Below, in pieces: positions 1-64,000 of a stretch of DNA of 64,000 nt. The notes below the pieces were generated by a model. That model was not told the DNA's origin. It searched no databases and saw only the letters and a list, made by a program, of their open reading frames with translations. Position 1 is the first letter of the stretch; every line of letters starts with the position of its first letter. The stretch is from Brevundimonas sp. SH203 (GTDB lineage: Bacteria > Pseudomonadota > Alphaproteobacteria > Caulobacterales > Caulobacteraceae): positions 124,001 through 188,000 of the forward strand of contig NZ_BDMM01000005.1 in NCBI RefSeq assembly GCF_002157625.1, given 5' to 3'. The translations under genes and the position numbers were made by a program.

Positions 1-21
1 CTTCGGACGCCCCGGAATGAC
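1..21. repeat. Edge of an intergenic palindromic repeat (family B)
   Basis: The first 21 bases are the exact reverse complement of the first 21 bases (30131-30151) of the 128-bp palindromic repeat that lies between truA and asd. This is therefore the truncated end of a second copy of the same element, cut by the window edge. Confidence 0.75.
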
Positions 22-46
22 GGTCATGGGTTGAATGTCGATGAAC

Positions 47-376
47 CTAGTCGAAGATGTCGAAGATGCTGTCGCGCTTCTTTTTCTTGTAGCGATAGTC
101 GCCGTCGCGATGACGGTCGTCCCGGTATCGTTCGTCGCGATAGGACGGGCTGTGACCCCAGGGCTGACCCTGCGGCGGCGGCGCATAGGCGGGCTGCGCG
201 GGCGCGGCCTGCACGGCGGCGGCGCGGCCCTCGTCCACGGCGGCGGACATCAGTTTTTCCAGCTCGCCGCGATCCAGCCAGACCCCGCGACAAGTCGGGC
301 ACATGTCGAACTGCACGCCGTTCCGCTCCAGCGTCTGCATGGCGGCGTCGTCATTGGGGCACATCAACAGCGGCAT
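47..376 (-). CDS. Zinc-ribbon (zf-TFIIB type) protein
   Basis: Predicted 109-residue cytoplasmic protein of the zf-TFIIB / COG3809 kind. An N-terminal zinc ribbon (about residues 5-45) is followed by a low-complexity Pro/Gln/Ala stretch and a charged Arg/Asp/Tyr-rich tail ending in DIFDIFD. I chose the ATG at 376 because the ribbon begins immediately after it; upstream in-frame sequence has no family character. Family ribbons normally have two C-x2-C pairs. Here the second pair (CPTC followed by RGVWLDRGELE) is intact, but the first reads CPND, so the second ligand is Asp. No partner gene is evident and the role is unknown. The stretch between it and the next gene holds no convincing ORF. Confidence 0.8.
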   Translation of the reverse strand: MPLLMCPNDDAAMQTLERNGVQFDMCPTCRGVWLDRGELEKLMSAAVDEGRAAAVQAAPAQPAYAPPPQGQPWGHSPSYRDERYRDDRHRDGDYRYKKKKRDSIFDIFD

Positions 377-855
377 CGGGCTTCCCGTTCGGTTTGGAAT
401 GATCGGGCGGTCGACGCGACAGGCCAGGAGGGGAGAAGCCCCGCCGCGTCGACGCACCCGTGCGGTCCGACATCGCGTCCGGCGGCCCGGCGAAAGGAAG
501 GGGAAAACGCCAGGTCGCGGTGACGCCAGAGGGGCCCGTTCCGCCCCTTCAAGCTAGGCGCCGCCCCGCCCCGCCGCCATGCGTCGCGCGGCCGCAGGAC
601 GTTTCGTCGCCGCCCCATCCTATCGGCCGAGACGATGAGGCGTCTTTTCCGTGGGTTGCGTCGGACCAGCGACAATCCGCCGGTCACGCCGCCCAGCCGG
701 GTTAGACTGCCGCCCCGGTCTTTGACATCGTCGCGCGCGCCGCCCCCACAGCCGGCGCGATCTGCACATTCAGACTATTCAGACTATTCAGACGGTGTTT
801 TCGGCGCCCGTCTCGGCTCCATCGCCGGAAAAGTGCACAGATTGCACCCTAAAAA
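377..855. other. 479-base stretch without a supported gene
   Basis: Only short, Arg/Pro-rich ORFs are present, with no domain character and no convincing ribosome-binding sites. A 9-bp tandem repeat is present at 768-793. A small hairpin-capable sequence (GTGCA/TGCAC) follows near 833-847, close to the 3' end of the leftward flavoprotein gene. It lacks a T-run suitable for an intrinsic terminator. I see nothing else. Confidence 0.5.
768..793. repeat. 9-bp tandem repeat, about 2.9 copies
   Basis: The unit ATTCAGACT occurs at 768-776 and 777-785, with a partial third copy at 786-793. It is AT-rich relative to its surroundings and lies in the gene-free stretch beyond the 3' end of the leftward flavoprotein gene. 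Confidence 0.85.
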
Positions 856-2073
856 TCAGCACGCCTGCCCGGCCGCCCAGCCCGACGACCAGGCCCACTG
901 GAAATTATAGCCGCCCAGCCAGCCGGTCACATCGACCGCCTCGCCGATGAAATACAGGCCCGGAACCGCCCTGGCCTGCATCGTCTGCTGGTCCAGCGCC
1001 GCCGTATCGACCCCGCCCAGCGTCACCTCGGCGGTGCGATAGCCTTCGGACCCCACCGGCTTGACGCTCCAGCCGTTGACCGCCTGGTCCAGCCGCCTCA
1101 GCACCTTGTCCGACAGGTCCGCCAGATTGCCCGACGCGCCCTCGCGCGCGCACAGGGTCTCGGCCAGACGACGGGGGATGATGTGGCTCAGCGCCGTATG
1201 CACGGCCTGACGCCCGTTCGCGGCCTTGGCCGCCTTCAGCGCCGCGAACACGTCCTGTCCCGGCGCCATCGCGGCGACAATGGCCTCGCCCTCGCGCCAG
1301 TAGGAGCTGATCTGAAGAATGGCCGGGCCGCTCAGCCCGCGATGGGTGAACAGCATCGCCTCGTTGAAACTGGCCTTTCGCGACTTCTCCGACGGGGCCG
1401 AGGCCACGCTTGCCTCCACCGCCACGCCCGCCAGCGGGGTCAAGGTCTCCAGCAGCCCCGCCTCGAACGTCAGGGGAACCAGCGCGGGCCGCGTCTCGGT
1501 GACGCGAATGTCGAACTGGCGCGCGACCTCATAGGCCCAGCCGGTCGCGCCCATCTTGGGGATGGACTTGCCGCCCGTCGCCACGATCAGGGACGTCGCC
1601 GTCGCCTGCGATCCGTCCGACAGGGCGGCCGTAAAGCCCTCGCCGTCGTGGGCCAGACGGTCCACCCCGGCCTTCATCTTCAGGGTGACGCCCGCCGCCG
1701 CCATGTCATCCGTCAGCATACGGACGATCTGTTTGGCGCTGTCGTCGCAGAACAGCTGGCCCAGCGTCTTCTCGTGCCAGGCGATGCCCGCCCGGTCGAT
1801 CCGCTTGATGAAGTCGTGCTGGGTGTAGCGGCGCAGGGCCGAGGTCGCGAACCGGGGGTTCTCGCCCAGGAAGTTCGCCGGCCCGCAGCCCAGATTGGTG
1901 AAGTTGCAGCGCCCGCCGCCGGAAATGCGAATCTTCTCGCCCGGCCGGTCAGCGTGATCCACGACCAGCACCCGGCGTCCGCGCCGCCCGGCCTCGATGG
2001 CCGCCATCATGCCGGCGGCGCCGGCCCCCACCACCAGGACGTCGACGAGGACGTCGTAAGACGCCCTCGTCAC
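856..2073 (-). CDS. HI0933/BaiN-family FAD-dependent oxidoreductase
   Basis: 405-residue flavoprotein of the HI0933 (YhiN/BaiN, aminoacetone-oxidase-like) family. The N-terminal dinucleotide-binding fold VVGAGAAGMMAAIEAGRRG (about residues 14-32) is followed by the family signature GEKIRISGGGRCNFTN (about 45-60). The C terminus ends with a second FAD contact, FIGEAVDVTGWLGGYN. Length is normal for the family. The start is a GTG at 2073, supported by GAGG seven bases upstream; no ATG lies close by. It precedes ahcY's stop by only 36 bases in the reverse sense but is downstream of ahcY in transcription, so the two may be co-transcribed. The substrate is not predictable from sequence. Confidence 0.88.
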   Translation of the reverse strand: MTRASYDVLVDVLVVGAGAAGMMAAIEAGRRGRRVLVVDHADRPGEKIRISGGGRCNFTNLGCGPANFLGENPRFATSALRRYTQHDFIKRIDRAGIAWHEKTLGQLFCDDSAKQIVRMLTDDMAAAGVTLKMKAGVDRLAHDGEGFTAALSDGSQATATSLIVATGGKSIPKMGATGWAYEVARQFDIRVTETRPALVPLTFEAGLLETLTPLAGVAVEASVASAPSEKSRKASFNEAMLFTHRGLSGPAILQISSYWREGEAIVAAMAPGQDVFAALKAAKAANGRQAVHTALSHIIPRRLAETLCAREGASGNLADLSDKVLRRLDQAVNGWSVKPVGSEGYRTAEVTLGGVDTAALDQQTMQARAVPGLYFIGEAVDVTGWLGGYNFQWAWSSGWAAGQAC

Positions 2074-2109
2074 TTGGAACCTCGCGGTTCCGGCCTCGGG
2101 GAGGAGAGC

Positions 2110-3501
2110 CTAGTAACGGTAGTGATCCGCCTTGAACGGGCCTTCGACCGGCACATTGATATAGTCCGCCTGGTCCTTGGTCAGGGTCGTCAGCTTGGCG
2201 CCCAGCTTGGCCAGATGCAGGAAGGCGACCTTCTCGTCCAGATGCTTGGGCAGGGTGTAGACCTTGTTCTCGTACTTGTCGGCGTTGGTCCACAGTTCGA
2301 TCTGGGCCAGGGTCTGGTTGGTGAAGGACGCCGACATCACGAAGGACGGGTGGCCCGTCGCATTGCCCAGGTTCACCAGACGGCCTTCCGACAGCAGGAT
2401 GATCTTCTTGCCGTCCGGGAATTCGACATGGTGGACCTGCGGCTTGATCTCGTCCCACTTGAAGTTCTTCAGGCCCGCGACCTGAATCTCGCTGTCGAAG
2501 TGACCGATGTTGCAGACGATGGCGTTGTTCTTCATCTGCCGCATGTGGTCGACGGTGATGACGTCCTTGTTGCCGGTCGTCGTCACATAGATGTCGGCGC
2601 GGCCGGCGGTGTCGTCCAGCGTCTGGACCTCATAGCCTTCCATCGCGGCCTGAAGCGCGCAGATCGGGTCGATCTCGGTCACGATCACGCGGGCGCCGCC
2701 CTGACGCAGGCTTGCGGCCGAGCCCTTGCCCACGTCGCCGTAGCCGCAGACCACCGCCACCTTGCCCGACAGCATGACGTCGGTGCCGCGACGGATCGCG
2801 TCGACCAGCGATTCCCGGCAGCCGTACAGGTTGTCGAACTTGGACTTGGTGACGCTGTCGTTCACATTGATGGCGGGGAAGGGCAGCTCGCCCTTTTCGG
2901 CCATCTGATACAGCCGGTGGACGCCCGTGGTCGTCTCTTCCGACACGCCGCCGATGGCGTCGCGGATGGCCGAATAGAAGCCGGGCTTCTCCTTCAGATA
3001 CCGCTTCATCACCGAGAACAGGGCTTCCTCCTCCTCGTTCTGCGGATTGTCCAGGACCGAGGCGTCCTTCTCGGCCTTCGGGCCCAGCACGCACAGCAGG
3101 GTCGCGTCGCCGCCGTCGTCCAGGATCAGGTTCGGATAGCCGCCGTCGGCCCATTCGAAGATCTTGTGGGCGTAATCCCAGTATTCCACCAGCGTCTCGC
3201 CCTTGGTGGCGAAGACCGGGGTGCCGGCGGCGGCGATGGCGGCGGCGGCGTGGTCCTGGGTCGAGAAGATGTTGCACGACGCCCAGCGCACCTCGGCGCC
3301 CAGGGCTTCCAGCGTCTGGATCAGCACGGCCGTCTGGATGGTCATGTGCAGCGAACCGGCGATGCGGGCGCCCTTCAGCGGCTTGGCGGCGCCGAACTCG
3401 TCGCGCAGCGCCATCAGGCCCGGCATCTCGGTTTCGGCGATCGCGATTTCCTTGTCGCCCCAGTCGGCCAGGGAAATGTCGCGGACGATATAGTCGGTCA
3501 T
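2110..3501 (-). CDS. ahcY: Adenosylhomocysteinase
   Basis: 463-residue S-adenosylhomocysteine hydrolase, which reversibly splits SAH into adenosine and homocysteine in the activated methyl cycle. Diagnostic segments include the N-terminal [19 protein letters not shown], the substrate-binding [11 protein letters not shown], and the NAD-binding [13 protein letters not shown]. The C-terminal tail ends in PFKADHYRY, the usual KxxxYRY end whose Lys and Tyr reach into the neighbouring subunit's NAD site. Length fits the bacterial form that has the roughly 40-residue insert. The ATG at 3501 is the only sensible start. It is divergent from bioB; the intergenic region carries an 18-bp palindrome that could be the binding site of a SAH-responsive repressor. 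Confidence 0.98.
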
Positions 3502-3568
3502 GTCGGGCTCCGAGCCTCAGAAAGGTTTGGGGCCTCATAGCCCGACGGGCGTCGCGGAGCAAGAAACC

Positions 3569-3586
3569 CATAAAGATATCCTTATG
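3569..3586. promoter_or_regulatory. 18-bp palindrome upstream of ahcY, candidate SahR/Met-regulon operator
   Basis: CATAAAGAT at 3569-3577 is matched by ATCCTTATG at 3578-3586, giving two 9-bp arms with one mismatch. It is AT-rich in a GC-rich background and sits 68 bases upstream of ahcY and 109 upstream of bioB. ArsR-family SahR proteins control ahcY and methionine genes in many proteobacteria through palindromes of this size. Assigning this site to SahR is an inference from position and form. Confidence 0.55.
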
Positions 3587-3694
3587 TGATGCATCGCGCC
3601 CGCATCCGAATTTGTGAAGACGAAGATTTGCAAAATTGATCTTTTGCATATGTCCCGGCTTGCATCGTGGAAATCGGATGCTAGTCGTCGGGTC

Positions 3695-4714
3695 ATGGCC
3701 GACGATCTGTTCCGTACCGCTCCCGCCCGCCACGATATGGCGAAACCCCGTCACGACTGGACGCTGGAGGAGGTCGAGGCCCTGTTCGCCCGCCCCTTCA
3801 TGGAGCTGGTGTTCGACGCCGCCTCGGTCCACCGTCGCTGGTTCGACCCCAGCCAGGTCCAGAAGTCGCAGCTGCTGTCGATCAAGACCGGCGGCTGCGC
3901 CGAGAACTGCGGCTACTGCTCGCAGTCGGCCAGTTTCAAGACCGGGCTGAAGGCCGAAAAGCTGATGGAGCCGACCGCCGTCATCGCCGAGGCCATGGCC
4001 GCCAAGGCCGGGGGCGCCAGCCGCTTCTGCATGGGCGCGGCCTGGCGCGAGCTGAAGGATCGCGACACGCCGAGGCTGGCGGCGATGATCTCGGGCGTGA
4101 AGGCCCTGGGGCTGGAGACCTGCGCCACCCTGGGGATGCTGACCGCCGACCAAGCGCGCCAGCTCAAGGACGCGGGGCTCGACTATTACAACCACAACCT
4201 CGACACCGGCCCCGACTATTACGCCGAGGTCGTCACCACCCGCAGCTACCAGGACCGGCTGGACACGCTGGAACACGTCCGCGACGCGGGCATGAGCACC
4301 TGCTGCGGCGGCATCGTCGGCATGGGCGAGGCGCGCCGCGACCGCGCCGGTCTGCTGCACGCCCTGGCCACCCTGCCCGTCCATCCCGACAGCTTGCCGG
4401 TCAACGCCCTGGTGCCCGTCACCGGCACCCCGCTGGGCGAGCGCGTCCTGAAGGCCGGCGAGATCGACCCTATCGAATTCGTCCGCACCGTCGCCGTCGC
4501 CCGCCTGGTCTGCCCCCGGGCGATGGTGCGCCTGTCGGCCGGGCGCGAGACCATGAGCCCGGAGATGCAGGCCCTGTGCTTCCTCGCCGGCGCCAACTCC
4601 ATCTTCGTCGGCGGCAAGCTGCTGACCACCCCCAATCCCGAACAGGACGCGGACGCCCGCCTGTTCGCCCTTCTGGACCTTCAACCCATGCCGGTCGGCG
4701 CAACGCCGGGTTAA
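3695..4714 (+). CDS. bioB: Biotin synthase
   Basis: 339-residue radical-SAM enzyme that inserts sulfur into dethiobiotin, the last step of biotin synthesis. The [4Fe-4S] motif is at Cys68, Cys72 and Cys75 (CAENCGYC), preceded by LLSIKTGG. Later segments typical of BioB include [27 protein letters not shown], and [16 protein letters not shown], which carries the conserved Arg and Cys of the [2Fe-2S] site. The open frame extends upstream to 3614, but I prefer the ATG at 3695, which gives a family-like N terminus; ATG 3737 is also possible. No other biotin gene is in the window. bioB is divergent from ahcY and shares its promoter region. Confidence 0.97.
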
Positions 4715-4738
4715 AGGATTCAGGCTAAGGCTTCCGGC

Positions 4739-5146
4739 ATGGAACGCCGCGCCCTTCTCGGACTGGCCGTCGCCGCGACGGCGGCCGCCGCCAACGCCCC
4801 CGCCGCCCGCGCCTCTTCGGAAGGCGGCGGCGCGGCTTCGGCCGAGACCTATTTCCGCCTGCCGATCATCACCGCCTCCATCCTGCGCGCCGACGGACGG
4901 CGCGGGGTCCTGACCATCGAGACCGGGGTGGATGTGCCCGACGCCGCGCTTCGCACCCGCGCCCAGCAGTCCGCACCGCGCCTGCGCGCCGCCTATAACA
5001 CCGCCGCCCAGCGGTTCGGCGCCGGCCTGCGCCCCGGCGCGCCGCCCGACGTGGATCGGCTCGCAGCCGATCTCCAGGCCGCCACCAACGCCACCCTGGG
5101 CCGCCCCGGCGCGCGCCTGCTGCTGGGCACGGTCATGGCCGTCTGA
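4739..5146 (+). CDS. Small exported protein of unknown function
   Basis: 135-residue protein with an N-terminal export signal: twin Arg at residues 3-4 followed by a hydrophobic Ala-rich segment, with cleavage probable after ARA near residue 25. The RR pair makes Tat export possible, but the consensus is weak. The mature part is short, predicted alpha/beta, and has no motif I recognise. It starts 24 bases after bioB stops, so it may be read with bioB. Codon use matches the neighbours, and I regard it as a real gene because of the clean signal peptide and the tight spacing. Confidence 0.7.
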
Positions 5147-5172
5147 GACGGCCCGCGCCTAAAGGCCCGCCC

Positions 5173-7335
5173 CTAAAGGAACGAATAGGGGTCCACGTCG
5201 ACGGTCAGCCTTACCGACCCCGGCACCTTCACCCGCGCCAGCCAGGCCCGCAGGAAGGCCTGAAGGTTCACGTCCCGGTCGGCCCGCACCAGCAGCCGTT
5301 TCCGCCGCCGTCCCCGCACCAAAGCGAGCGGCGCATCGGCGGGACCATAGACCTCCAGCCGCTCGGCGTTGGGGATGGCCTGGGCCAGGTCGGCGGCCGT
5401 CTTCTCCACGGCCTGCGCATTCTCGCTGGACAGTATGATCGCCGCCAGACGGCCATAGGGCGGCAGGGACGCGGCCTCCCGCTCGGCCATCTCGGCCTCG
5501 ACGAAGGCGTCGCGGTCGCCCGCCGCCAGGGCCATCAGCACCGGATGTTCGGGCGTCCAGGTCTGAAGCAGCGCCCGGCCCGGCTTGTCCGCCCGCCCTG
5601 CCCGCCCCGTGGCCTGGGCCATCAGCTGATAGGTCCGCTCAGCCGCCCGCAGGTCGCCGCCGCGCAGCCCCAGGTCCGCGTCCACCACCCCGACCAGCGT
5701 CAGGCGCGGGAAGTTGTGGCCCTTGGCCGCCGCCTGCGTCGCCACCAGAATGTCGATCTCCCCGTCCGTCATCCGCTGGATCAGGGCGCGGGCCGAGCGG
5801 GCGTCCGGGGCGGTGTCGGAGCTGAACACCGCCGTCCGCGCCTCGGGGAACAGCTGGCGGACCTCTTCCTCGACCCGCTCCACCCCCGGCCCGACCGAGA
5901 CCAGAGAATCCTCGGCCCCGCACGACGGGCAGAGTTTCGGGCGCGGCATGGAGAAGCCGGTCAGGTGACAGACCAGACGTCCGGTGTAGCGATGCTCCAC
6001 CAGCCAGCTGTCGGTGTCCGGCGCCGTCAGCCGATGCCCGCAGGCGCGGCACAGAACCACGGGCGCATAGCCGCGCCGGTTCAGGAACAGCAGGGTCTGC
6101 TCGCCCCGCAGCAGGGTCTCGCCGATGGCAAGGCGCAGCGGCTGGGACAGCCAGGTCTGGGGATCGGGCGGCGCGGCGCGCAGGTCGATCAGGTCGATGT
6201 CGGGCAGCACCGCCGTCCCGTGCCGCGCCCCCAGCTTCAGCCAGTCGTAACGGCCGTTCTGGGCGTTCCACAGCGTCTCCAGCGACGGCGTCGCCGAGGC
6301 CAGGACCACCGCCGCCCCCTCGATCCGCGCCCGCGCCACCGCCAGGTCGCGCCCGTGATAGACCAGCCCCTCCTCCTGTTTGAACGAGCCGTCGTGTTCC
6401 TCGTCCACCACGATCAGCCGCAGATTGACGAAGGGCAGGAACAGGGCCGAGCGCGCGCCGACCACGATGTTGCAGCGGCCGGCGACCACCGCCTCCCACA
6501 CCTGACGACGGCGCGGCGGCGCGACGCCGGAATGCCATTCGGCCGGGGCGGCGCCGAACCGGGCCCTGATCCGCTCGATCAGCGCCTGGGTCAGGGCGAT
6601 CTCGGGCAGCAGGATCAGGATCTGCGCCGCCGGATCGGCGCGCAGCACCCGCGCGATGGCCTCCAGATAGGCTTCGGTCTTGCCCGACCCCGTCACCCCG
6701 TCCAGCAGGAAGGGACGGAAACCGCCGCCGCCCACCCCGTCCGCCATGGCCGCCGCCGACGCCGCCTGGTCTCCGTTCAAGGCAGCGGGAGCATGGTCGG
6801 GATCGGGCCGGTCGAACGCCGCCCGGGCCTCGATCTCGATGATCTCCAGCACGCCTTCGTCGATCAGTCCCTTGACCACGCCCGACGACACGCCCGCCGC
6901 CCGCGCCAGATCGGCCGGGGTCATCGCCCGCTCGCCCAGCGCCTCCAGCACGCCCGTCCGCGCCGGGGTCGCCCTCGCCGGCGCCCGCTCGCCCACGCGC
7001 CGAACGCGCCGTTCCGGCCGGGGACGCGGCGCGCGCAGGCCCTTCAGCGCCGTCGCCGCCATCTCGCCCGGCGCCGACAGGGTCCAGCGCCCGGCCCATT
7101 CCACGAAATCCACGACGCCCGCAGGCAGGGCCGGATCTTCCAGCAGACTGTCGACCGCCTTCAGCCGCCGGTTCGACCCCGTCGTCTCGAACACCTCCGA
7201 CACCACGCCCCGGATCAGGCGCGGCCCCAACGGCACGGCCACCTGATCGCCGCGCGCCAAGGTCAGCGCCTCGGGAACCTCGTAGTCGAAGGCTTCCGGC
7301 ACCGGCAGGGGAATGAGGACCGAGGCGACTTTCAT
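5173..7335 (-). CDS. priA: Primosomal protein N' (PriA helicase)
   Basis: 720-residue 3'-5' helicase that reloads the replisome at stalled forks. Walker A is [15 protein letters not shown] and the DEAH-type Walker B is [15 protein letters not shown]. Helicase motifs V/VI appear as [15 protein letters not shown] and [18 protein letters not shown]. The N-terminal DNA-binding domain and C-terminal domain are present and total length is normal. The zinc-binding insert is unusual: C429/C432 and C469/C472 form one site. The second site, which in E. coli uses four Cys, here has Ala438, Thr441, Cys456 and Thr459. The ATG at 7335 is the start. It is convergent with the small exported protein and divergent from the transaldolase across a palindromic repeat. 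Confidence 0.96.
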
Positions 7336-7336
7336 A

Positions 7337-7486
7337 GATCCTCCCCCGTCTTGCGGGGGAGGGGGACCGCGCGCAGCGGGGTGGAGGGGGCGGACGCCCC
7401 ATTGACGGCCGCCGAGGCAAGCCGAGCCGACGCGGCAACGGTCGAAACGCGGTTTCGCCCCCTCCCCCGCGTCGCGGGGGAGGATC
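7337..7486. repeat. 150-bp inverted-repeat element (family C)
   Basis: Bounded by GATCCTCCCCCG (7337-7348) and its exact inverse CGGGGGAGGATC (7475-7486). Each end also folds on itself: CCTCCCCCG(n)CGGGGGAGG around 7340-7362 and around 7461-7483. The interior is G-rich (GCGGGGTGGAGGGGGCGG). It fills the priA-transaldolase intergenic region, so it may also act as a transcriptional or RNA-stability element for either gene. Confidence 0.8.
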
Positions 7487-7521
7487 GACGCGGCGCTTCA
7501 GTGGCGCTAGAACCCCAACCC

Positions 7522-8175
7522 ATGAAACTCTTTCTGGATACCGCCGACGTCGCCGTCATCAAGGACATGGTCCCCACCGGAATGGTGGACGGCGTCACCA
7601 CCAATCCGTCGCTGATCGCCAAGTCGGGTCGGAACATCGGCGAGGTCATCGCCGAAATCTGCGCCCTGGTCGAGGGGCCGATTTCCGCCGAGGCCGTCTC
7701 GCTGGATTTCGAGACCATGGTCAAGGAGGGCGACAAGCTGGCCGCCATCGCCCCGAACGTGGTGGTGAAGCTGCCGCTGACCTGGGACGGGCTTCGCGCC
7801 TGCCGCGTCTTCTCCGACAAGGGGATCAAGACCAACGTCACCCTGTGCTTCTCGGCCGCCCAGGCCCTGCTGGCCGCCAAGGCCGGGGCGACCTTCGTCT
7901 CGCCCTTCGTCGGCCGGCTTGAGGACAACGGCGCCGACGGCATCGGCCTGCTGGAGGAAATCCGCGTCCTGTACGACGTGCATGGTTTCGAGACCCAGAT
8001 CCTGGCCGCCAGCCTGCGCAACGTCGGCCATGTGGCCGCCGCCGCCGTCGCGGGATCGGACGCCGCCACCTTCGGCGCCGACACCTTCAAGGCTCTGGTG
8101 AACCACCCGTTAACCGACAAGGGTCTTGATGCCTTCGTGGCGGACTGGGCCAAGACCGGTCAGTCTATTCTGTAG
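7522..8175 (+). CDS. fsa: Transaldolase / fructose-6-phosphate aldolase (TalC/FSA family)
   Basis: 217-residue short transaldolase, the single-domain TIM barrel of the FSA/TalC type. Motifs are [10 protein letters not shown] at the N terminus, [14 protein letters not shown] (about 24-37) and the Schiff-base Lys83 in [12 protein letters not shown]. The C-terminal half carries [16 protein letters not shown] and [10 protein letters not shown]. Length is exactly that of the family. Whether it acts as transaldolase or as an aldolase cannot be told from sequence. The much longer open frame upstream is not family-like; the ATG at 7522 is the natural start. It is followed after 24 bases by DUF484 and xerC, with which it may be co-transcribed. 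Confidence 0.93.
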
Positions 8176-8199
8176 CATCGCACGTCCTGGAGAGGTCTG

Positions 8200-8925
8200 T
8201 TGAGCGGCTCATTGGACCTGTTCGAAACGTCGGAAACGGACGTAACCCCGCACATCGGCGACGGCCTGCATTGGCCCGAGGTGCGGGGCTGGCTGCAGAC
8301 CCACCCCCAGACCCTGCTGGACGACCGCTCGCTTCTGGAAGAGATCGGCCTGCGTCCGCACGGACGCAACGTCGTGGACTTCGGCGCCGCCGCCCTCACG
8401 CGGCTGGAAGCCGTGGCCGAGCGCGAGGCCGGCGCCCGGCGCGAGGTCGAGATGGTCGCCCGCGCCAACTTCGCCGCCCAGACCCAGACCCACGTCTCCA
8501 CCCTGGACCTGATGGAGGCGCGCAATCACTCCGATCTGGCCCGACGTCTGGACGGCGCGGCCCAGGCCCGGTTCGGTCTGGCCGGCGCCGCCATCGCCCT
8601 GGAAAAGCCCGGCGGCGTGCCCTTCGGCTGGCGCGCGCTGGAAGAGGGCGACGTCGACAACCTTCTGGGCGAACACGGCCTGACCTGGCTGGGGCCGATG
8701 ATCACCGGGCTGAATTTCTTCGGCGCGGCCGAGGATCAGGTGAAGTCCATCGCCCTGGTCCGCATGGCCCCGCACCTGACGCCCGGCGGCCCGCCGCGCC
8801 CCTGCCTGTGCGCCTTCGGCTCGCCCGAGCCCGAAGGCTTCACCCCCAATATGGGCTGCGAACTGGCCGCCTTCCTGGCGCGGGTGACGGAACGGATGGC
8901 CGAGCGATGGCCCATCCTGAACTGA
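8200..8925 (+). CDS. DUF484 family protein
   Basis: 241-residue cytoplasmic protein with the DUF484 (GAF-like) organisation: an N-terminal helical part containing WLQTHPQTLLDDRSLLEEIGL, a coiled segment (EREAGARREVEMVARANFAA) and a GAF-like C-terminal half. The start is TTG at 8200, chosen because GGAGAGG lies just upstream (8189-8195) and because the reading begins directly before the conserved part. DUF484 genes are typically found immediately before xerC in proteobacteria, as here, but their function is not established; a signalling or recombinase-accessory role is only a guess. Confidence 0.88.
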   Translation: MSGSLDLFETSETDVTPHIGDGLHWPEVRGWLQTHPQTLLDDRSLLEEIGLRPHGRNVVDFGAAALTRLEAVAEREAGARREVEMVARANFAAQTQTHVSTLDLMEARNHSDLARRLDGAAQARFGLAGAAIALEKPGGVPFGWRALEEGDVDNLLGEHGLTWLGPMITGLNFFGAAEDQVKSIALVRMAPHLTPGGPPRPCLCAFGSPEPEGFTPNMGCELAAFLARVTERMAERWPILN

Positions 8926-8985
8926 CCACCCCCAGTCCAGCGTGGGTCGCGCCCGCCCCCTGCCGTTCCTCGCATCCGACACCCG

Positions 8986-9008
8986 ATCCTCGGGTCAAGC
9001 CCGAGGAT
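8986..9008. repeat. 23-bp palindromic repeat (family A)
   Basis: ATCCTCGGG and CCCGAGGAT are separated by TCAAG. Related copies occur at 18808, 31597 and 31674, with a diverged one at 18732. It lies just upstream of xerC's start codon, within the DUF484-xerC gap. Confidence 0.85.
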
Positions 9009-9028
9009 GACGGACGGGGACGATACGC

Positions 9029-9958
9029 ATGACCGCCGCCGACGCCCTGCGCGCCTGGCTGGATCATCTGGCGCATGAGCGACGGCTGTCGCCCCGCACC
9101 CTGGAGGCTTATGGCCACATCGGCCGGCTCTATGTCGCCTTTCTGGAGCGCCATCGCGGCGAGGCCCTGTCGCTGGCCGACCTCGGAACCCTCACCGCCG
9201 CCGAGGTCCGCGCCCATATGGCCGAGCGTCGCCAGGGTTCGAAGGCGGCGGGCGACCATCCGCTGGCGGCCCGGTCGCTCAGCCAGACCCTGTCGGCCAT
9301 CCGCGGCTTTCACGCCTTTCTGGACCGGCGGCTGGACACGCCCGCCCCGCAGCTGGCCCTGGTGCGCGGGCCCAAGGCCAAACCCTCCCTGCCCCGCCCG
9401 GTCACGGAGGATCAGGCGCGCGGCCTGCTGGCCGAACCTGACGCCGATCCCGACGTCGATCCATGGGAGGCGGCGCGCGACCGCGCCGTCCTGACCCTGC
9501 TCTACGGCTGCGGCCTGCGGATTTCGGAGGGTCTGTCCCTGACGCGGGCCGATGCGCCGCTGGGCGAGACGGTGCGGATCGTCGGCAAGGGGTCCAAGAC
9601 CCGGATCGTCCCGGTCCTGCCCGCCGTGCGCCAGGCGGTGGACGCCTATCTGACGCTCCAGCCGTTTCCGCTCCAGCCCGCCGACGCCCTGTTCCGCGCC
9701 CGACGCGGCGGCCCTTTAAGCCCCCGCCACGTCCAGGCCTCGGTCCAGCGGCTGCGCGGACGCCTGGGCCTGCCCGAACGCACCACGCCCCACGCCCTGC
9801 GCCACAGTTTCGCGACCCATCTGCTGGGCGCGGGCGCCGATCTGCGCTCCATCCAGGAACTGCTGGGCCACGCCAGCCTGTCGACCACCCAGAAATACAC
9901 CGGCGTCGACGCCGACCGGCTGCTGAACGCCTATGCCGCCGCCCACCCTCGCGCCTGA
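9029..9958 (+). CDS. xerC: Tyrosine recombinase XerC
   Basis: 309-residue tyrosine recombinase that, with XerD, resolves chromosome dimers at dif. The N-terminal SAM-like core-binding domain (about 5-90) is followed by the catalytic domain. Catalytic residues are visible: Arg164 in GCGLRISEGL, Lys in GKGSKTRIVPV, His-x2-Arg in HALRHSFATHLL, His in LGHASL and the nucleophile Tyr290 in TQKYTGVD. XerC and XerD are hard to separate by sequence; the adjacency to DUF484 favours XerC. It begins 103 bases after DUF484, with a family A palindrome in between. Confidence 0.93.
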   Translation: MTAADALRAWLDHLAHERRLSPRTLEAYGHIGRLYVAFLERHRGEALSLADLGTLTAAEVRAHMAERRQGSKAAGDHPLAARSLSQTLSAIRGFHAFLDRRLDTPAPQLALVRGPKAKPSLPRPVTEDQARGLLAEPDADPDVDPWEAARDRAVLTLLYGCGLRISEGLSLTRADAPLGETVRIVGKGSKTRIVPVLPAVRQAVDAYLTLQPFPLQPADALFRARRGGPLSPRHVQASVQRLRGRLGLPERTTPHALRHSFATHLLGAGADLRSIQELLGHASLSTTQKYTGVDADRLLNAYAAAHPRA

Positions 9959-10092
9959 CGGGATCGATGACGAGGGGCGATGACGGGGGCGATGACGGCG
10001 CGTCCAAACCCGCCTATCGTGAAGACGAACGCCGGTTCGCGGCGCGCGAGGAGATCAGGCGCTTGCGGCCTTCCCAACCCGGCTCCGGCGCC

Positions 10093-11046
10093 GTGATCCC
10101 GTCCCGCCGGACGGCCCTGACCCTGATGGCGACCCTGCCGCTTGCGGCGTCGCCCGTCGCCGCCCTCGCCCAGACCGAGACGACGACGCCCGCGCCGGAC
10201 ACGCTTCGGCTGTTTCGCAACCTGTTGACCCGCATGGGGGTGGCGGTCGCGCTGAACGGCGGGCCGGCGCGGACCTTCATCATCGACACGGGCGCCGAGC
10301 GCAGCGCCGTCTCGCGCGAACTGGCCCAGACCCTGGGCCTGCCGCCCGGCCCCGACGTCATGGTTCACGGCGTCACCGCCGCCGAGGCCACCCCGACGGT
10401 CCGGGTGGAGGCGGTCGAGGTCGGACGCCGCCGGTTCCCCGGCCTGGAAATGCCGGTCTTTCCGCGTCAGGCCCTGGGCGCCGACGGCCTGCTGGGCCTG
10501 GACCTGCTGTCCCGCTTTCGTCTGGTTCTGGACGTGCAGGCGGGGCGCGCCCTGCTGGCCCGGCCGGGCGAAGGCGTCTCCATCGGCGTGGCCGGCGAGA
10601 TCGGCGCGCGGCGCCAGGCGGATGTCGTCGTCTCGGGCCGGCGCGGCCCCTCGGGTCAGCTGATCCTGGCCCGCGTCGTCGTCGACGGCGTCGAGACCAG
10701 CGCCTTCATCGACAGCGGCGCCCAATATTCCATCGGCAACCTGGGCCTGATGCGGGCGGCCCGGATCGCGGCCGCGACCGATCCCGACCGGCCGACGCGG
10801 ATGGAGGGCATCGTCGGCGGCGCCGTCGCGGTCCAGACCGGCGGCGCGCGCGACCTGAAGATCGCCGGCCGGGCGCTGGGCCCCACGCCTCTCCTGTTCG
10901 CGGACCTGCACGCCTTCCACATCCTGAACCTGATGGACGAACCCGCCCTGCTGCTGGGCGGCGACGTCCTGACCCGGTTCGGCCATGTGATCCTGGACTA
11001 TGGCCGGGGGCGCGTGGCCTTCGGCGGCCTGATGCGCCGATCCTGA
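10093..11046 (+). CDS. Exported retropepsin-like aspartic protease, two-domain
   Basis: 317 residues from the GTG at 10093. An export signal (SRRTALTL... cleaved near VAALA-Q, residue 26) is followed by two repeated retropepsin folds: Asp65 in IIDTGAERSAVS and Asp207 in FIDSGAQYSIGN. Each is the D-T/S-G active-site turn of clan AA aspartic proteases. Retroviral enzymes need a dimer to supply two Asp, so a tandem pair can form one active site intramolecularly, like pepsin. The twin Arg of the signal suggests Tat export is possible. The start is uncertain: the in-frame ATG at 9967 would add a 42-residue low-complexity extension overlapping an intergenic tract. Caulobacter PerP is a known periplasmic protease of this clan; orthology is not claimed. 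Confidence 0.82.
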   Translation: MIPSRRTALTLMATLPLAASPVAALAQTETTTPAPDTLRLFRNLLTRMGVAVALNGGPARTFIIDTGAERSAVSRELAQTLGLPPGPDVMVHGVTAAEATPTVRVEAVEVGRRRFPGLEMPVFPRQALGADGLLGLDLLSRFRLVLDVQAGRALLARPGEGVSIGVAGEIGARRQADVVVSGRRGPSGQLILARVVVDGVETSAFIDSGAQYSIGNLGLMRAARIAAATDPDRPTRMEGIVGGAVAVQTGGARDLKIAGRALGPTPLLFADLHAFHILNLMDEPALLLGGDVLTRFGHVILDYGRGRVAFGGLMRRS

Positions 11047-11061
11047 TCGCCGGACAGAACC

Positions 11062-11853
11062 CTAGATCGCCTTGATCGCCCCGCCGTCCAGCCGGATCAG
11101 CGAGCCGGTGATATAGGCCGCCAGCGGGCTGGCCAGGAAGGCGGCGGTCGCCCCGAACTCCTCGGTCGCGCCGATGCGGCCGACGGGGATGGATTTCACG
11201 GACTCGGCGCGCGCCTGTTCGGGCGTCACCCCGGTCCGCTCGGCCGCCGCCTGATCCAGCCGGGCGATGCGCGGCGTGTCGATCCGGCCGGGCAGCAGGG
11301 TGTTGACCGTCACCCCGTCCGGCCCGACCTCGTTTGCCAGGGTCTTGGCCCAGGCGGCGACCGAGGCCCTCAGCGTATTGGACACCCCCAGCGCCGCCGA
11401 CGGCTCGACCACCGTGATTGAGGCCACATTCAGTATCCGCCCCCAGCCCGCCGCCCGCATGGCCGGCAACACCCGATCCGTCAGGCGGAAGATCGACAGC
11501 ACCATGGATTCGAAATGGTCGCGCCAGACCGCTGGCTCCAGCCCCGAGACGCCGGACGGCGGCGGCCCGCCGGTGTTGTTCAGCAGAATCTCGACCGGCC
11601 CGCCCAGCTGGGCTTCGGCCTGATCCACGGCCTTCAGCAGGCCCGCATGGTCCGCCAGGTCCGCCGTGACGAAGCCCGCCCGCCCCGGCCCCATGGCGTT
11701 CAACGCCTCGGCCGCCTCGCTCAGGGTCGCCGCGTTGCGCGACAGCAGGACGACATGGACGCCCTCCGCCACCAGGGCCGTCGCCACCGCCCGCCCCAGG
11801 CCCGACGACCCGCCGCAGATCAGGGCGCGCCTGTTTCGAAGTTTCAGGTCCAT
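11062..11853 (-). CDS. Short-chain dehydrogenase/reductase
   Basis: 263-residue SDR of the classical type. The cofactor motif ALICGGSSGLGRAVA (about 8-22) matches TGxxxGxG with Gly for Thr. The NNTGG segment replaces the usual NNAGG. The catalytic region has the Ser of SITVVE but shows no YxxxK at the expected spacing. That region reads LGVSNTLRASVAAWAKTLANE, so the catalytic Tyr appears to be replaced and the Lys is absent or shifted. The C-terminal ITGSLIRLDGG is typical. The ATG at 11853 has GGAGA upstream. It converges with the protease gene. Substrate unknown; the missing Tyr raises the possibility of a divergent or inactive enzyme. Confidence 0.85.
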   Translation of the reverse strand: MDLKLRNRRALICGGSSGLGRAVATALVAEGVHVVLLSRNAATLSEAAEALNAMGPGRAGFVTADLADHAGLLKAVDQAEAQLGGPVEILLNNTGGPPPSGVSGLEPAVWRDHFESMVLSIFRLTDRVLPAMRAAGWGRILNVASITVVEPSAALGVSNTLRASVAAWAKTLANEVGPDGVTVNTLLPGRIDTPRIARLDQAAAERTGVTPEQARAESVKSIPVGRIGATEEFGATAAFLASPLAAYITGSLIRLDGGAIKAI

Positions 11854-11996
11854 GATCGTCTCCGCAGCAGGGGTTGGCGTCTTCGATATCGGGCGTCCGG
11901 CCCGGCGACGCAAACGCGGCGTTAACCGATGCGGCGCAACCCTTCGCCCGAGCGGCCTTCAGGGCCGTCGGCGCGGGCCGGGGAGGGCTCAAGCCC

Positions 11997-12374
11997 ATGT
12001 CGACCAAGATGACGTCCAGCACACGCCGCTACAGCGACCATTTCGAACCGCAGGACACAGACCCGCAGGAACAGCGCCGCCTGCGCGGCCAGCTGGAGCA
12101 GATCGACTACGCCGCCTATGTCGCCAACAAGGAGGTGATCGGCCAGGCCCTGACCGGGGTGGACGCCGCCTCCCTGCAAAAACTGGCGGTCATGACCGCA
12201 ACGGCCCGCGCCAAATGGGTGGCCGAATCCCTGCGCCTGGCCCACTCAGGCTCGGCCGTCACCCCCGACCAGATCGCCCGCCTGACCACCGCCCGCACCG
12301 CCTTTGACGAACTCGCCGAAGCCTATGAGGCGCTGCGCCGCATCATCGAACGCGGCTACATCGCCTTGCGTTGA
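11997..12374 (+). CDS. Hypothetical protein, predicted alpha-helical
   Basis: 125 residues from the ATG at 11997, which has GGGAGGG upstream. A charged N terminus (STRRYSDHFEPQDTDPQEQRR) is followed by a mostly helical, soluble protein ending IIERGYIALR. No signal peptide or membrane segment is present. I do not recognise the family. Codon use matches neighbouring genes, and the ribosome-binding site and compact size support a real gene. It stands alone between a divergent SDR and a convergent tRNA. Confidence 0.7.
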   Translation: MSTKMTSSTRRYSDHFEPQDTDPQEQRRLRGQLEQIDYAAYVANKEVIGQALTGVDAASLQKLAVMTATARAKWVAESLRLAHSGSAVTPDQIARLTTARTAFDELAEAYEALRRIIERGYIALR

Positions 12375-12420
12375 AAACGCCGCTCGGGGCGGGACCGCAC
12401 GATCATTTAAGGAAACCGCC

Positions 12421-12496
<76 letters not shown>

Positions 12497-12658
12497 GTTC
12501 CGGCGCTGGATCGGGTTTCACAGGCGAGGCGCGACATAGAAGGCGCGCGGGCGTGGTGTCAACGGGCTTGTGCGCGCAATCGGCGCAGGCGCGCGACGGG
12601 CGTTGTCGGGCGGGGGGCGAACCGCTAGAAGCCGCGTTCGAATATAGAGGCAGGGTTC

Positions 12659-12964
12659 ATGGGCTACGCGATCGTCTGGTTGATCAACACCGTCATCAGT
12701 CTGATGATCTGGTTCATCATCGCCCAGGCCATATTGAGCTGGCTGGTGGCGTTCGACGTCGTCAACTATCGCAACCGCTTCGTCTATTCGGTGGGGACCT
12801 TCCTGGATCGCGTGACCGCGCCCCTGCTGGAGCCGTTCCGCCGCATCATTCCGAACCTGGGCGGCATCGACATTTCGCCCATCGTGGTGATCCTGCTGCT
12901 GCAGTTCCTGGGCGTGCTGTTCAACCGCACGGCGGCGCCGGCGCTGATTCAGTTGCTGGGCTGA
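12659..12964 (+). CDS. YggT family membrane protein
   Basis: 101-residue inner-membrane protein. Two hydrophobic segments (about 4-30 and 76-95) flank the conserved loop VTAPLLEPFRRIIPNLGGIDISPI, which is the signature of the YggT/Ycf19 family. Members have been linked to osmotic and potassium-related membrane functions and to cell-division-associated clusters, but no definite activity is known. The family is often near proC or yggS; here it stands between a tRNA and a fatty-acid metabolism gene. Confidence 0.92.
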   Translation: MGYAIVWLINTVISLMIWFIIAQAILSWLVAFDVVNYRNRFVYSVGTFLDRVTAPLLEPFRRIIPNLGGIDISPIVVILLLQFLGVLFNRTAAPALIQLLG

Positions 12965-13068
12965 GGCGACACGGACGGCGGGAATCTGGTCGATAGGGGG
13001 CGATCCGCTCTTGCGCCGCGCGCCGTCCTTTCTAAAGGTGCCCGCCCGACCACTTTCGACCACGGTTC

Positions 13069-13950
13069 ATGAGCACGATTTCCACAGTCGCCATTCTGGG
13101 CGCCGGACAGATGGGCGCAGGCATCGCCCAGGCCGTCGCGCTGGGAGGCTATTCGGTGCGGCTGTACGACGTCGCCGCCGGCCGTCTGCCGATGGCCCAG
13201 GGCGAGATCGCCGCCAGCCTGGCCCGGCAGGCGGGGCGCGGCCTGGTGGATCAGGCGGCCGCCGACGCCGCCCTGGCCCGCATCACTCCGGCCGCCGGGA
13301 TCGCCGAGGCGGTGGCGGGCGCCGATCTGGTCATCGAGGCCACGCTGGAGGACGAGGCGGTCAAGAAGGCCGTCTATGCCGAGGTTCTGCCGCACCTGGG
13401 TCCGCAGACGCTGATCGCGTCCAACACCTCGTCCATCTCGATCACCCGCCTGGCGTCGGCGACGGATCGGCCGGATCGGTTCGTGGGCCTGCACTTCATG
13501 AAGCCGGCGCCGATCATGAAACTGGTCGAGATCGTGCGCGGCATCGCCACCTCGGCCGAGACCCATTCCGCCGCCGTCGCCTTCGCCGAGAGCCTGGGCA
13601 AGACCACGACCGACGCCGAGGATTTCCCCGCCTTCATCGTCAACCGCATCCTGGTGCCGATGATGAACGAGGCGATCTTCGCCCTGTATGAAGGGGTCGG
13701 CAACGTCGCCTCCATCGACAAGGCGCTGCGTCTGGGGGCCAATCACCCGATGGGGCCGCTGGAACTGGCGGACTTCATGGGGCTGGACGTGGTCCTGGCC
13801 ATCATGAACGTGCTGTACGACGGCCTGGCCGACAGCAAATACCGCCCCTGCCCGCTGCTGGTGAAATATGTCGAGGCCGGCTGGCTGGGCCGCAAGAGCG
13901 GGCGCGGCTTCTACGACTATTCCGGCCCCACGCCGGCGCCGACGCGATGA
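13069..13950 (+). CDS. 3-hydroxybutyryl-CoA dehydrogenase
   Basis: 293-residue 3-hydroxyacyl-CoA dehydrogenase of the short, monofunctional (Hbd/PaaH) type. The Rossmann motif VAILGAGQMGAGIAQAVALGG is at residues 6-26. The catalytic His lies in GLHFMKPAPIMKLVEIV, where the usual HFFNP is HFMKP. The substrate-binding Asn is in FIVNRILVPMMNEAI, and the C-terminal domain has the standard HPMGPLELADFMGLD. It overlaps the next gene by 4 bases (ATGA), so the two are likely co-translated. It probably oxidises 3-hydroxybutyryl-CoA or related acids in fatty acid or butyrate/PHB metabolism. Confidence 0.93.
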   Translation: MSTISTVAILGAGQMGAGIAQAVALGGYSVRLYDVAAGRLPMAQGEIAASLARQAGRGLVDQAAADAALARITPAAGIAEAVAGADLVIEATLEDEAVKKAVYAEVLPHLGPQTLIASNTSSISITRLASATDRPDRFVGLHFMKPAPIMKLVEIVRGIATSAETHSAAVAFAESLGKTTTDAEDFPAFIVNRILVPMMNEAIFALYEGVGNVASIDKALRLGANHPMGPLELADFMGLDVVLAIMNVLYDGLADSKYRPCPLLVKYVEAGWLGRKSGRGFYDYSGPTPAPTR

Positions 13951-14504
13951 GCCGGTTCGAAACCTATTCCGACCTGCCGGGTCAGGCGACCATCGCGGCG
14001 CGTCCGGCGCCGCTCTATCCCGTTCTGGCCTGTCTGGCGGGGGCGGCCTGGCCGCCGCTGTGGCTGACGTTGCTGATCTGGCGACCCCATGCGGTCATGC
14101 CGGGGCGCGACACGGACTGGCGGCTGGTGGTGCTGCTGATCGGCCTGATCGCCGTGCCTCTGGCGCTGTATCGCGTCATGGGCGAGCGTCGGCGCGACGG
14201 GCGGCCGGGCACGCGGCTGGGCGTGGTGTGGCGCTTCATGCTGTATGGCGGCCTGACGGCGGCCGTGGTGCAGGTCGTCGTCGCCCTGGGCATGAGCGTG
14301 ATGGGCTGGTTCGAGGCGACCGACGTGATGCAGGCCCTGGGGGCGACGGAGACGACGCTGCTGATCTTCGGCGTCGGCGGCCTGCCGCTGGCCATGGTGG
14401 TGGGCGTCAGCTACGCCCTGTGGGCCGGGCTGTGCGCGGCCTTCATCGCCTTCGAGGCCAAGCCGGCGGTCAAGGATCGCCTGGGTCTGATGCCCAAGGG
14501 CTGA
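13947..14504 (+). CDS. Hypothetical four-helix membrane protein
   Basis: 185-residue protein with four predicted membrane segments (about 26-46, 61-75, 93-118 and 137-165), a basic loop after the second (ERRRDGRPGTR) and a soluble N terminus. It begins inside the stop of the preceding dehydrogenase gene (ATGA overlap), which suggests translational coupling but not a shared function. I do not recognise the family. Confidence 0.78.
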   Translation: MSRFETYSDLPGQATIAARPAPLYPVLACLAGAAWPPLWLTLLIWRPHAVMPGRDTDWRLVVLLIGLIAVPLALYRVMGERRRDGRPGTRLGVVWRFMLYGGLTAAVVQVVVALGMSVMGWFEATDVMQALGATETTLLIFGVGGLPLAMVVGVSYALWAGLCAAFIAFEAKPAVKDRLGLMPKG

Positions 14505-14584
14505 TCGCGGCCGTCCGGGTCGGGCCGGACCCATCCGGGATTGACGCCGACGCCCTCGATGCGGAAACCTCGCGCCGATCGACA

Positions 14585-15820
14585 ATGACGGGGCCTTTCA
14601 GCATGCCGCAGCCAGACGCCCCCGCCGGTCCCGTCGTCGAGCGGATCGCCACGCTGGATCTGGTGCGCGGCCTGGCGGTTCTGGGCATATTGGCGGTCAA
14701 TGCGGCGGGTTTCGCCGCCCCGCTGTCGGCCTATGGCGGATACGGCCTGTGGCCCTTTCCCGAGACGGGGGCGTCGACGGCGGCCCAGTGGGTCGTGGAC
14801 ACCCTGTTCCATCAGAAGTTCATCGCCCTGTTCTCCATGCTGTTCGGCGCCTCGCTGTTCCTGGTCGGGGGCGAGCGGGCGGATGTCGCGCGCGGGCGGC
14901 GGCTGAGGCGGCGGCTGTTCTGGCTGGCGGTCATCGCCCTGGTCCACGGGCTGGCGATCTGGTGGGGCGACGTGCTGCTGCTCTACGCCTGGTCGGGGCT
15001 GTTCGTGATGCTGGCGCGGTCGTGGCGGCCGGTCGTCCTGTTCCGGGTCGGACTGGTGCTGTTCATCGCCTTCTCGCTGATCCAGGTCGCGGGACCTTTG
15101 GCCCTGTATGCAGCGCCGGCCGACGTGCAGGCGCGCATCGCCGCCGAACTGACCCCGTCGGCGGCCCAGATCGCCCAGACGCGGGCCGACATCGCCGACG
15201 CCGCCGGATCGCTGGCCGGCGCCTATCGCCAGAACTTCAGCGCCTGGCTGGAGCTGCAGTCGTCCAGCCTGATGGTCTTCGTCTTCCCGACCGTTGGGCT
15301 GATGATGATCGGCCTGGGCCTGTTCAAGACCGGGTTTCTGAGCGGATCGTTGTCCGCCCGCCTCTATCGCGGCGTCGCGGCGGCGGGCGCCCTGGCCCTG
15401 GCGGCGGTCTGCGGCCTGAGCTGGCTGGACGACATGGCCGAGGCCCGGATGATGTGGACCGCCGGGGTCGAGGGGCTGCTCAATCCCCTGATCGGCCTGG
15501 GCTACGCCTCCCTCCTGATCCTGATGTGGAAGGCGGGCCGGGCGGGCGCGTTGAAACCGCTGGCGGCGGCGGGCCGGATGGCGCTGAGCAACTATCTGGC
15601 CCAGTCGATCCTCATGACCAGCCTGTTCTGGGGCGGGCGGGGACTGGGGCTGATGGGCCAGGTGGATCGGCCGATGCTGTGGGGCATCGTGATCGGCGTC
15701 TGGGTGTTGCAGCTGATCTGGTCGCCGCTGTGGCTGTCGCGTTTCGAGATGGGACCGGCCGAATGGCTGTGGCGCTGCCTGACCTATGGGCGGCGGCTGC
15801 CGATGCGAAAACCGGCCTGA
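14585..15820 (+). CDS. DUF418 family membrane protein
   Basis: 411-residue polytopic membrane protein with about nine hydrophobic segments. The N-terminal ERIATLDLVRGLAVLGIL resembles the opening of DUF418 and acyltransferase-3-like proteins. The C-terminal DUF418 domain contains GRMALSNYLAQSILM and the hallmark GPAEWLWRCLTYG. Start at ATG 14585, with an alternative ATG at 14603. Family members are often annotated as transporters, without direct proof. It follows the four-helix membrane protein by 80 bases and precedes cobT by 41. Confidence 0.9.
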   Translation: MTGPFSMPQPDAPAGPVVERIATLDLVRGLAVLGILAVNAAGFAAPLSAYGGYGLWPFPETGASTAAQWVVDTLFHQKFIALFSMLFGASLFLVGGERADVARGRRLRRRLFWLAVIALVHGLAIWWGDVLLLYAWSGLFVMLARSWRPVVLFRVGLVLFIAFSLIQVAGPLALYAAPADVQARIAAELTPSAAQIAQTRADIADAAGSLAGAYRQNFSAWLELQSSSLMVFVFPTVGLMMIGLGLFKTGFLSGSLSARLYRGVAAAGALALAAVCGLSWLDDMAEARMMWTAGVEGLLNPLIGLGYASLLILMWKAGRAGALKPLAAAGRMALSNYLAQSILMTSLFWGGRGLGLMGQVDRPMLWGIVIGVWVLQLIWSPLWLSRFEMGPAEWLWRCLTYGRRLPMRKPA

Positions 15821-15861
15821 CGACGCTTTTATCGCAGGCGCGAACCGACTAACTGAGGGGC

Positions 15862-17745
15862 ATGGCCGCCCCGGACACCCCCGCCGAAACCTTCAAGCGC
15901 GCGCTGGGTCACGCCGCGCGGGCCCTGGCCGAACAGCCGGAGCTGGAGGTCGCCTTCGGATCGGACGGGCCGCGCCTGTCGAACGGCATCCTGACCCTGC
16001 CCCATCCGCCGCGCGATCCGTCCGAGCCGGAGAGCGCCGCCCTGCGGGGTCAGGCCGACCGGCTGGCCTTGCGTCTGGCCAATCACGACCCGGCGCTGGA
16101 CGGCCGGATGCGCCCCGCCGACGCCAAGGCGGCCGAGGTGTTCGACGCGGTCGAACAGGCGCGGGTCGAGGCGTTCGGGTCCGAACATTTAGCCGGGGTG
16201 CGCGACAATCTGGGCGCCGCCCTGGTGACGCGGCTAGAGAAGAGCGGCGCCCTGCGGATCAATGAGGCCGAGCGCGTGCCCGTGTCCGAGGCCGTGGCCC
16301 TTCTGGTGCGCGAGCGGCTGACCGGACGGCCCGCGCCCGACGGCGCCCGGGCCATGCTGGACCTGGTGCGCGCCAATATCGAGGCCAAGGCCGGCGCCAG
16401 GCTGGACGCCCTGGCCGGGACCGCCGGCGATCAGGAAGCCTTCGCCCGCAAGATGCACGAGGTGCTGCGCGCCCTGGACCTGGACCCCGGCGACGGGCGC
16501 GGCGAGGACGCCTCCGAAGACCCCGGCGACGAGGAACCGGACCCTCAGGACCCCGCCTCCAACGACGACCAGGATCAGGAGGAGGAAGAGGACGGCGGCG
16601 AAGGCGGCCAGTCGATGGAGGGCGACGCCGACGATCAGTCCTCGGACGAAGAACGCGAGAGCCGCCCGGACGGCGCCCCGACCGACCCCCAGGGCGAAGG
16701 CGCCGACGAGGGGCCGGAGCTTCAGGAAGGCCAGCAGCCGAACCGCCAGCAGACCGCCGACGACGGTCGGGCGGTGGACGCCTATCGCGTCTTCACCACC
16801 GCCTTCGACGAGGTGATCGACGCCGCCGACCTGTGCGATCCGGTCGAGCTGGATCGGCTGCGCGCCCTGCTGGACGGCCAGCTGGCCATCCTGTCCAGCG
16901 TGGTGTCGCGCCTGGCCAACAAGCTGCAGCGCCGGCTGTTGGCGCAACAGAACCGCGCCTGGGTCTTCGATCTGGAAGAGGGGATGCTGGACACGGCCCG
17001 GCTGACCCGGATCGTCACCGACCCGACCGCCCCCCTGTCGTTCAAGGCCGAGAGCGAAAGCCCGTTCCGCGACACGGTCGTGACCCTGTTGCTGGACAAC
17101 TCCGGCTCCATGCGCGGGCGGCCGATCATGGTGGCGGCGGTCTGCGCCGACATCCTGGCGCGGACGCTGGAACGGTGCGGGGTCAAGGTCGAGATCCTGG
17201 GCTTCACCACCCGCGCCTGGAAGGGCGGTCAGAGCCGCGAAGCCTGGATCACCGCCGGCAAGCCGCAAAATCCCGGCCGCCTGAATGACCTGCGCCACAT
17301 CATCTACAAGGCCGCCGACGCGCCTTGGCGCCGGGCCAAGAAGAACCTGGGCCTGATGATGCGCGAGGGGCTGCTGAAGGAGAACATCGACGGCGAGGCC
17401 CTGCAATGGGCGCACGGCCGCCTGTTGGCCCGCACCGAGCAGCGTCGCATTCTGATGGTGATTTCCGACGGCTCGCCGGTCGACGATTCGACCCAGTCGG
17501 CCAACGCCGCCCTGTATCTGGACAAGCACCTGCGTCAGGTGATCGCCGAGATCGAGGACCGTTCGCCGGTCGAGCTTCTGGCCATCGGCATCGGTCACGA
17601 CGTGACCCGCTGGTATCGCAAGGCCCTGACCATCGTGGATGTGGAGCAACTGGCCGGGGCCATGACCGAGAAACTGGCCGAACTGTTCGAGAACGAGGGC
17701 GCGGCCGCGCCTGCGCGCCGGTCACGGGGTAGGATCGCGGCATGA
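15862..17745 (+). CDS. cobT: Cobaltochelatase CobT subunit
   Basis: 627-residue CobT, the VWA-containing partner of the AAA+ CobS in aerobic cobalt insertion for cobalamin synthesis; in organisms lacking the rest of the pathway it may serve another chelatase. The N-terminal domain is followed by a very acidic linker (about 210-300, many Asp/Glu). The C-terminal VWA domain carries the metal-ion-dependent adhesion motif at Asp412 ([13 protein letters not shown]). GAGGGG lies just before the ATG. Unlike the common cobS-cobT arrangement, cobS is not next to it or anywhere in this window. It overlaps the following lipoprotein gene by 4 bases. Confidence 0.95.
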
Positions 17746-18716
17746 GCCGGTTTCGCCGCCTGGCGGTCCTGTGGGCCGCCCTGTCCCTGACCGCCTGCGC
17801 CGCCTCGCTGGGCGCGCCCCGCCCCTATCCGTTGGCGGAGGACGGCTGGACCCCGGCCGTGGCGGAACTGCGCAGCGTGGGCCTGGGCCTGCCCGGCGGC
17901 GCGGTTCTGGCGCCGGGCGTGCGGTTCGCGGGCGGGCTGAACATACTGGCGACGCCCACCTCGCCGCTGCACAGCCTGTCGGACCTAAAGCTGACCGGCG
18001 ACGGCGGCTTCGTCACCGTCTCGGACGTCGGCGATCTGGTGCGCGGCGACATTCGTCTGGACGCGCACGGCCGGCTGATCGGCTTGGATCATTTCCGCAC
18101 CCGGCGGCTGACGCTGGCGGATGGCCGACCGATCTCGGACAAGTCGGACGGCGACGCCGAGGGTCTGGCCCTGACCGCGTCCGGCGATCTGCTGGTCAGT
18201 TTCGAACGCCGTCACCGCATCTGGAACTATGGGCCGCTGAACGCCCTGACCGACCGGCCGACGCCGATGCGCGCGCCCGACTTCCCCTTCACCGAGAACG
18301 ACGGGATGGAGGGGCTGGCGGCCGGACCGAACGGCTGGCGCGTGGGCGGCGAGGCCGGCGGGGTGTGGGACTGCACCCCCGCCCGCTGCACGGTCGTCGC
18401 GCCGCCGCCCGCCACGCCGATCCCCGACAGCGAGTACCGCATCACCGGCATCGACCGCGATCCGTCCGGGAACGGATGGTTCGTCGTCCAGCGCCGCTAT
18501 CGCGCGCCCATCGACGTCCGCGCCCATGTGCGCCGCATGGCGGCGGACGGAACGCTGGGGCCGGTTCTGATCGAGCTGAAACTGCCCGGCACGACCGACA
18601 ATTTCGAGGGGATCGCCGCCGAGCGCCGCAACGGGGCGACACGGCTCTACATCCTGTCGGACGACAACTTCAACCCGGCCCAACGCACCCTGATGCTGGC
18701 CTTCGACGTGCGATAA
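17742..18716 (+). CDS. Esterase-like/phytase-like lipoprotein
   Basis: 324-residue predicted lipoprotein: signal peptide with lipobox LTAC and Cys19. The mature protein looks like a beta-propeller of the 'esterase-like activity of phytase' family, with [41 protein letters not shown] and [21 protein letters not shown] repeated-blade features. Near the C terminus is [22 protein letters not shown], typical of the family. Start ATG overlaps the cobT stop (ATGA), a linkage often seen in alphaproteobacteria. A phosphoester hydrolase role in the periplasm is plausible but unproven. Confidence 0.88.
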
Positions 18717-18731
18717 ATCCCCCCTCCGTCA

Positions 18732-18752
18732 CCCTCGGGCTCGCCCCGAGGG
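18732..18752. repeat. Diverged family A palindrome
   Basis: CCCTCGGG (18732-18739) and CCCGAGGG (18745-18752) form an inverted repeat just after the end of the esterase-like gene. It resembles the ATCCTCGGG...CCCGAGGAT repeat at 18808 but has a different spacer. Confidence 0.65.
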
Positions 18753-18807
18753 CCGGACGTTCCGCCGATTTGCGTCACCGTTCAGCGTAATGCCCGACCA
18801 GCCCCCG

Positions 18808-18830
18808 ATCCTCGGGTCGAGCCCGAGGAT
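18808..18830. repeat. 23-bp palindromic repeat (family A)
   Basis: ATCCTCGGG, spacer TCGAG, CCCGAGGAT. It stands between the convergent esterase-like gene and otsA, where it could fold on transcripts of either strand. Confidence 0.85.
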
Positions 18831-18856
18831 GACGCCGAAGGGATCGCGAAATTCCT

Positions 18857-20269
18857 CTAGGCCGCCCCGGCCCACTGGGTCGGCTGGGCCGTCGTCTCGT
18901 CAGCGCGCAGCGCCCGCACGAAGTCGTCGCGCCAGATGCCGACGTCTGTGGCGCGCACCACCTCCATCAGGGCCTGCCATTTCCGAATACGCTCGGCCTG
19001 GGGCATGGTCAGGGCTTTCTGGATGGCGTCCGACAGCTCCTCGCGGCTGTAGGGATTGACCAGCAGGGCCTCGCCCATCTGTTCGGCCGCCCCGGCGAAG
19101 CGCGACAGGATCAGCACGCCGGGATCGTCCGGGTTCTGGGCCGCCACATATTCCTTGGCCACCAGATTCATCCCGTCGCGCAACGGCGTCACCAGACCGA
19201 CCCGCGCGGCGCGATAGATGCCGGCCAGCTGATCGCGGCGATAGGTGCGGTTCAGATAGCGGATCGGTTGCCAGTCCATGTCGGCGAAGGCGCCGTTGAT
19301 CCGCCCGGCCAGGGCGTCCAGCCGCGAGCGGATGTCCTGATAGGAGTCCACGTCGTCGCGCGAGATCGGCGTGACCTGCAACAGGAAGACCTCGCCCCGC
19401 ATGGCGGCATTGTCGTGGAGGAACTGCTCGTAGCCCAGCAGCCGTTCCTCCAGACCCTTGGAATAGTCCAGCCGGTCCACGCCCACGATCATCGACCGGA
19501 ACGCCGCCGAGGCCGCCATCCGGTCATAGGTGCGGGCGCCCAGAGTCGAGTTCCGCGCCGCCAGGAAGCCGTCGACGTCGATGCCGATGGGGAAGACGCC
19601 CGTCTGGACGCGCCGCCCGAAACACTCCAGCCCGCCGTGACCAAACAACTCCCCTTGCGCCTCCGACACCACATAGTCGGTGAACAGGTCGCACCATTCG
19701 CGGGTGTGAAAACCGATCAGGTCGAAGTCGAACATCGACTCCACCAGCCGCCGATGGTGCGGCAGCGTCACCAGCAGTTGGCGCGCGGGCCAGGGCGTAT
19801 GCAGGAAGAAACCGATCCGGTTCCTGATCCCCAGTCGGCGCAAATCCCGCGCCATCGGGATCATGTGATAGTCGTGGACCCAGATGATATCGTCCGGCTG
19901 GATCAGCGGCGCCAGCACCTCGGCGAAGCGGCGGTTCACCCGCTCGTAGCCCTCGCCATACGACCGCTCGTACTGGGCCAGGTCGATGCGGTGGTGAAAC
20001 AGCGGCCACAGCGTCTTGTTGGCGTAGCCGTTGTAGTATTCGTCGACGTCCTGGGCTTCCAGATCGACCAGGCCGACGGTGACGCCGGCCCGATCCTCGA
20101 TCTTCACCTCGCCGGTATAGTGTTCGACCGTCTCGCCCGACCAGCCGAACCAGAGCCCGTCATATTTTCGCAGCGCCGCCGACAGGGCCATGGCCAGGCC
20201 GCCGGCCGACCCGGCGGCAGGGTCCGTCGGGGCGGACACCCGATTGGATACGACGATAAGTCGGCTCAT
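18857..20269 (-). CDS. otsA: Trehalose-6-phosphate synthase
   Basis: 470-residue GT20 glycosyltransferase that joins UDP-glucose and glucose-6-phosphate to trehalose-6-phosphate. Motifs: [16 protein letters not shown] at the start (nucleotide-binding loop region), [19 protein letters not shown], the acceptor-binding [28 protein letters not shown] and the C-terminal [24 protein letters not shown]. The ATG at 20269 gives the normal N terminus; the frame upstream of it is not family-like. It is the last gene of a leftward operon otsB, GH15, otsA, 42 bases after the GH15 stop. Trehalose made here probably serves as an osmolyte or stress protectant. Confidence 0.97.
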
Positions 20270-20311
20270 GATTTCACTTCGTTCGGCGGCCCCAGCCCCG
20301 GGGCCAGACAA

Positions 20312-22096
20312 TCAACGCACGTCGGTCCAGGATCGGCTCAACAACACGGCACAATTGATGATGCCGACCAGGGAATAGGTCTGGGGGTAGTTGCCCCACA
20401 GTTCGCCGTCCTCGATGGAGATGTCCTCGCTGAGGAGGCCGGCGGCGGTGCGGCGGTTCAGCATCTCCTCGAAGATGGCGCGCGCTTCCTCGATCCGGCC
20501 GTTCTGGTGCAGGGCCTCGATGAACCAGAAGGTGCAGAAGTTGAAGGCCGTCTCCGGCTCGCCGAAGTCGTCCGGCTCGACATAGCGGAACAGGTTGCCG
20601 CCCTTCTTCAGGTCGCGCTCGATGGCGTCGAAGGTGGCGACCTGGCGCGGATCGTGCGCCTCCAGGAAGCCCAGGTCGGTCATCTGCAGCAGAGAGGCGT
20701 CCAGTTCGCGCCCGCCATAGCTGGCGGCGAACCGGCCTTCGTCCGGCAGATAGGCCTCGGCCTCGATCCGCTCGCGGATGATGCGCGCCCGGTCGCGCCA
20801 CGCCTCGGCCCGATCCGGCAGGTCCAGATGGTCGGCGGCCTTGGCCAGACGGTCGCAGGCGGCCCAGCACATGACCGAGGAATAGGTGTGGACCCGCGCG
20901 ATGGTGCGGAACTCCCACAGGCCCGCGTCGGTCTGGTCGTGCATGGCGAAGGCCCGCTCGCCCACCTTCTCCAGCGCATGGAAGTCCTCGATGGTGCCGG
21001 GGCGCAGCAGGCGCTGATCGTAGAAGGCCTGGACCAGGGGTAGGACGATCTGTCCGTACACGTCGTGTTGCAGATGCTCGTGCGCCTGATTGCCGATCCG
21101 CACCGGCTTCATGCCGCGATAGCCCTGAACCGTCTCGACGATGCTCTCGCCGATCCCCGGCTCCAGCCCCACGCCATAGACGGGCTGGACATGGCCTCCG
21201 GCGGAATCGTCGACCAGATTTCTCAGATAGACGAGATAGTTCTCCAGGATGTCCACCGCGCCCAGCCGGTTCAGCGCCCGCACCGTGTAATAGGCGTCGC
21301 GAATCCAGCAGTAGCGATAGTCCCAGTTGCGCCCGCTCTCCTTGAACTCGGGCACCGAGGTCGTCATGGCCGCGACGATGGCCCCCGTCTCTTCATAGGC
21401 GCACAGTTTCAGCGTGATCGCCGCGCGGATCACCGCCTCCTGATAGTCCAGCGGCAGATAGAGTTTGCGCACCCAGTCCTGCCAATAGGCGACGGTGCGG
21501 TCCAGCGCGGCCTGCACCCCGTGGCCCACGTCCTGGTCATAGCCTTCGTCCGGCCCCAGGAAGAAGGCGTGGGCGCGTTCCAGCCGGAACACCCGCTCCT
21601 CCAGAACATGCGACACCGGACAGTCGGTGGTCAGGCGGAACGTCACCTCCGCGCACTGATAGCGGATGTGGTTGGAGCCGGAGGTATGCGGCGCCGGCCG
21701 CGCGCCCCAGTCGGTCGAGGGCCTCAGACGCACGCGGATGCGCGGCGTGCCCGACAGCGGCCGCACGATCCGCGCAAAGGCCAGCGGCCGATAGGTGCGC
21801 GAATGTTTCGGATGGCGCGGAGCGAAGTCGATGATCTCGCATGACGCTCCGTCCTCGGCCGTCATCACCGTGCGCAGGACCGGGGTGTTGCGGACATAGG
21901 ATTGTTCGATCGCGACCATGCCGTCCAACTCGATCGACCAGAAGCCGTGGTCGGGCGCCGACCCGTCCATCAGGGCCGAGAAGACGGGATCGCCGTCGAC
22001 CCGCGGCGCGCAGGCCCAGACGAACCGCCCCTGACGGTCGATCAGGGCGCTGACCGCGCAGTTGCCGATGGGAAACAGGTCCAGATTGGGCGTCAT
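20312..22096 (-). CDS. Glycoside hydrolase family 15 protein
   Basis: 594-residue GH15 protein with the N-terminal beta-sandwich followed by the (alpha/alpha)6 barrel. The catalytic-region segments visible are GRNWDYRYCWIRDAYYTVRALNRLG, which contains the family WDYRYxWIRD signature, and, toward the C terminus, EPETAFNFCTFWFIEAL and ELWGNYPQTYSLVGIINCA. Start: ATG at 22096, five bases after the otsB stop, preferred to the in-frame TTG at 22114 that would overlap otsB. GH15 enzymes include glucoamylases and trehalases; the position between otsB and otsA makes a trehalose- or glucan-related activity likely, but the substrate is an inference. Confidence 0.93.
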   Translation of the reverse strand: MTPNLDLFPIGNCAVSALIDRQGRFVWACAPRVDGDPVFSALMDGSAPDHGFWSIELDGMVAIEQSYVRNTPVLRTVMTAEDGASCEIIDFAPRHPKHSRTYRPLAFARIVRPLSGTPRIRVRLRPSTDWGARPAPHTSGSNHIRYQCAEVTFRLTTDCPVSHVLEERVFRLERAHAFFLGPDEGYDQDVGHGVQAALDRTVAYWQDWVRKLYLPLDYQEAVIRAAITLKLCAYEETGAIVAAMTTSVPEFKESGRNWDYRYCWIRDAYYTVRALNRLGAVDILENYLVYLRNLVDDSAGGHVQPVYGVGLEPGIGESIVETVQGYRGMKPVRIGNQAHEHLQHDVYGQIVLPLVQAFYDQRLLRPGTIEDFHALEKVGERAFAMHDQTDAGLWEFRTIARVHTYSSVMCWAACDRLAKAADHLDLPDRAEAWRDRARIIRERIEAEAYLPDEGRFAASYGGRELDASLLQMTDLGFLEAHDPRQVATFDAIERDLKKGGNLFRYVEPDDFGEPETAFNFCTFWFIEALHQNGRIEEARAIFEEMLNRRTAAGLLSEDISIEDGELWGNYPQTYSLVGIINCAVLLSRSWTDVR

Positions 22097-22100
22097 CGGT

Positions 22101-22859
22101 TCAGGCCTTTGCAACGGCTTCGAGCCAGGTCAGGACATCTTCCACGTCGTTCAGGCGGTATCGCGCCGCCGTCTTCCGCTCCGGGCCGACCAGGACGCCG
22201 TACCCGCCCAGCGCCGCCGCCGCCTGGAACCCGTATTCGTCGGTCAGGTCGTCACCCAGCATGACCGGCGCAGCGCCCCTGAACGGCGCCTCCTGCATGA
22301 AGGCCGTGACGGCCGTGCCCTTGTCGGCGCCCGGCGTCTTCAGCTCCAGCACCATATGGCCGGGCTGGCAGGTCAGGCCGGTCTGGTCCGCCAGATCCCG
22401 CGCCAGCGCCTTGGCGGCCTCCGCCGCGTCGGGGGCCTGACGATAGTGCAGGCCGACCGAAACGCCCTTGTCCTCGACGATCACGCCGGGCCGTTCGATG
22501 GCGAAGATCTTGAAGGCGGCCAGGGCGCGGGCCACGCCCGCGTCGGCGGCGCTGCGCTGGATCGAGCCGTCCTTCAGACGACGCTCAAGCCCATGCACGC
22601 CCGAGCCGGACACCAGGGCGTGGTCGGAAATCCGGTCGATCTCGTCCAGGGTGCGGCCGCTGACGATGGCGACGCGGCCGGCCAGACGCGCCTCGACGGC
22701 CTTCAGCGCCGCCGTCCGGCGCGCGACCGGCCCCACGGCGTCGGGGGTCGGGGCCATCGGCGCCAGCACCCCGTCCATGTCCAGAAACAGTGAAATCCCG
22801 TCGGCGACGACAGGCGGACGCGCAAGCAACAGTTCGGCGGCTCCGGCGTGAGACGGCAT
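22101..22859 (-). CDS. otsB: Trehalose-6-phosphate phosphatase
   Basis: 252-residue HAD-superfamily phosphatase. Motif I is LFLDMDGVLAPMAPTPDAV (nucleophile Asp and acid/base Asp), motif II Ser in VAIVSGRTLDEID, and motif IV GDDLTDEYGFQAA. Family length is normal once the ATG at 22859 is used; the upstream frame is Arg-rich and not family-like. It dephosphorylates the OtsA product to trehalose. First gene of the leftward trehalose operon; it is divergent from kdsD, leaving a 173-base promoter region between them in which I see no clear operator. Confidence 0.94.
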   Translation of the reverse strand: MPSHAGAAELLLARPPVVADGISLFLDMDGVLAPMAPTPDAVGPVARRTAALKAVEARLAGRVAIVSGRTLDEIDRISDHALVSGSGVHGLERRLKDGSIQRSAADAGVARALAAFKIFAIERPGVIVEDKGVSVGLHYRQAPDAAEAAKALARDLADQTGLTCQPGHMVLELKTPGADKGTAVTAFMQEAPFRGAAPVMLGDDLTDEYGFQAAAALGGYGVLVGPERKTAARYRLNDVEDVLTWLEAVAKA

Positions 22860-23032
22860 GGATCGTAAGGCTCTTTTCAACTTCCCCGGCGAGGCTAACG
22901 CGCCAGCCCGGCAAAGGTTGACCCGAAACCGACAAAGTCGTCTGAAAGGGAGACGCCGCACCGTTCCGCGCAACCGTCGCGGGGCGCGCGTCTCGACAAT
23001 AAGGAGAGCCCGGTTGCGGGCCGCTGGGATCA

Positions 23033-24025
23033 ATGAACGAGATCACCCCTTCCGCGCCTCAGGACATCGCCGCCATGACCGACCGCGCCCGAGAGGTCGT
23101 GCGGTTGAACATCGAGGCGCTGGAGGCGCTGGAACGCTCCATCGACGTGTCGCTGGCGCGGGCGGTCGATGTGATCATGAGCCGACCGGGCTATGTAGTG
23201 GTCACGGGCATGGGCAAATCGGGTCATATCGGGGGCAAGATCGCCGCCACCCTGGCCTCGACCGGCACCAACGCCTTCTTCGTCCACCCGGCGGAAATGA
23301 GCCACGGCGATCTGGGCATGCTGCGCCCCGACGTGACGCTTTTGGCCATCTCCAACTCGGGCGAGAGCCGCGAACTGCGCGACCCGCTGATCTATTGCCA
23401 GCGCAACAACATTCCCGTCATCGCCATCACCCAGCGGCCGGCCAGCTTCCTGGGCCGCAACGCCGCCGTCTGCCTGACCATGCCCCGCGTGGCGGAGGCC
23501 TGCCCCAACGGTCTTGCGCCCACCACATCGACCCTGATGACCCTGGCGCTGGGCGACGCACTGGCCATGGCGCTGATGGATCGACGCCAGTTCACCGCCA
23601 CCGATTTCGGCCTGCACCATCCGGGCGGCGCTCTGGGCATGAGCCTGCAGAGCGTGCGCGAATGGATGGGCGACAACGCCGCCGTGCCGGCCAGCGTGCC
23701 GCTGAACGCCGATTTCGGCGAGGTCGTCTCGGCCATCACCGAGGGCCGCAAGGGCGCCGTGGCGGTGCTGGACGAAGCGGGCGCTCTGGCCGGGATCGTC
23801 ACCGACGGCGACCTGCGCCGCGCCTTCCAGCGCGACACCGCCAATCTGAAGGCGTCCGACATCATGGGCGCCAATCCGATCACCGTCGATCCCGACGCCC
23901 GGATGAGCGACGTCGTCGACCTGCTGACCGCCAACAAGATCGCCAATCTGTTCGTGGTCGAGGACGGACGACCCACGGCCATCGTCCATATCGCCGAACT
24001 GATGCAGGCCGGCTACGTCGCCTGA
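23033..24025 (+). CDS. kdsD: Arabinose-5-phosphate isomerase (KdsD/KpsF)
   Basis: 330-residue sugar-phosphate isomerase producing D-arabinose-5-phosphate for KDO, the inner-core sugar of lipopolysaccharide and of some capsules. An N-terminal SIS domain (about 40-180) contains VVVTGMGKSGHIGGKIAATLASTG and LLAISNSGESRELRD. The SIS segment GLAPTTSTLMTLALGDALAMAL and the active-site FTATDFGLHHPGGALG follow. Two C-terminal CBS domains follow (about 205-330). Start ATG 23033. It is followed after 2 bases by a glycosyltransferase and then a polysaccharide export lipoprotein, so a KpsF-type role in capsule or exopolysaccharide is as likely as one in core LPS. Confidence 0.95.
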   Translation: MNEITPSAPQDIAAMTDRAREVVRLNIEALEALERSIDVSLARAVDVIMSRPGYVVVTGMGKSGHIGGKIAATLASTGTNAFFVHPAEMSHGDLGMLRPDVTLLAISNSGESRELRDPLIYCQRNNIPVIAITQRPASFLGRNAAVCLTMPRVAEACPNGLAPTTSTLMTLALGDALAMALMDRRQFTATDFGLHHPGGALGMSLQSVREWMGDNAAVPASVPLNADFGEVVSAITEGRKGAVAVLDEAGALAGIVTDGDLRRAFQRDTANLKASDIMGANPITVDPDARMSDVVDLLTANKIANLFVVEDGRPTAIVHIAELMQAGYVA

Positions 24026-24027
24026 TC

Positions 24028-25314
24028 ATGCGTATCCTCTATGACGCCAGCCGGCTGATGAGCCGGGCCGACCGTTCCGCGCCGACCGGGGTGGACCGGG
24101 TCTGTCTGGCCTATGCGGAGTGGCTGCTGACCGCGCCCGACGTAACCGTCCTGCCGGTGCGCGGGCGAAAGAACCGGCTTGTTCCGGTCGATCCCGCCTG
24201 GTTCGGCCGTTTCGTCGCCGACCTTCGCGACCGCTGGAACGGCGCGGCCTCCACGAGCGCCGACCGCGCCCACGAAGCACGGCTGCTGGAGGCGCTGACG
24301 GCGGCGGCGCGTCCGGTCGCCTCGGTGATCGGCGCCCCGCCCGCCTCGGTCAAGGACAAGCCCGCCGACAAGACGCGGGTGCTGAAACAGTTTTTCCGCT
24401 CGCGGCACACCACGCCCCTGCCCGACGCCGACCTCTATCTGAACGTGGGCCACACCACCCTGCACGAGCCGACGGCGCTGAAGGCGCTGGAGGAGGCCGG
24501 TATAGAGCGGGTCGTGCTGATCCACGACCTGATCCCCATCACCCATCCCGAGTTCTGCCGGCCGGGCGACGGCGACAAACACCACGCCCGCGTCGCCAAC
24601 ACCCTGCGTCACGCCAGCCGGATCATCGTCAACTCGGCCTATACGGGCGACGAACTGCGCGCCTTCGCGCAAAGGGAAGGCCTGCCCCAGCCGCCGATCC
24701 ACGTCGCCCACCTGGGCCTTGAGCCGGCCTTCGCCGCCGGCGAGGCGGTCGTCGCCCCGCGCCCCTATTTCGTCCACGTCGGCACCATCGAGGCGCGCAA
24801 GAACCTGGCCCTTTTGCTGACCCTGTGGCGGCGGCTGGAGGAGCGAATGGGCGACCGCACGCCGTCGCTGGTTCTGGTCGGACGCTACGGCTGGGAGAAC
24901 GAGGCCGTTCTGGACCACCTGCAGCGTTCGCCCAATCTGCGGGGCGTGGTGCATCAGGCGTCAAACCTGTCGGACGCGGCCCTGGCGCGGCTGATGCGCG
25001 GCGCCCGCGCGATCCTGGCCCCCTCCTCCGTCGAAGGGTTCGACCTGCCGGCGGTCGAGGCCTGCGCCATGGGATTACGGCTGATCGCCTCGGACATTCC
25101 GCCCCATCGCGAGTTGACGCCGGACGCCGAGTTGATCGACCCGCTGGACGGGCTGGGCTGGCTGGACGCCATCGAACGCGCGACCGACGCGACGACTTCT
25201 ACCCTCGCCGCCGCCTACGCCGCACCCGACTGGACCGGGCATTTCCGCATCGTCGCCGACGCCATCGGACTTCGGAGCGCTTCGCCTCTGGCGAGCGCGA
25301 CCAAAGGCTTGTAA
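24028..25314 (+). CDS. Glycosyltransferase family 4 protein
   Basis: 428-residue GT-B glycosyltransferase of the GT4 type. The C-terminal donor domain has HVGTIEARKNLALLL, LVLVGRYGWENEAVLDHL and the E-x7-E motif SSVEGFDLPAVEACAMG. The N-terminal part carries THLxLxxx-like LNVGHTTLHEP and IHDLIPITHPEFCRPGDG. The ATG at 24028 starts 2 bases after the kdsD stop. It probably adds a hexose to a surface polysaccharide; donor and acceptor cannot be read from sequence. Confidence 0.9.
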   Translation: MRILYDASRLMSRADRSAPTGVDRVCLAYAEWLLTAPDVTVLPVRGRKNRLVPVDPAWFGRFVADLRDRWNGAASTSADRAHEARLLEALTAAARPVASVIGAPPASVKDKPADKTRVLKQFFRSRHTTPLPDADLYLNVGHTTLHEPTALKALEEAGIERVVLIHDLIPITHPEFCRPGDGDKHHARVANTLRHASRIIVNSAYTGDELRAFAQREGLPQPPIHVAHLGLEPAFAAGEAVVAPRPYFVHVGTIEARKNLALLLTLWRRLEERMGDRTPSLVLVGRYGWENEAVLDHLQRSPNLRGVVHQASNLSDAALARLMRGARAILAPSSVEGFDLPAVEACAMGLRLIASDIPPHRELTPDAELIDPLDGLGWLDAIERATDATTSTLAAAYAAPDWTGHFRIVADAIGLRSASPLASATKGL

Positions 25315-25344
25315 TCAATCCGCGAACAAGGGCTATCCAGCTTC

Positions 25345-26520
25345 ATGACGCGCACCATCCTGCCGCTTGCCATCGTCGCCATTCTGGGCGGCTGCTCCAC
25401 CCTGCCGCGCGACGGGCCGTCCGGCGCCTCCGTCGACGCCGGGGCCACCACCGCCTCGACCCTGGGCAGCTACGCCCTGGTGCCGCTGACCTATGAGGTC
25501 ACGGAGCGGATGAAACAGGTGCCGCCCCAGTTCTTCGGCTCGCTCGCCGCCGGGTCCAGCCAACAGCCTGCCGACATCATCGGCGAGGGCGACACCCTGG
25601 CCATCTCCATTTTCGACCCGTCCGGTTCGCTGTTCGGCGGAACCCTGGGGGCGGGCGCGGGATCGACCTCGGCCCGCAACGCCGCGACCATGTCCGGCGG
25701 CAATCAGGCCTTGCCGGGCGCCACGGTCGATCGCTCCGGCTCCGTGACCATTCCCTTCGGCGGCCAGGTTCGCGTCCAGGGCCTGACCTCGACCCAGGCG
25801 GCGTCGGCCATCCGGCGCGCCCTGGTCGGCAAGGTCGCCAATCCGCAGGTGCTGGTCTCCATCGTCGGAAACGCCTCCAACACCGTCAATGTGCTGGGCG
25901 ACGTGCGCCAGCCCGGCCGCGCGCCGCTGGGCGTCAACAGCGACCGCATCCTGGACGTCATCGCGGCGGCCGGCGGCTCGGCCCGCACCACCGACGACTT
26001 GACCATCTCGATCCAGCGCGAGGGCCGCACCTACACCGCCCCCCTGTCGGCGGTGACGACCGAGTTCGGCGAGAACGTCCGCCTGCAACGCGGCGACGTG
26101 ATCAATGTCCAGTACAAGCCCCGCCGCTTCTCCACCTTCGGCGGCCTGAACGCCGTGACCCAGGTGGATATGCCGGCCGGTCCCATGACCCTGACCGGCG
26201 CCATGTCCAAGGTCGGCGGCCTGAACACCAACACCGCCAATGCCCGCCGGGTGATGATCTTCCGCTTCGAGCGTCCCGAGGTGGCCCAGGCGCTGGGCAT
26301 CACCCAGCCCGCCACCCCGCGCGGCGTGCCGGTTGTCTATCAGTTGGACTTCGCCGACGCCGCCAACGTCTTCGCCGCCACCAATATGCAGGTGATGCCG
26401 GAAGACGTGATCTATGTCCCGCTGGCGGGCGCGGCCGAGATGCGCAAGTTCTTCGAGGTGGTCCAGAGCCTGACGCGCGTCGTCTATGACGTGTCTGTGA
26501 CCAGCACGCTGAACCGCTGA
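25345..26520 (+). CDS. Polysaccharide biosynthesis/export lipoprotein (Wza/HfsD type)
   Basis: 391-residue outer-membrane polysaccharide export protein. Lipobox LGGC with Cys17. A poly_export domain begins near residue 80 (DIIGEGDTLAISIFDPSGS) and continues with VDRSGSVTIPFGGQVRVQGLT and AASAIRRALVGKVANPQVLVS. SLBB-type repeats follow (NVLGDVRQPGRAPLG, GPMTLTGAMSKVGGLN). These features match Wza, KpsD-like and Caulobacter HfsD proteins, which form the exit channel for capsule, exopolysaccharide or holdfast. Its position 30 bases after the glycosyltransferase marks a surface-polysaccharide operon. No Wzc-like tyrosine kinase or flippase lies in the window. Confidence 0.93.
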   Translation: MTRTILPLAIVAILGGCSTLPRDGPSGASVDAGATTASTLGSYALVPLTYEVTERMKQVPPQFFGSLAAGSSQQPADIIGEGDTLAISIFDPSGSLFGGTLGAGAGSTSARNAATMSGGNQALPGATVDRSGSVTIPFGGQVRVQGLTSTQAASAIRRALVGKVANPQVLVSIVGNASNTVNVLGDVRQPGRAPLGVNSDRILDVIAAAGGSARTTDDLTISIQREGRTYTAPLSAVTTEFGENVRLQRGDVINVQYKPRRFSTFGGLNAVTQVDMPAGPMTLTGAMSKVGGLNTNTANARRVMIFRFERPEVAQALGITQPATPRGVPVVYQLDFADAANVFAATNMQVMPEDVIYVPLAGAAEMRKFFEVVQSLTRVVYDVSVTSTLNR

Positions 26521-26524
26521 CGTC

Positions 26525-27106
26525 ATGATCGGCGAGCGGTCTCTGATCTCGGGCCTGTTTCGACGCAGGTCCGTCGGTGCCGCCGTCCCCGATCCGGTCG
26601 ATCCCTTCGACCGCCCGGACGATGCCACGCCGGCCGAACCCGACCCGCTCAGCCTGGCGCTGGACGAGATCGAGGCCGGCGCTCTGGCCGTCTATGCGGC
26701 GGCGGGCCTGCCGGCCCAGGCCGGCCATTACCGACGCGCGCCGGACAAGGAGGACTGGACCTTCGTCGCCGCGACGCTGACGCCCCAGGAACGGTTCGCT
26801 CTGGCGCTGGAGCATCCGCCGGAACAAGGTTGGCGCTTCGCCCGGCTGCAGGATTTGGGCGCGCGCTCCGAGCGCGAGGATCTGCGCGCCGCCTCGCGGC
26901 TGCTGGGCGACATCGGCCGCATTCGGGCCTCGCGCCGCGAAGTCCTGACCCAGGATCACCTGCTGACAGCGATGGAGCTGGGCGCCGCCTGGCGGGCCCT
27001 GCGCGACAGCCAGCCCGTGGGCGGCTCCCGCCCGACCCTGTCCGTCCCGGAGCAATCCGACAGGCCGCCCGCCACGGCGCGCGACAAGCGGCGAAAGCCG
27101 CGATAA
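26525..27106 (+). CDS. Hypothetical protein
   Basis: 193-residue soluble protein beginning 4 bases after the export lipoprotein stop. The N terminus is Arg-rich and Pro/Asp-rich. The middle (DEWTF-like DKEDWTFVAATLTPQERFALALEH and WRFARLQDLGARSEREDLRAASRLL) is predicted helical. The C-terminal tail is basic and low-complexity. No signal peptide or membrane segment is visible. I do not recognise a family. Close spacing suggests it belongs to the polysaccharide operon. Confidence 0.65.
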   Translation: MIGERSLISGLFRRRSVGAAVPDPVDPFDRPDDATPAEPDPLSLALDEIEAGALAVYAAAGLPAQAGHYRRAPDKEDWTFVAATLTPQERFALALEHPPEQGWRFARLQDLGARSEREDLRAASRLLGDIGRIRASRREVLTQDHLLTAMELGAAWRALRDSQPVGGSRPTLSVPEQSDRPPATARDKRRKPR

Positions 27107-27140
27107 GGACGCCGCCTCCTCACCATCAGGTTCCGCCGCC

Positions 27141-27542
27141 ATGTCCGACGCCCCCGAACGCCCGCCCGAGTTCCAGCCCGTCGGCCGCATCATCGCCATG
27201 CCGGCCGACACCAACCCCGAGGGCGACATCTTCGGCGGCTGGCTTCTGGCCCAGATGGATGTGGCGGGCGCGACGCCGGCGTTCGAACTGGCCTGCGGGC
27301 GCTGCGCCACCGTGGCGCTGGACGGCATGGTCTTTCACCAGCCGGTGTCGGTCGGCGACGAGGTCAGCATCTACGCCCACGTCATCGGCTCGGGCCGCAC
27401 CTCGATCCGGGTCCAGGTCGAGGCCTGGAAGCGGGCGCGGGGCCAGCCCCAGGCCGCCTCGGTGCGCGTGACCCAGGGCGTCTTCACCTATGTCGCCATC
27501 GACGAGCATCGCAAGCCCCGCCCCCTGCCGGGCCAGGCTTGA
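27141..27542 (+). CDS. Acyl-CoA thioesterase, YciA-like hotdog protein
   Basis: 133-residue single hotdog-fold protein of the YciA/BACH type. The conserved opening PADTNPEGDIFGGWLLAQMDVAG contains the GGWLLxQMD signature and the catalytic Asp. VALDGMVFHQPVSVGDEVSIYAHV and VTQGVFTYVAIDEHRKPRPLP follow, as in YciA. Length is normal. Hydrolyses acyl-CoAs of broad chain length, probably as a regulator of CoA pools. It stands alone between the hypothetical protein and def. Confidence 0.92.
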   Translation: MSDAPERPPEFQPVGRIIAMPADTNPEGDIFGGWLLAQMDVAGATPAFELACGRCATVALDGMVFHQPVSVGDEVSIYAHVIGSGRTSIRVQVEAWKRARGQPQAASVRVTQGVFTYVAIDEHRKPRPLPGQA

Positions 27543-27611
27543 AGCCCGCCAAGTCCGACCGCGCCGGTCGGAAATCTTGACCTGACGCCGGGGCGCGCCT
27601 ACGTCCCGGCC

Positions 27612-28187
27612 ATGGCCATCCGACGCATCCTCACCATCGACAACGCCGCCGATCTGGCGATCCTGAAACAGGTCTCCACCCCCGTCGCGGCGGTCGACGA
27701 CTCCGTTCGCGCCCTGATGGACGATATGCTGGAGACGATGTACGACGCGCCCGGCATCGGTCTGGCCGCCGTTCAGGTCGGGGCGCTGGACCGGGTGATC
27801 GTGATGGACCTGGGCGACAGGGACGGCGTCGTCTGCGAGACCGAGGAAGAGGCGGCCGAGAACGCCGAGGCGCGCAAGAATCCGCGCTTCTTCGCCAACC
27901 CGGAAATTCTGTGGACCTCGGACGATCTCTACATCTACGAGGAAGGCTGCCTGTCGATCCCCGAGTATTTCGACAAGGTGGAACGCCCCGCCCGCGTCCG
28001 CATTCGCTATCTGAACCGTGACGGTCAGTCGGTGGAGGAGGAGGCCGAGGGTCTCTACGCCGTCTGCATCCAGCACGAGATGGACCATTTGAACGGCGTG
28101 CTTTTCATCGACCATCTGTCGCGGCTGAAGCGGGAACGCGCCGTGACCAAGGTCAAGAAGGCCGCCAAGGACAGGATCGCCGCCTGA
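27612..28187 (+). CDS. def: Peptide deformylase
   Basis: 191-residue metallo-hydrolase that removes the N-formyl group from nascent proteins. All three motifs are present: [10 protein letters not shown] (motif 1), [10 protein letters not shown] (motif 2, with the metal-binding Cys) and [14 protein letters not shown] (motif 3, HExxH). An acidic insert ([15 protein letters not shown], about residues 77-92) lies between motif 1 and 2 and makes the protein slightly longer than the E. coli enzyme. It is followed by a small membrane protein (1-base overlap) and then fmt, the classic def-fmt pairing with one gene between. Confidence 0.95.
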
Positions 28188-28429
28188 TGAAACGCCAACC
28201 CCGTCCCCAGATTCGCCGTGGCCAGTCGCTGGTCATCGACACCGAGGGCCGTCGCCGTCTGACCCGCAGCCAGAAGGTCGGCGTCGCGGGCGTGGCCACC
28301 CTGGCCGGCGTCGCCCTGATCGGCGTGGTGGCGGGCCTGCTGCTGGACCGTCTGCTCGATTTCGACGACGCCCTGGACGCAGGCGGCGAATGGGACGAGG
28401 GCGGCGGCGTCTTCACCCGCTGGCAGTAA
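28187..28429 (+). CDS. Small single-pass membrane protein between def and fmt
   Basis: 80 residues: a basic N terminus (PRPQIRRGQSLVIDTEGRRRLTRSQK), one hydrophobic segment (VGVAGVATLAGVALIGVVAGLLL, about 31-53) and an acidic C-terminal tail (LDFDDALDAGGEWDEGGG). By the positive-inside rule the N terminus should be cytoplasmic and the acidic tail periplasmic. It overlaps the def stop by one base (TGATG) and precedes fmt by 27 bases, so it is co-transcribed with the translation-initiation genes. No family recognised; it could be a lineage-specific protein. The tight overlap argues for a real gene. Confidence 0.75.
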   Translation: MKRQPRPQIRRGQSLVIDTEGRRRLTRSQKVGVAGVATLAGVALIGVVAGLLLDRLLDFDDALDAGGEWDEGGGVFTRWQ

Positions 28430-28456
28430 GCGGCCTAAACCTCTAAAGGCGTGCCC

Positions 28457-29380
28457 ATGCGCCTTGCCTTCATGGGAACTCCCGACTTCGCCGTGCCGTC
28501 TCTGGCCGAGCTTATCGCCTCGGGCCACGAGATCGTCGCCGTCTATTCGCAACCGCCGCGCCCCCGGGGCCGGGGGCAGAAGCTGACGCCGTCGCCGGTC
28601 CACGCCTTCGCCGAAACCATGGGCCTGCCCGTCTTCACGCCCGAATCGATGAAGGCGCCGGACGCCATCGCCGACTTCCAGAGCCTGGACCTGGATGCGG
28701 CCTGCGTCGTCGCCTATGGCCAAATCCTGAAACCCGCCGTGCTGGAGGCGCCGCGTCTGGGCTGCCTGAACCTGCACGGCTCGCTGCTGCCGCGCTGGCG
28801 GGGGGCTGCGCCGATCCAGCGCGCCATCATGGCCGGGGACGCCCAGACCGGCGTCCAGATCATGCAGATGGGCGAGGGGCTGGACGAAGGCCCGATCCTG
28901 CTCAGCGAACTGATGGACATCCGCCCCGAAGACACGGCGGCCAGCCTGTCGGAGCGCATGGCCCATGTCGGCGCCGCCCTGTGGCCCCGCGCCTTGGCGG
29001 CCATCGAACGCGGCGGCGTCACGCCCACCGAACAGGCGGGCGAGGCGACCTATGCCCGGAAGATCACCCCGGCCGAGGCCCGGATCGACTGGACCCGCCC
29101 GGCGGCCGAAGTGGACGCCCATATCCGGGGCCTGTCGCCCTTCCCCGGCGCCTGGTTCGAAGCCCCGGCGGAGGCCAGCCCCGTGCGGATCAAGGTCCTG
29201 CTGTCGGCGCCGGCCGACGGTTCCGGTGAGCCCGGCGCGGTGCTGGACGACGCCCTGACCGTGGCCTGCGGGACCGGCGCCGTGCGCCTGATCCGCGTCC
29301 AGCGCGAGGGCAAGGCGGCGCAATCGGCCGAAGAGATGCTGCGCGGCTTTCCCCTGCCCGCCGGGACCTTGCTCGGCTGA
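28457..29380 (+). CDS. fmt: Methionyl-tRNA formyltransferase
   Basis: 307-residue enzyme that formylates initiator Met-tRNA. The formyl-THF-binding N-terminal domain starts [16 protein letters not shown]. It contains [21 protein letters not shown] with the catalytic His of the SLLP region, and [18 protein letters not shown]. The C-terminal OB-type domain (about 205-307) has [22 protein letters not shown] at 28451 is also in frame, but the ATG at 28457 has AAAGG seven bases upstream and gives the usual N terminus. It overlaps truA by one base (TGATG). Confidence 0.96.
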
Positions 29381-30123
29381 TGCCGCGCTACAAGCTGACG
29401 CTCGAATACGACGGCACGGCCTACAACGGCTTTCAGGCTCAGGACGGCCAGCCGACGGTTCAGGGCGCGGTCGAAGACGCCATCGCCGCCTTTTCGGGCG
29501 AACGCATCCGCATCGCGGCGGCGGGCCGCACCGACACCGGCGTCCATGCGACGGCCCAGGTCATCCATGCCGATCTGGCGCGCGACTGGCCGACGGCCAC
29601 GGTCCTGAACGCCATGAACGCCCATCTGGTGCGTCAGGACGTCTGCGTTCTGTCGGCGGAATACGCCCCCGATTCCGACTGGCACGCGCGGTTCTCGGCG
29701 ACCGGGCGTGGCTATCTGTACCGCATCCTGAACCGCCGCCCCCAGCCGGTGCTGGAGCGTGACCGGGTCTGGCACGTCAAGAAGACGCTGGACGCCGAGG
29801 CCATGCATCATGCGGCCCAGGTGCTGGTCGGCCATCACGACTTCACCACCTTCCGCGACATGGGGTGCCAGGCGAAATCGCCGGTCAAGTCGCTGGACGT
29901 GGCCCGCGTCAGACGCTTCGGCGAGGAGGTGCATCTGGTGTTCCAGGCGCGCAGCTTCCTGCACCGTCAGGTCCGGTCGATGGCCGGAACGCTGGTGGAG
30001 GTGGGACTGGGCCGCTGGAGCGCCCATGACGTCAAGGCGGCGCTGGAGGCGAAGGACCGCGCCCGGTGCGGCCCCGTCGCCCCCTCGGCGGGGCTCTATC
30101 TCAGCGGCGTGCGCTACGACTGA
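29380..30123 (+). CDS. truA: tRNA pseudouridine(38-40) synthase
   Basis: 247-residue TruA. The active-site motif GRTDTGVHATAQV carries the catalytic Asp. The N-terminal RYKLTLEYDGTAYNGFQAQ and the later RARSFLHRQVRSMAG-like QARSFLHRQVRSMAGTLVEVG are standard. The ATG overlaps the fmt stop by one base. Pseudouridylates positions 38-40 in the anticodon arm of several tRNAs. Last gene of the def-fmt-truA operon; downstream lies a palindromic repeat before the convergent asd. Confidence 0.96.
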   Translation: MPRYKLTLEYDGTAYNGFQAQDGQPTVQGAVEDAIAAFSGERIRIAAAGRTDTGVHATAQVIHADLARDWPTATVLNAMNAHLVRQDVCVLSAEYAPDSDWHARFSATGRGYLYRILNRRPQPVLERDRVWHVKKTLDAEAMHHAAQVLVGHHDFTTFRDMGCQAKSPVKSLDVARVRRFGEEVHLVFQARSFLHRQVRSMAGTLVEVGLGRWSAHDVKAALEAKDRARCGPVAPSAGLYLSGVRYD

Positions 30124-30130
30124 ACGTGAT

Positions 30131-30258
30131 CGTCATTCCGGGGCGTCCGAAGGACGAACCCGGAACCCACTGGGAGATTTCCAGCGCCTGATGCCGTCGG
30201 CGTCGTGCGCGTAGTCCTGGGTTCCGGGTTCTTCGCTACGCTCAGCCCCGGAATGACG
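30131..30258. repeat. 128-bp palindromic intergenic element (family B)
   Basis: Ends are CGTCATTCCGGGG (30131-30143) and its inverse CCCCGGAATGACG (30246-30258). Inside, a second inverted pair (GAACCCGGAACCCA / TGGGTTCCGGGTTC) allows a long cruciform or RNA stem. Translated fragments of this element look like small basic ORFs but are not genes. A second copy begins at the left edge of the window. Confidence 0.85.
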
Positions 30259-30259
30259 A

Positions 30260-31306
<1,047 letters not shown>

Positions 31307-31310
31307 TCAG

Positions 31311-31430
31311 GCGTCTCCTGGGAAGGATGGAGGCGCGGGGTTCGGCCGGATCGACCGCCCCGCGCATCGGCGGGGCTTGGGATCGGGGTTCGTCGCTAGA
31401 CCTTGCGCACACCCGAAACCGCCCCGCCGA
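31311..31430 (-). promoter_or_regulatory. Candidate translational attenuator in the asd leader
   Basis: Four helices compete in the RNA between the 22-codon leader ORF and asd. H0 pairs 421-430 with 367-376 (10 bp). H1 pairs 370-376 with 357-363 (7 bp). H2 pairs 358-365 with 333-340 (8 bp). H3 pairs 329-336 with 311-318 (7 bp plus one mismatch; add 31000 to all positions) and hides four of the five bases of the AGGAG Shine-Dalgarno. Each helix excludes the next, as in a classical attenuator chain. If H0 forms, H1 is lost, H2 forms, H3 is lost and the ribosome-binding site is open. No T-run follows, so control of translation is more likely than termination. Helices were found by eye. Confidence 0.55.
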
Positions 31431-31464
31431 AGCCGGTGGTTTTCGTGGTAATCGCTTTGGTCAT
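31396..31464 (-). CDS. Putative 22-codon Thr-rich leader peptide upstream of asd
   Basis: ATG at 31464 opens a 22-residue ORF ending with TAG at 31396-31398. Translation begins MTKAITTKTTGFGG and ends SGVRKV. Five of its first ten residues are Thr, with one Ile, the amino acids made downstream of Asd. The clustered Thr codons precede the strand (31421-31430) that forms the first of a series of alternative hairpins. The ribosome-binding site is weak; an in-frame ATG at 31470 is an alternative start. A leader-peptide role is inferred from composition and position. By family knowledge such Thr/Ile-rich leaders control thr operons in enterobacteria; one for asd would be unusual. Confidence 0.5.
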   Translation of the reverse strand: MTKAITTKTTGFGGAVSGVRKV

Positions 31465-31596
31465 GAGCATGGACACGGCGACGCTCTCTAAGGGCGAGAA
31501 TCGGTCGTGTAAACCGTCTGCGGCGAAAGAAACGACGCCCAAGGAAATGAAACAGGCTTTTCACGGCAATAAAGCCGTCGCCACCCCTTCCCCGTC

Positions 31597-31619
31597 ATCC
31601 TCGGGCTTGACCCGAGGAT
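31597..31619. repeat. 23-bp palindromic repeat (family A), inverted copy
   Basis: ATCCTCGGG, spacer CTTGA, CCCGAGGAT. The spacer is the reverse complement of the usual TCAAG, so this copy is inverted relative to the one at 31674. It lies between the asd leader and the 3' end of fabB. Confidence 0.85.
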
Positions 31620-31673
31620 CGGATTGTCTGCCGCACCGCCCGCAATCCAGACGCACTGCCTGACCAACGCCCG

Positions 31674-31696
31674 GTCCTCGGGTCAAGCCCGAGGAT
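31674..31696. repeat. 23-bp palindromic repeat (family A)
   Basis: GTCCTCGGG, spacer TCAAG, CCCGAGGAT, one mismatch between the arms. It faces the copy at 31597, and the pair brackets 54 bases of sequence. A short open frame running through these repeats (31403-31663) is not a gene: its reading SSSGLTRGSD is the translated repeat. Confidence 0.8.
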
Positions 31697-31719
31697 GACG
31701 GAGGGCTGGCTGTCGTGCC

Positions 31720-32937
31720 TTAGACCTTCGACAGGATCAGTGTGCCGTTGGTGCCGCCGAAGCCGAAGCTGTTGGACATGACGTGGGTCAGTTCGCCGTC
31801 GTGGCGCTGGCGCAGGATGGGCATGCCCTCGAACGCCGGATCGAGGGTCTCGATATGGGCGCTCTCGGCCGCAAAGCCGTTTTGCATCATCAGCAGGCAG
31901 TAGATGGCTTCCTGCGCGCCCGCCGCGCCGAGCGAGTGGCCCGTCAGCGATTTGGTCGAGGAGATCATCGGCATCTGGTCGCCGAAGACGGCGCGAACGG
32001 CCTCCATCTCCTTGGCGTCGCCTACGGGAGTCGAGGTGCCGTGCGGGTTCAGATAGTCGATCCGGGGATTGCCGGCCTGCTCCAGCGCGATCTTCATGCA
32101 GCGCTGGGCGCCCTCGCCCGAGGGGGCGACCATGTCGTAACCGTCGGCGTTGGCGCCGTAGCCGGTGACTTCGGCATAGATGGTCGCGCCGCGCGCCTTG
32201 GCCCGCTCGTACTCCTCCAGCACCACGATGCCCGCGCCGCCGGCGATGACGAAGCCGTCGCGATTGGCGTCATAGGCGCGCGAGGCGACCGAAGGGGTTT
32301 CGTTGAAGTTGGACGACATGGCGCCCATGGCGTCGAACATATTGGACATGGACCAGTCGATGTCCTCGCAGCCGCCGGCGAAGACCACGTCTTGCTTGCC
32401 CCACTGGATCTGTTCGACCCCGGCGCCGATGCAGTGGGCGCTGGTCGCGCAGGCCGAACTGATCGAATAGTTGATCCCGCGCATCTGGAACCAGGTCGAC
32501 AGCACCGCCGAGGGGCCGCTGGCCATGGCCTTGGGCACCGCGAACGGGCCGATGCGCTTGGGGGCGCCCTTTTCGATGGTCGTCTGGGCCGCCTGCAGGA
32601 TCACCTGGGTCGAGGGGCCGCCCTCGCCGACGATCAGGCCGATGCGGTCGTCGCGGATTTCCTCGGCCGTCATGCCCGACGACTTCAGCGCCTCTTCGAA
32701 GGCGATGTGCGCCCAGGCGGTGCCGTTGGCCAGGAAGCGGGCGGCGCGCCGGTCGACCAGCTCTTCCCAAGGACCGATCTTGGGCGGCGCCCAGACCTGG
32801 CTGCGGAAGCCGTACTGGGCGTGATCGGCGGCATGGAGGACGCCCGAACGGGCCTCGCGCAGGGATTGGGTCACCTCTTCGGCGCCGTGGCCGATGGAGG
32901 AGACGATGCCGAGGCCGGTGACGACGACACGACGCAT
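31720..32937 (-). CDS. fabB: Beta-ketoacyl-ACP synthase I
   Basis: 405-residue condensing enzyme needed to elongate unsaturated acyl chains after FabA. The catalytic triad is clear: Cys in [12 protein letters not shown], His in [11 protein letters not shown] and His in [12 protein letters not shown]. The N terminus [16 protein letters not shown] and the GFGGTNGTL tail are typical. It follows fabA by 63 bases and is transcribed in the same direction, forming the usual alphaproteobacterial fabA-fabB operon of anaerobic-type unsaturated fatty acid synthesis. Confidence 0.97.
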
Positions 32938-33000
32938 GGTGTTTCCTTCTTATGCTTTCCGACCCGCAGGTCTTCCGCCCTGTCCGCCCTATATAGGGGT

Positions 33001-33537
33001 TCAGGCGGCGGCGGTCTCGTCCTTGGCGGCGCCGAACAGTCCGACCCGCATGTCGTTGCAGGTGTAGATGACCTCGCCGTCGGCCTCCAGCACGCCGTCG
33101 GCGATGCCCATGACCAGCTTGCGGTTGATGACGCGCTTCAGGTGGATCTTATAGACCACCTTCTTGATGTCGGGCGTCACCTGGCCGGTGAACTTGACCT
33201 CGCCGACGCCCAGCGCGCGTCCGCGCCCCGGCCCGCCGATCCAGCCCAGATAGAAGCCGACCAGCTGCCACATGGCGTCCAGACCCAGGCAGCCCGGCAT
33301 GACCGGATCGCCGATGAAGTGGCACTGGAAGAACCAAAGCTCGGGATTGATGTCGAGTTCGGCCTCGACATAGCCCTTTCCGTGGTCGCCGCCGTCGGCG
33401 TTGATCGTGACGATGCGGTCGAACATCAGCATCGGCGGGGCCGGCAGCTGGGCGTTGCCGGGACCGAACAGTTCGCCGCGGCCCGAGGCCAACAGGGCCT
33501 CGTGATCGAAGGACGAAGGATATTGGGACTGGGTCAA
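33001..33537 (-). CDS. fabA: 3-hydroxydecanoyl-ACP dehydratase/isomerase
   Basis: 178-residue double-hotdog enzyme that introduces the double bond of unsaturated fatty acids. [27 protein letters not shown] at the N terminus is the family opening. The active-site segment [20 protein letters not shown] holds the catalytic His and Asp. The open frame extends to 33597, but I place the start at the TTG at 33537, with GGAAG four bases upstream. This gives the normal N-terminal length (E. coli FabA has 172 residues). Confidence 0.95.
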
Positions 33538-33607
33538 GGCGCTTCCGTTTCTTAAAGGCTTTGCGCGCGGGTTACACGACCGCGACGCTTCGCTCAACAG
33601 CGGCGCG

Positions 33608-34180
33608 TCAGTCCCGACCCGTGCCGGCGGGCCGGTTGGCGTTGCACAGGGCCCGTTCCTGGGTTCCGAACACGGCGCGTTGCGGCGTCCAGCCCTCCAT
33701 CCGGCGGGCGCGGACCTTGCACCAGCCGTCCTCGCACTCGTCCAGGGCGATCAGGGCGCGCGGCGACAGGCGGGCGCGCACCGAGGCCGTCTCGGACCGG
33801 CCCGAACGGATCGGAATCTCCTCGGCCGTCGTGTTGAAGACATAGCGGCGCCCCGAGGACACCGTGCGGTGAATCCAGGCCACGGCCCCGTCGGGATCGC
33901 AGATCTTGCGCCATTCGCTGGTCTCGGCGATCACCTGGACCGGCAGTCCGGCGGCTCGGTATTCCCACAGGATCGGATAATCCAGCCCCGGCCCCTGACG
34001 CGCCCGGACGTGCGAGGACTTCAGCGAAATCCAGCGGGGCACCTGCAGGCCGGTGGGCGTGGGGCGGCCGTCGGGCATGGTCGCGCCCGCCCCGGCCATC
34101 ACGGCCAGACCCGTCAGGGCCAGAACCACGACCATGCGGCGTCGCAGGCTTTGGAAGATGGCGGCGGCTTTGCTAGACAC
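33608..34180 (-). CDS. Exported SH3-domain protein
   Basis: 190 residues from a GTG at 34180. A basic n-region ([14 protein letters not shown]) precedes a hydrophobic segment ([18 protein letters not shown]), giving a signal peptide. Two bacterial SH3-like repeats follow: [27 protein letters not shown] and [27 protein letters not shown]. The second ends [22 protein letters not shown], as in DUF1058/SH3_4 proteins. Start uncertain: the ATG at 34135 would remove the positive n-region. Such proteins bind peptidoglycan or envelope partners; role here unknown. It is divergent from the 2-hydroxyacid dehydrogenase gene. Confidence 0.8.
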
Positions 34181-34247
34181 GAAATGGAACGACCCGTCGC
34201 GCGGGCTTTCGTCCCTAAGAACCGCCGCCCGCAAACCAAGGTCCAGA

Positions 34248-35234
34248 ATGTCCGCCCGCAAGCTTAAGGTCGTATTAACCAGACGCCTGCCCGACGCGGT
34301 GGAAACGCGGATGCGCGAGCTTTTCGACGCCGAGTTGAACCTGAAGGACCGGCCGATGGACCGCGTAGCGCTTCAGGCCGCCGTCCAGCGCGCCGAGGTT
34401 CTGGTGCCCACCATCACCGACGTCATCGACGCCGACCTGATCGACGGCGCGGGCGAGCAGTTGAAGATGATCGCCAACTTCGGCGCGGGCGTGGACCACA
34501 TCGACGTCGACGCCGCCGTGGCGCGCGGGATCATCGTCACCAACACCCCCGGCGTCCTGACCGAGGACACCGCCGACCTGGCCATGAGCCTGATCCTGGC
34601 CGTCAGCCGCCGCATCGTCGAGGGCGCCCAGGTGATCGCCGACAATCGGTTCGAGGGCTGGACCCCGACCTGGATGTGCGGGCGCAAACTGTGGGGCAAG
34701 CGGCTGGGCATCGTCGGCATGGGCCGGATCGGTCAGGCCCTGGCCCGCCGCGCCAGGGCCTTCGGCCTTCAGGTCCACTATCACAATCGAAAGCCCCTCT
34801 CGGCCCTGATCGAGGAGGAGCTGGGCGCGACCTATTGGGACGATCTGGACCAGATGCTGGCGCGCATGGACTTCGTGTCCCTGAACTGCCCGGCGACGAA
34901 GGACACCCACCACCTGCTGTCGGCCGAGCGGCTGGCCCGGCTCCAGCCCCACGCCATTCTGATCAACACCGCGCGCGGCGAACTGATCGACGAGGCGGCC
35001 CTGGCCCAGGCCGTGGCCATGCGGGCGATCTCGGGGGTCGGCCTGGACGTGTTCGAGAACGAGCCGGACATCCACCCCGGCCTGCTGGGCCAGCCCAACG
35101 TGGTGCTTCTGCCCCACCTGGGCTCCGCGACGCTGGAGGCGCGACAGGACATGGGCGACCGCGTCATCGCCAACGTCATGACCTATCAGAACGGCCACCG
35201 CCCGCCCGACCGCGTCATCCCAGCGATGCTTTAG
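34248..35234 (+). CDS. D-isomer-specific 2-hydroxyacid dehydrogenase (glyoxylate reductase type)
   Basis: 328 residues. Catalytic Arg, Glu and His appear in order: INTARGELIDEAAL, VFENEPDIHPGLL and VLLPHLGSATLEAR. The nucleotide-binding loop LGIVGMGRIGQALARRARAFG is standard for NAD(P)-dependent formate/glycerate dehydrogenase relatives. The overall pattern (TNTPGVLTEDTADLAMSLIL) best fits glyoxylate/hydroxypyruvate reductases, but D-3-phosphoglycerate or other 2-oxoacid substrates cannot be excluded. Start ATG 34248; the longer upstream frame is not family-like. It is divergent from the SH3 gene and followed at once by DUF429. Confidence 0.92.
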   Translation: MSARKLKVVLTRRLPDAVETRMRELFDAELNLKDRPMDRVALQAAVQRAEVLVPTITDVIDADLIDGAGEQLKMIANFGAGVDHIDVDAAVARGIIVTNTPGVLTEDTADLAMSLILAVSRRIVEGAQVIADNRFEGWTPTWMCGRKLWGKRLGIVGMGRIGQALARRARAFGLQVHYHNRKPLSALIEEELGATYWDDLDQMLARMDFVSLNCPATKDTHHLLSAERLARLQPHAILINTARGELIDEAALAQAVAMRAISGVGLDVFENEPDIHPGLLGQPNVVLLPHLGSATLEARQDMGDRVIANVMTYQNGHRPPDRVIPAML

Positions 35235-35245
35235 GAGCGCCGACA

Positions 35246-35953
35246 TTGCTGGTCGCCGGCATCGATGGAACAAAGAGCGGCTGGATCGCGGTCGTTTTGG
35301 AGGCGGATCGCATCGAGGCCTTCGGTATCGAGACGATTGGTGAAGCGCTTGATCGCCTGTCCGATGCGGAATCCGTTGCAATCGACATGCCCATAGGATT
35401 CGCAACGGCGGCAGAAGTTGGTGGGCGACGATGCGAGAAAGCTGCTCGCTCGATGTTAGGACGCGGGCGCACGTCCTCTGTCTTCAGCAGTCCATGCCGC
35501 GCCGCGCTCCAAACGGTCGATTACCCATCGGCTTCGGCAGCGAACCGAGACAGCTCGCCTCACCGCTTGGGTCTTTCGAAACAATCGCACGCCCTGTTCC
35601 CCAAGATGCGGCAGATCGACGATCTGATGAATTCGTCGCTTCAAGATCGGGTATTCGAGGTTCACCCGGAGGTGTCCTTTACGGAACTCGCGCGTCTGGC
35701 GGGGCAGACCATCGTGGGCAACAAGAAATCGGCGGCAGGCTCAAGCCAGCGGATAAGGCTGCTAAGCGATGCGGGCATTCCGCTCACCACGGCGCTGAAT
35801 CAGGCAAAGGTTTTGGGGGCCGCTGCTGACGACATCGTGGATGCCGCGGTCGCCGCCTGGACGGCACGGCGGCGAGCATCAGGTCTCGCTCAACGACTGC
35901 CAGAGACGCCGGACACGGACGCCAAGGGCTTGCGCATGGAAATCTGGTTCTAG
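35246..35953 (+). CDS. DUF429 family protein
   Basis: 235 residues from a TTG at 35246, which has TTAGGAG at 35231-35237 overlapping the preceding stop. The N-terminal LVAGIDGTKSGWIAVVLEADR and the internal VAIDMPIGFA with ARSMLGRGRTSSVFSSP match DUF429 (RNase H-like fold, predicted nuclease). ILDAAV-like DDIVDAAVAAWTA near the C terminus is also typical. Base composition is visibly lower in GC than the flanking genes, suggesting recent acquisition. It ends in a 4-base convergent overlap (CTAG) with the DUF6880 gene. Function unknown. Confidence 0.87.
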   Translation: MLVAGIDGTKSGWIAVVLEADRIEAFGIETIGEALDRLSDAESVAIDMPIGFATAAEVGGRRCEKAARSMLGRGRTSSVFSSPCRAALQTVDYPSASAANRDSSPHRLGLSKQSHALFPKMRQIDDLMNSSLQDRVFEVHPEVSFTELARLAGQTIVGNKKSAAGSSQRIRLLSDAGIPLTTALNQAKVLGAAADDIVDAAVAAWTARRRASGLAQRLPETPDTDAKGLRMEIWF

Positions 35954-37155
35954 CCCGGCGAAGCCAGCAACCGTTCGGCCGCCTCGGGATATTTCTGGGC
36001 CAGACGCGCCGCCCAGTCGGCTTTCAGCGGCAGGGGCGAACGGACCTCCCTGATCCGGCGCTCGACCAGGGCGGCGGCCTCGCGGTGGGCGGGCCAGTCC
36101 ATCAGGAAGCCCAGGGCCGTTTCGACATCGGCGTGGGTCGCGGCGTGGGCCAGGGCGCGATCCAGCGCCTCCACGTCGTCGAAGTCCGGCAGACTCGCCA
36201 GATAGGCCCGAAGCACGGGCGCCGACAGGTCGCGTTCGAACATCGCCCAGCGCAGGCCCTGCGCCTCGTCCTTGCGCCCTTCCGCCTCCATCAGGTCGAT
36301 CGAGGCCGCCTCCCATGCCGGCGTCAGGCGCAGGGGGCCGTCGGGCGCGCGGCCGAAGGTCCAGCGGCGGTTGGCCGGGGACGGCGACAGGGCGCCCTCC
36401 AGCGCCTGACGCGCCTCGACGACGCGGCCCGCGATCAGCAGACGCCGCGCCATGACGGCGGCGAAGTCGGGCGAGCCGCGCTCCTCGGGCGTGGCCAGCG
36501 ACAGCCACAGGTCCAGATCGTCCGCCCGGTCGGCCAGCCGCCGCACCGCCGTCCGCATCCCCCGCACGCCCGACGCCGTATCCAGCCGCTCCAGCAGACG
36601 CCGCGCCAGATCGGGCGTCAGCGCCTCGCCCCCCGCCCCGATCCAGCGGGCGTAGTCCATCGGGTGATCCTGAACGGCCTGGGCCAGGGCCTCGGCGACG
36701 GCGGGATCGGCCCGAACCGCCGCATCGGCCGCCTGCCACAGGGCGGGCGCCGCCGTTTCGAACAGGTCCGCCACCTCGCCGCGCGGGTCCTTCACCCGCA
36801 GCGTCAGACCGCGAAACAGGTCGAACCAGACCATGCGCCGCATCAGACCCTCGGCGGGCGCCAGACGGCTCAAGGTCTCGACGCCCTCGCTCAGCACCGA
36901 TAGGTCGCGCACCAGATCGGGCCGCTTTCGCCACGACACCCGCGACCGGCTGGCGGCCACCGCCGTCAACCGCTTGTCCAGCTCCAGCGCCAGGGCGTCC
37001 GCCCCCGCCTCGGCCGCCAGGATCAGGCGCAGGCGACGCTTCAGAATCGGGTCCGCGTCGGCGGCCTGCATCAGAAGGTCGCCCAGCCGATCCGCCCCCA
37101 GCCCGGTCAGATTGGCGGCGTTCAGACGTTTCGGCGCGGCGGGTCGTCGGGCCAT
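35950..37155 (-). CDS. DUF6880 family protein
   Basis: 401 residues. The opening KRLNAANLTGLGADRLGDLLMQAADADPILKRRLRLIL matches the DUF6880 start. The rest is a solenoid-like alpha-helical protein of repeating helix pairs with several Trp-rich helices (DYARWIGAGG, DLWLSLATPEE). No signal peptide. The ATG at 37155 has a strong TAGGAGG just upstream, which decides the start. It converges on DUF429. Helical-repeat architecture suggests protein binding, but no partner is evident. Confidence 0.85.
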   Translation of the reverse strand: MARRPAAPKRLNAANLTGLGADRLGDLLMQAADADPILKRRLRLILAAEAGADALALELDKRLTAVAASRSRVSWRKRPDLVRDLSVLSEGVETLSRLAPAEGLMRRMVWFDLFRGLTLRVKDPRGEVADLFETAAPALWQAADAAVRADPAVAEALAQAVQDHPMDYARWIGAGGEALTPDLARRLLERLDTASGVRGMRTAVRRLADRADDLDLWLSLATPEERGSPDFAAVMARRLLIAGRVVEARQALEGALSPSPANRRWTFGRAPDGPLRLTPAWEAASIDLMEAEGRKDEAQGLRWAMFERDLSAPVLRAYLASLPDFDDVEALDRALAHAATHADVETALGFLMDWPAHREAAALVERRIREVRSPLPLKADWAARLAQKYPEAAERLLASPG

Positions 37156-37277
37156 CGGGCCTCCTATTTTCACAAGTCTGTCGAACGCGCCTAACACGGC
37201 TGTCGAAAACCAAGGGCAGGAGCGGAACCGCCGCGGACGAAGTTCGTTTCCGGCGTCCTGACCGAGGAAGTGCTGCG

Positions 37278-37544
37278 TTGGACTCCTACTATTGCATCGT
37301 CAATCTGCCCGGCGTGCCGGTCAGGGACATCTGCGTCCTGGACGCCTCGAACGACCAGATCGCCAATCAGGCGCTGGAGGCCGTGGCCCGCAACTGGGCC
37401 GGATACGAGACCCTGTATCTGTATTGCGGCGAGCGGCTGGTGACGGTGCTGAGCAACCCGGCCCTGGGTTTCGCCGCCCCCCTCGCCGACCTGGATATGG
37501 CCGATCTGGATCTGGCCGACATCCGCTTCGCCAGCGCCGCCTGA
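37278..37544 (+). CDS. Small hypothetical protein with pentapeptide-like tail
   Basis: 88 residues from a TTG at 37278, with GAGGAAG upstream at 37264-37270. The N-terminal part is hydrophobic (CIVNLPGVPVRDICVLDAS). The tail reads PLADLDMADLDLADIRFA, a run of A/D-L-D/x units resembling pentapeptide-repeat periodicity, though too short to be a repeat domain. It ends 4 bases before the convergent ThiF-family gene. Unknown function. Confidence 0.6.
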   Translation: MDSYYCIVNLPGVPVRDICVLDASNDQIANQALEAVARNWAGYETLYLYCGERLVTVLSNPALGFAAPLADLDMADLDLADIRFASAA

Positions 37545-37548
37545 GCGA

Positions 37549-38286
37549 TCAGCCGCCGCAGACCGGACAGGTCGGATCGGCCGCGACCCGCACCGTCCGC
37601 GCCGCCCCCGCCAGACCATCGTAGAGCAGCAGCCGCCCGCTCAGCGGATCGCCCGCGCCCGCGATCAGCTTGATCGTCTCCAGCGTCGCCATCGCACCGA
37701 TCACTCCGGCCAGGGCGCCCACCACCCCGACGCGGGCGCAGGTTTCGGCGTCGGGCGGAATCTCGGGCACCAGGCAGCGATAGCAGGGCCGCCCCGTGAA
37801 CACCCCGACCTGTCCGCTCCAGCGCCCCAGAGCGCCCGACACCAGGGGCCGCCCCGTGGCGACGCAGGCCGCATTGACCCACAGCCGGGTCTGAAAATCG
37901 TCGGTCCCGTCCAGCACCACATCATAGGCGCCGACCCGCCGGGCGGCGTTGTCCTCGGTCAGGCGTTCGGCATGGGTTTCGACAACGACATGGGGGTTCA
38001 GCCCCGTCAGCCGATCCGCCGCCGCCGCGACCTTGGGCCGCCCGACCTCGGCGGTGGAGAAGGCGATCTGGCGCTGAAGATTGGACAGGCCCACGACATC
38101 GTCGTCGATCAGCCCCAGCGTCCCCACGCCCGCCGCCGCCAGATACAGGGCCGCCGGCGTCCCCACGCCGCCCACGCCGACGATCAGCACGCGCGCGCGT
38201 TTCAGCGCCTGCTGTCCCGGCCCGCCCACCTCGGACAGGACCAGGTGGCGCGCATAGCGTTCGACTTCGTCTTCGGAAAAGATCAC
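37549..38286 (-). CDS. HesA/MoeB/ThiF family adenylyltransferase
   Basis: 245-residue E1-like enzyme that adenylates the C terminus of a ubiquitin-fold sulfur carrier (MoaD, ThiS or similar). The ATP-binding VLIVGVGGVGTPAALYLAAAGVG is followed by the Arg finger in LSNLQRQIAF. The zinc-binding Cys pairs are CYRCLVPEIPP and CPVCGG at the C terminus. AETCARVGVVGALAGVIGAMATLE matches the MoeB catalytic-loop region. No rhodanese domain is present. GTG start at 38286. Whether it serves molybdopterin or thiamine synthesis cannot be decided; no carrier gene is near. Confidence 0.9.
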   Translation of the reverse strand: MIFSEDEVERYARHLVLSEVGGPGQQALKRARVLIVGVGGVGTPAALYLAAAGVGTLGLIDDDVVGLSNLQRQIAFSTAEVGRPKVAAAADRLTGLNPHVVVETHAERLTEDNAARRVGAYDVVLDGTDDFQTRLWVNAACVATGRPLVSGALGRWSGQVGVFTGRPCYRCLVPEIPPDAETCARVGVVGALAGVIGAMATLETIKLIAGAGDPLSGRLLLYDGLAGAARTVRVAADPTCPVCGG

Positions 38287-38331
38287 GTCCCCCTCTAGCG
38301 ATACCGAGCGCGGATCGCGAGAGGCGACCGT

Positions 38332-38742
38332 TCAGACCGCGCCGGCGACCGTCGGCGACAGATCGATCAGCATTCGGTCCAGATCGGCCTGGATGGCGTC
38401 CCGATTCACGCCGGCGCCCAGCAGGCGAACCACGTCCGGCGTCGCCTCGACTTGCGCCATGGCCCAGTCGGGGAACATCCGCGCCTCGACCGCATGGTCG
38501 GATAGAACCTTCATATCGGCGTGGCGGCCATCCGACCGCACCCGCGCCAGCGTCCGGTCCAGATCGACCCGCGCGCCTTCCAGCACCTGAAAGAACCGCC
38601 CGTCGTGGCGCAGCAGGACGCCCGTCAACTGATCGCGGCGATTGTTTTGATCCGACACCCCGATGATGTCCACCAGCGGCATCAGGCCCGATGCGGCGGT
38701 ACCGGCGGCCCGGCTGACATAGACGATACGAAACAAGGGCAT
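38332..38742 (-). CDS. BLUF-domain blue-light sensor
   Basis: 136-residue protein that is essentially a single BLUF domain with a short C-terminal helix. The flavin-contacting residues are present: Tyr8 in RIVYVSRAA, Asn33/34 in SDQNNRRDQLTGVL and Gln52 in RFFQVLEG. No output domain is fused, so signalling must go through a partner protein. It ends 45 bases before the ThiF gene's start in the same direction, but I see no functional link. Small stand-alone BLUF proteins are common in proteobacteria. Confidence 0.93.
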   Translation of the reverse strand: MPLFRIVYVSRAAGTAASGLMPLVDIIGVSDQNNRRDQLTGVLLRHDGRFFQVLEGARVDLDRTLARVRSDGRHADMKVLSDHAVEARMFPDWAMAQVEATPDVVRLLGAGVNRDAIQADLDRMLIDLSPTVAGAV

Positions 38743-38825
38743 GAACAGACTCGGACGCTACTGGGGGCCGCAGCCCGGGCAAGACTGCTAGGCCATGAGC
38801 GTTAACAGAATGCAGCGTCTCCGCC

Positions 38826-38854
38826 CTTGATCGCACGCCCGGTCCTGTCCATCT
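38826..38854 (+). promoter_or_regulatory. Candidate RpoH (heat-shock) promoter of hslV
   Basis: CTTGATC at 38826-38832 and TCCATCT at 38848-38854, 15 bases apart, resemble the RpoH pattern CTTGAAA-N13/15-CCCCATnT. The start of CCATCT lies 23 bases after the start of CTTGA; the Hsp20 promoter candidate has 22. Transcription would begin within a few bases of the hslV ATG, giving an almost leaderless message. Confidence 0.5.
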
Positions 38855-38861
38855 GTCGGCC

Positions 38862-39434
38862 ATGACCCGCCCCTTCGACGCGACCGCCTCTTCCTTTCCC
38901 GACTGGCACGGCACCACCATTCTGGCGGTGCGCAAGAACGGGCGCACCGTGATCGCCGGCGACGGCCAGGTCTCGATGGGGCCCACCATCGTCAAGGGCG
39001 CGGCGCGAAAGGTGCGGACGCTGGCGGGCGGCAAGGTGCTGGCCGGCTTCGCGGGCGCGACCGCCGACGCCTTCACCCTGATCGAACGGCTGGAGGCCAA
39101 GCTGGAGCAGTATCCTGACCAGCTGGCCCGCGCCTGCGTCGACCTGGCCAAGGACTGGCGCACCGACCGTTATCTGCGGCGGCTGGAGGCCATGCTGCTG
39201 GTGGCGGACAAGTCCTCGATCTTCACCGTCACGGGCGTCGGCGATGTGCTGGAGCCGGAATACGGCGTCGCGGCCGTGGGATCGGGCGGCAACTACGCCC
39301 TGTCGGCCGCCCGCGCCCTGATCGACGAGACCGAACTGGACGCCGAACAGATCGCGCGCAAGGCCATGAAGATCGCCGCCGAAATCTGCGTCTATACCAA
39401 CGGCAATCTGACGGTCGAAACGCTGGAGGGTTGA
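38862..39434 (+). CDS. hslV: ATP-dependent protease proteolytic subunit HslV
   Basis: 190-residue proteasome-beta-like subunit of the HslUV (ClpQY) protease. The catalytic Thr is Thr18 in [13 protein letters not shown], exposed after removal of a short propeptide, as usual in alphaproteobacteria. [23 protein letters not shown] and [18 protein letters not shown] are signature segments. hslU, the unfoldase, normally lies next to hslV but is not in this window. The gene that follows is the accessory DUF4268 gene, so the operon may have been broken by an insertion or rearrangement. Confidence 0.96.
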
Positions 39435-39493
39435 TCCGCGAGATGAAACGCGCGACCGATGGTTGCGCCAGAAAACCCTGCTAAGCTTGCAGC

Positions 39494-40594
39494 ATGTACC
39501 GCATCGACCGCGCCACGAACTCCATCCAGGCCCTCAAGAAGGTGTCCTTTCGCGAACTCGGCTTTCGTGAAAGAGCGCATCTTCAGGAATGGATCGCCCG
39601 CCAACCTTCGGCGCTGGGCGAGGACCTGCTGATCATCCAGAAAGAGTTCGCCGGATTTTCCGACACGAGCGAACGTCTGGACCTGCTTGCCCTGGACAAG
39701 CAGGGCTCGCTCGTCATCATCGAGAATAAGCTGGACGACACCGGGCGCGACGTGACCTGGCAGGCGCTCAAATACGCCTCCTATTGCTCAGCCCTCACCA
39801 AGGAAGACATCCGCCAGATCTATCAGGACTACCTGCGCAAATGCGGCAGGACCGATACTGCGGAAGAGGCGCTCGGCGTCTTCTTCGAGCAGGAATACGA
39901 CGACCTGACCCTCAACAAGGGCGTCACTCAGCGAATCATTCTGGTCGCCGCGAAATTTCGCAAGGAAGTCACGTCCACCGTGCTCTGGCTCAGCAGCTTC
40001 CGGCTGCGCATCCAGTGTTTCCGCGCGACACCCTTCACGCTGGGCGACGACCTGTTCCTCAACATGGAGCAGATCATCCCGGTCAAGGACACCGAAGAAT
40101 TCACCATTGGCCTGGCCGATAAGGCCAAGGAGGAGATCGAGGGCGTGGAAACGGAGGCCCGTCGCCATCCGATCCGGCGCCAGTTCTGGACTGAATTGGT
40201 CCGCGCCATGAACGCCACGCCCTCAAAGCTTTACGCGAACATCTCTCCGGGTAAGGAGAGCTGGATCAGCGCCGGTTCGGGAATGCGCGGCGTGGGCTTC
40301 AACTTCGGGGCGACGCAGCGTTACGCTCGCGCCGAACTCTATATCGACCGAGGCGATGCGGCCGAGAACGAAGCCGTGTTCGATCGGCTATACGCGGATC
40401 GCGCCGCCATCGAGGTCAGCGTCGGAACGCCTTTGACCTGGGAGCGTCTGGACCATCGCCGGGCCTGTCGCATCAAGCTCGAACAGCCTGCCGACGTCTT
40501 CCAGAAAGAGCAGTGGCCGGCGATGATCGCCTTCATGACCGACGCCATGGTTCGACTTGAACGCGGCCTGAAGCCGAGGCTCAAGGAGGGTTGA
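39494..40594 (+). CDS. DUF4268 protein with nuclease-like N-terminal domain
   Basis: 366 residues. The N-terminal half has a PD-(D/E)xK-type arrangement, ERLDLLALDKQGSLVIIENKLDD (Asp and E-x-K residues), similar to NucS and restriction-endonuclease-like folds. The second half contains the DUF4268 region, including RRQFWTELVRAMN and RAELYIDRGDAAENEAVFDRL. Base composition is lower in GC than hslV and the ClpP-like gene beside it. Such proteins are often found singly in variable genome regions and may act on DNA or in defence, but this is an inference. No methylase or partner is adjacent. Confidence 0.8.
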   Translation: MYRIDRATNSIQALKKVSFRELGFRERAHLQEWIARQPSALGEDLLIIQKEFAGFSDTSERLDLLALDKQGSLVIIENKLDDTGRDVTWQALKYASYCSALTKEDIRQIYQDYLRKCGRTDTAEEALGVFFEQEYDDLTLNKGVTQRIILVAAKFRKEVTSTVLWLSSFRLRIQCFRATPFTLGDDLFLNMEQIIPVKDTEEFTIGLADKAKEEIEGVETEARRHPIRRQFWTELVRAMNATPSKLYANISPGKESWISAGSGMRGVGFNFGATQRYARAELYIDRGDAAENEAVFDRLYADRAAIEVSVGTPLTWERLDHRRACRIKLEQPADVFQKEQWPAMIAFMTDAMVRLERGLKPRLKEG

Positions 40595-40699
40595 GCCCTG
40601 TCGGAACCGGTTTGGCCGGCCCCTTGTGTTGCGATCAGCTCGGAATGACGGACTCAGGGCCCTATCCTCAGGACTGTCGATTGGTCTGATGCTTGGGCG

Positions 40700-41281
40700 T
40701 CACAATACGTCGGCGATCAACCCCAAGGTTTTCGCCTCCTGCGCCTCGATGTACCAGTCCTGGGGCGCTCGGCGCAGCACCTCGTCCATCGTCACGGCGC
40801 TGCCGCGCACCAGGTTCTCGAACCCCTCGTTCTGGATGACGATGGAGTGTTCCAGCTCGTTCAGCATCGCCTTGACCGAGGCGATGCAGGTCGTCAGCGG
40901 GCCGGTGATCTGAAGCTGTTTGTCCATCTTGCGCTCATGGATCATCACCCGCGTTCCGCGCGTCAGATAGCGGTTCTCCACGGCGAAGAAGCTCATGAAG
41001 GTCGCGCCGGCGGAATAGATGGCGGCCTTGCCCAGGAAGACCAGCCGCCGGCCCGGATTGACGTCGCTGTGGAAACGCACGTCCTCGCCCATCATCCGCG
41101 CCACCTCGGGATCGCCGCCCAGGGTGGACAGTTCGACCACCGTCAGGCCCGTGCTGGGCGCCTGGGACAGCTGATCGCGAAATCGGTCGTACATGGCGTA
41201 ATCGACGGCGCCGGCCAGAAGAATGCGCGGCTTGTCGAAGGCTCTGGGGTCCAGCGGCCCCGTCAGGGAGGCGTCGGTCAT
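40700..41281 (-). CDS. ClpP/crotonase-fold serine protease-like protein
   Basis: 193 residues with the ClpP fold and an intact-looking triad: Ser90 in AAIYSAGATFMSFF, His115 in RVMIHERK and Asp175 in APQDWYIEAQEAKTLGLI. The Ser-His distance (25) equals that of E. coli ClpP. It is not housekeeping ClpP, since the handle and N-terminal loop regions differ. It begins in a 4-base overlap with the stop of a 67-residue upstream gene, so the two are translated together. A dedicated small adaptor or substrate is possible. Confidence 0.85.
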   Translation of the reverse strand: MTDASLTGPLDPRAFDKPRILLAGAVDYAMYDRFRDQLSQAPSTGLTVVELSTLGGDPEVARMMGEDVRFHSDVNPGRRLVFLGKAAIYSAGATFMSFFAVENRYLTRGTRVMIHERKMDKQLQITGPLTTCIASVKAMLNELEHSIVIQNEGFENLVRGSAVTMDEVLRRAPQDWYIEAQEAKTLGLIADVL

Positions 41282-41481
41282 TGGGCGTTCCGGGCGTCCG
41301 TTTCATCGACCGGATAGCCCTGGGCGGAGGCCCAGGATTTCGCCTCGCCCACAGAAAAGAACGCCTTACTGCGAACTCGACGCGCGCCCGTGTCGTCGAT
41401 CAGTTCGCACTCGAACCAGCGGATGGTGCGTCTGTCCGACGTATTGCAGGTGCGGGGAAAGATCAGGGCGTGGGGCGTCAT
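41278..41481 (-). CDS. Small hypothetical protein coupled to the ClpP-like gene
   Basis: 67 residues from the ATG at 41481. The sequence MTPHALIFPRTCNTSDRRTI with later WFECELIDDTGARRVRSKAF and SVGEAKSWASAQGYPV looks like a compact beta-rich domain with a terminal helix. No family recognised. Its TGA overlaps the ATG of the ClpP-like gene (ATGA at 41278-41281), indicating translational coupling. Confidence 0.65.
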   Translation of the reverse strand: MTPHALIFPRTCNTSDRRTIRWFECELIDDTGARRVRSKAFFSVGEAKSWASAQGYPVDETDARNAQ

Positions 41482-41632
41482 GGCATCCCAACGACGCATC
41501 GCGGACACAGTTCCGCCCCGTATCGGATTTTTCCTTTCACAACAACATATTGCAAAGCCAGGTGCCCTGACTGCCGGACGAAGCGATGCGTGACGATTTG
41601 CGCCGTCGCGCCCCTTGGCTTAAGCGCGCGCC

Positions 41633-43123
41633 ATGACCGACGACGCCCCCCTCCGCCCCCTCGCCCGCAATCCGCGCGGTTTCGCCGACAAGCGCGGGCG
41701 CGACCTGACCGCCGAACGCCGCATCGTGGCGCGCGTGTCCGAGGTCTATGAGCGCTGGGGCTTCGAGCCCTTGGAGACGCCGGCCTTCGAATACGCCGAC
41801 GCCCTGGGCAAATTCCTGCCCGACGCCGACCGGCCCAACGAGGGCGTCTTCGCGCTTCAGGACGACGCCGGATCGGACGAGCCGGGCGATTGGATGGCCC
41901 TGCGTTACGACCACACCGCGCCCCTGGCCCGGTTCGCGGCCCAGACCTGGGAGACCCTGCCCAAGCCGTTCCGCCGCTATGCCTATGGTCCGGTCTGGCG
42001 CAACGAAAAGCCCGGTCCCGGCCGCTTCCGCGAATTCTGGCAATGCGACGCCGACACCGTCGGTTCCGACCGACCCGAGGCGGACGCCGAGATCATCGCC
42101 ATGGCCTGCGAGGGTCTGAGGGGCGCGGGACTGGATGCCGGTCAGGCCCAGATCCGCGTCTCGAACCGCAAGCTGTTCGACGGTCTGTTCGACGCGGGCG
42201 GCGTGACCGAGGCGGGCCAGCGTCTGACGGCGTTGCGCGCCATCGACAAGTTCGACCGTCTGGGCTGGGAAGGCGTGGTTCAGCTTCTGGGCGAAGGCCG
42301 TTTGGATGAATCCGGCGACTACACCAAGGGCGCCCAACTGCCCGCAAAGGTCACGGCCGCCATCAAGGCGTTTCTGGCCTCGGCCAATACCCCCGGCCTG
42401 TCGCGGGCCGAGACCCTGGACGCCGTCGCGCGCTCCGGCGACCTCGGCGCGGCGGGCGAGGCGGCGCTGAACGAGCTGGCCGCCATCGACCGGGCGCTGA
42501 CCGCCATGCGGGTCGATCAGGAGGCGGTGAAGTTCGATCCGACCATCGTGCGCGGTCTGGAATATTACACCGGGGCCGTGTTCGAGGCCGAGCTGTTGCT
42601 GGACACCGTGGACGACAAGGGGCGTCCCGTCCGCTTCGGCTCCATCGGCGGCGGCGGGCGCTATGACGATCTGGTCGCCCGGTTCACGGGGCAGAGCGTT
42701 CCAGCGACCGGCTTCTCCTTCGGCGTCTCGCGTCTGGCCTCGGCCCTGCGTGCGGCTGGACGGGGCGCCGAGGATGCGGTGCGCGGCCCGGTCGTGGTCA
42801 TCGTCTTCTCCGAGGACGACATGGCCCACTATCTGAACGCGGTCGCCGAACTGCGCGCCGCCGGGATCGCCGCCGAGCTTTACCTGGGGCGGGCGGGCAT
42901 GAAGGCCCAGATGAAATACGCCGACCGTCGCGGCTCCCCGGCCGTCGTCATCCTGGGGGGCGACGAGATCGCGGCGGGCGAGGTGACGATCAAGGATCTG
43001 GACGCCGGGCGCGCCGCCGCCGCCGCCATCGCCGACAACGACGCCTGGAAGGCGGAACGGCCGGGCCAGATGAAGATCGGCCGTGAGGGCCTAGTCGCCG
43101 CCATCAAGGACATTATCGAATAA
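41633..43123 (+). CDS. hisS: Histidyl-tRNA synthetase
   Basis: 496-residue class II aminoacyl-tRNA synthetase of the longer alphaproteobacterial type. Motif 2 appears around KPFRRYAYGPVWRNEKPGPGRFREFWQCD. The histidine-A box is FDPTIVRGLEYYTGAVFEAEL, and motif 3 lies in RFGSIGGGGRYDDLVARF with VPATGFSFGVSRLA. The C-terminal anticodon-binding domain covers about 400-496. The ATG at 41633 is unambiguous. An AT-rich 9-bp hairpin (ATTATCGAA/TTCGATAAT) spans the stop codon at 43112-43134, and a candidate small RNA lies beyond. Confidence 0.96.
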   Translation: MTDDAPLRPLARNPRGFADKRGRDLTAERRIVARVSEVYERWGFEPLETPAFEYADALGKFLPDADRPNEGVFALQDDAGSDEPGDWMALRYDHTAPLARFAAQTWETLPKPFRRYAYGPVWRNEKPGPGRFREFWQCDADTVGSDRPEADAEIIAMACEGLRGAGLDAGQAQIRVSNRKLFDGLFDAGGVTEAGQRLTALRAIDKFDRLGWEGVVQLLGEGRLDESGDYTKGAQLPAKVTAAIKAFLASANTPGLSRAETLDAVARSGDLGAAGEAALNELAAIDRALTAMRVDQEAVKFDPTIVRGLEYYTGAVFEAELLLDTVDDKGRPVRFGSIGGGGRYDDLVARFTGQSVPATGFSFGVSRLASALRAAGRGAEDAVRGPVVVIVFSEDDMAHYLNAVAELRAAGIAAELYLGRAGMKAQMKYADRRGSPAVVILGGDEIAAGEVTIKDLDAGRAAAAAIADNDAWKAERPGQMKIGREGLVAAIKDIIE

Positions 43124-43200
43124 GCTTCGATAATGAAGCCCCATCAGAATGGATTATCAGCGATAAGTCGAAGAAAGTTCGATTCAAGCGAAGCCCGCCG

Positions 43201-43229
43201 TTGACGACCGACCGGCCCTTGCGTCAAAT
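43201..43229 (+). promoter_or_regulatory. Sigma-70-type promoter for a candidate small RNA
   Basis: TTGACG (43201-43206) and TCAAAT (43224-43229) are separated by 17 bases, an ideal spacing. The -35 differs at one position from TTGACA; the -10 is a moderate match. It lies 78 bases after hisS and is followed by structured sequence and an intrinsic terminator, with no ORF. Confidence 0.5.
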
Positions 43230-43235
43230 GAACTC

Positions 43236-43352
43236 ACTCGAAGGCAAGCGTTGCTCAAGCGCGCAGCATTCGAAGGCGTTTCGGGGAGGAAACGTCCGCT
43301 CTTTAAAGAGCAAGATAGCCCGCTGCGATGTATCCCCCGCAGCGGGCTTTTC
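43236..43352 (+). ncRNA. Candidate small RNA of about 115 nt
   Basis: A promoter-like pair, then stem-loops, then a strong intrinsic terminator. Stem 1 pairs TCGAA (43238-43242) with TTCGA (43269-43273), extended by TGCT (43252-43255)/AGCA (43265-43268). Stem 2 pairs GGCGTTTC (43275-43282) with GAAACGTC (43289-43296, one G-U) around the loop GGGGAG. A perfect 14-bp palindrome GCTCTTTAAAGAGC follows at 43298-43311. The last stem is the terminator at 43317-43348. No open frame with a ribosome-binding site lies inside. I cannot match it to a known RNA family; 5' end is estimated from the promoter. Confidence 0.5.
43317..43352 (+). terminator. Intrinsic terminator after hisS / small RNA
   Basis: AGCCCGCTGCG (43317-43327) pairs perfectly over 11 bp with CGCAGCGGGCT (43338-43348), followed by a short T-run (43348-43351). 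It ends the candidate small RNA and would also stop read-through from hisS. Confidence 0.85.
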
Positions 43353-43425
43353 TATGCCTGAAATCCTGACCGGCCCTGGGTTTCGACGCCTGCCGCGCCC
43401 GCGCGTTCGCCGGGCGTCGGACATG

Positions 43426-43454
43426 AAAAAGGCCGGGGCGGACCCCGGCCTTTT
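43426..43454 (-). terminator. Bidirectional intrinsic terminator of the M13 peptidase gene
   Basis: AAAAGGCCGGGG (43427-43438) and CCCCGGCCTTTT (43443-43454) form a perfect 12-bp stem with a 4-base loop. A-run on the left and T-run on the right let it work on both strands. It lies 24 bases beyond the stop of the leftward peptidase gene. Confidence 0.88.
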
Positions 43455-43477
43455 CCGTTTCTCGAAGACCCGTCGCC

Positions 43478-45601
43478 TTACCAGATGCGAACGCGCTGAT
43501 CCGGCGTCAGATAGTATTTCGTCCCCGGCTGGACGTCGAAGGCGTCATACCAGGCGTCGACGTTGCGCAGCGGGCCGATGACGCGGAACTGGGCGGCCGA
43601 GTGCGGGTCGGTGGCGACCTGCTGCTTCAGCGCCTCGTCGCGATACTTCGACTGCCAGACCTGGGCCCAGCCGTAGAAGAAGCGCTGGTCGCCGGTCGTG
43701 CCGTCGATCACCGGCGCGGCCTGGCCGTTCAGCGACAGATGATAGGCCTCAAGCCCCACGGCCACGCCCGAGGCGTCGCCGATGTTCTCGCCCATCGTCA
43801 GGCCGGGGTTGATGTGATAGCCGGCGATCGGCTCATAGGTGGCGTATTGCTCGCCCAGGCGCGTGGTCAGGGCCTCGAACCGGGTCTTGTCCTCGGGCGT
43901 CCACCAGTTGCGCAGCACGCCGTCGCCGTCGGACTTGGAGCCCTGGTCGTCGAAGCCGTGGCCGATCTCGTGGCCGATCACCCCGCCGATGCCGCCGTAG
44001 TTGACCGCCGCGTCGCCGTTCGGATCGAAGAAGGGCGGCTGCAGGATGGCGGCCGGGAAGACGATCTCGTTATTGGCCGAGTTGTAGTAGGCGTTGACCG
44101 TCTGCGGGGTCATGCCCCACTCGGACTTGTCGACCGGCTCGTTCAGGCGCGACAGGTCGTAGTTCCATTCGAACAGGCCGCGACGCTCGGCGTTGCCGAC
44201 CAGGTCGTTCGCGCGGATGTCGAGGCCCGAATAGTCGCGCCACTTGTCGGGATAGCCGATCTTGACGGTGAATTTGCGCAGCTTCTCCTGCGCCGCCGCC
44301 TTGGTCTCGGCGCCCATCCAGGTCAGGTTGTCGATGCGGTGCGACAGGGCGGTGCGCAGATTGGCGACCAGCTCCTCCATCTTGGCCTTGGACTCGGCCG
44401 GGAAATACTGGGCGACATAGAGACGACCCGTCGCCTCGCCCAGCGAACCCTCGGCGAAGGAGATGGCGCGCTTCTCGCGGGTGCGCTGCTCGGGCTGGCC
44501 CGACAGGTCGCGGGCGCGGAACTCCCACTGGGCGTCCGAGAACCGTTTGGACAGCAGAGGCGCCATGTCGTCGGCGGTGTGGAAGGCTTCCCACGCCTGC
44601 AACAGGGCCACCGGCGTCTCGGCGTAGATGGCCGCGATCTTGGGCATGGCCGTGTCCTGGCGCACGATCAGGCGCGGCACGCCGCCCAGCTTGGCGGCGT
44701 CGTAATAGTCCTGCCATTCGAAGCCCGGCGCCTGCTGGGCCAGCTGGGCGATGGTGAATTCGTTATAGGTCTTGTCGCGATTGCGGTTCTCGACCGGGCT
44801 CCAGTGGGCCTCGGCGATCTTCTGTTCCAGGGCCACGATCTGGGCGGCGGTCTCGGTCGGGTTGTCCCAGCCGATCATCGTCAGCATCCGGCCGACATAG
44901 GCCTGATACTTCTCCTTCTTGTCCGCATAGCGGGCGTCCAGATAGTAGTCGCGGTTGGGCAGGCCCAGGCCCGACTGGCCGGTCGAGACGACATAGCGGG
45001 TCGGCTGTTTCGCATCGATGGTGATGCCGGTGCCGAAGAAGGACGAGCCGAAGCGGCCGACCGTCTGGCCCATATAGACGGCCATCTTCTCGTGGCTGTC
45101 GGCGGCGCGGATCGCGGTCAGATAGGGTTGCAGCGGCTGGGCGTCCAGCTGCTCGATACGCGCCTCGTCGATGTAGGAGCGATAGGCGTCGGCGATCTTG
45201 GCCTCGTCCGAACCGGGGGTCAGATCGCGGCGCGCGGCGAGGCCCGTCACCAACGCCTTCATCCGGTTGTCCGACAGTTCGCGCAGCAGGGCGAACGAGC
45301 CGTAGCTGGTGCGGTCCGAAGGGATGACCAGCTTCTCCAGCGCCTTGCCGTTGGCGTACTGGAAGAAGTCGTCGCCCGGCTTCACCGCCGTATCGCGGCC
45401 CGCCATGTCGAAGCCCCAGGTTCCGTAGCGGGGCGCGGTCGTGCCTTGCCAGCCGGCGGCGGTCTCCTCGCCCGAGAACAGGGAGACGATCGAGCAGGTC
45501 TCGTCGATGCAGGCGTGGTCGTGGTCGGCGTCTTGAGCGAAGGCGGCGCTGGCGGGCAGCAGAAGGGCGCCGACGGCGGCGCCGATAAGCAGTCGTTTCA
45601 T
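43478..45601 (-). CDS. M13 family (neprilysin-like) metallopeptidase
   Basis: 707-residue secreted zinc peptidase. Signal peptide MKRLLIGAAVGALLLPASAAFAQ. The zinc motif HExxH is in GGVIGHEIGHGFDDQGSKSD (about residues 536-542). The third ligand Glu and following Asp lie in TMGENIGDASGVAVGLEAY, and the substrate-binding NAYY is in QTVNAYYNSANNEIVFP. Start: ATG 45601 with AGGA upstream; GTG 45604 is also in frame. Acts in the periplasm or outside the cell on peptides; its exact substrates are not predictable. It ends at a bidirectional terminator. Confidence 0.95.
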   Translation of the reverse strand: MKRLLIGAAVGALLLPASAAFAQDADHDHACIDETCSIVSLFSGEETAAGWQGTTAPRYGTWGFDMAGRDTAVKPGDDFFQYANGKALEKLVIPSDRTSYGSFALLRELSDNRMKALVTGLAARRDLTPGSDEAKIADAYRSYIDEARIEQLDAQPLQPYLTAIRAADSHEKMAVYMGQTVGRFGSSFFGTGITIDAKQPTRYVVSTGQSGLGLPNRDYYLDARYADKKEKYQAYVGRMLTMIGWDNPTETAAQIVALEQKIAEAHWSPVENRNRDKTYNEFTIAQLAQQAPGFEWQDYYDAAKLGGVPRLIVRQDTAMPKIAAIYAETPVALLQAWEAFHTADDMAPLLSKRFSDAQWEFRARDLSGQPEQRTREKRAISFAEGSLGEATGRLYVAQYFPAESKAKMEELVANLRTALSHRIDNLTWMGAETKAAAQEKLRKFTVKIGYPDKWRDYSGLDIRANDLVGNAERRGLFEWNYDLSRLNEPVDKSEWGMTPQTVNAYYNSANNEIVFPAAILQPPFFDPNGDAAVNYGGIGGVIGHEIGHGFDDQGSKSDGDGVLRNWWTPEDKTRFEALTTRLGEQYATYEPIAGYHINPGLTMGENIGDASGVAVGLEAYHLSLNGQAAPVIDGTTGDQRFFYGWAQVWQSKYRDEALKQQVATDPHSAAQFRVIGPLRNVDAWYDAFDVQPGTKYYLTPDQRVRIW

Positions 45602-45756
45602 CACGAAATCCTAGGCTCCGCCCCGAAAATGGACGGTTGGGCGCGGACCCTAGACCCGGACGGGGGGCTGTCGCCTTAAAAAAAGTTCATGAAGGCGCTG
45701 CGGCGTCTCGCCACGGTCGCCGGTTCAGGGTCAGATGCGACGACGGCGGAGGGGCG

Positions 45757-47601
45757 ATGCACGGGCACGGCGGCGACTATAAGGATCTGGTGGTCTTTCT
45801 GGCCGCTGCGGGGGTCATGGTGCCCCTGGTCAACCGGCTGAAGATCAGCCCGGTTCTGGGCTTCCTGGCGGCCGGGGTCGTGCTGGGGCCGGACGGTCTG
45901 GCCCGGTTCGCCCACGCCCTGCCCTTCCTGTCCTATTTCACCATCGGCGATCCGGGCCAGCTGGCGCAGCTGTCTGAACTGGGCGTGGCCTTCCTTTTGT
46001 TCATGATCGGGCTGGAGCTGTCGTGGGAGCGGCTGCGCGCCATGCGCCGTCTGGTCTTCGGTCTGGGGATGATGCAGGTCGGGGTCTGCGCCGCCGTGAT
46101 CGGCGGCGGCTTCCTGTTGATCGGCCAGACCCTGGCCAGCGCGGCGGTGCTGGGCATGGGACTGGCCCTGTCCTCGACCGCCGTGGTCATGCCGGTGTTG
46201 GCCGAGCGCGGGCGACTGAAGGGCGTCGTCGGCCGCTTGACCTTCGCCATCCTGCTGGCCCAGGATCTGTCGGTCGCCCCCATCTTGATCACCGTCACCG
46301 TCCTGGCCGCCGTGGCCCAGCAGGGCGGTGCGCTGGACCCCGCCATCCTGGGCCAGTCACTGTTCACCCTGATCCCGGCGGCGGTGGGGCTGGGGCTTCT
46401 GGTGCTGCTGGGACGGGTGGTGCTGCGCCCCATGTTCCGGTCGGTGGCCAGGGCGAGAAAGGCGGATCAGGGGGGCGAGCTGTTCGTCGCCGCCAGCCTG
46501 CTGGTCGTGGTCGGCGCGGGTCTGGCGGCCCAGGCCAGCGGCCTGTCCATGAGCATCGGCGCCCTGGTCGCCGGCGTCCTTCTGGCCGAGACGGAGTTCC
46601 GGCGCGAGGTCGAGGTCTCGATCGAACCGTTCAAGGGCCTGCTGCTGGGCGTCTTCTTCGTCGGCGTCGGACTGGGGCTGGATCTGGACGCCATCGCCGC
46701 CGATCCGGTCGGGGTGTTCGGCCTGGCCCTGGCCCTGACGGCGGTGAAGGCCGGCGTCATCTTCGCCCTGGCGCGGCTGTGGGGCCTGGGCGCGCGGCCG
46801 GCGCTGGAGACGGCCCTGGTCCTGGCCCCGGCTGGCGAGTTCGCCTTCGTGATCTTCGCCACCGGCATGGTCGAAGGTCTGGCGCCGCCCGGCCTGACCA
46901 ACGCCGTCGCCCTGTCGGCGACCGTCAGCATCTTCTCCATCCCGCTCCTGGCCATGATCGGCCAGAAGCTGGCGAAACGGTCGGAACCGGATGCGACGAC
47001 CCTGCCCGACGTGCCCGCGCCGACGGGGGCGGACGGCGCCGTCATCATCGTGGGCTTCGGCCGGGTGGGCCGTCTGATCGGCGAGATGCTGAAGGCGCAC
47101 GATCAGGCCTTCATCGCCCTGGACACAGACGCCGCCGCCGTCGCCGCCGGTCGCCGCGACGGGTTCGAAGTCTTCTACGGCGACGCCGGGCGACGCGAGA
47201 TGCTGCAGCATTGCGGGGTCCAGTCGACGCGCGCCCTGATCGTGACCATGGACGCCCCCGCCAAGGTGGACGAGGTGGTCCAGACCGCGCGGGCGATGCG
47301 CGAGGATCTGATCCTGATCGCCCGCGCCCGCGACGACCAGCACGCCATGCGGCTTTACGGCCTGGGCGTCACCGACGCCGTGCCGGAGACGACCGAGGCC
47401 AGTCTGCAGCTGGCCGAGAACACCCTGGTCGATCTGGGCGTGCCCATGGGTCTGGTCCTGGCCTCGATCCACGAACGGCGCGACCAGTTCCGCAAGGCGT
47501 TCCAGGCGGCGACGCCGGTGGAGCGCCGCAATCGCCCCAGCCGCGCCCTGCGCCGCACGGCCCGCAGCCCTCGCCCGGAGCCCGCGCCGGCTAAGGACTG
47601 A
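45757..47601 (+). CDS. CPA2 family monovalent cation:proton antiporter with RCK domain
   Basis: 614-residue KefB/KefC-type antiporter. About twelve membrane segments span residues 10-395, beginning DLVVFLAAAGVMVPLVNRL and including the CPA2 signature-like segment LGMGLALSSTAVVMPVL and LLAQDLSVAPILI. A cytoplasmic TrkA-N/RCK domain follows near 425-545 (IIVGFGRVGRLIGEMLKAHD) with a ligand-binding nucleotide fold. The tail is basic. GGAGGGG lies just before the ATG. Exports K+ or Na+ in exchange for protons, possibly gated by nucleotide or glutathione adducts; no KefF/KefG ancillary gene is beside it. Confidence 0.93.
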   Translation: MHGHGGDYKDLVVFLAAAGVMVPLVNRLKISPVLGFLAAGVVLGPDGLARFAHALPFLSYFTIGDPGQLAQLSELGVAFLLFMIGLELSWERLRAMRRLVFGLGMMQVGVCAAVIGGGFLLIGQTLASAAVLGMGLALSSTAVVMPVLAERGRLKGVVGRLTFAILLAQDLSVAPILITVTVLAAVAQQGGALDPAILGQSLFTLIPAAVGLGLLVLLGRVVLRPMFRSVARARKADQGGELFVAASLLVVVGAGLAAQASGLSMSIGALVAGVLLAETEFRREVEVSIEPFKGLLLGVFFVGVGLGLDLDAIAADPVGVFGLALALTAVKAGVIFALARLWGLGARPALETALVLAPAGEFAFVIFATGMVEGLAPPGLTNAVALSATVSIFSIPLLAMIGQKLAKRSEPDATTLPDVPAPTGADGAVIIVGFGRVGRLIGEMLKAHDQAFIALDTDAAAVAAGRRDGFEVFYGDAGRREMLQHCGVQSTRALIVTMDAPAKVDEVVQTARAMREDLILIARARDDQHAMRLYGLGVTDAVPETTEASLQLAENTLVDLGVPMGLVLASIHERRDQFRKAFQAATPVERRNRPSRALRRTARSPRPEPAPAKD

Positions 47602-47789
47602 TACCTAGGGTCGTGCGCGGACCCATTTTCGTCATGGTTCCGTGATGCAAGCACGGTTCTGCTTTTCAAGCGCCGCATAGACGCGGAAAGCATCTATCCG
47701 TCCCGGCGTCGGGCCGTGATCTTCACCTCAAGTCGCTTTCGGGCTATCCGCGACGTCCGAGACCCAAAGTAGAGTAAAAGCCTGATTTC

Positions 47790-48431
47790 ATGACCGATAC
47801 CGTCGCAACCCTCGTCGTCGAACCTCGCCTGAACCGCCGCCAGGCCGCCAAGATCCGCACACGGCAAAAGGTTCTGGACGCCGCCCGCTCCCTGTTCGCC
47901 GAGCGGGGCTACGAGCCCGCCACCATCCGCGACATCGCCAAGGGCGCGGGCATGTCCACCGGCGCCGTCTTCGCCAACTTCCAGGACAAGGCCGAACTGT
48001 TCGAAGCCGTCCTGACCGAGGACATGACGCGCCTGGCCGAGGTGGTCGAGGCCGCCGCCCCCGAGGGCGAACCCGTCCGCCAGCGCCTGCTCAGCGCCCT
48101 GACCGCCGGCTATCAGTCGTCGCTGGACCAGCTGCCGCTGTTCCAGGCCATCGTCGCCCGCTCCTGGTTCCAGCCGCTGGCCGCCGAGATGCGCGCCCGC
48201 GCCGCGACCAAGAACCTGCTGCTGGCCATCGGCGGCATCCTTCAGGACGCGGTCGCCCGGAAAGAGCTGAACAAGGACGCCGACATCCGCCTGTTGGTCG
48301 AGCTGATCTGGGACGCCTATCTGTCCAACTATCGCCGCGCCGCCTATGACGAATGGGACGCCAAGGCCCTGTCGGACCATATGGGCAAGCAGATCGACGT
48401 GATCCTGGCCGGCGCGCTCGCCGCCGAATAG
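47790..48431 (+). CDS. TetR/AcrR family transcriptional regulator
   Basis: 213 residues. The N-terminal helix-turn-helix (about 18-65) contains KIRTRQKVLDAARSLFAERGY and PATIRDIAKGAGMSTGAVFANF, the standard TetR DNA-binding pattern. The C-terminal ligand domain is all helical and not diagnostic. It stands alone; the CPA2 gene lies upstream in the same direction, 188 bases away. Target and inducer unknown. Confidence 0.93.
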   Translation: MTDTVATLVVEPRLNRRQAAKIRTRQKVLDAARSLFAERGYEPATIRDIAKGAGMSTGAVFANFQDKAELFEAVLTEDMTRLAEVVEAAAPEGEPVRQRLLSALTAGYQSSLDQLPLFQAIVARSWFQPLAAEMRARAATKNLLLAIGGILQDAVARKELNKDADIRLLVELIWDAYLSNYRRAAYDEWDAKALSDHMGKQIDVILAGALAAE

Positions 48432-48451
48432 GCCGACGCAAACGTCGTTCG

Positions 48452-48489
48452 AAAAGGGCCGGGTCCGCCAGCGCGGGGCCGGCCTTTTT
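48452..48489 (+). terminator. Terminator between convergent tetR and smr genes
   Basis: AAAAGGGCC on the left and GGCCGGCCTTTTT on the right allow an imperfect GC-rich stem with a T-run at 48485-48489. A-run on the other side lets it serve the leftward gene as well. Confidence 0.6.
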
Positions 48490-48495
48490 CTTGGT

Positions 48496-49083
48496 TCAGA
48501 CGCGGCGCTTCAGGGTGACGTAGAAGGCGCCGTTGCCGCCGTGCCTCTGGTGGGCGACGGTGAAGCCGGACACCACGCCGCGCAGGCCCGGCGACTGCAT
48601 CCATTCCGCGAAGGCCGAGCGGATCACGCCGCCGCCCATCCGGCCCTGGCCGGTGATGACCAGAACCGCCCGCATCCCGCGCGCCTGACACGACGTCAAG
48701 AAGCCGCGCAGCTGATCCTCGGCCTCGAACCGGCCGAAACCGTGCAGGTCGATGCGCGCCTCGATGGGGTCGCGTTCGCGCGACAGACGCTGCTTGCGGC
48801 GTGGCTCCAGATCCTCCGGCGCCGGCTTGGGCCGGGCGGGCGAGACGCGCCGGTTCTCGACGGGCGAGGCCGGCGTAGGGCGCGAGATCGGCGGTTTCGG
48901 GGGCGGCCGCAGGGGGCCTTGCGGCGCCGGCGTGATCGCGGACGGCGGCGTCTCCGCCCCCGGCGTGACGCGGGCGGCCTTTCGCGCGCGGGGCGGAGCG
49001 ACCGAGTTGGACACCCGGGTCCAGATGCGACGGTCCTCGGGCGTCAGTCCGTTTTCGTCGCGCCCCGACCCCTTTCGCCTCAT
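48496..49083 (-). CDS. Smr-domain protein
   Basis: 195 residues. A basic, Pro-rich N-terminal half (disordered, with several PAP/PPP runs) is followed by an Smr domain (about 110-195): ARIDLHGFGRFEAEDQLRGFL, LVITGQGRMGGGVIRSAFAEWM and a C-terminal RHGGNGAFYVTLK. The TGQGR loop corresponds to the usual TGKGxxS. Smr domains are nicking or RNA endonucleases. Start ATG 49083 overlaps the HTH gene stop (ATGA), so it is the third gene of the DUF2975-HTH-Smr operon. Confidence 0.88.
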   Translation of the reverse strand: MRRKGSGRDENGLTPEDRRIWTRVSNSVAPPRARKAARVTPGAETPPSAITPAPQGPLRPPPKPPISRPTPASPVENRRVSPARPKPAPEDLEPRRKQRLSRERDPIEARIDLHGFGRFEAEDQLRGFLTSCQARGMRAVLVITGQGRMGGGVIRSAFAEWMQSPGLRGVVSGFTVAHQRHGGNGAFYVTLKRRV

Positions 49084-49319
49084 GCCGCCTCGTCGTCCTC
49101 GAACACGTCGCCCGGCCCCGGTTCGTGCGCAAGGAGATCGCCGGGCTGGCACTCCAGTTCCCGGCACAGGGCGTCCAGGGTCGAGAACCGCACCGCCCGC
49201 GCCTTGCCCGTCTTCAGGATCGACAGATTGGCCACCGTCACCCCGACCCGATCCGCCAATTCGGTCAGGGACATGCGGCGTTCGACGAGAACGCGGTCGA
49301 GTTGGACGCGAATGGCCAT
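49080..49319 (-). CDS. Small HTH regulator (XRE, YozG type)
   Basis: 79 residues, nearly all a Cro/C1 HTH: LDRVLVERRMSLTELADRVGV, VANLSILKTGKARAVRFSTLDALCRELE, typical of the HTH_26/YozG group. The acidic tail (PGPGDVFEDDEAA) is short. Genes of this kind commonly sit directly beside a DUF2975 membrane protein, as here, and probably control it. Starts 23 bases after the DUF2975 stop and overlaps the smr start. Confidence 0.9.
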   Translation of the reverse strand: MAIRVQLDRVLVERRMSLTELADRVGVTVANLSILKTGKARAVRFSTLDALCRELECQPGDLLAHEPGPGDVFEDDEAA

Positions 49320-49342
49320 GCGGGAATCCTAGTCGAAACGGC

Positions 49343-49936
49343 TCAGATCGTCAGTTCGGATTCGCGACGCAGGCGCGCGCCCTCGCGGAAAACCTCCGCC
49401 AGCACGAAGACGATCAGGACGGAAAATATGGGGGTCAGCAGTTCGCCCAGCCCCTGCGGGTCCATCACCCCCGGCGCCAGCCGCTTGGCCACGAAGCCTT
49501 GCGCCACCCAGACGCCGCCGGTCACGACCGCCAGGGTCAGACCGATCTGGCGCAGACGGCGCACATTGTCGGGCTGGAAGGGGTCGCCCATGGTCAGGGT
49601 GCGGATGATGCGGCGCAGGCTGCGCAGGATCAGCATGAAGCCGCCGAAATAGGCCGTCGCCGCGCCCAGGCCGAACAGCAGAAGGGTGCGGGTCAAAGGC
49701 AGCTGCTTGCCGCCCGCGTCGCCGCTGACGGTGATGTTCACATTGTCCAGGGGAATGAAGATGGCCGCGATCACCAGCAGCAGCAAAAGCCCGGTGATCA
49801 GCCACAACAGCACATAGGCCACGTCCAGCACCATCTTCAGCACGCTGGACACCGATCCCGGCCCCATGGCCTTGAGCCACGTCAGGGATCGCGCCTCGCC
49901 TCGCTTCGTTGAATGTCGCAGCGTCGGCAGGCGCAT
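49343..49936 (-). CDS. DUF2975 family membrane protein
   Basis: 197-residue protein with about four hydrophobic segments (AYVLLWLITGLLLLLVIAAIF, TLLLFGLGAATAYFGGFMLIL, ALTVVTGGVWVAQGF-like and a last LTPIFSVLIVFVLAEVF). The loop MGDPFQPDNVRRLRQIG is the DUF2975 hallmark. Start uncertain: ATG 49936 or ATG 49867, neither with a strong ribosome-binding site. Paired with the HTH regulator immediately downstream; the pair occurs in many bacteria and has been suggested to act as a regulated membrane sensor or bacteriocin-related system, without firm proof. Confidence 0.87.
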   Translation of the reverse strand: MRLPTLRHSTKRGEARSLTWLKAMGPGSVSSVLKMVLDVAYVLLWLITGLLLLLVIAAIFIPLDNVNITVSGDAGGKQLPLTRTLLLFGLGAATAYFGGFMLILRSLRRIIRTLTMGDPFQPDNVRRLRQIGLTLAVVTGGVWVAQGFVAKRLAPGVMDPQGLGELLTPIFSVLIVFVLAEVFREGARLRRESELTI

Positions 49937-50067
49937 GGCGGGTCTGGTCTCAGGTCTGAAGAAGGCGGGCGGCGGCCGCGCGGGGTGCGAAGAACCCGCA
50001 CGCGGCTCTATACATCGCGGTCTTCATGCAGATCGTCAAAACTCTCGTGATCGAAATGGCGTAAGGA

Positions 50068-50187
50068 TCAGAAGGCTTGCATCAGCACGGTGACGAGGGC
50101 GGTCGGCAGGGCGGCGATCAGAACCGTGCTGACGAAAGCGGCGCCGACCTTGTCCAGCCACATCGAGGTGTTCATCGTATGCATCAT
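50068..50187 (-). CDS. 39-residue hydrophobic small protein
   Basis: ORF MMHTMNTSMWLDKVGAAFVS then TVLIAALPTALVTVLMQAF, read on the minus strand, with GGAG four bases upstream of the first ATG and seven bases upstream of the second. The C-terminal two thirds form one membrane-spanning segment, with a Met-rich, weakly polar N terminus. It is too short for normal gene callers. It is divergent from rdgB, and an AT-rich intergenic region with a perfect palindrome lies between. No family recognised; a small inner-membrane regulator is a reasonable guess. Confidence 0.55.
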   Translation of the reverse strand: MMHTMNTSMWLDKVGAAFVSTVLIAALPTALVTVLMQAF

Positions 50188-50333
50188 ATTTCTCCGTCTT
50201 TCCTGAAGGACGATTTTCGCCCTGTTTGTTTTGAAGTCGCATGAACCTTTCGGCTTTGACCGAACTCAAGAACGCTGCGACCTCGTTCTCGATGATCAAA
50301 AGATAGGCCGTGCCAGGCGGGAAATCACGTTAC

Positions 50334-50350
50334 ATATCGTTTAACGATAT
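50334..50350. promoter_or_regulatory. Perfect 17-bp palindrome, candidate operator
   Basis: ATATCGTT, one central T, AACGATAT. It is AT-rich within a GC-rich chromosome, 41 bases upstream of rdgB and 147 bases upstream of the 39-aa small protein. A repressor binding here could act on either promoter. No regulator is obviously linked. Confidence 0.55.
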
Positions 50351-50390
50351 TAAACTTTGGCAATAGACTGTTTCAGTTTCAGGAAGACCG

Positions 50391-50993
50391 ATGAATCTCA
50401 AGCTTATCAAAGGGATGCGGATCGTCGTCGCGACCCACAATCCGGGCAAGGTCCCGGAAATCTCGGCCCTGCTCGGCGGAGATTACGAGATCGTCACGGC
50501 GGGTCAGCTGAACCTGCCCGAGCCGGACGAGACGGAGACCACCTTCGCCGGCAACGCCATGCTGAAGGCGCGCCATGCGGCGGAACGGTCGGGCGAGGTG
50601 GCGCTGGCCGACGATTCCGGCCTGTCGGTCGCGGCGCTAGATGGGGCGCCGGGCATCTTCTCCGCGCGCTGGGCCGGGCCGGGCAAGGATTTCGCCGTCG
50701 CCATGGCCAAGGTGGAGCAGCGTCTGGAGGAGATCGGCGCGACCGACCGCACCGCCTGGTTCACCTCGGCCCTGGCCGTCGCCTGGCCCGACGGTCCCTG
50801 CGTGGTGGTCGAGGGGGTGGTCGACGGCCGCCTGACCTTCCCGCCGCGTGGCGACCGGGGATTCGGCTACGATCCCCTGTTCATTCCCAACGGCGGCGAC
50901 CTGACCTTCGGCGAGATGGAGCCGGCGGCCAAGGACGCGATCAGCCACCGCACCCGCGCCTTCGAAAAACTGAGGGCCGCCCTGATTGACTGA
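50391..50993 (+). CDS. rdgB: XTP/dITP diphosphatase (RdgB/Ham1)
   Basis: 200-residue house-cleaning nucleotide pyrophosphatase. Motifs: VVATHNPGKVPEISAL, the metal-site GLSVAALDGAPGIFSARWAG, GFGYDPLFIPNGG and the C-terminal SHRTRAFEKL. Start ATG 50391 with AGGAAG upstream; ATG at codon 9 is an alternative. Its end overlaps hemW by 8 bases. The common alphaproteobacterial order rph-rdgB-hemW is here reduced to rdgB-hemW, since rph does not lie upstream. Confidence 0.95.
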   Translation: MNLKLIKGMRIVVATHNPGKVPEISALLGGDYEIVTAGQLNLPEPDETETTFAGNAMLKARHAAERSGEVALADDSGLSVAALDGAPGIFSARWAGPGKDFAVAMAKVEQRLEEIGATDRTAWFTSALAVAWPDGPCVVVEGVVDGRLTFPPRGDRGFGYDPLFIPNGGDLTFGEMEPAAKDAISHRTRAFEKLRAALID

Positions 50994-52167
50994 GGCATCG
51001 TCGCTCGATCTGGGGCCGCCCGATCCGGGTTCGGACGTCGCCCTCTATGTCCACTGGCCCTATTGTTCGCGCATCTGCCCCTATTGCGACTTCAACGTCG
51101 TGCGCGACCGGGGGCGGGCGGCGGAGCAGGCGGGGCTGGTCGCCGCCATCCTGGCCGACCTTCACGCCCAGCGGGCGCTGACCGGCCCCCGGCGGCTGGC
51201 CTCCATCTTCTTCGGCGGCGGCACCCCTTCGCTGATGGCGCCCGAGGTCGTGGCCCGTATCGTGGAGACGGCCCGGCGGCTCTATCCGCCCGTCGGCGCG
51301 ATCGAGATCACGTTGGAGGCCAATCCCACCGACGCCGAGGCCGGACGGTTCGCCGCCCTGGCCGGCGCTGGGATCAATCGGCTGTCGATGGGGGTGCAAG
51401 CGCTGGACGACGTTTCCCTGCGCTTCCTCGGTCGCGACCATTCGGCGGTCGAGGCGTATCGCGCCGTCGATCTGGCGCGTCGCGCCTTCGACCGACTGTC
51501 TATCGACCTGATCTACGCCCGGCCGGATCAGATGCCGCAGGACTGGGCCGCCGAACTGACCGCCGCCCTGGACCTGGGCTTCGAACACGTCTCGCCCTAT
51601 CAACTGACCATCGAGCCGACGACCGCCTTCGGCCGGGCCTTCGCGCGCGGAACCCTGACCCCGCCCGACGAGGACGTGGCCGCCGCCCTCTATGAGACGA
51701 CGCAGGCCGTTCTGTCGGCCGCCGGTTTCGACGCTTATGAGGTGTCCAATCATGCACGCGGCCCGGCCGCCCGGTCGGCGCACAATCTGCACGTCTGGCG
51801 CGGCGGCGACTATCTGGGCCTGGGCCCCGGCGCACACGGACGGCTGACGCTGGACGGGATCAGGACCGCCACCGTCGCCCACCGCCGCATCGCCGACTAT
51901 GTGGCGGGCGTGCAGGCGTCGTCGCCCTGGTCTGAACGCGACCCCCTGTCGCCCGCCGACGCGGCCGAGGAACGGTTCCTGCTGGCGCTGCGCACCACCG
52001 AGGGGGCGCCGGCCGCCCTTCTGTCCGCCCTGGGCCTGTCGCCCCAGACCGCGCCGGTCGCCGACCTGATCGCGGACGGCTTCCTGATGCTGCGACAGGG
52101 CCGGTTGATCGCCACTGACCGGGGCCGCCCCGTTCTGGACGGCGTGTTGAAGGCGCTTCTGACCTAG
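50986..52167 (+). CDS. hemW: HemW, radical-SAM heme chaperone
   Basis: 393-residue HemN-like radical-SAM protein, now viewed as a heme chaperone rather than a coproporphyrinogen oxidase. The [4Fe-4S] motif is at Cys27, Cys31 and Cys34 (CSRICPYC). FFGGGTPSLMAPEVV and RLSMGVQALDDVSLRFLGR follow. The extra Cys that marks true HemN is absent, which fits HemW. The TTG start at 50986 overlaps the rdgB end by 8 bases; no better start is nearby. Ends in a 4-base convergent overlap with the MprF-like gene. Confidence 0.94.
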   Translation: MTEASSLDLGPPDPGSDVALYVHWPYCSRICPYCDFNVVRDRGRAAEQAGLVAAILADLHAQRALTGPRRLASIFFGGGTPSLMAPEVVARIVETARRLYPPVGAIEITLEANPTDAEAGRFAALAGAGINRLSMGVQALDDVSLRFLGRDHSAVEAYRAVDLARRAFDRLSIDLIYARPDQMPQDWAAELTAALDLGFEHVSPYQLTIEPTTAFGRAFARGTLTPPDEDVAAALYETTQAVLSAAGFDAYEVSNHARGPAARSAHNLHVWRGGDYLGLGPGAHGRLTLDGIRTATVAHRRIADYVAGVQASSPWSERDPLSPADAAEERFLLALRTTEGAPAALLSALGLSPQTAPVADLIADGFLMLRQGRLIATDRGRPVLDGVLKALLT

Positions 52168-53819
52168 CGCTTCGTCAGGCCCAGCATCCCCAGCCAGCCG
52201 CCGCTGGTCAGCAGCGCCACGTCCAGCAGGGCCAGCGGCAGGGGCGTGGAAACCGGCGCGGCGATGAAGCGCGACCGCCAGTCGGGCGCGAACTTGGCCT
52301 TGTAGCTGCGCAGGCCCTGGAAGCCGTACAGCGCCCCGCCCTCATCGAACACCAGGGCGCCGACGCGGGCGAACACCGGCGCGATCCGCCGGTCCTCCAG
52401 CCCCGCCAGCGGCGCCATGCCCAGGTCGAAACTGGCCAGCCCCTGATCCTTGGCCCACTGGGCGCAGCGGATGAACAGATAGTCCATCACCCCGTGCGGC
52501 GCGTCCGGGTGATGGCGCATCAGATCGACCGCCGCCTCGTCCGGCGCCGTCAGCAGATTGGCGAAGGCCACGATCCGCCCGCCCTCCCTCACCACCGCCA
52601 GCGGCGTCAGGTCCAGATAGGCGACGTCGAACCGGCCCAGCGAAAAGGCCTTCTCGTCCCCCTCGTGCATATCCAGCCAGGCGTCGGACACCGACTTCAG
52701 CTCGTCCGCGATGGGACCGGCCGATCCGGGCGGCAGGATTTCGAAGGTCGCGCCCTCGCGTTCCGCGCGATTGACGGCCGTGCGCAGGTTCTGCTTGGCC
52801 TTGCCCTCCAGTGAAAAGGCGGCCGTGTCGATCACCGCCGTCTCACCCACCTTCCTGACCGCCAGCCCCATGGTCGCCAGGTCGCCCAGCACGCCCTCGC
52901 TGACGGAATAGAAGACCGCCGCCCCGCCATAGCTGTCAGCCATCTCGGCGAAGGACCACAGCAGTTCGCGCCGTTCGGATTTCAGACCGGCCGGTTCGCC
53001 CATGGCGATCCAGCGCCGCCCCCGCACGCGATAGGCCAGGAAACTGGCCCCCGACGGGCTGAACATCAGCGCCTTGTCGCCCAGCATGGCCAGCCAGGCC
53101 TCGGGCGTCGCCGAATCCGCCGCCGCCAGCGCCGCGCGTGCGCGTTCGATGTCGGCGGGCCTGGCCGGGCCGTGGCTGTGGGCGCCGGGCGAGCCGAGCA
53201 GCGACCGGCCCGCCACCACCAGCGTCAGGATCGCCAGCACCAGCCCCGCGCGCAGGAAGCCCGAGGCCTGGCGGTCGCTGAGGAAACGCCACCACAGCTC
53301 GTCGTTATAATCCACGTCGCGATAGGCGAAGAAGCCCAGCCACAGCATGGCCGCCACCACCGCTGTCAGCAGCAGAAGCCAGCTGGGCCGCAGCGGCTCG
53401 CTGAGGCGCGAACGGCGGTTGAAGGCGTTGCGGCAGGGCGCTAGCAACGCCGCGACGATGGCCAGGTTAGTCGCCTGTTGCCAGTCCAACCCCTTCAGCA
53501 CCGAAAACACCGCCCCGATCCCCAGCACCGCCAGCGCCGCCCAATAGGCCCCGCGCCGACGCCGCCACAGGCCCGCCGACAGCAGCAGCAACAGGAAGCC
53601 GGCGATGCTGCCGACGAAGTGCGACAGGTCCACCAGAAGGGGCGACACCACCCCCGTCAGCTTGCGCAGGCGGTCGTCGAACTCGGGCGTCACGGCCGAG
53701 ACCAGCATCAGGGCCCCGGCCCCGAAGGCGATCACCGCGAACACCAGCGGCGTCAGCTCATAGGCCAGGCCCAGAAGACGGCGGATCAGACCGGAGGTAT
53801 GGGCGGGGCGGTGGGACAA
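52164..53819 (-). CDS. Short MprF-like protein with DUF2156 domain
   Basis: 551 residues: about six membrane segments (residues 15-200) then a cytoplasmic DUF2156 / LPG-synthase C-terminal domain containing ERARAALAAADSATPEAWLAMLGDKALMFS, FAEMADSYGGAAVFYSVSE and GVMDYLFIRCAQWAKDQGLASFDLG. Full-length MprF aminoacylates phosphatidylglycerol with Lys or Ala and flips it with about 14 segments; this protein has less than half that membrane part. It may lack flippase activity or need a partner. TTG start at 53819, no strong ribosome-binding site. Confidence 0.88.
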   Translation of the reverse strand: MSHRPAHTSGLIRRLLGLAYELTPLVFAVIAFGAGALMLVSAVTPEFDDRLRKLTGVVSPLLVDLSHFVGSIAGFLLLLLSAGLWRRRRGAYWAALAVLGIGAVFSVLKGLDWQQATNLAIVAALLAPCRNAFNRRSRLSEPLRPSWLLLLTAVVAAMLWLGFFAYRDVDYNDELWWRFLSDRQASGFLRAGLVLAILTLVVAGRSLLGSPGAHSHGPARPADIERARAALAAADSATPEAWLAMLGDKALMFSPSGASFLAYRVRGRRWIAMGEPAGLKSERRELLWSFAEMADSYGGAAVFYSVSEGVLGDLATMGLAVRKVGETAVIDTAAFSLEGKAKQNLRTAVNRAEREGATFEILPPGSAGPIADELKSVSDAWLDMHEGDEKAFSLGRFDVAYLDLTPLAVVREGGRIVAFANLLTAPDEAAVDLMRHHPDAPHGVMDYLFIRCAQWAKDQGLASFDLGMAPLAGLEDRRIAPVFARVGALVFDEGGALYGFQGLRSYKAKFAPDWRSRFIAAPVSTPLPLALLDVALLTSGGWLGMLGLTKR

Positions 53820-53835
53820 GCGGCAGGCCTTCGAT

Positions 53836-53886
53836 TCGCGAGCGCCCGACCATAGACCAAGAATCGTCCAACCGGGGCGCTCGCGA
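53836..53886. repeat. 12-bp inverted repeat in a divergent promoter region
   Basis: TCGCGAGCGCCC (53836-53847) and its exact inverse GGGCGCTCGCGA (53875-53886) are separated by 27 bases. It lies between the start of the leftward MprF-like gene and the rightward exported protein, upstream of both. It could be a hairpin in the MprF-like leader or a pair of operator half-sites. Confidence 0.6.
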
Positions 53887-53975
53887 GGTCATTTCGGGGC
53901 GAATGAAACAATCCGTAACGTGGGGAGTATATTGCGGTGCGGGCGTCGGGCTCGCGCAACAGGGGATATCCTCCC

Positions 53976-54476
53976 ATGACCATCAAGACCGTTCTTCTGG
54001 CCAGCGCCGCCGCCTTCATGTTCGCCGCGCCGGCCCTGGCGCAGGAAACGCCCGCCCCCACGGCGCCGGCCCCCGCTGCGGCCGCCTCGTCGCAACAATC
54101 CCTTTCGCTGAATCCCGGCATGACCGTCAGCGGTCCTGACGGCGAACTCGGCAAGCTGGAAGGCGTGCGGAACAACGCCGAAGGCAAGCAGGAACTGACC
54201 GTTCGCGGCGCCGACGGCCAACTGCGCGCTGTGCCGCTCAGCGGCATTCGTCAGGAAAACGGCGGCGTGGTCGTGGCCTACACCAAGGCCGAATATGACG
54301 CCGCCGCCGCCATCGCCGGCGCTCCGCCCGCCCCGGCTCCGGCCGTCGATCCGGCCGCCGCGCCGACGGCTCCCGCCGCAGACCCGATGGCACAGCCGAC
54401 CGATCCTTCGGCGCCCCCGCCGACCACGGCCCCGGACGCCGCAGAGCCGGCCCCGGCGCCGACCGAACCGAACTGA
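53976..54476 (+). CDS. Exported Ala/Pro-rich protein with PRC-barrel-like core
   Basis: 166 residues. Signal peptide MTIKTVLLASAAAFMFAAPALA cleaved before QETP. A folded core (about 45-105) has MTVSGPDGELGKLEGVRNNAE and ELTVRGADGQLRAVPLSGIRQ, resembling a PRC-barrel-type beta domain. The rest is a long Pro/Ala-rich tail. Start ATG 53976 with AGGGGA upstream. Probably periplasmic; function unknown. Followed by a terminator. Confidence 0.82.
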   Translation: MTIKTVLLASAAAFMFAAPALAQETPAPTAPAPAAAASSQQSLSLNPGMTVSGPDGELGKLEGVRNNAEGKQELTVRGADGQLRAVPLSGIRQENGGVVVAYTKAEYDAAAAIAGAPPAPAPAVDPAAAPTAPAADPMAQPTDPSAPPPTTAPDAAEPAPAPTEPN

Positions 54477-54497
54477 TCGGTCGACAGATCCGATAAT

Positions 54498-54535
54498 AAA
54501 AGGGCGGTCGGGATGTCCCGGCCGCCCCTTTTCTT
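54498..54535 (+). terminator. Intrinsic terminator after the exported Ala/Pro-rich protein
   Basis: AAAAGGGCGG and CCGCCCCTTTT form an imperfect GC stem with the inner GGGA/TCCC pair, followed by TTTTC. It ends 60 bases past the stop codon. Confidence 0.8.
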
Positions 54536-54572
54536 GTCCGCGATCGACGCGGCGCATGCCTTTCCAGACAGC

Positions 54573-54604
54573 AAAAAGGGCGGCTCACGCGAGCCGCCCT
54601 TTCT
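54573..54604 (-). terminator. Intrinsic terminator of the GlsB-like gene
   Basis: AAAGGGCGGCTC and GAGCCGCCCTTT form a perfect 12-bp stem around the loop ACGC, with an A-run on the left that becomes a U-run in the leftward transcript. Confidence 0.85.
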
Positions 54605-54620
54605 GTCGAAACCGCTGCGA

Positions 54621-54875
54621 TCAGGCGCGACGCTTGACCAGTCCCAACAGGAACAGCAGCAGGCAGGCGCCCAGGAACGCCACGATCAGCGTCACAAAGT
54701 TGAAGCCGCCGACCGGCGTGCCGAACACGTTTGCGGAGATGAAGCCGCCGATCAGGGCGCCGATGACGCCGACGATCAGATTCGTCAGCAGGCCGTGATT
54801 GCGACCCATGACCTTTTCCGCCAGCCAACCGGCGACGATGCCGATGACGAGCCAACCGATGATTCCCAAGCCCAT
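54621..54875 (-). CDS. GlsB/YeaQ/YmgE family stress membrane protein
   Basis: 84-residue small membrane protein with three hydrophobic segments. GIIGWLVIGIVAGWLAEKVM and VGVIGALIGGFISANVFG are the family hallmarks ('transglycosylase-associated' YeaQ/YmgE). The C terminus is basic (LVKRRA). Members are induced in stress and stationary phase; mechanism unknown. Single gene with its own terminator. Confidence 0.93.
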   Translation of the reverse strand: MGLGIIGWLVIGIVAGWLAEKVMGRNHGLLTNLIVGVIGALIGGFISANVFGTPVGGFNFVTLIVAFLGACLLLFLLGLVKRRA

Positions 54876-55050
54876 GCTGTGTTCCTTCCTATAAAAGCCA
54901 AGCTGCCGCTTTAAATGCGCCCCAATCGATCCGGTTGCGCCGCCCCCGTCGCGAAAGACATTTCCCCTGCGGCGCGAACCGGCACGCGGATTGCCGCCAG
55001 CGGCGCGTGTCGTCCCGCTTCGGGACAGACCTCGCGACGAGGATCACGTC

Positions 55051-55428
55051 ATGGCCGACGATATCGACCTGCATCTGGGCCGCCGCCTGCGTCGGCGCCG
55101 GCGCCTGCTGGGCCTGACCCAGCAGCAGCTGGCCGTTCAGGTCGGCATCCGGTTCCAGCAGATCCAGAAGTACGAGTGCGGCGCCAACCGCATCTCGGCC
55201 GCGCGCCTGTGGCAGCTGGCCGAGGCGCTGGAGACGCCCGTGGCCTATTTCTACGACGGTCTGGCCGAGGCCCTGGACAAGGACGCCGCCCCGATCAAGG
55301 GCGGCGAGGTCTTCTCGCGCAAGGAGACGCTGGACCTGATCCAGGCCTATTATCAGCTGGACGAACGGCCGCGCCGCCGCCTGCTGGACCTGGCCAAGTC
55401 GCTGCACGCCGACGGCGCGCCCGCCTAA
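55051..55428 (+). CDS. XRE family transcriptional regulator
   Basis: 125 residues. The Cro/C1 HTH covers about 8-65 (LHLGRRLRRRRRLLGLTQQQL, VGIRFQQIQKYECGANRISAARLWQLAEAL). A helical tail (ETLDLIQAYYQLDERPRRRLLDLA) follows, as in many alphaproteobacterial XRE regulators. Start ATG 55051 with GAGGATC upstream; the frame continues to 54991 but without such a signal. 48 bases precede hisN, which may be its target or simply neighbour. Confidence 0.92.
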   Translation: MADDIDLHLGRRLRRRRRLLGLTQQQLAVQVGIRFQQIQKYECGANRISAARLWQLAEALETPVAYFYDGLAEALDKDAAPIKGGEVFSRKETLDLIQAYYQLDERPRRRLLDLAKSLHADGAPA

Positions 55429-55475
55429 CGCAGACAGGGGCGCCCAAGCCGGCGAAAGCGGGCTAAGGGTGCCGC

Positions 55476-56261
55476 ATGACCGAATACGAAGCCTTCGCCA
55501 TCGAACTGGCGCGCGAAGCCGCGCGCGTCACCCTGCCCTTCTTCCGCTCGGACATCGGGCATGAGGACAAGGGCGGCGCGGCCGGCTTCGACCCCGTCAC
55601 CGAGGCCGACAAACAGGCCGAGGCCGCCATCCGACGCCTGATCGCCGCCCGCTATCCCGACCACGGCGTCATCGGCGAGGAATACGGTCAGGACCGGCCC
55701 GACGCCGAACACGTCTGGGTGCTGGACCCCATCGACGGCACGCGCGCCTTCATCTCGGGCCTGCCGCTGTGGACCACCCTGATCGCCCTGCGCCAGGCGG
55801 GACGGCCCACGGTCGGCGTCATCGCCCAGCCCTATCTGGACGAAATCTTCGTCGGCGGCTCGTCCGGCGCGCGGCTGCTGCGGGGCGACGCCGAGACGCC
55901 GCTGGCCGTCAGGACGTGCGAGACGCTGGCCGACGCCGTCATCTCCACCACCGATCCCGACATCTTCGACGACGCCGAGCGCGACGCCTGGACCCAGGTG
56001 CGCGCGACCGCCCGCCTGGCCCGGCTGGGCTGCGACGCCTATGCCTATGCGATGGTGGCGGCGGGCAAGATGGACCTGGTGGCCGAGACCAGCCTGAAGC
56101 CCTGGGACTGGTCCGCCCTGGTCCCCGTGATCGAGGCCGCCGGCGGCAAGGTCGTCAACTGGCGCGGCGCCGCGCCGGACGCTGACGGCCAGATCCTGGC
56201 CGTCGGCGACCCCCGCCTGATCGACCAGGCCCTGGTGACGCTGAAACGGGCGGCAATCTGA
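55476..56261 (+). CDS. hisN: Histidinol-phosphatase / inositol monophosphatase family
   Basis: 261-residue Mg-dependent phosphatase of the IMPase superfamily. Metal-site motifs are GEEYGQD, WVLDPIDGTRAFISGLP and LKPWDWSALVPVIEAAGGKV. The WDWSA form and the GTRAFISGLPLW sequence match the HisN type (histidinol-phosphatase) rather than CysQ or SuhB. It starts 48 bases after the XRE gene. It would complete the histidine pathway where no HAD/PHP-type enzyme is present; the rest of the his operon is not in this window. Confidence 0.9.
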   Translation: MTEYEAFAIELAREAARVTLPFFRSDIGHEDKGGAAGFDPVTEADKQAEAAIRRLIAARYPDHGVIGEEYGQDRPDAEHVWVLDPIDGTRAFISGLPLWTTLIALRQAGRPTVGVIAQPYLDEIFVGGSSGARLLRGDAETPLAVRTCETLADAVISTTDPDIFDDAERDAWTQVRATARLARLGCDAYAYAMVAAGKMDLVAETSLKPWDWSALVPVIEAAGGKVVNWRGAAPDADGQILAVGDPRLIDQALVTLKRAAI

Positions 56262-56278
56262 AAAAGGGCAGCGCGCGG

Positions 56279-56548
56279 TTAGTTGACGAACAGATCAATC
56301 GTGAACGAAACGACGGCGACGACGAGCGCGATACGCGCTGTAACGACGAAAAACCACGCGAATCTAGATCCAACTTCCGATCGCTTTACGGTGAAAAAAC
56401 GCGCTGTCTGAGCTGGCGTCCACCACCGATCAAGCGCTGTGTCGCCCTTCCAGACAGGACACAGCACCGTCGCAATGATCCCGCTGAAAATATTTACGAA
56501 CACCGCAACGATGGTCACAGCCAAGAAGGGGAAGTCGGCAATGATCAT
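56279..56548 (-). CDS. Small two-segment membrane protein
   Basis: 89 residues. Hydrophobic segments near 8-30 (LAVTIVAVFVNIFSGIIATVL) and 65-86 (WFFVVTARIALVVAVVSFTI), with a short charged loop between. No family recognised. Base composition is lower in GC than the neighbours. It lies just after hisN, convergent with it, and upstream of the alpha/beta hydrolase in the same direction. Confidence 0.68.
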   Translation of the reverse strand: MIIADFPFLAVTIVAVFVNIFSGIIATVLCPVWKGDTALDRWWTPAQTARFFTVKRSEVGSRFAWFFVVTARIALVVAVVSFTIDLFVN

Positions 56549-56573
56549 CGAACTACGCTTGGTCTCCTGACTT

Positions 56574-57623
56574 TCAGACGACTGGCGAAGCTTCGGCCGT
56601 CACGTCCACGGTCCGCGCCGACGGATCGCTGACAGCATCCGCCGTCGGGGCGACCAGGTCGGCCATCGCGTCGAACTCGTTCAGGAAGACCGCGCGCATA
56701 TCGTCGGCCTCCATGATGACCTCGTGCTTGGCGCCCGCGACCTCGACATAGCGGCCGCGCGGGATGCGTCTGGCGGCCCAGCGGGTGGTCTGTTTCCACA
56801 CCACGTCGTCGGCGTCGGCCTGGACGATGGCGACCGGGACGCGCACCGCCTTCAGCGCCTTGGGTTTCAGCGCCCGCTCGCCGGCGTCCAGCGCGAAGGC
56901 CAGCCAGCCATAGGTCGGGCCGCCGATGGCCAGGTGCGGGCAGGCGAACAGCTGCTGGCGCCACATCTCGTAACGGCTGGCGTCCGAGGTCAGGGCGTCC
57001 TCGGCGAAGTTGTGGTCGAACGGATCGTCCGGGTCGCCCAAAATATAGTCGCCCGCCTGGCCGTGACGGATGTTCCAGCGCACCACCAGCTTGACCGACC
57101 ACATCGACCGCTTGCCGGTCTTGATCCGCAGCATGGGGCTGGACAGGACCGCGCCCGCGAACCGCGCCTCGCCGCCCTCCAGCGTCAGCAGGTTCAGGCA
57201 GGCGCCCATCGAATGGCCCACCATGATCCACGGCTTGGGGCACTGGGACTCATAGGTGTTCAGCAGGCGGTTGTAGTCGTCCAGAAACTCTTCCACCGCG
57301 CGGGCGTGGCCCTTCAGCCGGTCGGGCAGCAGGCGGGCGGACAGGCCTTGTCCCCGCCAGTCGTGGGTCAGGACGCACCAGCCCCGCGCCAGGAAGTTGC
57401 CGATGATCTCATAGTATTTCTCGATCGGCTCGGTACGGCCGGGGCTAAGGACCACCGTGCCGCGCAGCTTGTCCGCGCTGAGGTGCGCGGGCGTCCACAG
57501 GCCGGCGCGCAAGCGCATCCCGCCCGCCCCGCGAAACCAGTCTCCCTTGCCGCCAGGGGGCGGATAGGCGCCGGGCACCCCCATCAGGGGGGCGTTGGCG
57601 GCGAAGGCTTGGGCGCGGTTCAC
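56574..57623 (-). CDS. Alpha/beta hydrolase (lysophospholipase-like)
   Basis: 349 residues from a GTG at 57623 that overlaps the stop of the upstream methyltransferase-like gene (GTGA). Nucleophile Ser in VGHSMGACLNLL; oxyanion and lid region around LTHDWRGQGLSARLL; catalytic Asp in IVQADADDVVWK and His in VAGAKHEVIMEADD. The PGRTEPIEKYYEIIGNFLARG opening is typical of PldB-like lysophospholipases. It is read together with the exported methyltransferase-like gene upstream. Confidence 0.9.
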   Translation of the reverse strand: MNRAQAFAANAPLMGVPGAYPPPGGKGDWFRGAGGMRLRAGLWTPAHLSADKLRGTVVLSPGRTEPIEKYYEIIGNFLARGWCVLTHDWRGQGLSARLLPDRLKGHARAVEEFLDDYNRLLNTYESQCPKPWIMVGHSMGACLNLLTLEGGEARFAGAVLSSPMLRIKTGKRSMWSVKLVVRWNIRHGQAGDYILGDPDDPFDHNFAEDALTSDASRYEMWRQQLFACPHLAIGGPTYGWLAFALDAGERALKPKALKAVRVPVAIVQADADDVVWKQTTRWAARRIPRGRYVEVAGAKHEVIMEADDMRAVFLNEFDAMADLVAPTADAVSDPSARTVDVTAEASPVV

Positions 57624-58546
57624 TCGGGCTTCCTGAACTTCAAGGTCATGCGATCGCTCTCGCCGATCGCCTCGTATTTGGCGCGGTCGAAGGTCGGATC
57701 GGCCGGTTGCCCGCGCGGCGCGGTCAGGCGGGTCGGCGCCAGGGTGTCGACCCCGAACGGATGATCCTTGGTGTCCTTCGGATTGGCGTTGATCTCGTAC
57801 GCCTCGACGAAGACGAAGCCCGCCTCGGCGGCCAGCTGGCGCACGAAGGCTTCCTGGACATAGCCGTTGGCCGCGACCGGGTCCTGATCCTGGGCGGGCG
57901 CCAGCCGATGCTGCTCGATCCCCAGGACGCCGCCGGGACGCAGCGCGGCGAAGGCGTCGGCGAAGGCCTTTTCGGCGATCCCCGCCGCCATCCAGCCATG
58001 CAGGGTCCGCATGAACAGGCACAGGTCCGCCGTGCCCAGCGTCGTCACCGGCCCCGACGCAGCGCCGAACACGCTGAACTGCGGCTCGCCATACAGTTTC
58101 CTGTCGCTGGAGAAACGGGTGCGGAAGGCGGCGTTCAGCACGGCCTGGGCCGGATCGGCCGTCGGCCCCTCGGGGAACAGGGCCGCCACATAGGTTCCGC
58201 CTCCCTTGGTCAGATAGGGGGCCAGGATTTCGGTGTACCAGCCGCTTCCCGGCCAGAACTCGACCACCGCCATCTTGGGCTGAAGGCCGTAGAAGCGCAG
58301 CGTCTCCATCGGATGGCGGAAGGTGTCGCGCGCCCGGTCCTCGGCCGAACGCCACGGCCCCTGGACCGCCCATTCCAGCGACCCTTCCGGCGGGCCGGAA
58401 GGGGCCGGCGGAGCGTTCGGCGCGGCGGGCGTCCTGGGCTCGTCCTTGCGGCCGCAGCCGGCTATGCCGGTCAGCGTCAGAGCCGTCGCGCCGCTCAGCA
58501 GGAACCGGCGCGACAATCCGCGCCCCTTCGCCTGACTTTCCGCCAT
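57620..58546 (-). CDS. Exported class I methyltransferase-like lipoprotein
   Basis: 308 residues of the COG4798 'predicted methyltransferase' type. A Tat-like signal (SRRFLLSGATALTLTGIAGC, twin Arg at 13-14) ends in a lipobox with Cys31, so the protein should be lipidated outside the cytoplasm. The Rossmann part has VVEFWPGSGWYTEILAPYL (motif I) and an acidic motif later. The C-terminal DHPFGVDTL...GESDRMTLKFRKPE is shared with the paralogue at 58637. How a SAM-fold enzyme would work outside the cytoplasm is unclear. Confidence 0.85.
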   Translation of the reverse strand: MAESQAKGRGLSRRFLLSGATALTLTGIAGCGRKDEPRTPAAPNAPPAPSGPPEGSLEWAVQGPWRSAEDRARDTFRHPMETLRFYGLQPKMAVVEFWPGSGWYTEILAPYLTKGGGTYVAALFPEGPTADPAQAVLNAAFRTRFSSDRKLYGEPQFSVFGAASGPVTTLGTADLCLFMRTLHGWMAAGIAEKAFADAFAALRPGGVLGIEQHRLAPAQDQDPVAANGYVQEAFVRQLAAEAGFVFVEAYEINANPKDTKDHPFGVDTLAPTRLTAPRGQPADPTFDRAKYEAIGESDRMTLKFRKPE

Positions 58547-58636
58547 TCCATACTCCCGCGAGGGTGCGGCCCCGCGCCCGACACACCCGACGAACCGGGC
58601 TTAGTCGGGTTCGCGGGCCGGGTCAAAACGGAACGG

Positions 58637-59464
58637 CTATTCCGGCTTTCTGAACCGCAGGGTCATCCGGTCGCTCTCGCCCACGGCGTCGAAGGCGGCC
58701 CGTTCCTCGGGCGTCAGAGTCCGGCCCGACGGGTCGTTTCGCGCCGCCGACTGGCGGATCGGCGGCAGGGTCCAGACGCCGAACGGATGGTCGTGATCGT
58801 CCCTGGGGTTGGCGTTCAGCTCGCTGCGCGCCTCCAGCACGAAACCGGCGTTGCGCGCCTCGTGGATCACATAGCTTTCGGGCACATAGCCGGTGGAGGC
58901 GACGTCGGCGACGTTCAGCCCCTCGGCGCTGCGGTGCTGTTCGACGGCCAGGACGCCGCCGGGCTTCAGCGCCTTGAAGAAGGCCTGCAGATAGGGCTGG
59001 GTCCGGCCGTCGCGCGCCCAGTTGTGGAAGGCCCGCGCCACCACGATCAGGTCCGCCTGACCGTCGGCCACGCCCATGCTTTCCAGCGGCTTGTTGACCG
59101 GGACATAGCGCCCGCCGGTCGCGGCCGCATAGGGTTCCAGAATGTGACGCCACCAGCTGGCGCCGCCCGGCTCGATCTCCACCACCGTCATACGGGGCGT
59201 CAGACCCCAGAAGGTCAGGGCCTCGTAAGGGTGGCGATAGACGTCGCGCGCCCGGTCGGCGGCGGGCCGGGTCTCGGCGGCGATCGCGGCCTGAAGGGCC
59301 GTATCCTCGGCGAAGACCGGCATGGCGCTGGACAGGGCCGAGCGCGGCGGCGTCCACGCCCCTTCGGTCTGGGCCGCCGGGCGCGCGGTCTGGGGCGTAG
59401 TCTGGGCCATCGCCGGCGCGGCGGCCGCCGCGAGGACGAGAAGGCTGAGGGCGGCGAGACGCAT
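58637..59464 (-). CDS. Second exported methyltransferase-like protein
   Basis: 275 residues from ATG 59464. Signal peptide RLAALSLLVLAAAAAPAMA-Q, no lipobox, so probably soluble and periplasmic. It is a paralogue of the neighbouring lipoprotein: same order of segments and the same C-terminal ending (DHPFGVWTLPPIRQS, GESDRMTLRFRKPE). The SAM-binding glycine loop is degenerate, VVEIEPGGASWWRHILEPYA. It starts the leftward group of two methyltransferase-like genes and a hydrolase. Confidence 0.85.
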   Translation of the reverse strand: MRLAALSLLVLAAAAAPAMAQTTPQTARPAAQTEGAWTPPRSALSSAMPVFAEDTALQAAIAAETRPAADRARDVYRHPYEALTFWGLTPRMTVVEIEPGGASWWRHILEPYAAATGGRYVPVNKPLESMGVADGQADLIVVARAFHNWARDGRTQPYLQAFFKALKPGGVLAVEQHRSAEGLNVADVASTGYVPESYVIHEARNAGFVLEARSELNANPRDDHDHPFGVWTLPPIRQSAARNDPSGRTLTPEERAAFDAVGESDRMTLRFRKPE

Positions 59465-59572
59465 GAGGGGACGATCCTGCTCTGACGGGCCTTTCTCCAT
59501 AGGCCGCCCGGCCTCCGACGCAAAGAACGATGGTGCGACCTCGACGATCCGTCGCAGTCGGCGACGGCGCCC

Positions 59573-59600
59573 CTTGACGCCGCATTCGCGGTTCCCATCT
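59573..59600 (+). promoter_or_regulatory. Candidate RpoH promoter of the Hsp20 gene
   Basis: CTTGACG (59573-59579) and CCCATCT (59594-59600) are separated by 14 bases. This is a close match to the heat-shock sigma pattern CTTGAAA-N11/16-CCCCATnT. Transcription would start near 59606, leaving a leader of about 125 nt before the Hsp20 ATG. Confidence 0.65.
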
Positions 59601-59605
59601 GATCG

Positions 59606-59730
59606 TTCGAGAGCGCCGGTTTCGGGTTCTCCAGACTGACGGCGCCGATCTCGGGTCGTCGGGCTGCATCCCTACCGTCCGGGCCAAGCCGCCGGGCGGC
59701 TCAACCTTGCTGATCCTCAGGAGGATGCTG
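59606..59730 (+). promoter_or_regulatory. Structured Hsp20 leader, candidate RNA thermometer
   Basis: The last hairpin pairs ATCCT (59713-59717) with AGGAT (59722-59726) and so covers part of the AGGAGG Shine-Dalgarno (59719-59724). An upstream GCATCC (59666-59671) could also pair with GGATGC (59723-59728). A 6-bp GC stem lies between (AGCCGC/GCGGCT, 59687-59701). A CTTGCT tract precedes the last hairpin, as in ROSE-type thermometers of alphaproteobacterial hsp genes. No fold was computed. Confidence 0.45.
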
Positions 59731-60195
59731 ATGCGTACCTATGATTTCTCGCCGCTGTACCGTTCCGCCGTCGGTTTCGACCGTCTGGCCAATCTCTTGG
59801 AAAGCGCCTCGCGCACCAGTTCGGAAGGCGGCTATCCCCCCTACAACATCGAGACGACGGGCGAGAACGCCTATCGCATCGAGATCGCCGTGGCGGGCTT
59901 CACCACCGACGAACTGAACATCGAGGTGAAGGAAAACCTGCTGACCGTGACCGGCCGCAAGACCGCCAACGACGACGCGGCCCCGCAGAAGACCTATCTG
60001 CATCGCGGCCTGGCCGAACGCGATTTCGAGCGCCGATTCCAGCTGGCGGACTATGTCGTCGTGACCGACGCCAACCTGGTCAACGGCCTGCTGTCGATCG
60101 CGCTGAAGCGTGAACTGCCCGAGGCGCTGAAGCCCCGCCGCATCGAGATCGGCGCCGGCCAGCCCCTGATCGAGGGCAAGGCGGAAGCGGCGTAA
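59731..60195 (+). CDS. Small heat-shock protein, Hsp20/IbpA type
   Basis: 154-residue alpha-crystallin-type chaperone of the IbpA family. The N-terminal [20 protein letters not shown] is typical. The crystallin domain covers about 45-130: [53 protein letters not shown] and [13 protein letters not shown] short C-terminal tail follows. Start ATG 59731, with AGGAGG ending six bases upstream. Heat induction is expected from the promoter and leader. Confidence 0.95.
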
Positions 60196-60218
60196 GTCCT
60201 TCCGGCTGACAGACCTGG

Positions 60219-60247
60219 AAAGGGCGGCGTCCGCGCCGCCCTTTTTT
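60219..60247 (+). terminator. Intrinsic terminator of the Hsp20 gene
   Basis: AAAGGGCGGCG (60219-60229) and CGCCGCCCTTT (60234-60244) form a perfect 11-bp stem with loop TCCG, followed by a six-T run (60242-60247). The T-run reaches the stop codon of the convergent rppH gene. Confidence 0.9.
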
Positions 60248-60722
60248 ATTGGGCCAGATGGGCGAAGGCGGCCACGACCTGCTCATAGGCCGGGCGCTTG
60301 AACGGCACGATCAGGTCGCAGGCTTCGGACAGATCGCCCCAGCGCCAGGCGTCGAACTCCACCTCCTTGTCGGCCGTCAGGTCGATCTCGGCTTCGTCGC
60401 CGGTGAAGCGGAAGGCGAACCACTGCTGCTTCTGGCCCTTGAAGCCGCGCCAGGCCTTGGCGTTGTTCATCGCCTCGGGCGGAAAGTCGTAGCGAATCCA
60501 GTCCGGCGTCCGGGCCAGAAGCTCGACCGAGGTCACGCCCGTCTCCTCGTGCAGCTCGCGCCGCGCCGCCGCCTCCAGATCCTCGCCCGCGTCCACGCCG
60601 CCTTGCGGAAACTGCCAGTTATGGGGGCCGGGCGTGGCGTGCCGCCGCCCATACCAGACGCGGCCCTCGCGGTTGAACAGCACGACGCCGACGTTGGGGC
60701 GGTAGAGGGTGAGGTCGGTCAT
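60246..60722 (-). CDS. rppH: RNA pyrophosphohydrolase
   Basis: 158-residue Nudix enzyme that removes pyrophosphate from 5' ends of mRNA and starts decay. The Nudix box is GGVDAGEDLEAAARRELHEETGV. The opening YRPNVGVVLFNREGRVWYGRR and WQFPQGGVD are RppH signatures. Start ATG 60722; the open frame upstream runs into repeated sequence and is not family-like. It is downstream of the deacetylase gene in transcription order. Confidence 0.95.
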   Translation of the reverse strand: MTDLTLYRPNVGVVLFNREGRVWYGRRHATPGPHNWQFPQGGVDAGEDLEAAARRELHEETGVTSVELLARTPDWIRYDFPPEAMNNAKAWRGFKGQKQQWFAFRFTGDEAEIDLTADKEVEFDAWRWGDLSEACDLIVPFKRPAYEQVVAAFAHLAQ

Positions 60723-60724
60723 CG

Positions 60725-60860
60725 CGTGGCGCGTGGCGAGTGGCGAGTGGCGAGACCGCGCGCCCCAAACCCGTTTGGCCATTCGGCGTGACGCCGCGTG
60801 GAATGATCGACGGCGCGGCCTAAGCCGCCGCTCGCCACTCGCCACTCGCCACTCGTCACG
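60725..60860. repeat. Inverted repeat built from tandem 7-mers (family D)
   Basis: Left part, 60725-60754: tandem copies of GTGGCGA in a row. Right part, about 60829-60860: the inverse CTCGCCA copies. The arms could form a long stem with a 75-base loop. It fills the rppH-deacetylase gap. Short tandem repeats of this kind can arise by slippage; I see no coding content. Confidence 0.8.
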
Positions 60861-60862
60861 TC

Positions 60863-62056
60863 TTAACGCCCCGGCCGCATCGACATGGACGAGGCGGGCG
60901 CCAGCTGCAGGCCGCGCTGGTCCAGACCGGCGGTCCAGCGGGCGGCGGCCTCGACCGTCACCGGATAGCTGAAGCCAGTCCCCAGGGCCGAGCCCCGCAG
61001 CTTGGCCTGGGCCTCCAGACCGTTCAGGGCGGCGATGATGGCGGCGGGCGACTGGGTGCGGTCGATGACGCGGTCGGCGCTGGCGCGCGACCAGGCGCCC
61101 GGCCGGCGCTGGAACGACCCGTCGTCCAGGAAGGCGACGCCCTTCTGGCGCAGCACGGTCAGGAAGGCGTTCATGCCCGCGTCCGAGGCGGCGAAACGGT
61201 CGCCCAGATAGTTTGTCACGCCGAAATAGCCGGTCGCGCGGCCCAGCAGCCAGTCCATCTTGGCCGCAACGTCGTCGGCGCCGCCGTCGGCCAGCAGCGT
61301 ATAGGGGCCGGGATCGTTGTCGGGATAGCCGGTCGGCTCCATCGGCATTTCCAGCATCACCTCGTGACCCTGCGCCCGCGCCTGGTCGATCCACGACTGC
61401 AGGTTCTCGGCATAGGGCACGAAGCTCAGCGTCACCTCGGGCGGCAGGCGTTCGATGGCGGCGCGGGTCGTCACCGCGTTCAATCCCAGCCCACCCACGA
61501 TCAGGGCCACGCGCGGCTTGCCGTTCGGGCGGAACGGGCGGGCGTAGGCCTGGGCCGGCACGCGGCCGTCCGGCGCGATCATCGGCAGGGGGCCATTGTG
61601 TCCGGGTTGCGACAGGCCCGCGATCGGCGCCCTGGCCAAGGGCGAGGCCGCATGGACCGGCGCCGTATAGGCCGCCGGCGCGGCCCCCGACACGCTGCCG
61701 CCGTCCGGCAGGGTGATGACCGCCTCGCCGTTCGCCGCCGGATCGCCGCCGCCCGCCAGATTCTGATACAGGCCCATCGCCCCCATGGAGAAGGCCTCGA
61801 ACCCGCTCGGCGCGGGCGCGGGGGCCGCCGGCTTGTCGCGCTGCAGCGCCACATGGGCCGAGGGCGCGCCCGCGTTGGGGTCGCCCAGCACCGTCAGGAA
61901 CAGCGCGCCGGCGCCCAGCAGCAACAGGCCCGCCAAACCCGCCGCGACCGGCGGCTTCTTCAGCGCCTCGACCACGGGCTTGAACCCCGCACCGTCCCTG
62001 ACGCGCGGAGCGGCTCCGGCGGCGGCGGCGAGGGCGGACTGACGTTTGGCGAACAT
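60863..62056 (-). CDS. Divergent polysaccharide deacetylase family protein (YibQ/DUF610)
   Basis: 397 residues. One N-terminal membrane segment (PPVAAGLAGLLLLGAGALFLTVL, about 36-58) anchors a periplasmic domain. A low-complexity Ala/Pro stretch precedes the catalytic-like domain (about 180-390): RVALIVGGLGLNAVTTRAAIERLP, VTLSFVPYAENLQSWIDQARAQGHEVMLEMPMEP. These match the YibQ-type deacetylase fold. Start ATG 62056, or GTG 62062. The gene usually lies near envC and ctpA and upstream of rppH, as it does here for rppH. Function in the envelope is probable but not defined. Confidence 0.9.
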   Translation of the reverse strand: MFAKRQSALAAAAGAAPRVRDGAGFKPVVEALKKPPVAAGLAGLLLLGAGALFLTVLGDPNAGAPSAHVALQRDKPAAPAPAPSGFEAFSMGAMGLYQNLAGGGDPAANGEAVITLPDGGSVSGAAPAAYTAPVHAASPLARAPIAGLSQPGHNGPLPMIAPDGRVPAQAYARPFRPNGKPRVALIVGGLGLNAVTTRAAIERLPPEVTLSFVPYAENLQSWIDQARAQGHEVMLEMPMEPTGYPDNDPGPYTLLADGGADDVAAKMDWLLGRATGYFGVTNYLGDRFAASDAGMNAFLTVLRQKGVAFLDDGSFQRRPGAWSRASADRVIDRTQSPAAIIAALNGLEAQAKLRGSALGTGFSYPVTVEAAARWTAGLDQRGLQLAPASSMSMRPGR

Positions 62057-62237
62057 GGGCACGGGCGGGACCGATCTGGACTCCTACGTTCCCATCATCG
62101 CCATGCGCCGGTTAAGAAACCCTAACGGCCGGTTCACCATGATCGGCAATTTCGGTTCTGACATGGATCGTGCGTTGACGGGGCGGTTTGGCATACTTCA
62201 CATGCAGACCTCCCCGCCTAAAACCCCGGATCAAGCA

Positions 62238-64000
62238 ATGATGAGCCCCGCCGCCGACGACGCCCTGCGCGACGAAGTCCGTCTGTTGGGCGGAATTCTG
62301 GGCGACATCATCCGCCAGGAGGGCGGCCAGGCCCTGTTCGACCACGTCGAGGCGGTGCGCCAGGCCTCCATCGCCTATCACCGCGACCCGGCCTCCCATC
62401 CGGGCAAGCGGCTGGAGAAGCTGTTGACCGCCATGACGGTGGATCAGGCGGCGGGTCTGGCCCACGGCTTCGCCCTGTTCTCGCTGCTGGCCAATATCGC
62501 CGAGGATCGCTCGACCCGTCGGCGGGCGCAGGATCAGGCCGAAGCGGGCGCCCGGCCCGACACGCCCGAGGGCGCGCTGAAACGTCTGTCCGATCAGGGC
62601 GTGGATCGCCAGGCGGTGCGCGACCTTCTGGACCAGTCCCTGATCTCGCCGGTCCTGACCGCCCACCCGTCCGAGGTGCGCCGCAAGAGCGTCATCGACC
62701 GGATCGCCGCCATCACCGACATTCTGGACGCCTGCGACAAGGCCGGCGACGCCTGCACCCCGGCCGCCGTGTCGGAGCCGCTGCGTCGCCAGATCGTCAT
62801 CCTGTGGGCCACCCGTCTGGTCCGCACCCAGGGGCTGGTCGTGCAGGACGAGATCGACACCGTCGTCTCCTTCCTGGACCGCATCTTCCTGCACGTCGCG
62901 CCCCGGCAGTTGTCGGCGTGGCGGCGGCTGCTGGACGCGCCGGACCTTCAGCCCTTCATGCGGGTCGGCACCTGGGTCGGGGGCGACCGCGACGGCAATC
63001 CGAACGTGGACGCCACGGTCATGGCCGCCGCCTTCCGCACCCAGGCGCGGGCGGTGCTGGCCTTCTATCTGGACGAGGTCCACGCCCTGGGCGCGGAACT
63101 CAGCCTGGCGGCCGAACTGGCCCAGGTGTCGCCCGAGCTTCAGGCCCTGGCCGACGCCGCGCGCGATCCCTCGCCCCACCGCGCGGACGAGCCGTATCGC
63201 CGCGCCCTGACCGGCGTCTATGCGCGGTTAGCCGCCACACATCAGGCGCTGGGCGACGCCCCGCCCCCGCGCCGCGCCGCCGTCGAGGCCGAACCCTATT
63301 CCGGGCCCGACGCCTTCGAGGCCGATCTGAAGACCCTGCACGACAGTCTGGTGTCGCACCACGGCGGCGTCTTCGCCAACGACCGGCTCAGCGACCTGAT
63401 CACGGCGGTCGAGGTGTTCGGCTTCCACATGGCGACCCTGGACATGCGCCAGAACGCCGACGTCCACGAGCGCGTCGTCGCCGACCTGCTGAAGGTCGCG
63501 GGCGTCCAGTCCGACTATCTGGCGCTGGACGAGGAGGGCCGGCTGAAGGTGCTGGCCGCCGAACTGGCCTCGTCGCGCCTGCTGTTCAGCCCCTATGCCG
63601 ACTACCAGCCCGAGACGTTGAAGGAACGCGCCATCCTCCAGGCCGCCGCCGGCGCCCTGGCCGCCTTTGGCCCCCAGGCCATCCGCACCCACATCGTGTC
63701 CAAGACCGATGCGGCGTCGGACCTTCTTGAGGTCTATCTGCTGCTGAAGGAGGTCGGTCTCTATCGCCCCGAAGACCCGGCCGCCTGCCCCATCCAGGCC
63801 GCGCCCCTGTTCGAGACCATCGAGGACTTGCGCGCCGCCCGCCCGACGCTGGAGCGGCTGTTGAAGGAGCCGTCCGCCCTCGCCGTCGCCCAGGCGCGCG
63901 GGGTGCAGGAGGTGATGATCGGCTATTCCGATTCCAACAAGGACGGCTCCTACCTGACCTCGGGCTGGGAGCTGCACGAGGCGTCGCGCGCCCTGGTCGA
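62238..64000 (+). CDS. ppc: Phosphoenolpyruvate carboxylase, 5' part
   Basis: First 587 codons; the frame is open to the window edge, so no stop is seen. It opens MMSPAADDALRDEVRLLGGI (a second ATG follows directly). The catalytic His143 is in LTAHPSEVRRKS. Other signature segments are GTWVGGDRDGNPNVDA, VFGFHMATLDMRQNADVHE and VMIGYSDSNKDGSYLTSGW. It fixes bicarbonate to PEP to give oxaloacetate and refill the TCA cycle. The gene is divergent from the deacetylase gene. Confidence 0.96.
   Translation, partial: MMSPAADDALRDEVRLLGGILGDIIRQEGGQALFDHVEAVRQASIAYHRDPASHPGKRLEKLLTAMTVDQAAGLAHGFALFSLLANIAEDRSTRRRAQDQAEAGARPDTPEGALKRLSDQGVDRQAVRDLLDQSLISPVLTAHPSEVRRKSVIDRIAAITDILDACDKAGDACTPAAVSEPLRRQIVILWATRLVRTQGLVVQDEIDTVVSFLDRIFLHVAPRQLSAWRRLLDAPDLQPFMRVGTWVGGDRDGNPNVDATVMAAAFRTQARAVLAFYLDEVHALGAELSLAAELAQVSPELQALADAARDPSPHRADEPYRRALTGVYARLAATHQALGDAPPPRRAAVEAEPYSGPDAFEADLKTLHDSLVSHHGGVFANDRLSDLITAVEVFGFHMATLDMRQNADVHERVVADLLKVAGVQSDYLALDEEGRLKVLAAELASSRLLFSPYADYQPETLKERAILQAAAGALAAFGPQAIRTHIVSKTDAASDLLEVYLLLKEVGLYRPEDPAACPIQAAPLFETIEDLRAARPTLERLLKEPSALAVAQARGVQEVMIGYSDSNKDGSYLTSGWELHEASRALV

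Follow-up and report, generated by a model that had tools for sequence, protein, structure and literature searches.

A likely threonine-sensing leader upstream of a second aspartate-semialdehyde dehydrogenase gene in Caulobacteraceae and related Alphaproteobacteria

Control by threonine through attenuation is textbook knowledge in enterobacteria, where the thr operon attenuator of Escherichia coli, thrL (Rfam Thr_leader), senses both threonine and isoleucine and controls thrABC via an intrinsic terminator. In the antibiotic-induced translational attenuators of ermC and cat, a ribosome stalled on the leader rearranges helices and thereby frees the Shine-Dalgarno (SD) sequence of the gene.

Three further systems bear a partial likeness to the locus described here. 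In the LEU element of actinobacterial leuA, a pseudoknot has at its base a pairing between the run of Leu codons itself and the SD, and no conserved structure is reported in the same paper for the regions before actinobacterial threonine operons (PMC1262725). The trpL (rnTrpL) RNA of Sinorhizobium meliloti is described as leaderless, beginning with the ATG (PMC7298713). In Caulobacter, the ilv leader and the trpS leader CDS were recognized as leader peptides by ribosome profiling, in the bacterial family to which the window's genus also belongs; the ilv leader is described with a Rho-independent terminator (PMC4117421). The words “threonine” and “semialdehyde” are absent from the main text of that paper, and the matches to “asd” shown there are to the anti-SD.

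The locus that we compare with these systems lies in a stretch of 64,000 nucleotides from Brevundimonas sp. SH203 (contig NZ_BDMM01000005.1, positions 124,001 to 188,000; hereafter the window, by whose numbering all coordinates are given), on the minus strand between fabB (31720-32937) and an asd gene for aspartate-semialdehyde dehydrogenase (30260-31306). A short ORF rich in Thr codons is followed there by a chain of overlapping helix strands that reaches the SD of asd, and we consider it likely that the whole is an attenuator in which ribosomes sense threonine, probably together with isoleucine, and which in Caulobacteraceae acts mainly on the initiation of asd translation. The case is made by a conserved Thr/Ile-rich ORF, promoter spacing, partly covarying helices and an effect of ribosome position in a class-wide folding model. 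Since many related bacteria retain both the ORF and the hairpin chain, we very probably have before us a genuine switch by which asd is raised when threonine is short. Like thrL, it would join a leader peptide of Thr and Ile codons to alternative RNA structures at a branch of the aspartate pathway; unlike thrL, it precedes a single asd isozyme, has no U-run in Caulobacteraceae and carries the SD in its last helix. The proposed freeing of the SD recalls ermC and cat, although the inducer there is a drug and not an uncharged tRNA. In the LEU element, too, a leader peptide for an amino acid is predicted within an RNA whose structure takes in the SD of the gene (PMC1262725), but at our locus the strands form a chain. 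With S. meliloti trpL it shares an alphaproteobacterial leader ORF and may share a leaderless start, as predicted below, whereas trpL is described as responding to Trp, as attenuating transcription and as releasing an sRNA that acts in trans (PMC7298713).

The initial annotation of this DNA had known of no published Thr leader for asd in Caulobacterales, and no description for Alphaproteobacteria was found in the literature that we searched, PMC2965389 included, although an earlier mention in older subscription papers on proteobacterial attenuators is possible. Rfam 15, which contains Thr_leader, gave no leader match over the gathering score in the window and 20 relatives, the only match above it being a tRNA in L083; six matches that appeared in the window at lax thresholds, to animal microRNA and lncRNA models at a palindrome and at the leader, all fell short of their cut-offs and were rejected as chance. 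Attenuation by amino-acid leaders is known, and what is new is the combination of a Thr leader, a second Asd, a leaderless-looking ORF and an SD-masking chain without a terminator.

Conservation was assessed in 67 aligned upstream regions from Caulobacteraceae (19 from the same genus and 48 from a family search, with G208, at a contig edge, and the G032 fragment excluded) and in a broader collection of 103 leader sequences, into which some genomes entered twice (e.g., L092/L199) and which was reduced, these repeats with it, to 47 representatives at most 85% alike by script score. Left out of the latter were L082, L084, L093 and 15 loci from other Alphaproteobacteria at which an asd of the window's type has no leader (L160, L163-L166, L168, L173-L181); at L173-L174 this asd apparently lies close behind another gene.

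The ORF as first noticed opens at ATG 31464 and reads MTKAITTKTTGFGGAVSGVRKV. Its 22 codons, which include five Thr codons and one Ile codon within the first ten (MTKAITTKTT), were re-read as claimed, and so was its place just upstream of asd: the last base of the stop codon is 31396, which leaves 89 nt to the asd ATG at 31306. The start codon had to be replaced, however, since an in-frame GTG at 31476 is kept in 23 of 23 same-genus sequences and ATG 31464 in only some of these, and the leader ORF is thus taken as the 26 codons of VSMLMTKAITTKTTGFGGAVSGVRKV (31396-31476, minus strand), inside which the shorter frame lies. Is its threonine content more than chance would give? When the region upstream in the window was shuffled 200 times, no equally Thr-rich ORF arose, and across the 47 representatives the first 17 codons of the best ORF hold a mean of 4.2 Thr against 0.42 in dinucleotide shuffles, with p ≤ 0.05 in 44; our ORF finder selects the most Thr/Ile-rich ORF, and the shuffles were searched identically, which controls that choice for Thr. 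The frame is open over 22-30 codons in all 47 (finder range 14-34) and ends 81-115 nt before asd (finder range 45-145). Among the 67 family leaders there are 2-7 Thr in the first 17 residues, and Thr and Ile together number at least four. The peptide has a conserved K-[T/P]-T motif, whose second residue is T in 23, P in 22 and another residue in 2 of the 47 representatives and whose third is T in 38; the residue two before the K is T in 34 and that three before it is I in 30. At the conserved Thr positions ACC, ACG, ACT and ACA are all used, and Thr and Ile replace each other across families, so that the leader fits a sensing of threonine and perhaps of isoleucine. The predicted ORF is therefore short and rich in codons for the end product, with such codons sparse in a few leaders: L192 has one Thr and L054, L059, L088, L089 and L169 have two, and in several of these Ile outnumbers Thr.

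Upstream of the ORF, a -35-like hexamer, TTTACA (31508-31513, minus strand), stands where the conserved block of the 19-genome alignment begins, conservation being sharply lost beyond it, and a -10-like hexamer, TAGAGA (31485-31490, minus strand), follows 17 nt later. For 38 of the 47 representatives the distance from a TTTAC or TTGAC to the ORF start is 35-39 nt, and such words occur only twice in 4365 nt further upstream; in L167 and L196 the box falls at 37 nt if a neighboring in-frame ATG is the start. When sequences are aligned on the -35 box (TTTAT allowed), TA lies 17 nt after the hexamer in 39 of 39. A promoter scanner built on the E. coli-type sigma-70 consensus made no call at this leader promoter. 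From the TTTACA-17-TA spacing and usual promoter geometry, transcription would start at about the GTG codon, probably at about 31476-31478, on the start codon or no more than some two bases away, and the leader ORF therefore looks leaderless.

The four helices of the initial annotation, each sharing a strand with the next, were found at the positions claimed. The chain consists, on the minus strand, of s2 (31421-31430, within the ORF), s3 (31367-31376), s4 (31357-31365), s5 (31329-31340) and s6 (31311-31319). H0 joins s2 to s3 over 10 bp (TCGGCGGGGC/GCCCCGCCGA); H1 joins the 5′ strand included in s3 to 31357-31363 of s4 over 7 bp (GCCCCGC/GCGGGGC); H2 joins 31358-31365 of s4 to 31333-31340 of s5 over 8 bp (GCGCGGGG/CCCCGCGC); and H3 joins 31329-31336 of s5 to 31311-31318 of s6 over 8 positions that include one C.A mismatch (GCGCCTCC/GGAGACGC). 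The asd SD, AGGAG (31315-31319), forms part of s6, and its GGAG lies within H3. The stretch 31290-31470 folds with a z of -2.3 against dinucleotide shuffles, 4 of 200 folding as well, and the duplex energies in the window reach p 0.01 for H0, 0.03 for H2 and 0.10 for H3. A separate s1:s2 helix (e.g., CCCGC-UUCG-GCGGG in Caulobacter) was considered and rejected, as its contiguous pairing was no better than in shuffles (33 to 100 of 100 as good, in 16 rows).

We infer a course of events that takes in the start of transcription, stalling, the direction of the response, the level of control and a role in threonine supply. With transcription starting on the first codon of the leader or some two bases from it at most, ribosomes would load at the 5′ end of the emerging RNA. 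When charged tRNA-Thr is short, a ribosome would stall at the K-T-T or K-P-T codons, where it would cover the sequence just before s2 and leave s2 itself free; s2 could then pair with s3 (H0) and s4 with s5 (H2), and with s5 held in H2 the SD would not be sequestered and asd would be translated. When threonine is plentiful, the ribosome would come to lie over s2, s3 would pair with s4 (H1) and s5 with the SD (H3), and asd would be off.

What speaks most strongly against chance is that relatives have kept the leader. Leader ORF and helix strands are present at 67 of 67 Caulobacteraceae loci, and among the 47 representatives the duplexes are above the shuffled mean strength in 45 for H0 (p ≤ 0.05 in 33), in 46 for H2 (p ≤ 0.05 in 28) and in 45 for H3, the weakest helix, which carries a C.A mismatch in most leaders and reaches p ≤ 0.05 only in 15; in these counts the row for L057, in which the hairpin finder took H2 for H1, was kept as a failure. 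Paired changes are found in H0, H2 and, more weakly, H3. The initial annotation had proposed looking among relatives for kept Thr codons and covariation, and the outcome spoke in its favor, the Thr codons being kept and H0 and H2 showing, in an alignment of 39 of the 47 representatives made without structure (A2), 20 double-changed cells, where shuffles give 6.0 ± 1.9 and slid controls 0-6, with 94.7% of cells paired. H1 and H3 on the same alignment have 87.5% of cells paired and 9 double-changed cells against 3.0 ± 1.3 in shuffles, the +2 slid control also giving 9. Further pair types are not unusual on A2, being reached by 103 of 500 (H0 and H2) and 80 of 500 (H1 and H3) shuffles. A2 leaves out L169, L089, L083, L081, L195, L199, L200 and L196, because terminator-type or diverged leaders align badly. 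The 67-sequence family alignment shows slight covariation, with 4 cells for H0 and H2 and 2 for H1 and H3 against 0.5 and 0.2 in shuffles. Individual leaders illustrate the changes: by eye, the outer H0 pair is changed on both strands in Asticcacaulis-type leaders; in Hyphomonas-type leaders GCCCCGC/GCGGGGC becomes GTCCCGC/GCGGGAC and s2 and s5 change accordingly; and H3 has compensatory changes in L054 and L059, to GCGTTTC/GGAAACG and GCGTTTCC/GGAAATGT, and in L081, to GCATCTC/GGAGATGC.

How would the position of a ribosome alter this chain? In our folding model a footprint reaching 12 nt back and 16 nt forward from the P-site start was masked at each codon and the cost of opening the asd SD was computed. 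Over the 47 representatives this cost changed by a mean of -1.75 kcal/mol relative to no ribosome when the A site was at the codon after the K, and at codon +3 and later ones the change stayed within -0.2 to +0.3; when all RNA 5′ of the ribosome was masked as well, the dip was -2.0 to -2.2 kcal/mol with downstream footprints of 14, 16 and 18 nt. The modelled switch point, given by this dip at K-[T/P]-T, thus coincides with the conserved Thr codons. The logic of a Thr stall in the initial annotation stands, but the first Thr pair, at which it had placed the ribosome, is not by itself the key site, which is predicted to be the K-T-T/K-P-T codons beside the H0 strand. With the ribosome stalled at Thr, mean pairing was 0.75 for H0, 0.18 for H1, 0.72 for H2 and 0.43 for H3, and with the ribosome over s2 it was 0.03, 0.87, 0.11 and 0.70, respectively. 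That threonine starvation would be the on condition, as had been proposed, agrees with the modelled opening of the SD, which is best at the Thr codons. Many leaders already favor H0 with no ribosome (mean 0.57), and a drop of over 0.1 in SD pairing in the stalled state is seen in no more than 17 of the 47 when the comparison is with no ribosome and in 18 when it is with s2 covered.

In the window and its genus (23 sequences) the modelled effect at the SD is weak. H0, H1 and H2 switch, as the initial annotation had them do, and H3 is at 0.27 when stalled and 0.58 when s2 is covered, but overall SD pairing is hardly altered (0.76 stalled versus 0.77 with s2 covered), and the gain in SD opening of about 0.6 kcal/mol is spread without a sharp dip, at -0.44 to -0.58 from codon +1 to codon +5. 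With s2 covered in the window itself, the H1 plus H3 state and the H2 state are equal within 0.4 kcal/mol, and under a mask that differed slightly H2 remained at 0.94. Since the two states are nearly equal at equilibrium, the window's switch could work only through the order in which helices fold as the RNA is being transcribed. The off state had been ascribed to a ribosome at the stop codon that blocks the H0 strand, and with the footprint used this did not hold: that strand occupies ORF nt 46-55, about nt 63-90 are masked when the ribosome is at the stop, and the cost of opening the window's SD is then the same as without a ribosome (5.3 and 5.3). In the model, the off state would instead need a ribosome passing over s2 while H1 is being made. 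Mutually exclusive helices are thus seen in conserved overlapping strands and a modelled switch across the 47, weakly at the SD in the window's genus.

Judged by its sequence, the gene downstream is a second, actinobacterial-like Asd. Its 348-aa product (30260-31306, minus strand) scores 417 bits against TIGR01296 (cut-off 324), a clear asd_B, and is 68% identical to a Streptomyces Asd, above its 48-51% identity to the standard Asd of its own genome (G000:C5:218569-219567); among the 80 matches listed its relatives are mostly actinobacterial. The distribution of this type is patchy, at full length in 19 of 101 genus genomes, plus one fragment, in 57 of 199 family genomes (E ≤ 1e-100) and in 14 of 387 class genomes, the window's included (E ≤ 1e-110), and a standard asd was present in 44 of 44 tested genomes that carry it. 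No Thr-rich ORF was seen upstream of the standard asd in the 8 of 8 cases examined, and the leader was absent from the 8 actinobacterial asd upstream regions examined. Outside the family, the leader was present at 7 and absent at 6 of the 13 class matches other than the window's own; it occurs at 12 and is absent at 9 of the 21 window-type asd genes in the Hyphomonas-like family of G420, accompanies all 10 of 10 in the order to which G604 belongs, and also precedes window-type asd in named records of Hyphomonas, Novosphingobium and Sphingosinicella. Two repeats flank the locus. A long inverted repeat, CGTCATTCCGGGGC..., lies at about 30131-30258, in the gap where asd and truA run towards each other, with a similar one in L006, and a palindromic repeat with a REP-type look (CCTCGGGCTTGACCCGAGGA and its inverse) lies at 31592-31701 between fabB and the asd promoter; copies of the latter are also found at 8987-9006 and 18733-18828, giving 5 matches in the window against 0.04 expected.

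When a covariance model of the leader was searched over 149 family genomes, strong matches also appeared in genomes without window-type asd. We examined 15 places beyond window-type asd, the remaining matches being weak (E above about 0.001). At nine of the 15 (L239-L246, L248) the leader stands before another, third Asd-like lineage, five proteins of which are 60-79% identical mutually and 43-46% to the window's Asd; six of these nine leaders have at least 3 Thr at the expected place and L243-L245 are poorer (1-3). Three weaker matches, L247, L251 and L252, have His-rich leader ORFs (e.g., MKTVLHHHAHSHPTCLGGAARTRAA) with a hairpin resembling H1, and the gene that follows resembles, by eye, the window's hisS/hisZ-like gene (41633-43123), before which a His leader was looked for and none seen. 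From these sequences, the same leader plan may also serve histidine. L249 is a decayed second copy of the leader in G206 with no asd gene after it, and L250 and L253 were set aside as unassigned or chance matches.

At which level would such a switch act, and could the same observations be read otherwise? The initial annotation had noted that no U-run follows the hairpin, and this is borne out: there is none after H1 in the window, and at least 5 T within 8 nt after H1 were found in 0 of 24 Caulobacteraceae representatives (L060 alone has TTTT) and in 2 of 23 others, L169 and L081. A GC-rich hairpin with a U-run, the mark of an intrinsic terminator, is accordingly lacking in the Caulobacteraceae copies, so that control there is probably at translation, which is also the better reading for the window than termination. 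The strand logic would nevertheless be the same for classical transcription attenuation, in which H1 or an untranslated structured stretch stops the polymerase, by Rho in Caulobacteraceae or through an intrinsic terminator in relatives, with only a secondary part for the SD helix. Relatives lend this some color: L081 has a 9-bp stem at the same place followed by TTGTTTT, a sense-strand site that the scanner called terminator-like, in L169 the 9-bp stem at this place is followed by TGTTTTTT, and L083 and L089 have weaker T-rich tails. However, L083 and L169 were not called terminators (the 9-nt loop of L169 exceeds the limit of the scanner), no sense-strand terminator-like site was called in the leaders of the window or L042, and H3 has covarying changes on its SD side in several lineages (L054, L059, L081). 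For these reasons we regard transcription attenuation as possible but unlikely to be the main mode.

The remaining alternatives to a threonine-sensing attenuator would take away the role of the Thr codons altogether. It has been proposed that bacterial ribosomes reinitiate at leader genes (PMC4833913), and the leader ORF might in that case be an “antenna” for ribosomes, its Thr content without a sensing role; the 89 nt between leader stop and asd (81-115 nt in the 47) compare poorly, however, with that paper's peak at 10-11 bp, and the specific keeping of Thr codons and alternative helices makes coupling of this kind very unlikely. Much of the leader is nearly invariant within the genus, as would be expected if selection acted on RNA structure alone, for instance on an mRNA stabilizer or an unknown ligand-binding RNA, with the ORF a by-product of conserved nucleotides; but the Thr codons vary synonymously and swap with Ile, the frame is open in 47 of 47 and no Rfam family scored over its cut-off, and we find this reading quite implausible. 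GC-rich inverted repeats arise easily in GC-rich DNA, and H3 alone is weak in the window, yet a chance ORF beside chance pairing is next to negligible as an account of a leader conserved at 67 of 67 family loci with an excess of Thr and a near-constant promoter spacing.

We conclude that a threonine-sensing attenuator mainly of translation remains the likely reading, and opinion could fall evenly for or against a broader one, namely an undescribed, class-wide family of leaderless Thr attenuators that marks the second Asd in Alphaproteobacteria, is found on at least two Asd lineages, has its plan in common with His leaders in some Caulobacteraceae and exchanges terminator and SD-masking output at the same hairpin. 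With a U-run in some relatives and an SD-masking helix in others at that hairpin, one family tree would allow a shift between transcriptional and translational attenuation to be followed, and the apparent leaderless start would make this leader a simple test case for the coupling of initiation on nascent RNA to attenuation. In Alphaproteobacteria a second, lone Asd would thus be under threonine attenuation, the standard Asd being apparently free of a leader, which suggests that one Asd is kept for the needs of the cell wall and of lysine and another is under threonine control.
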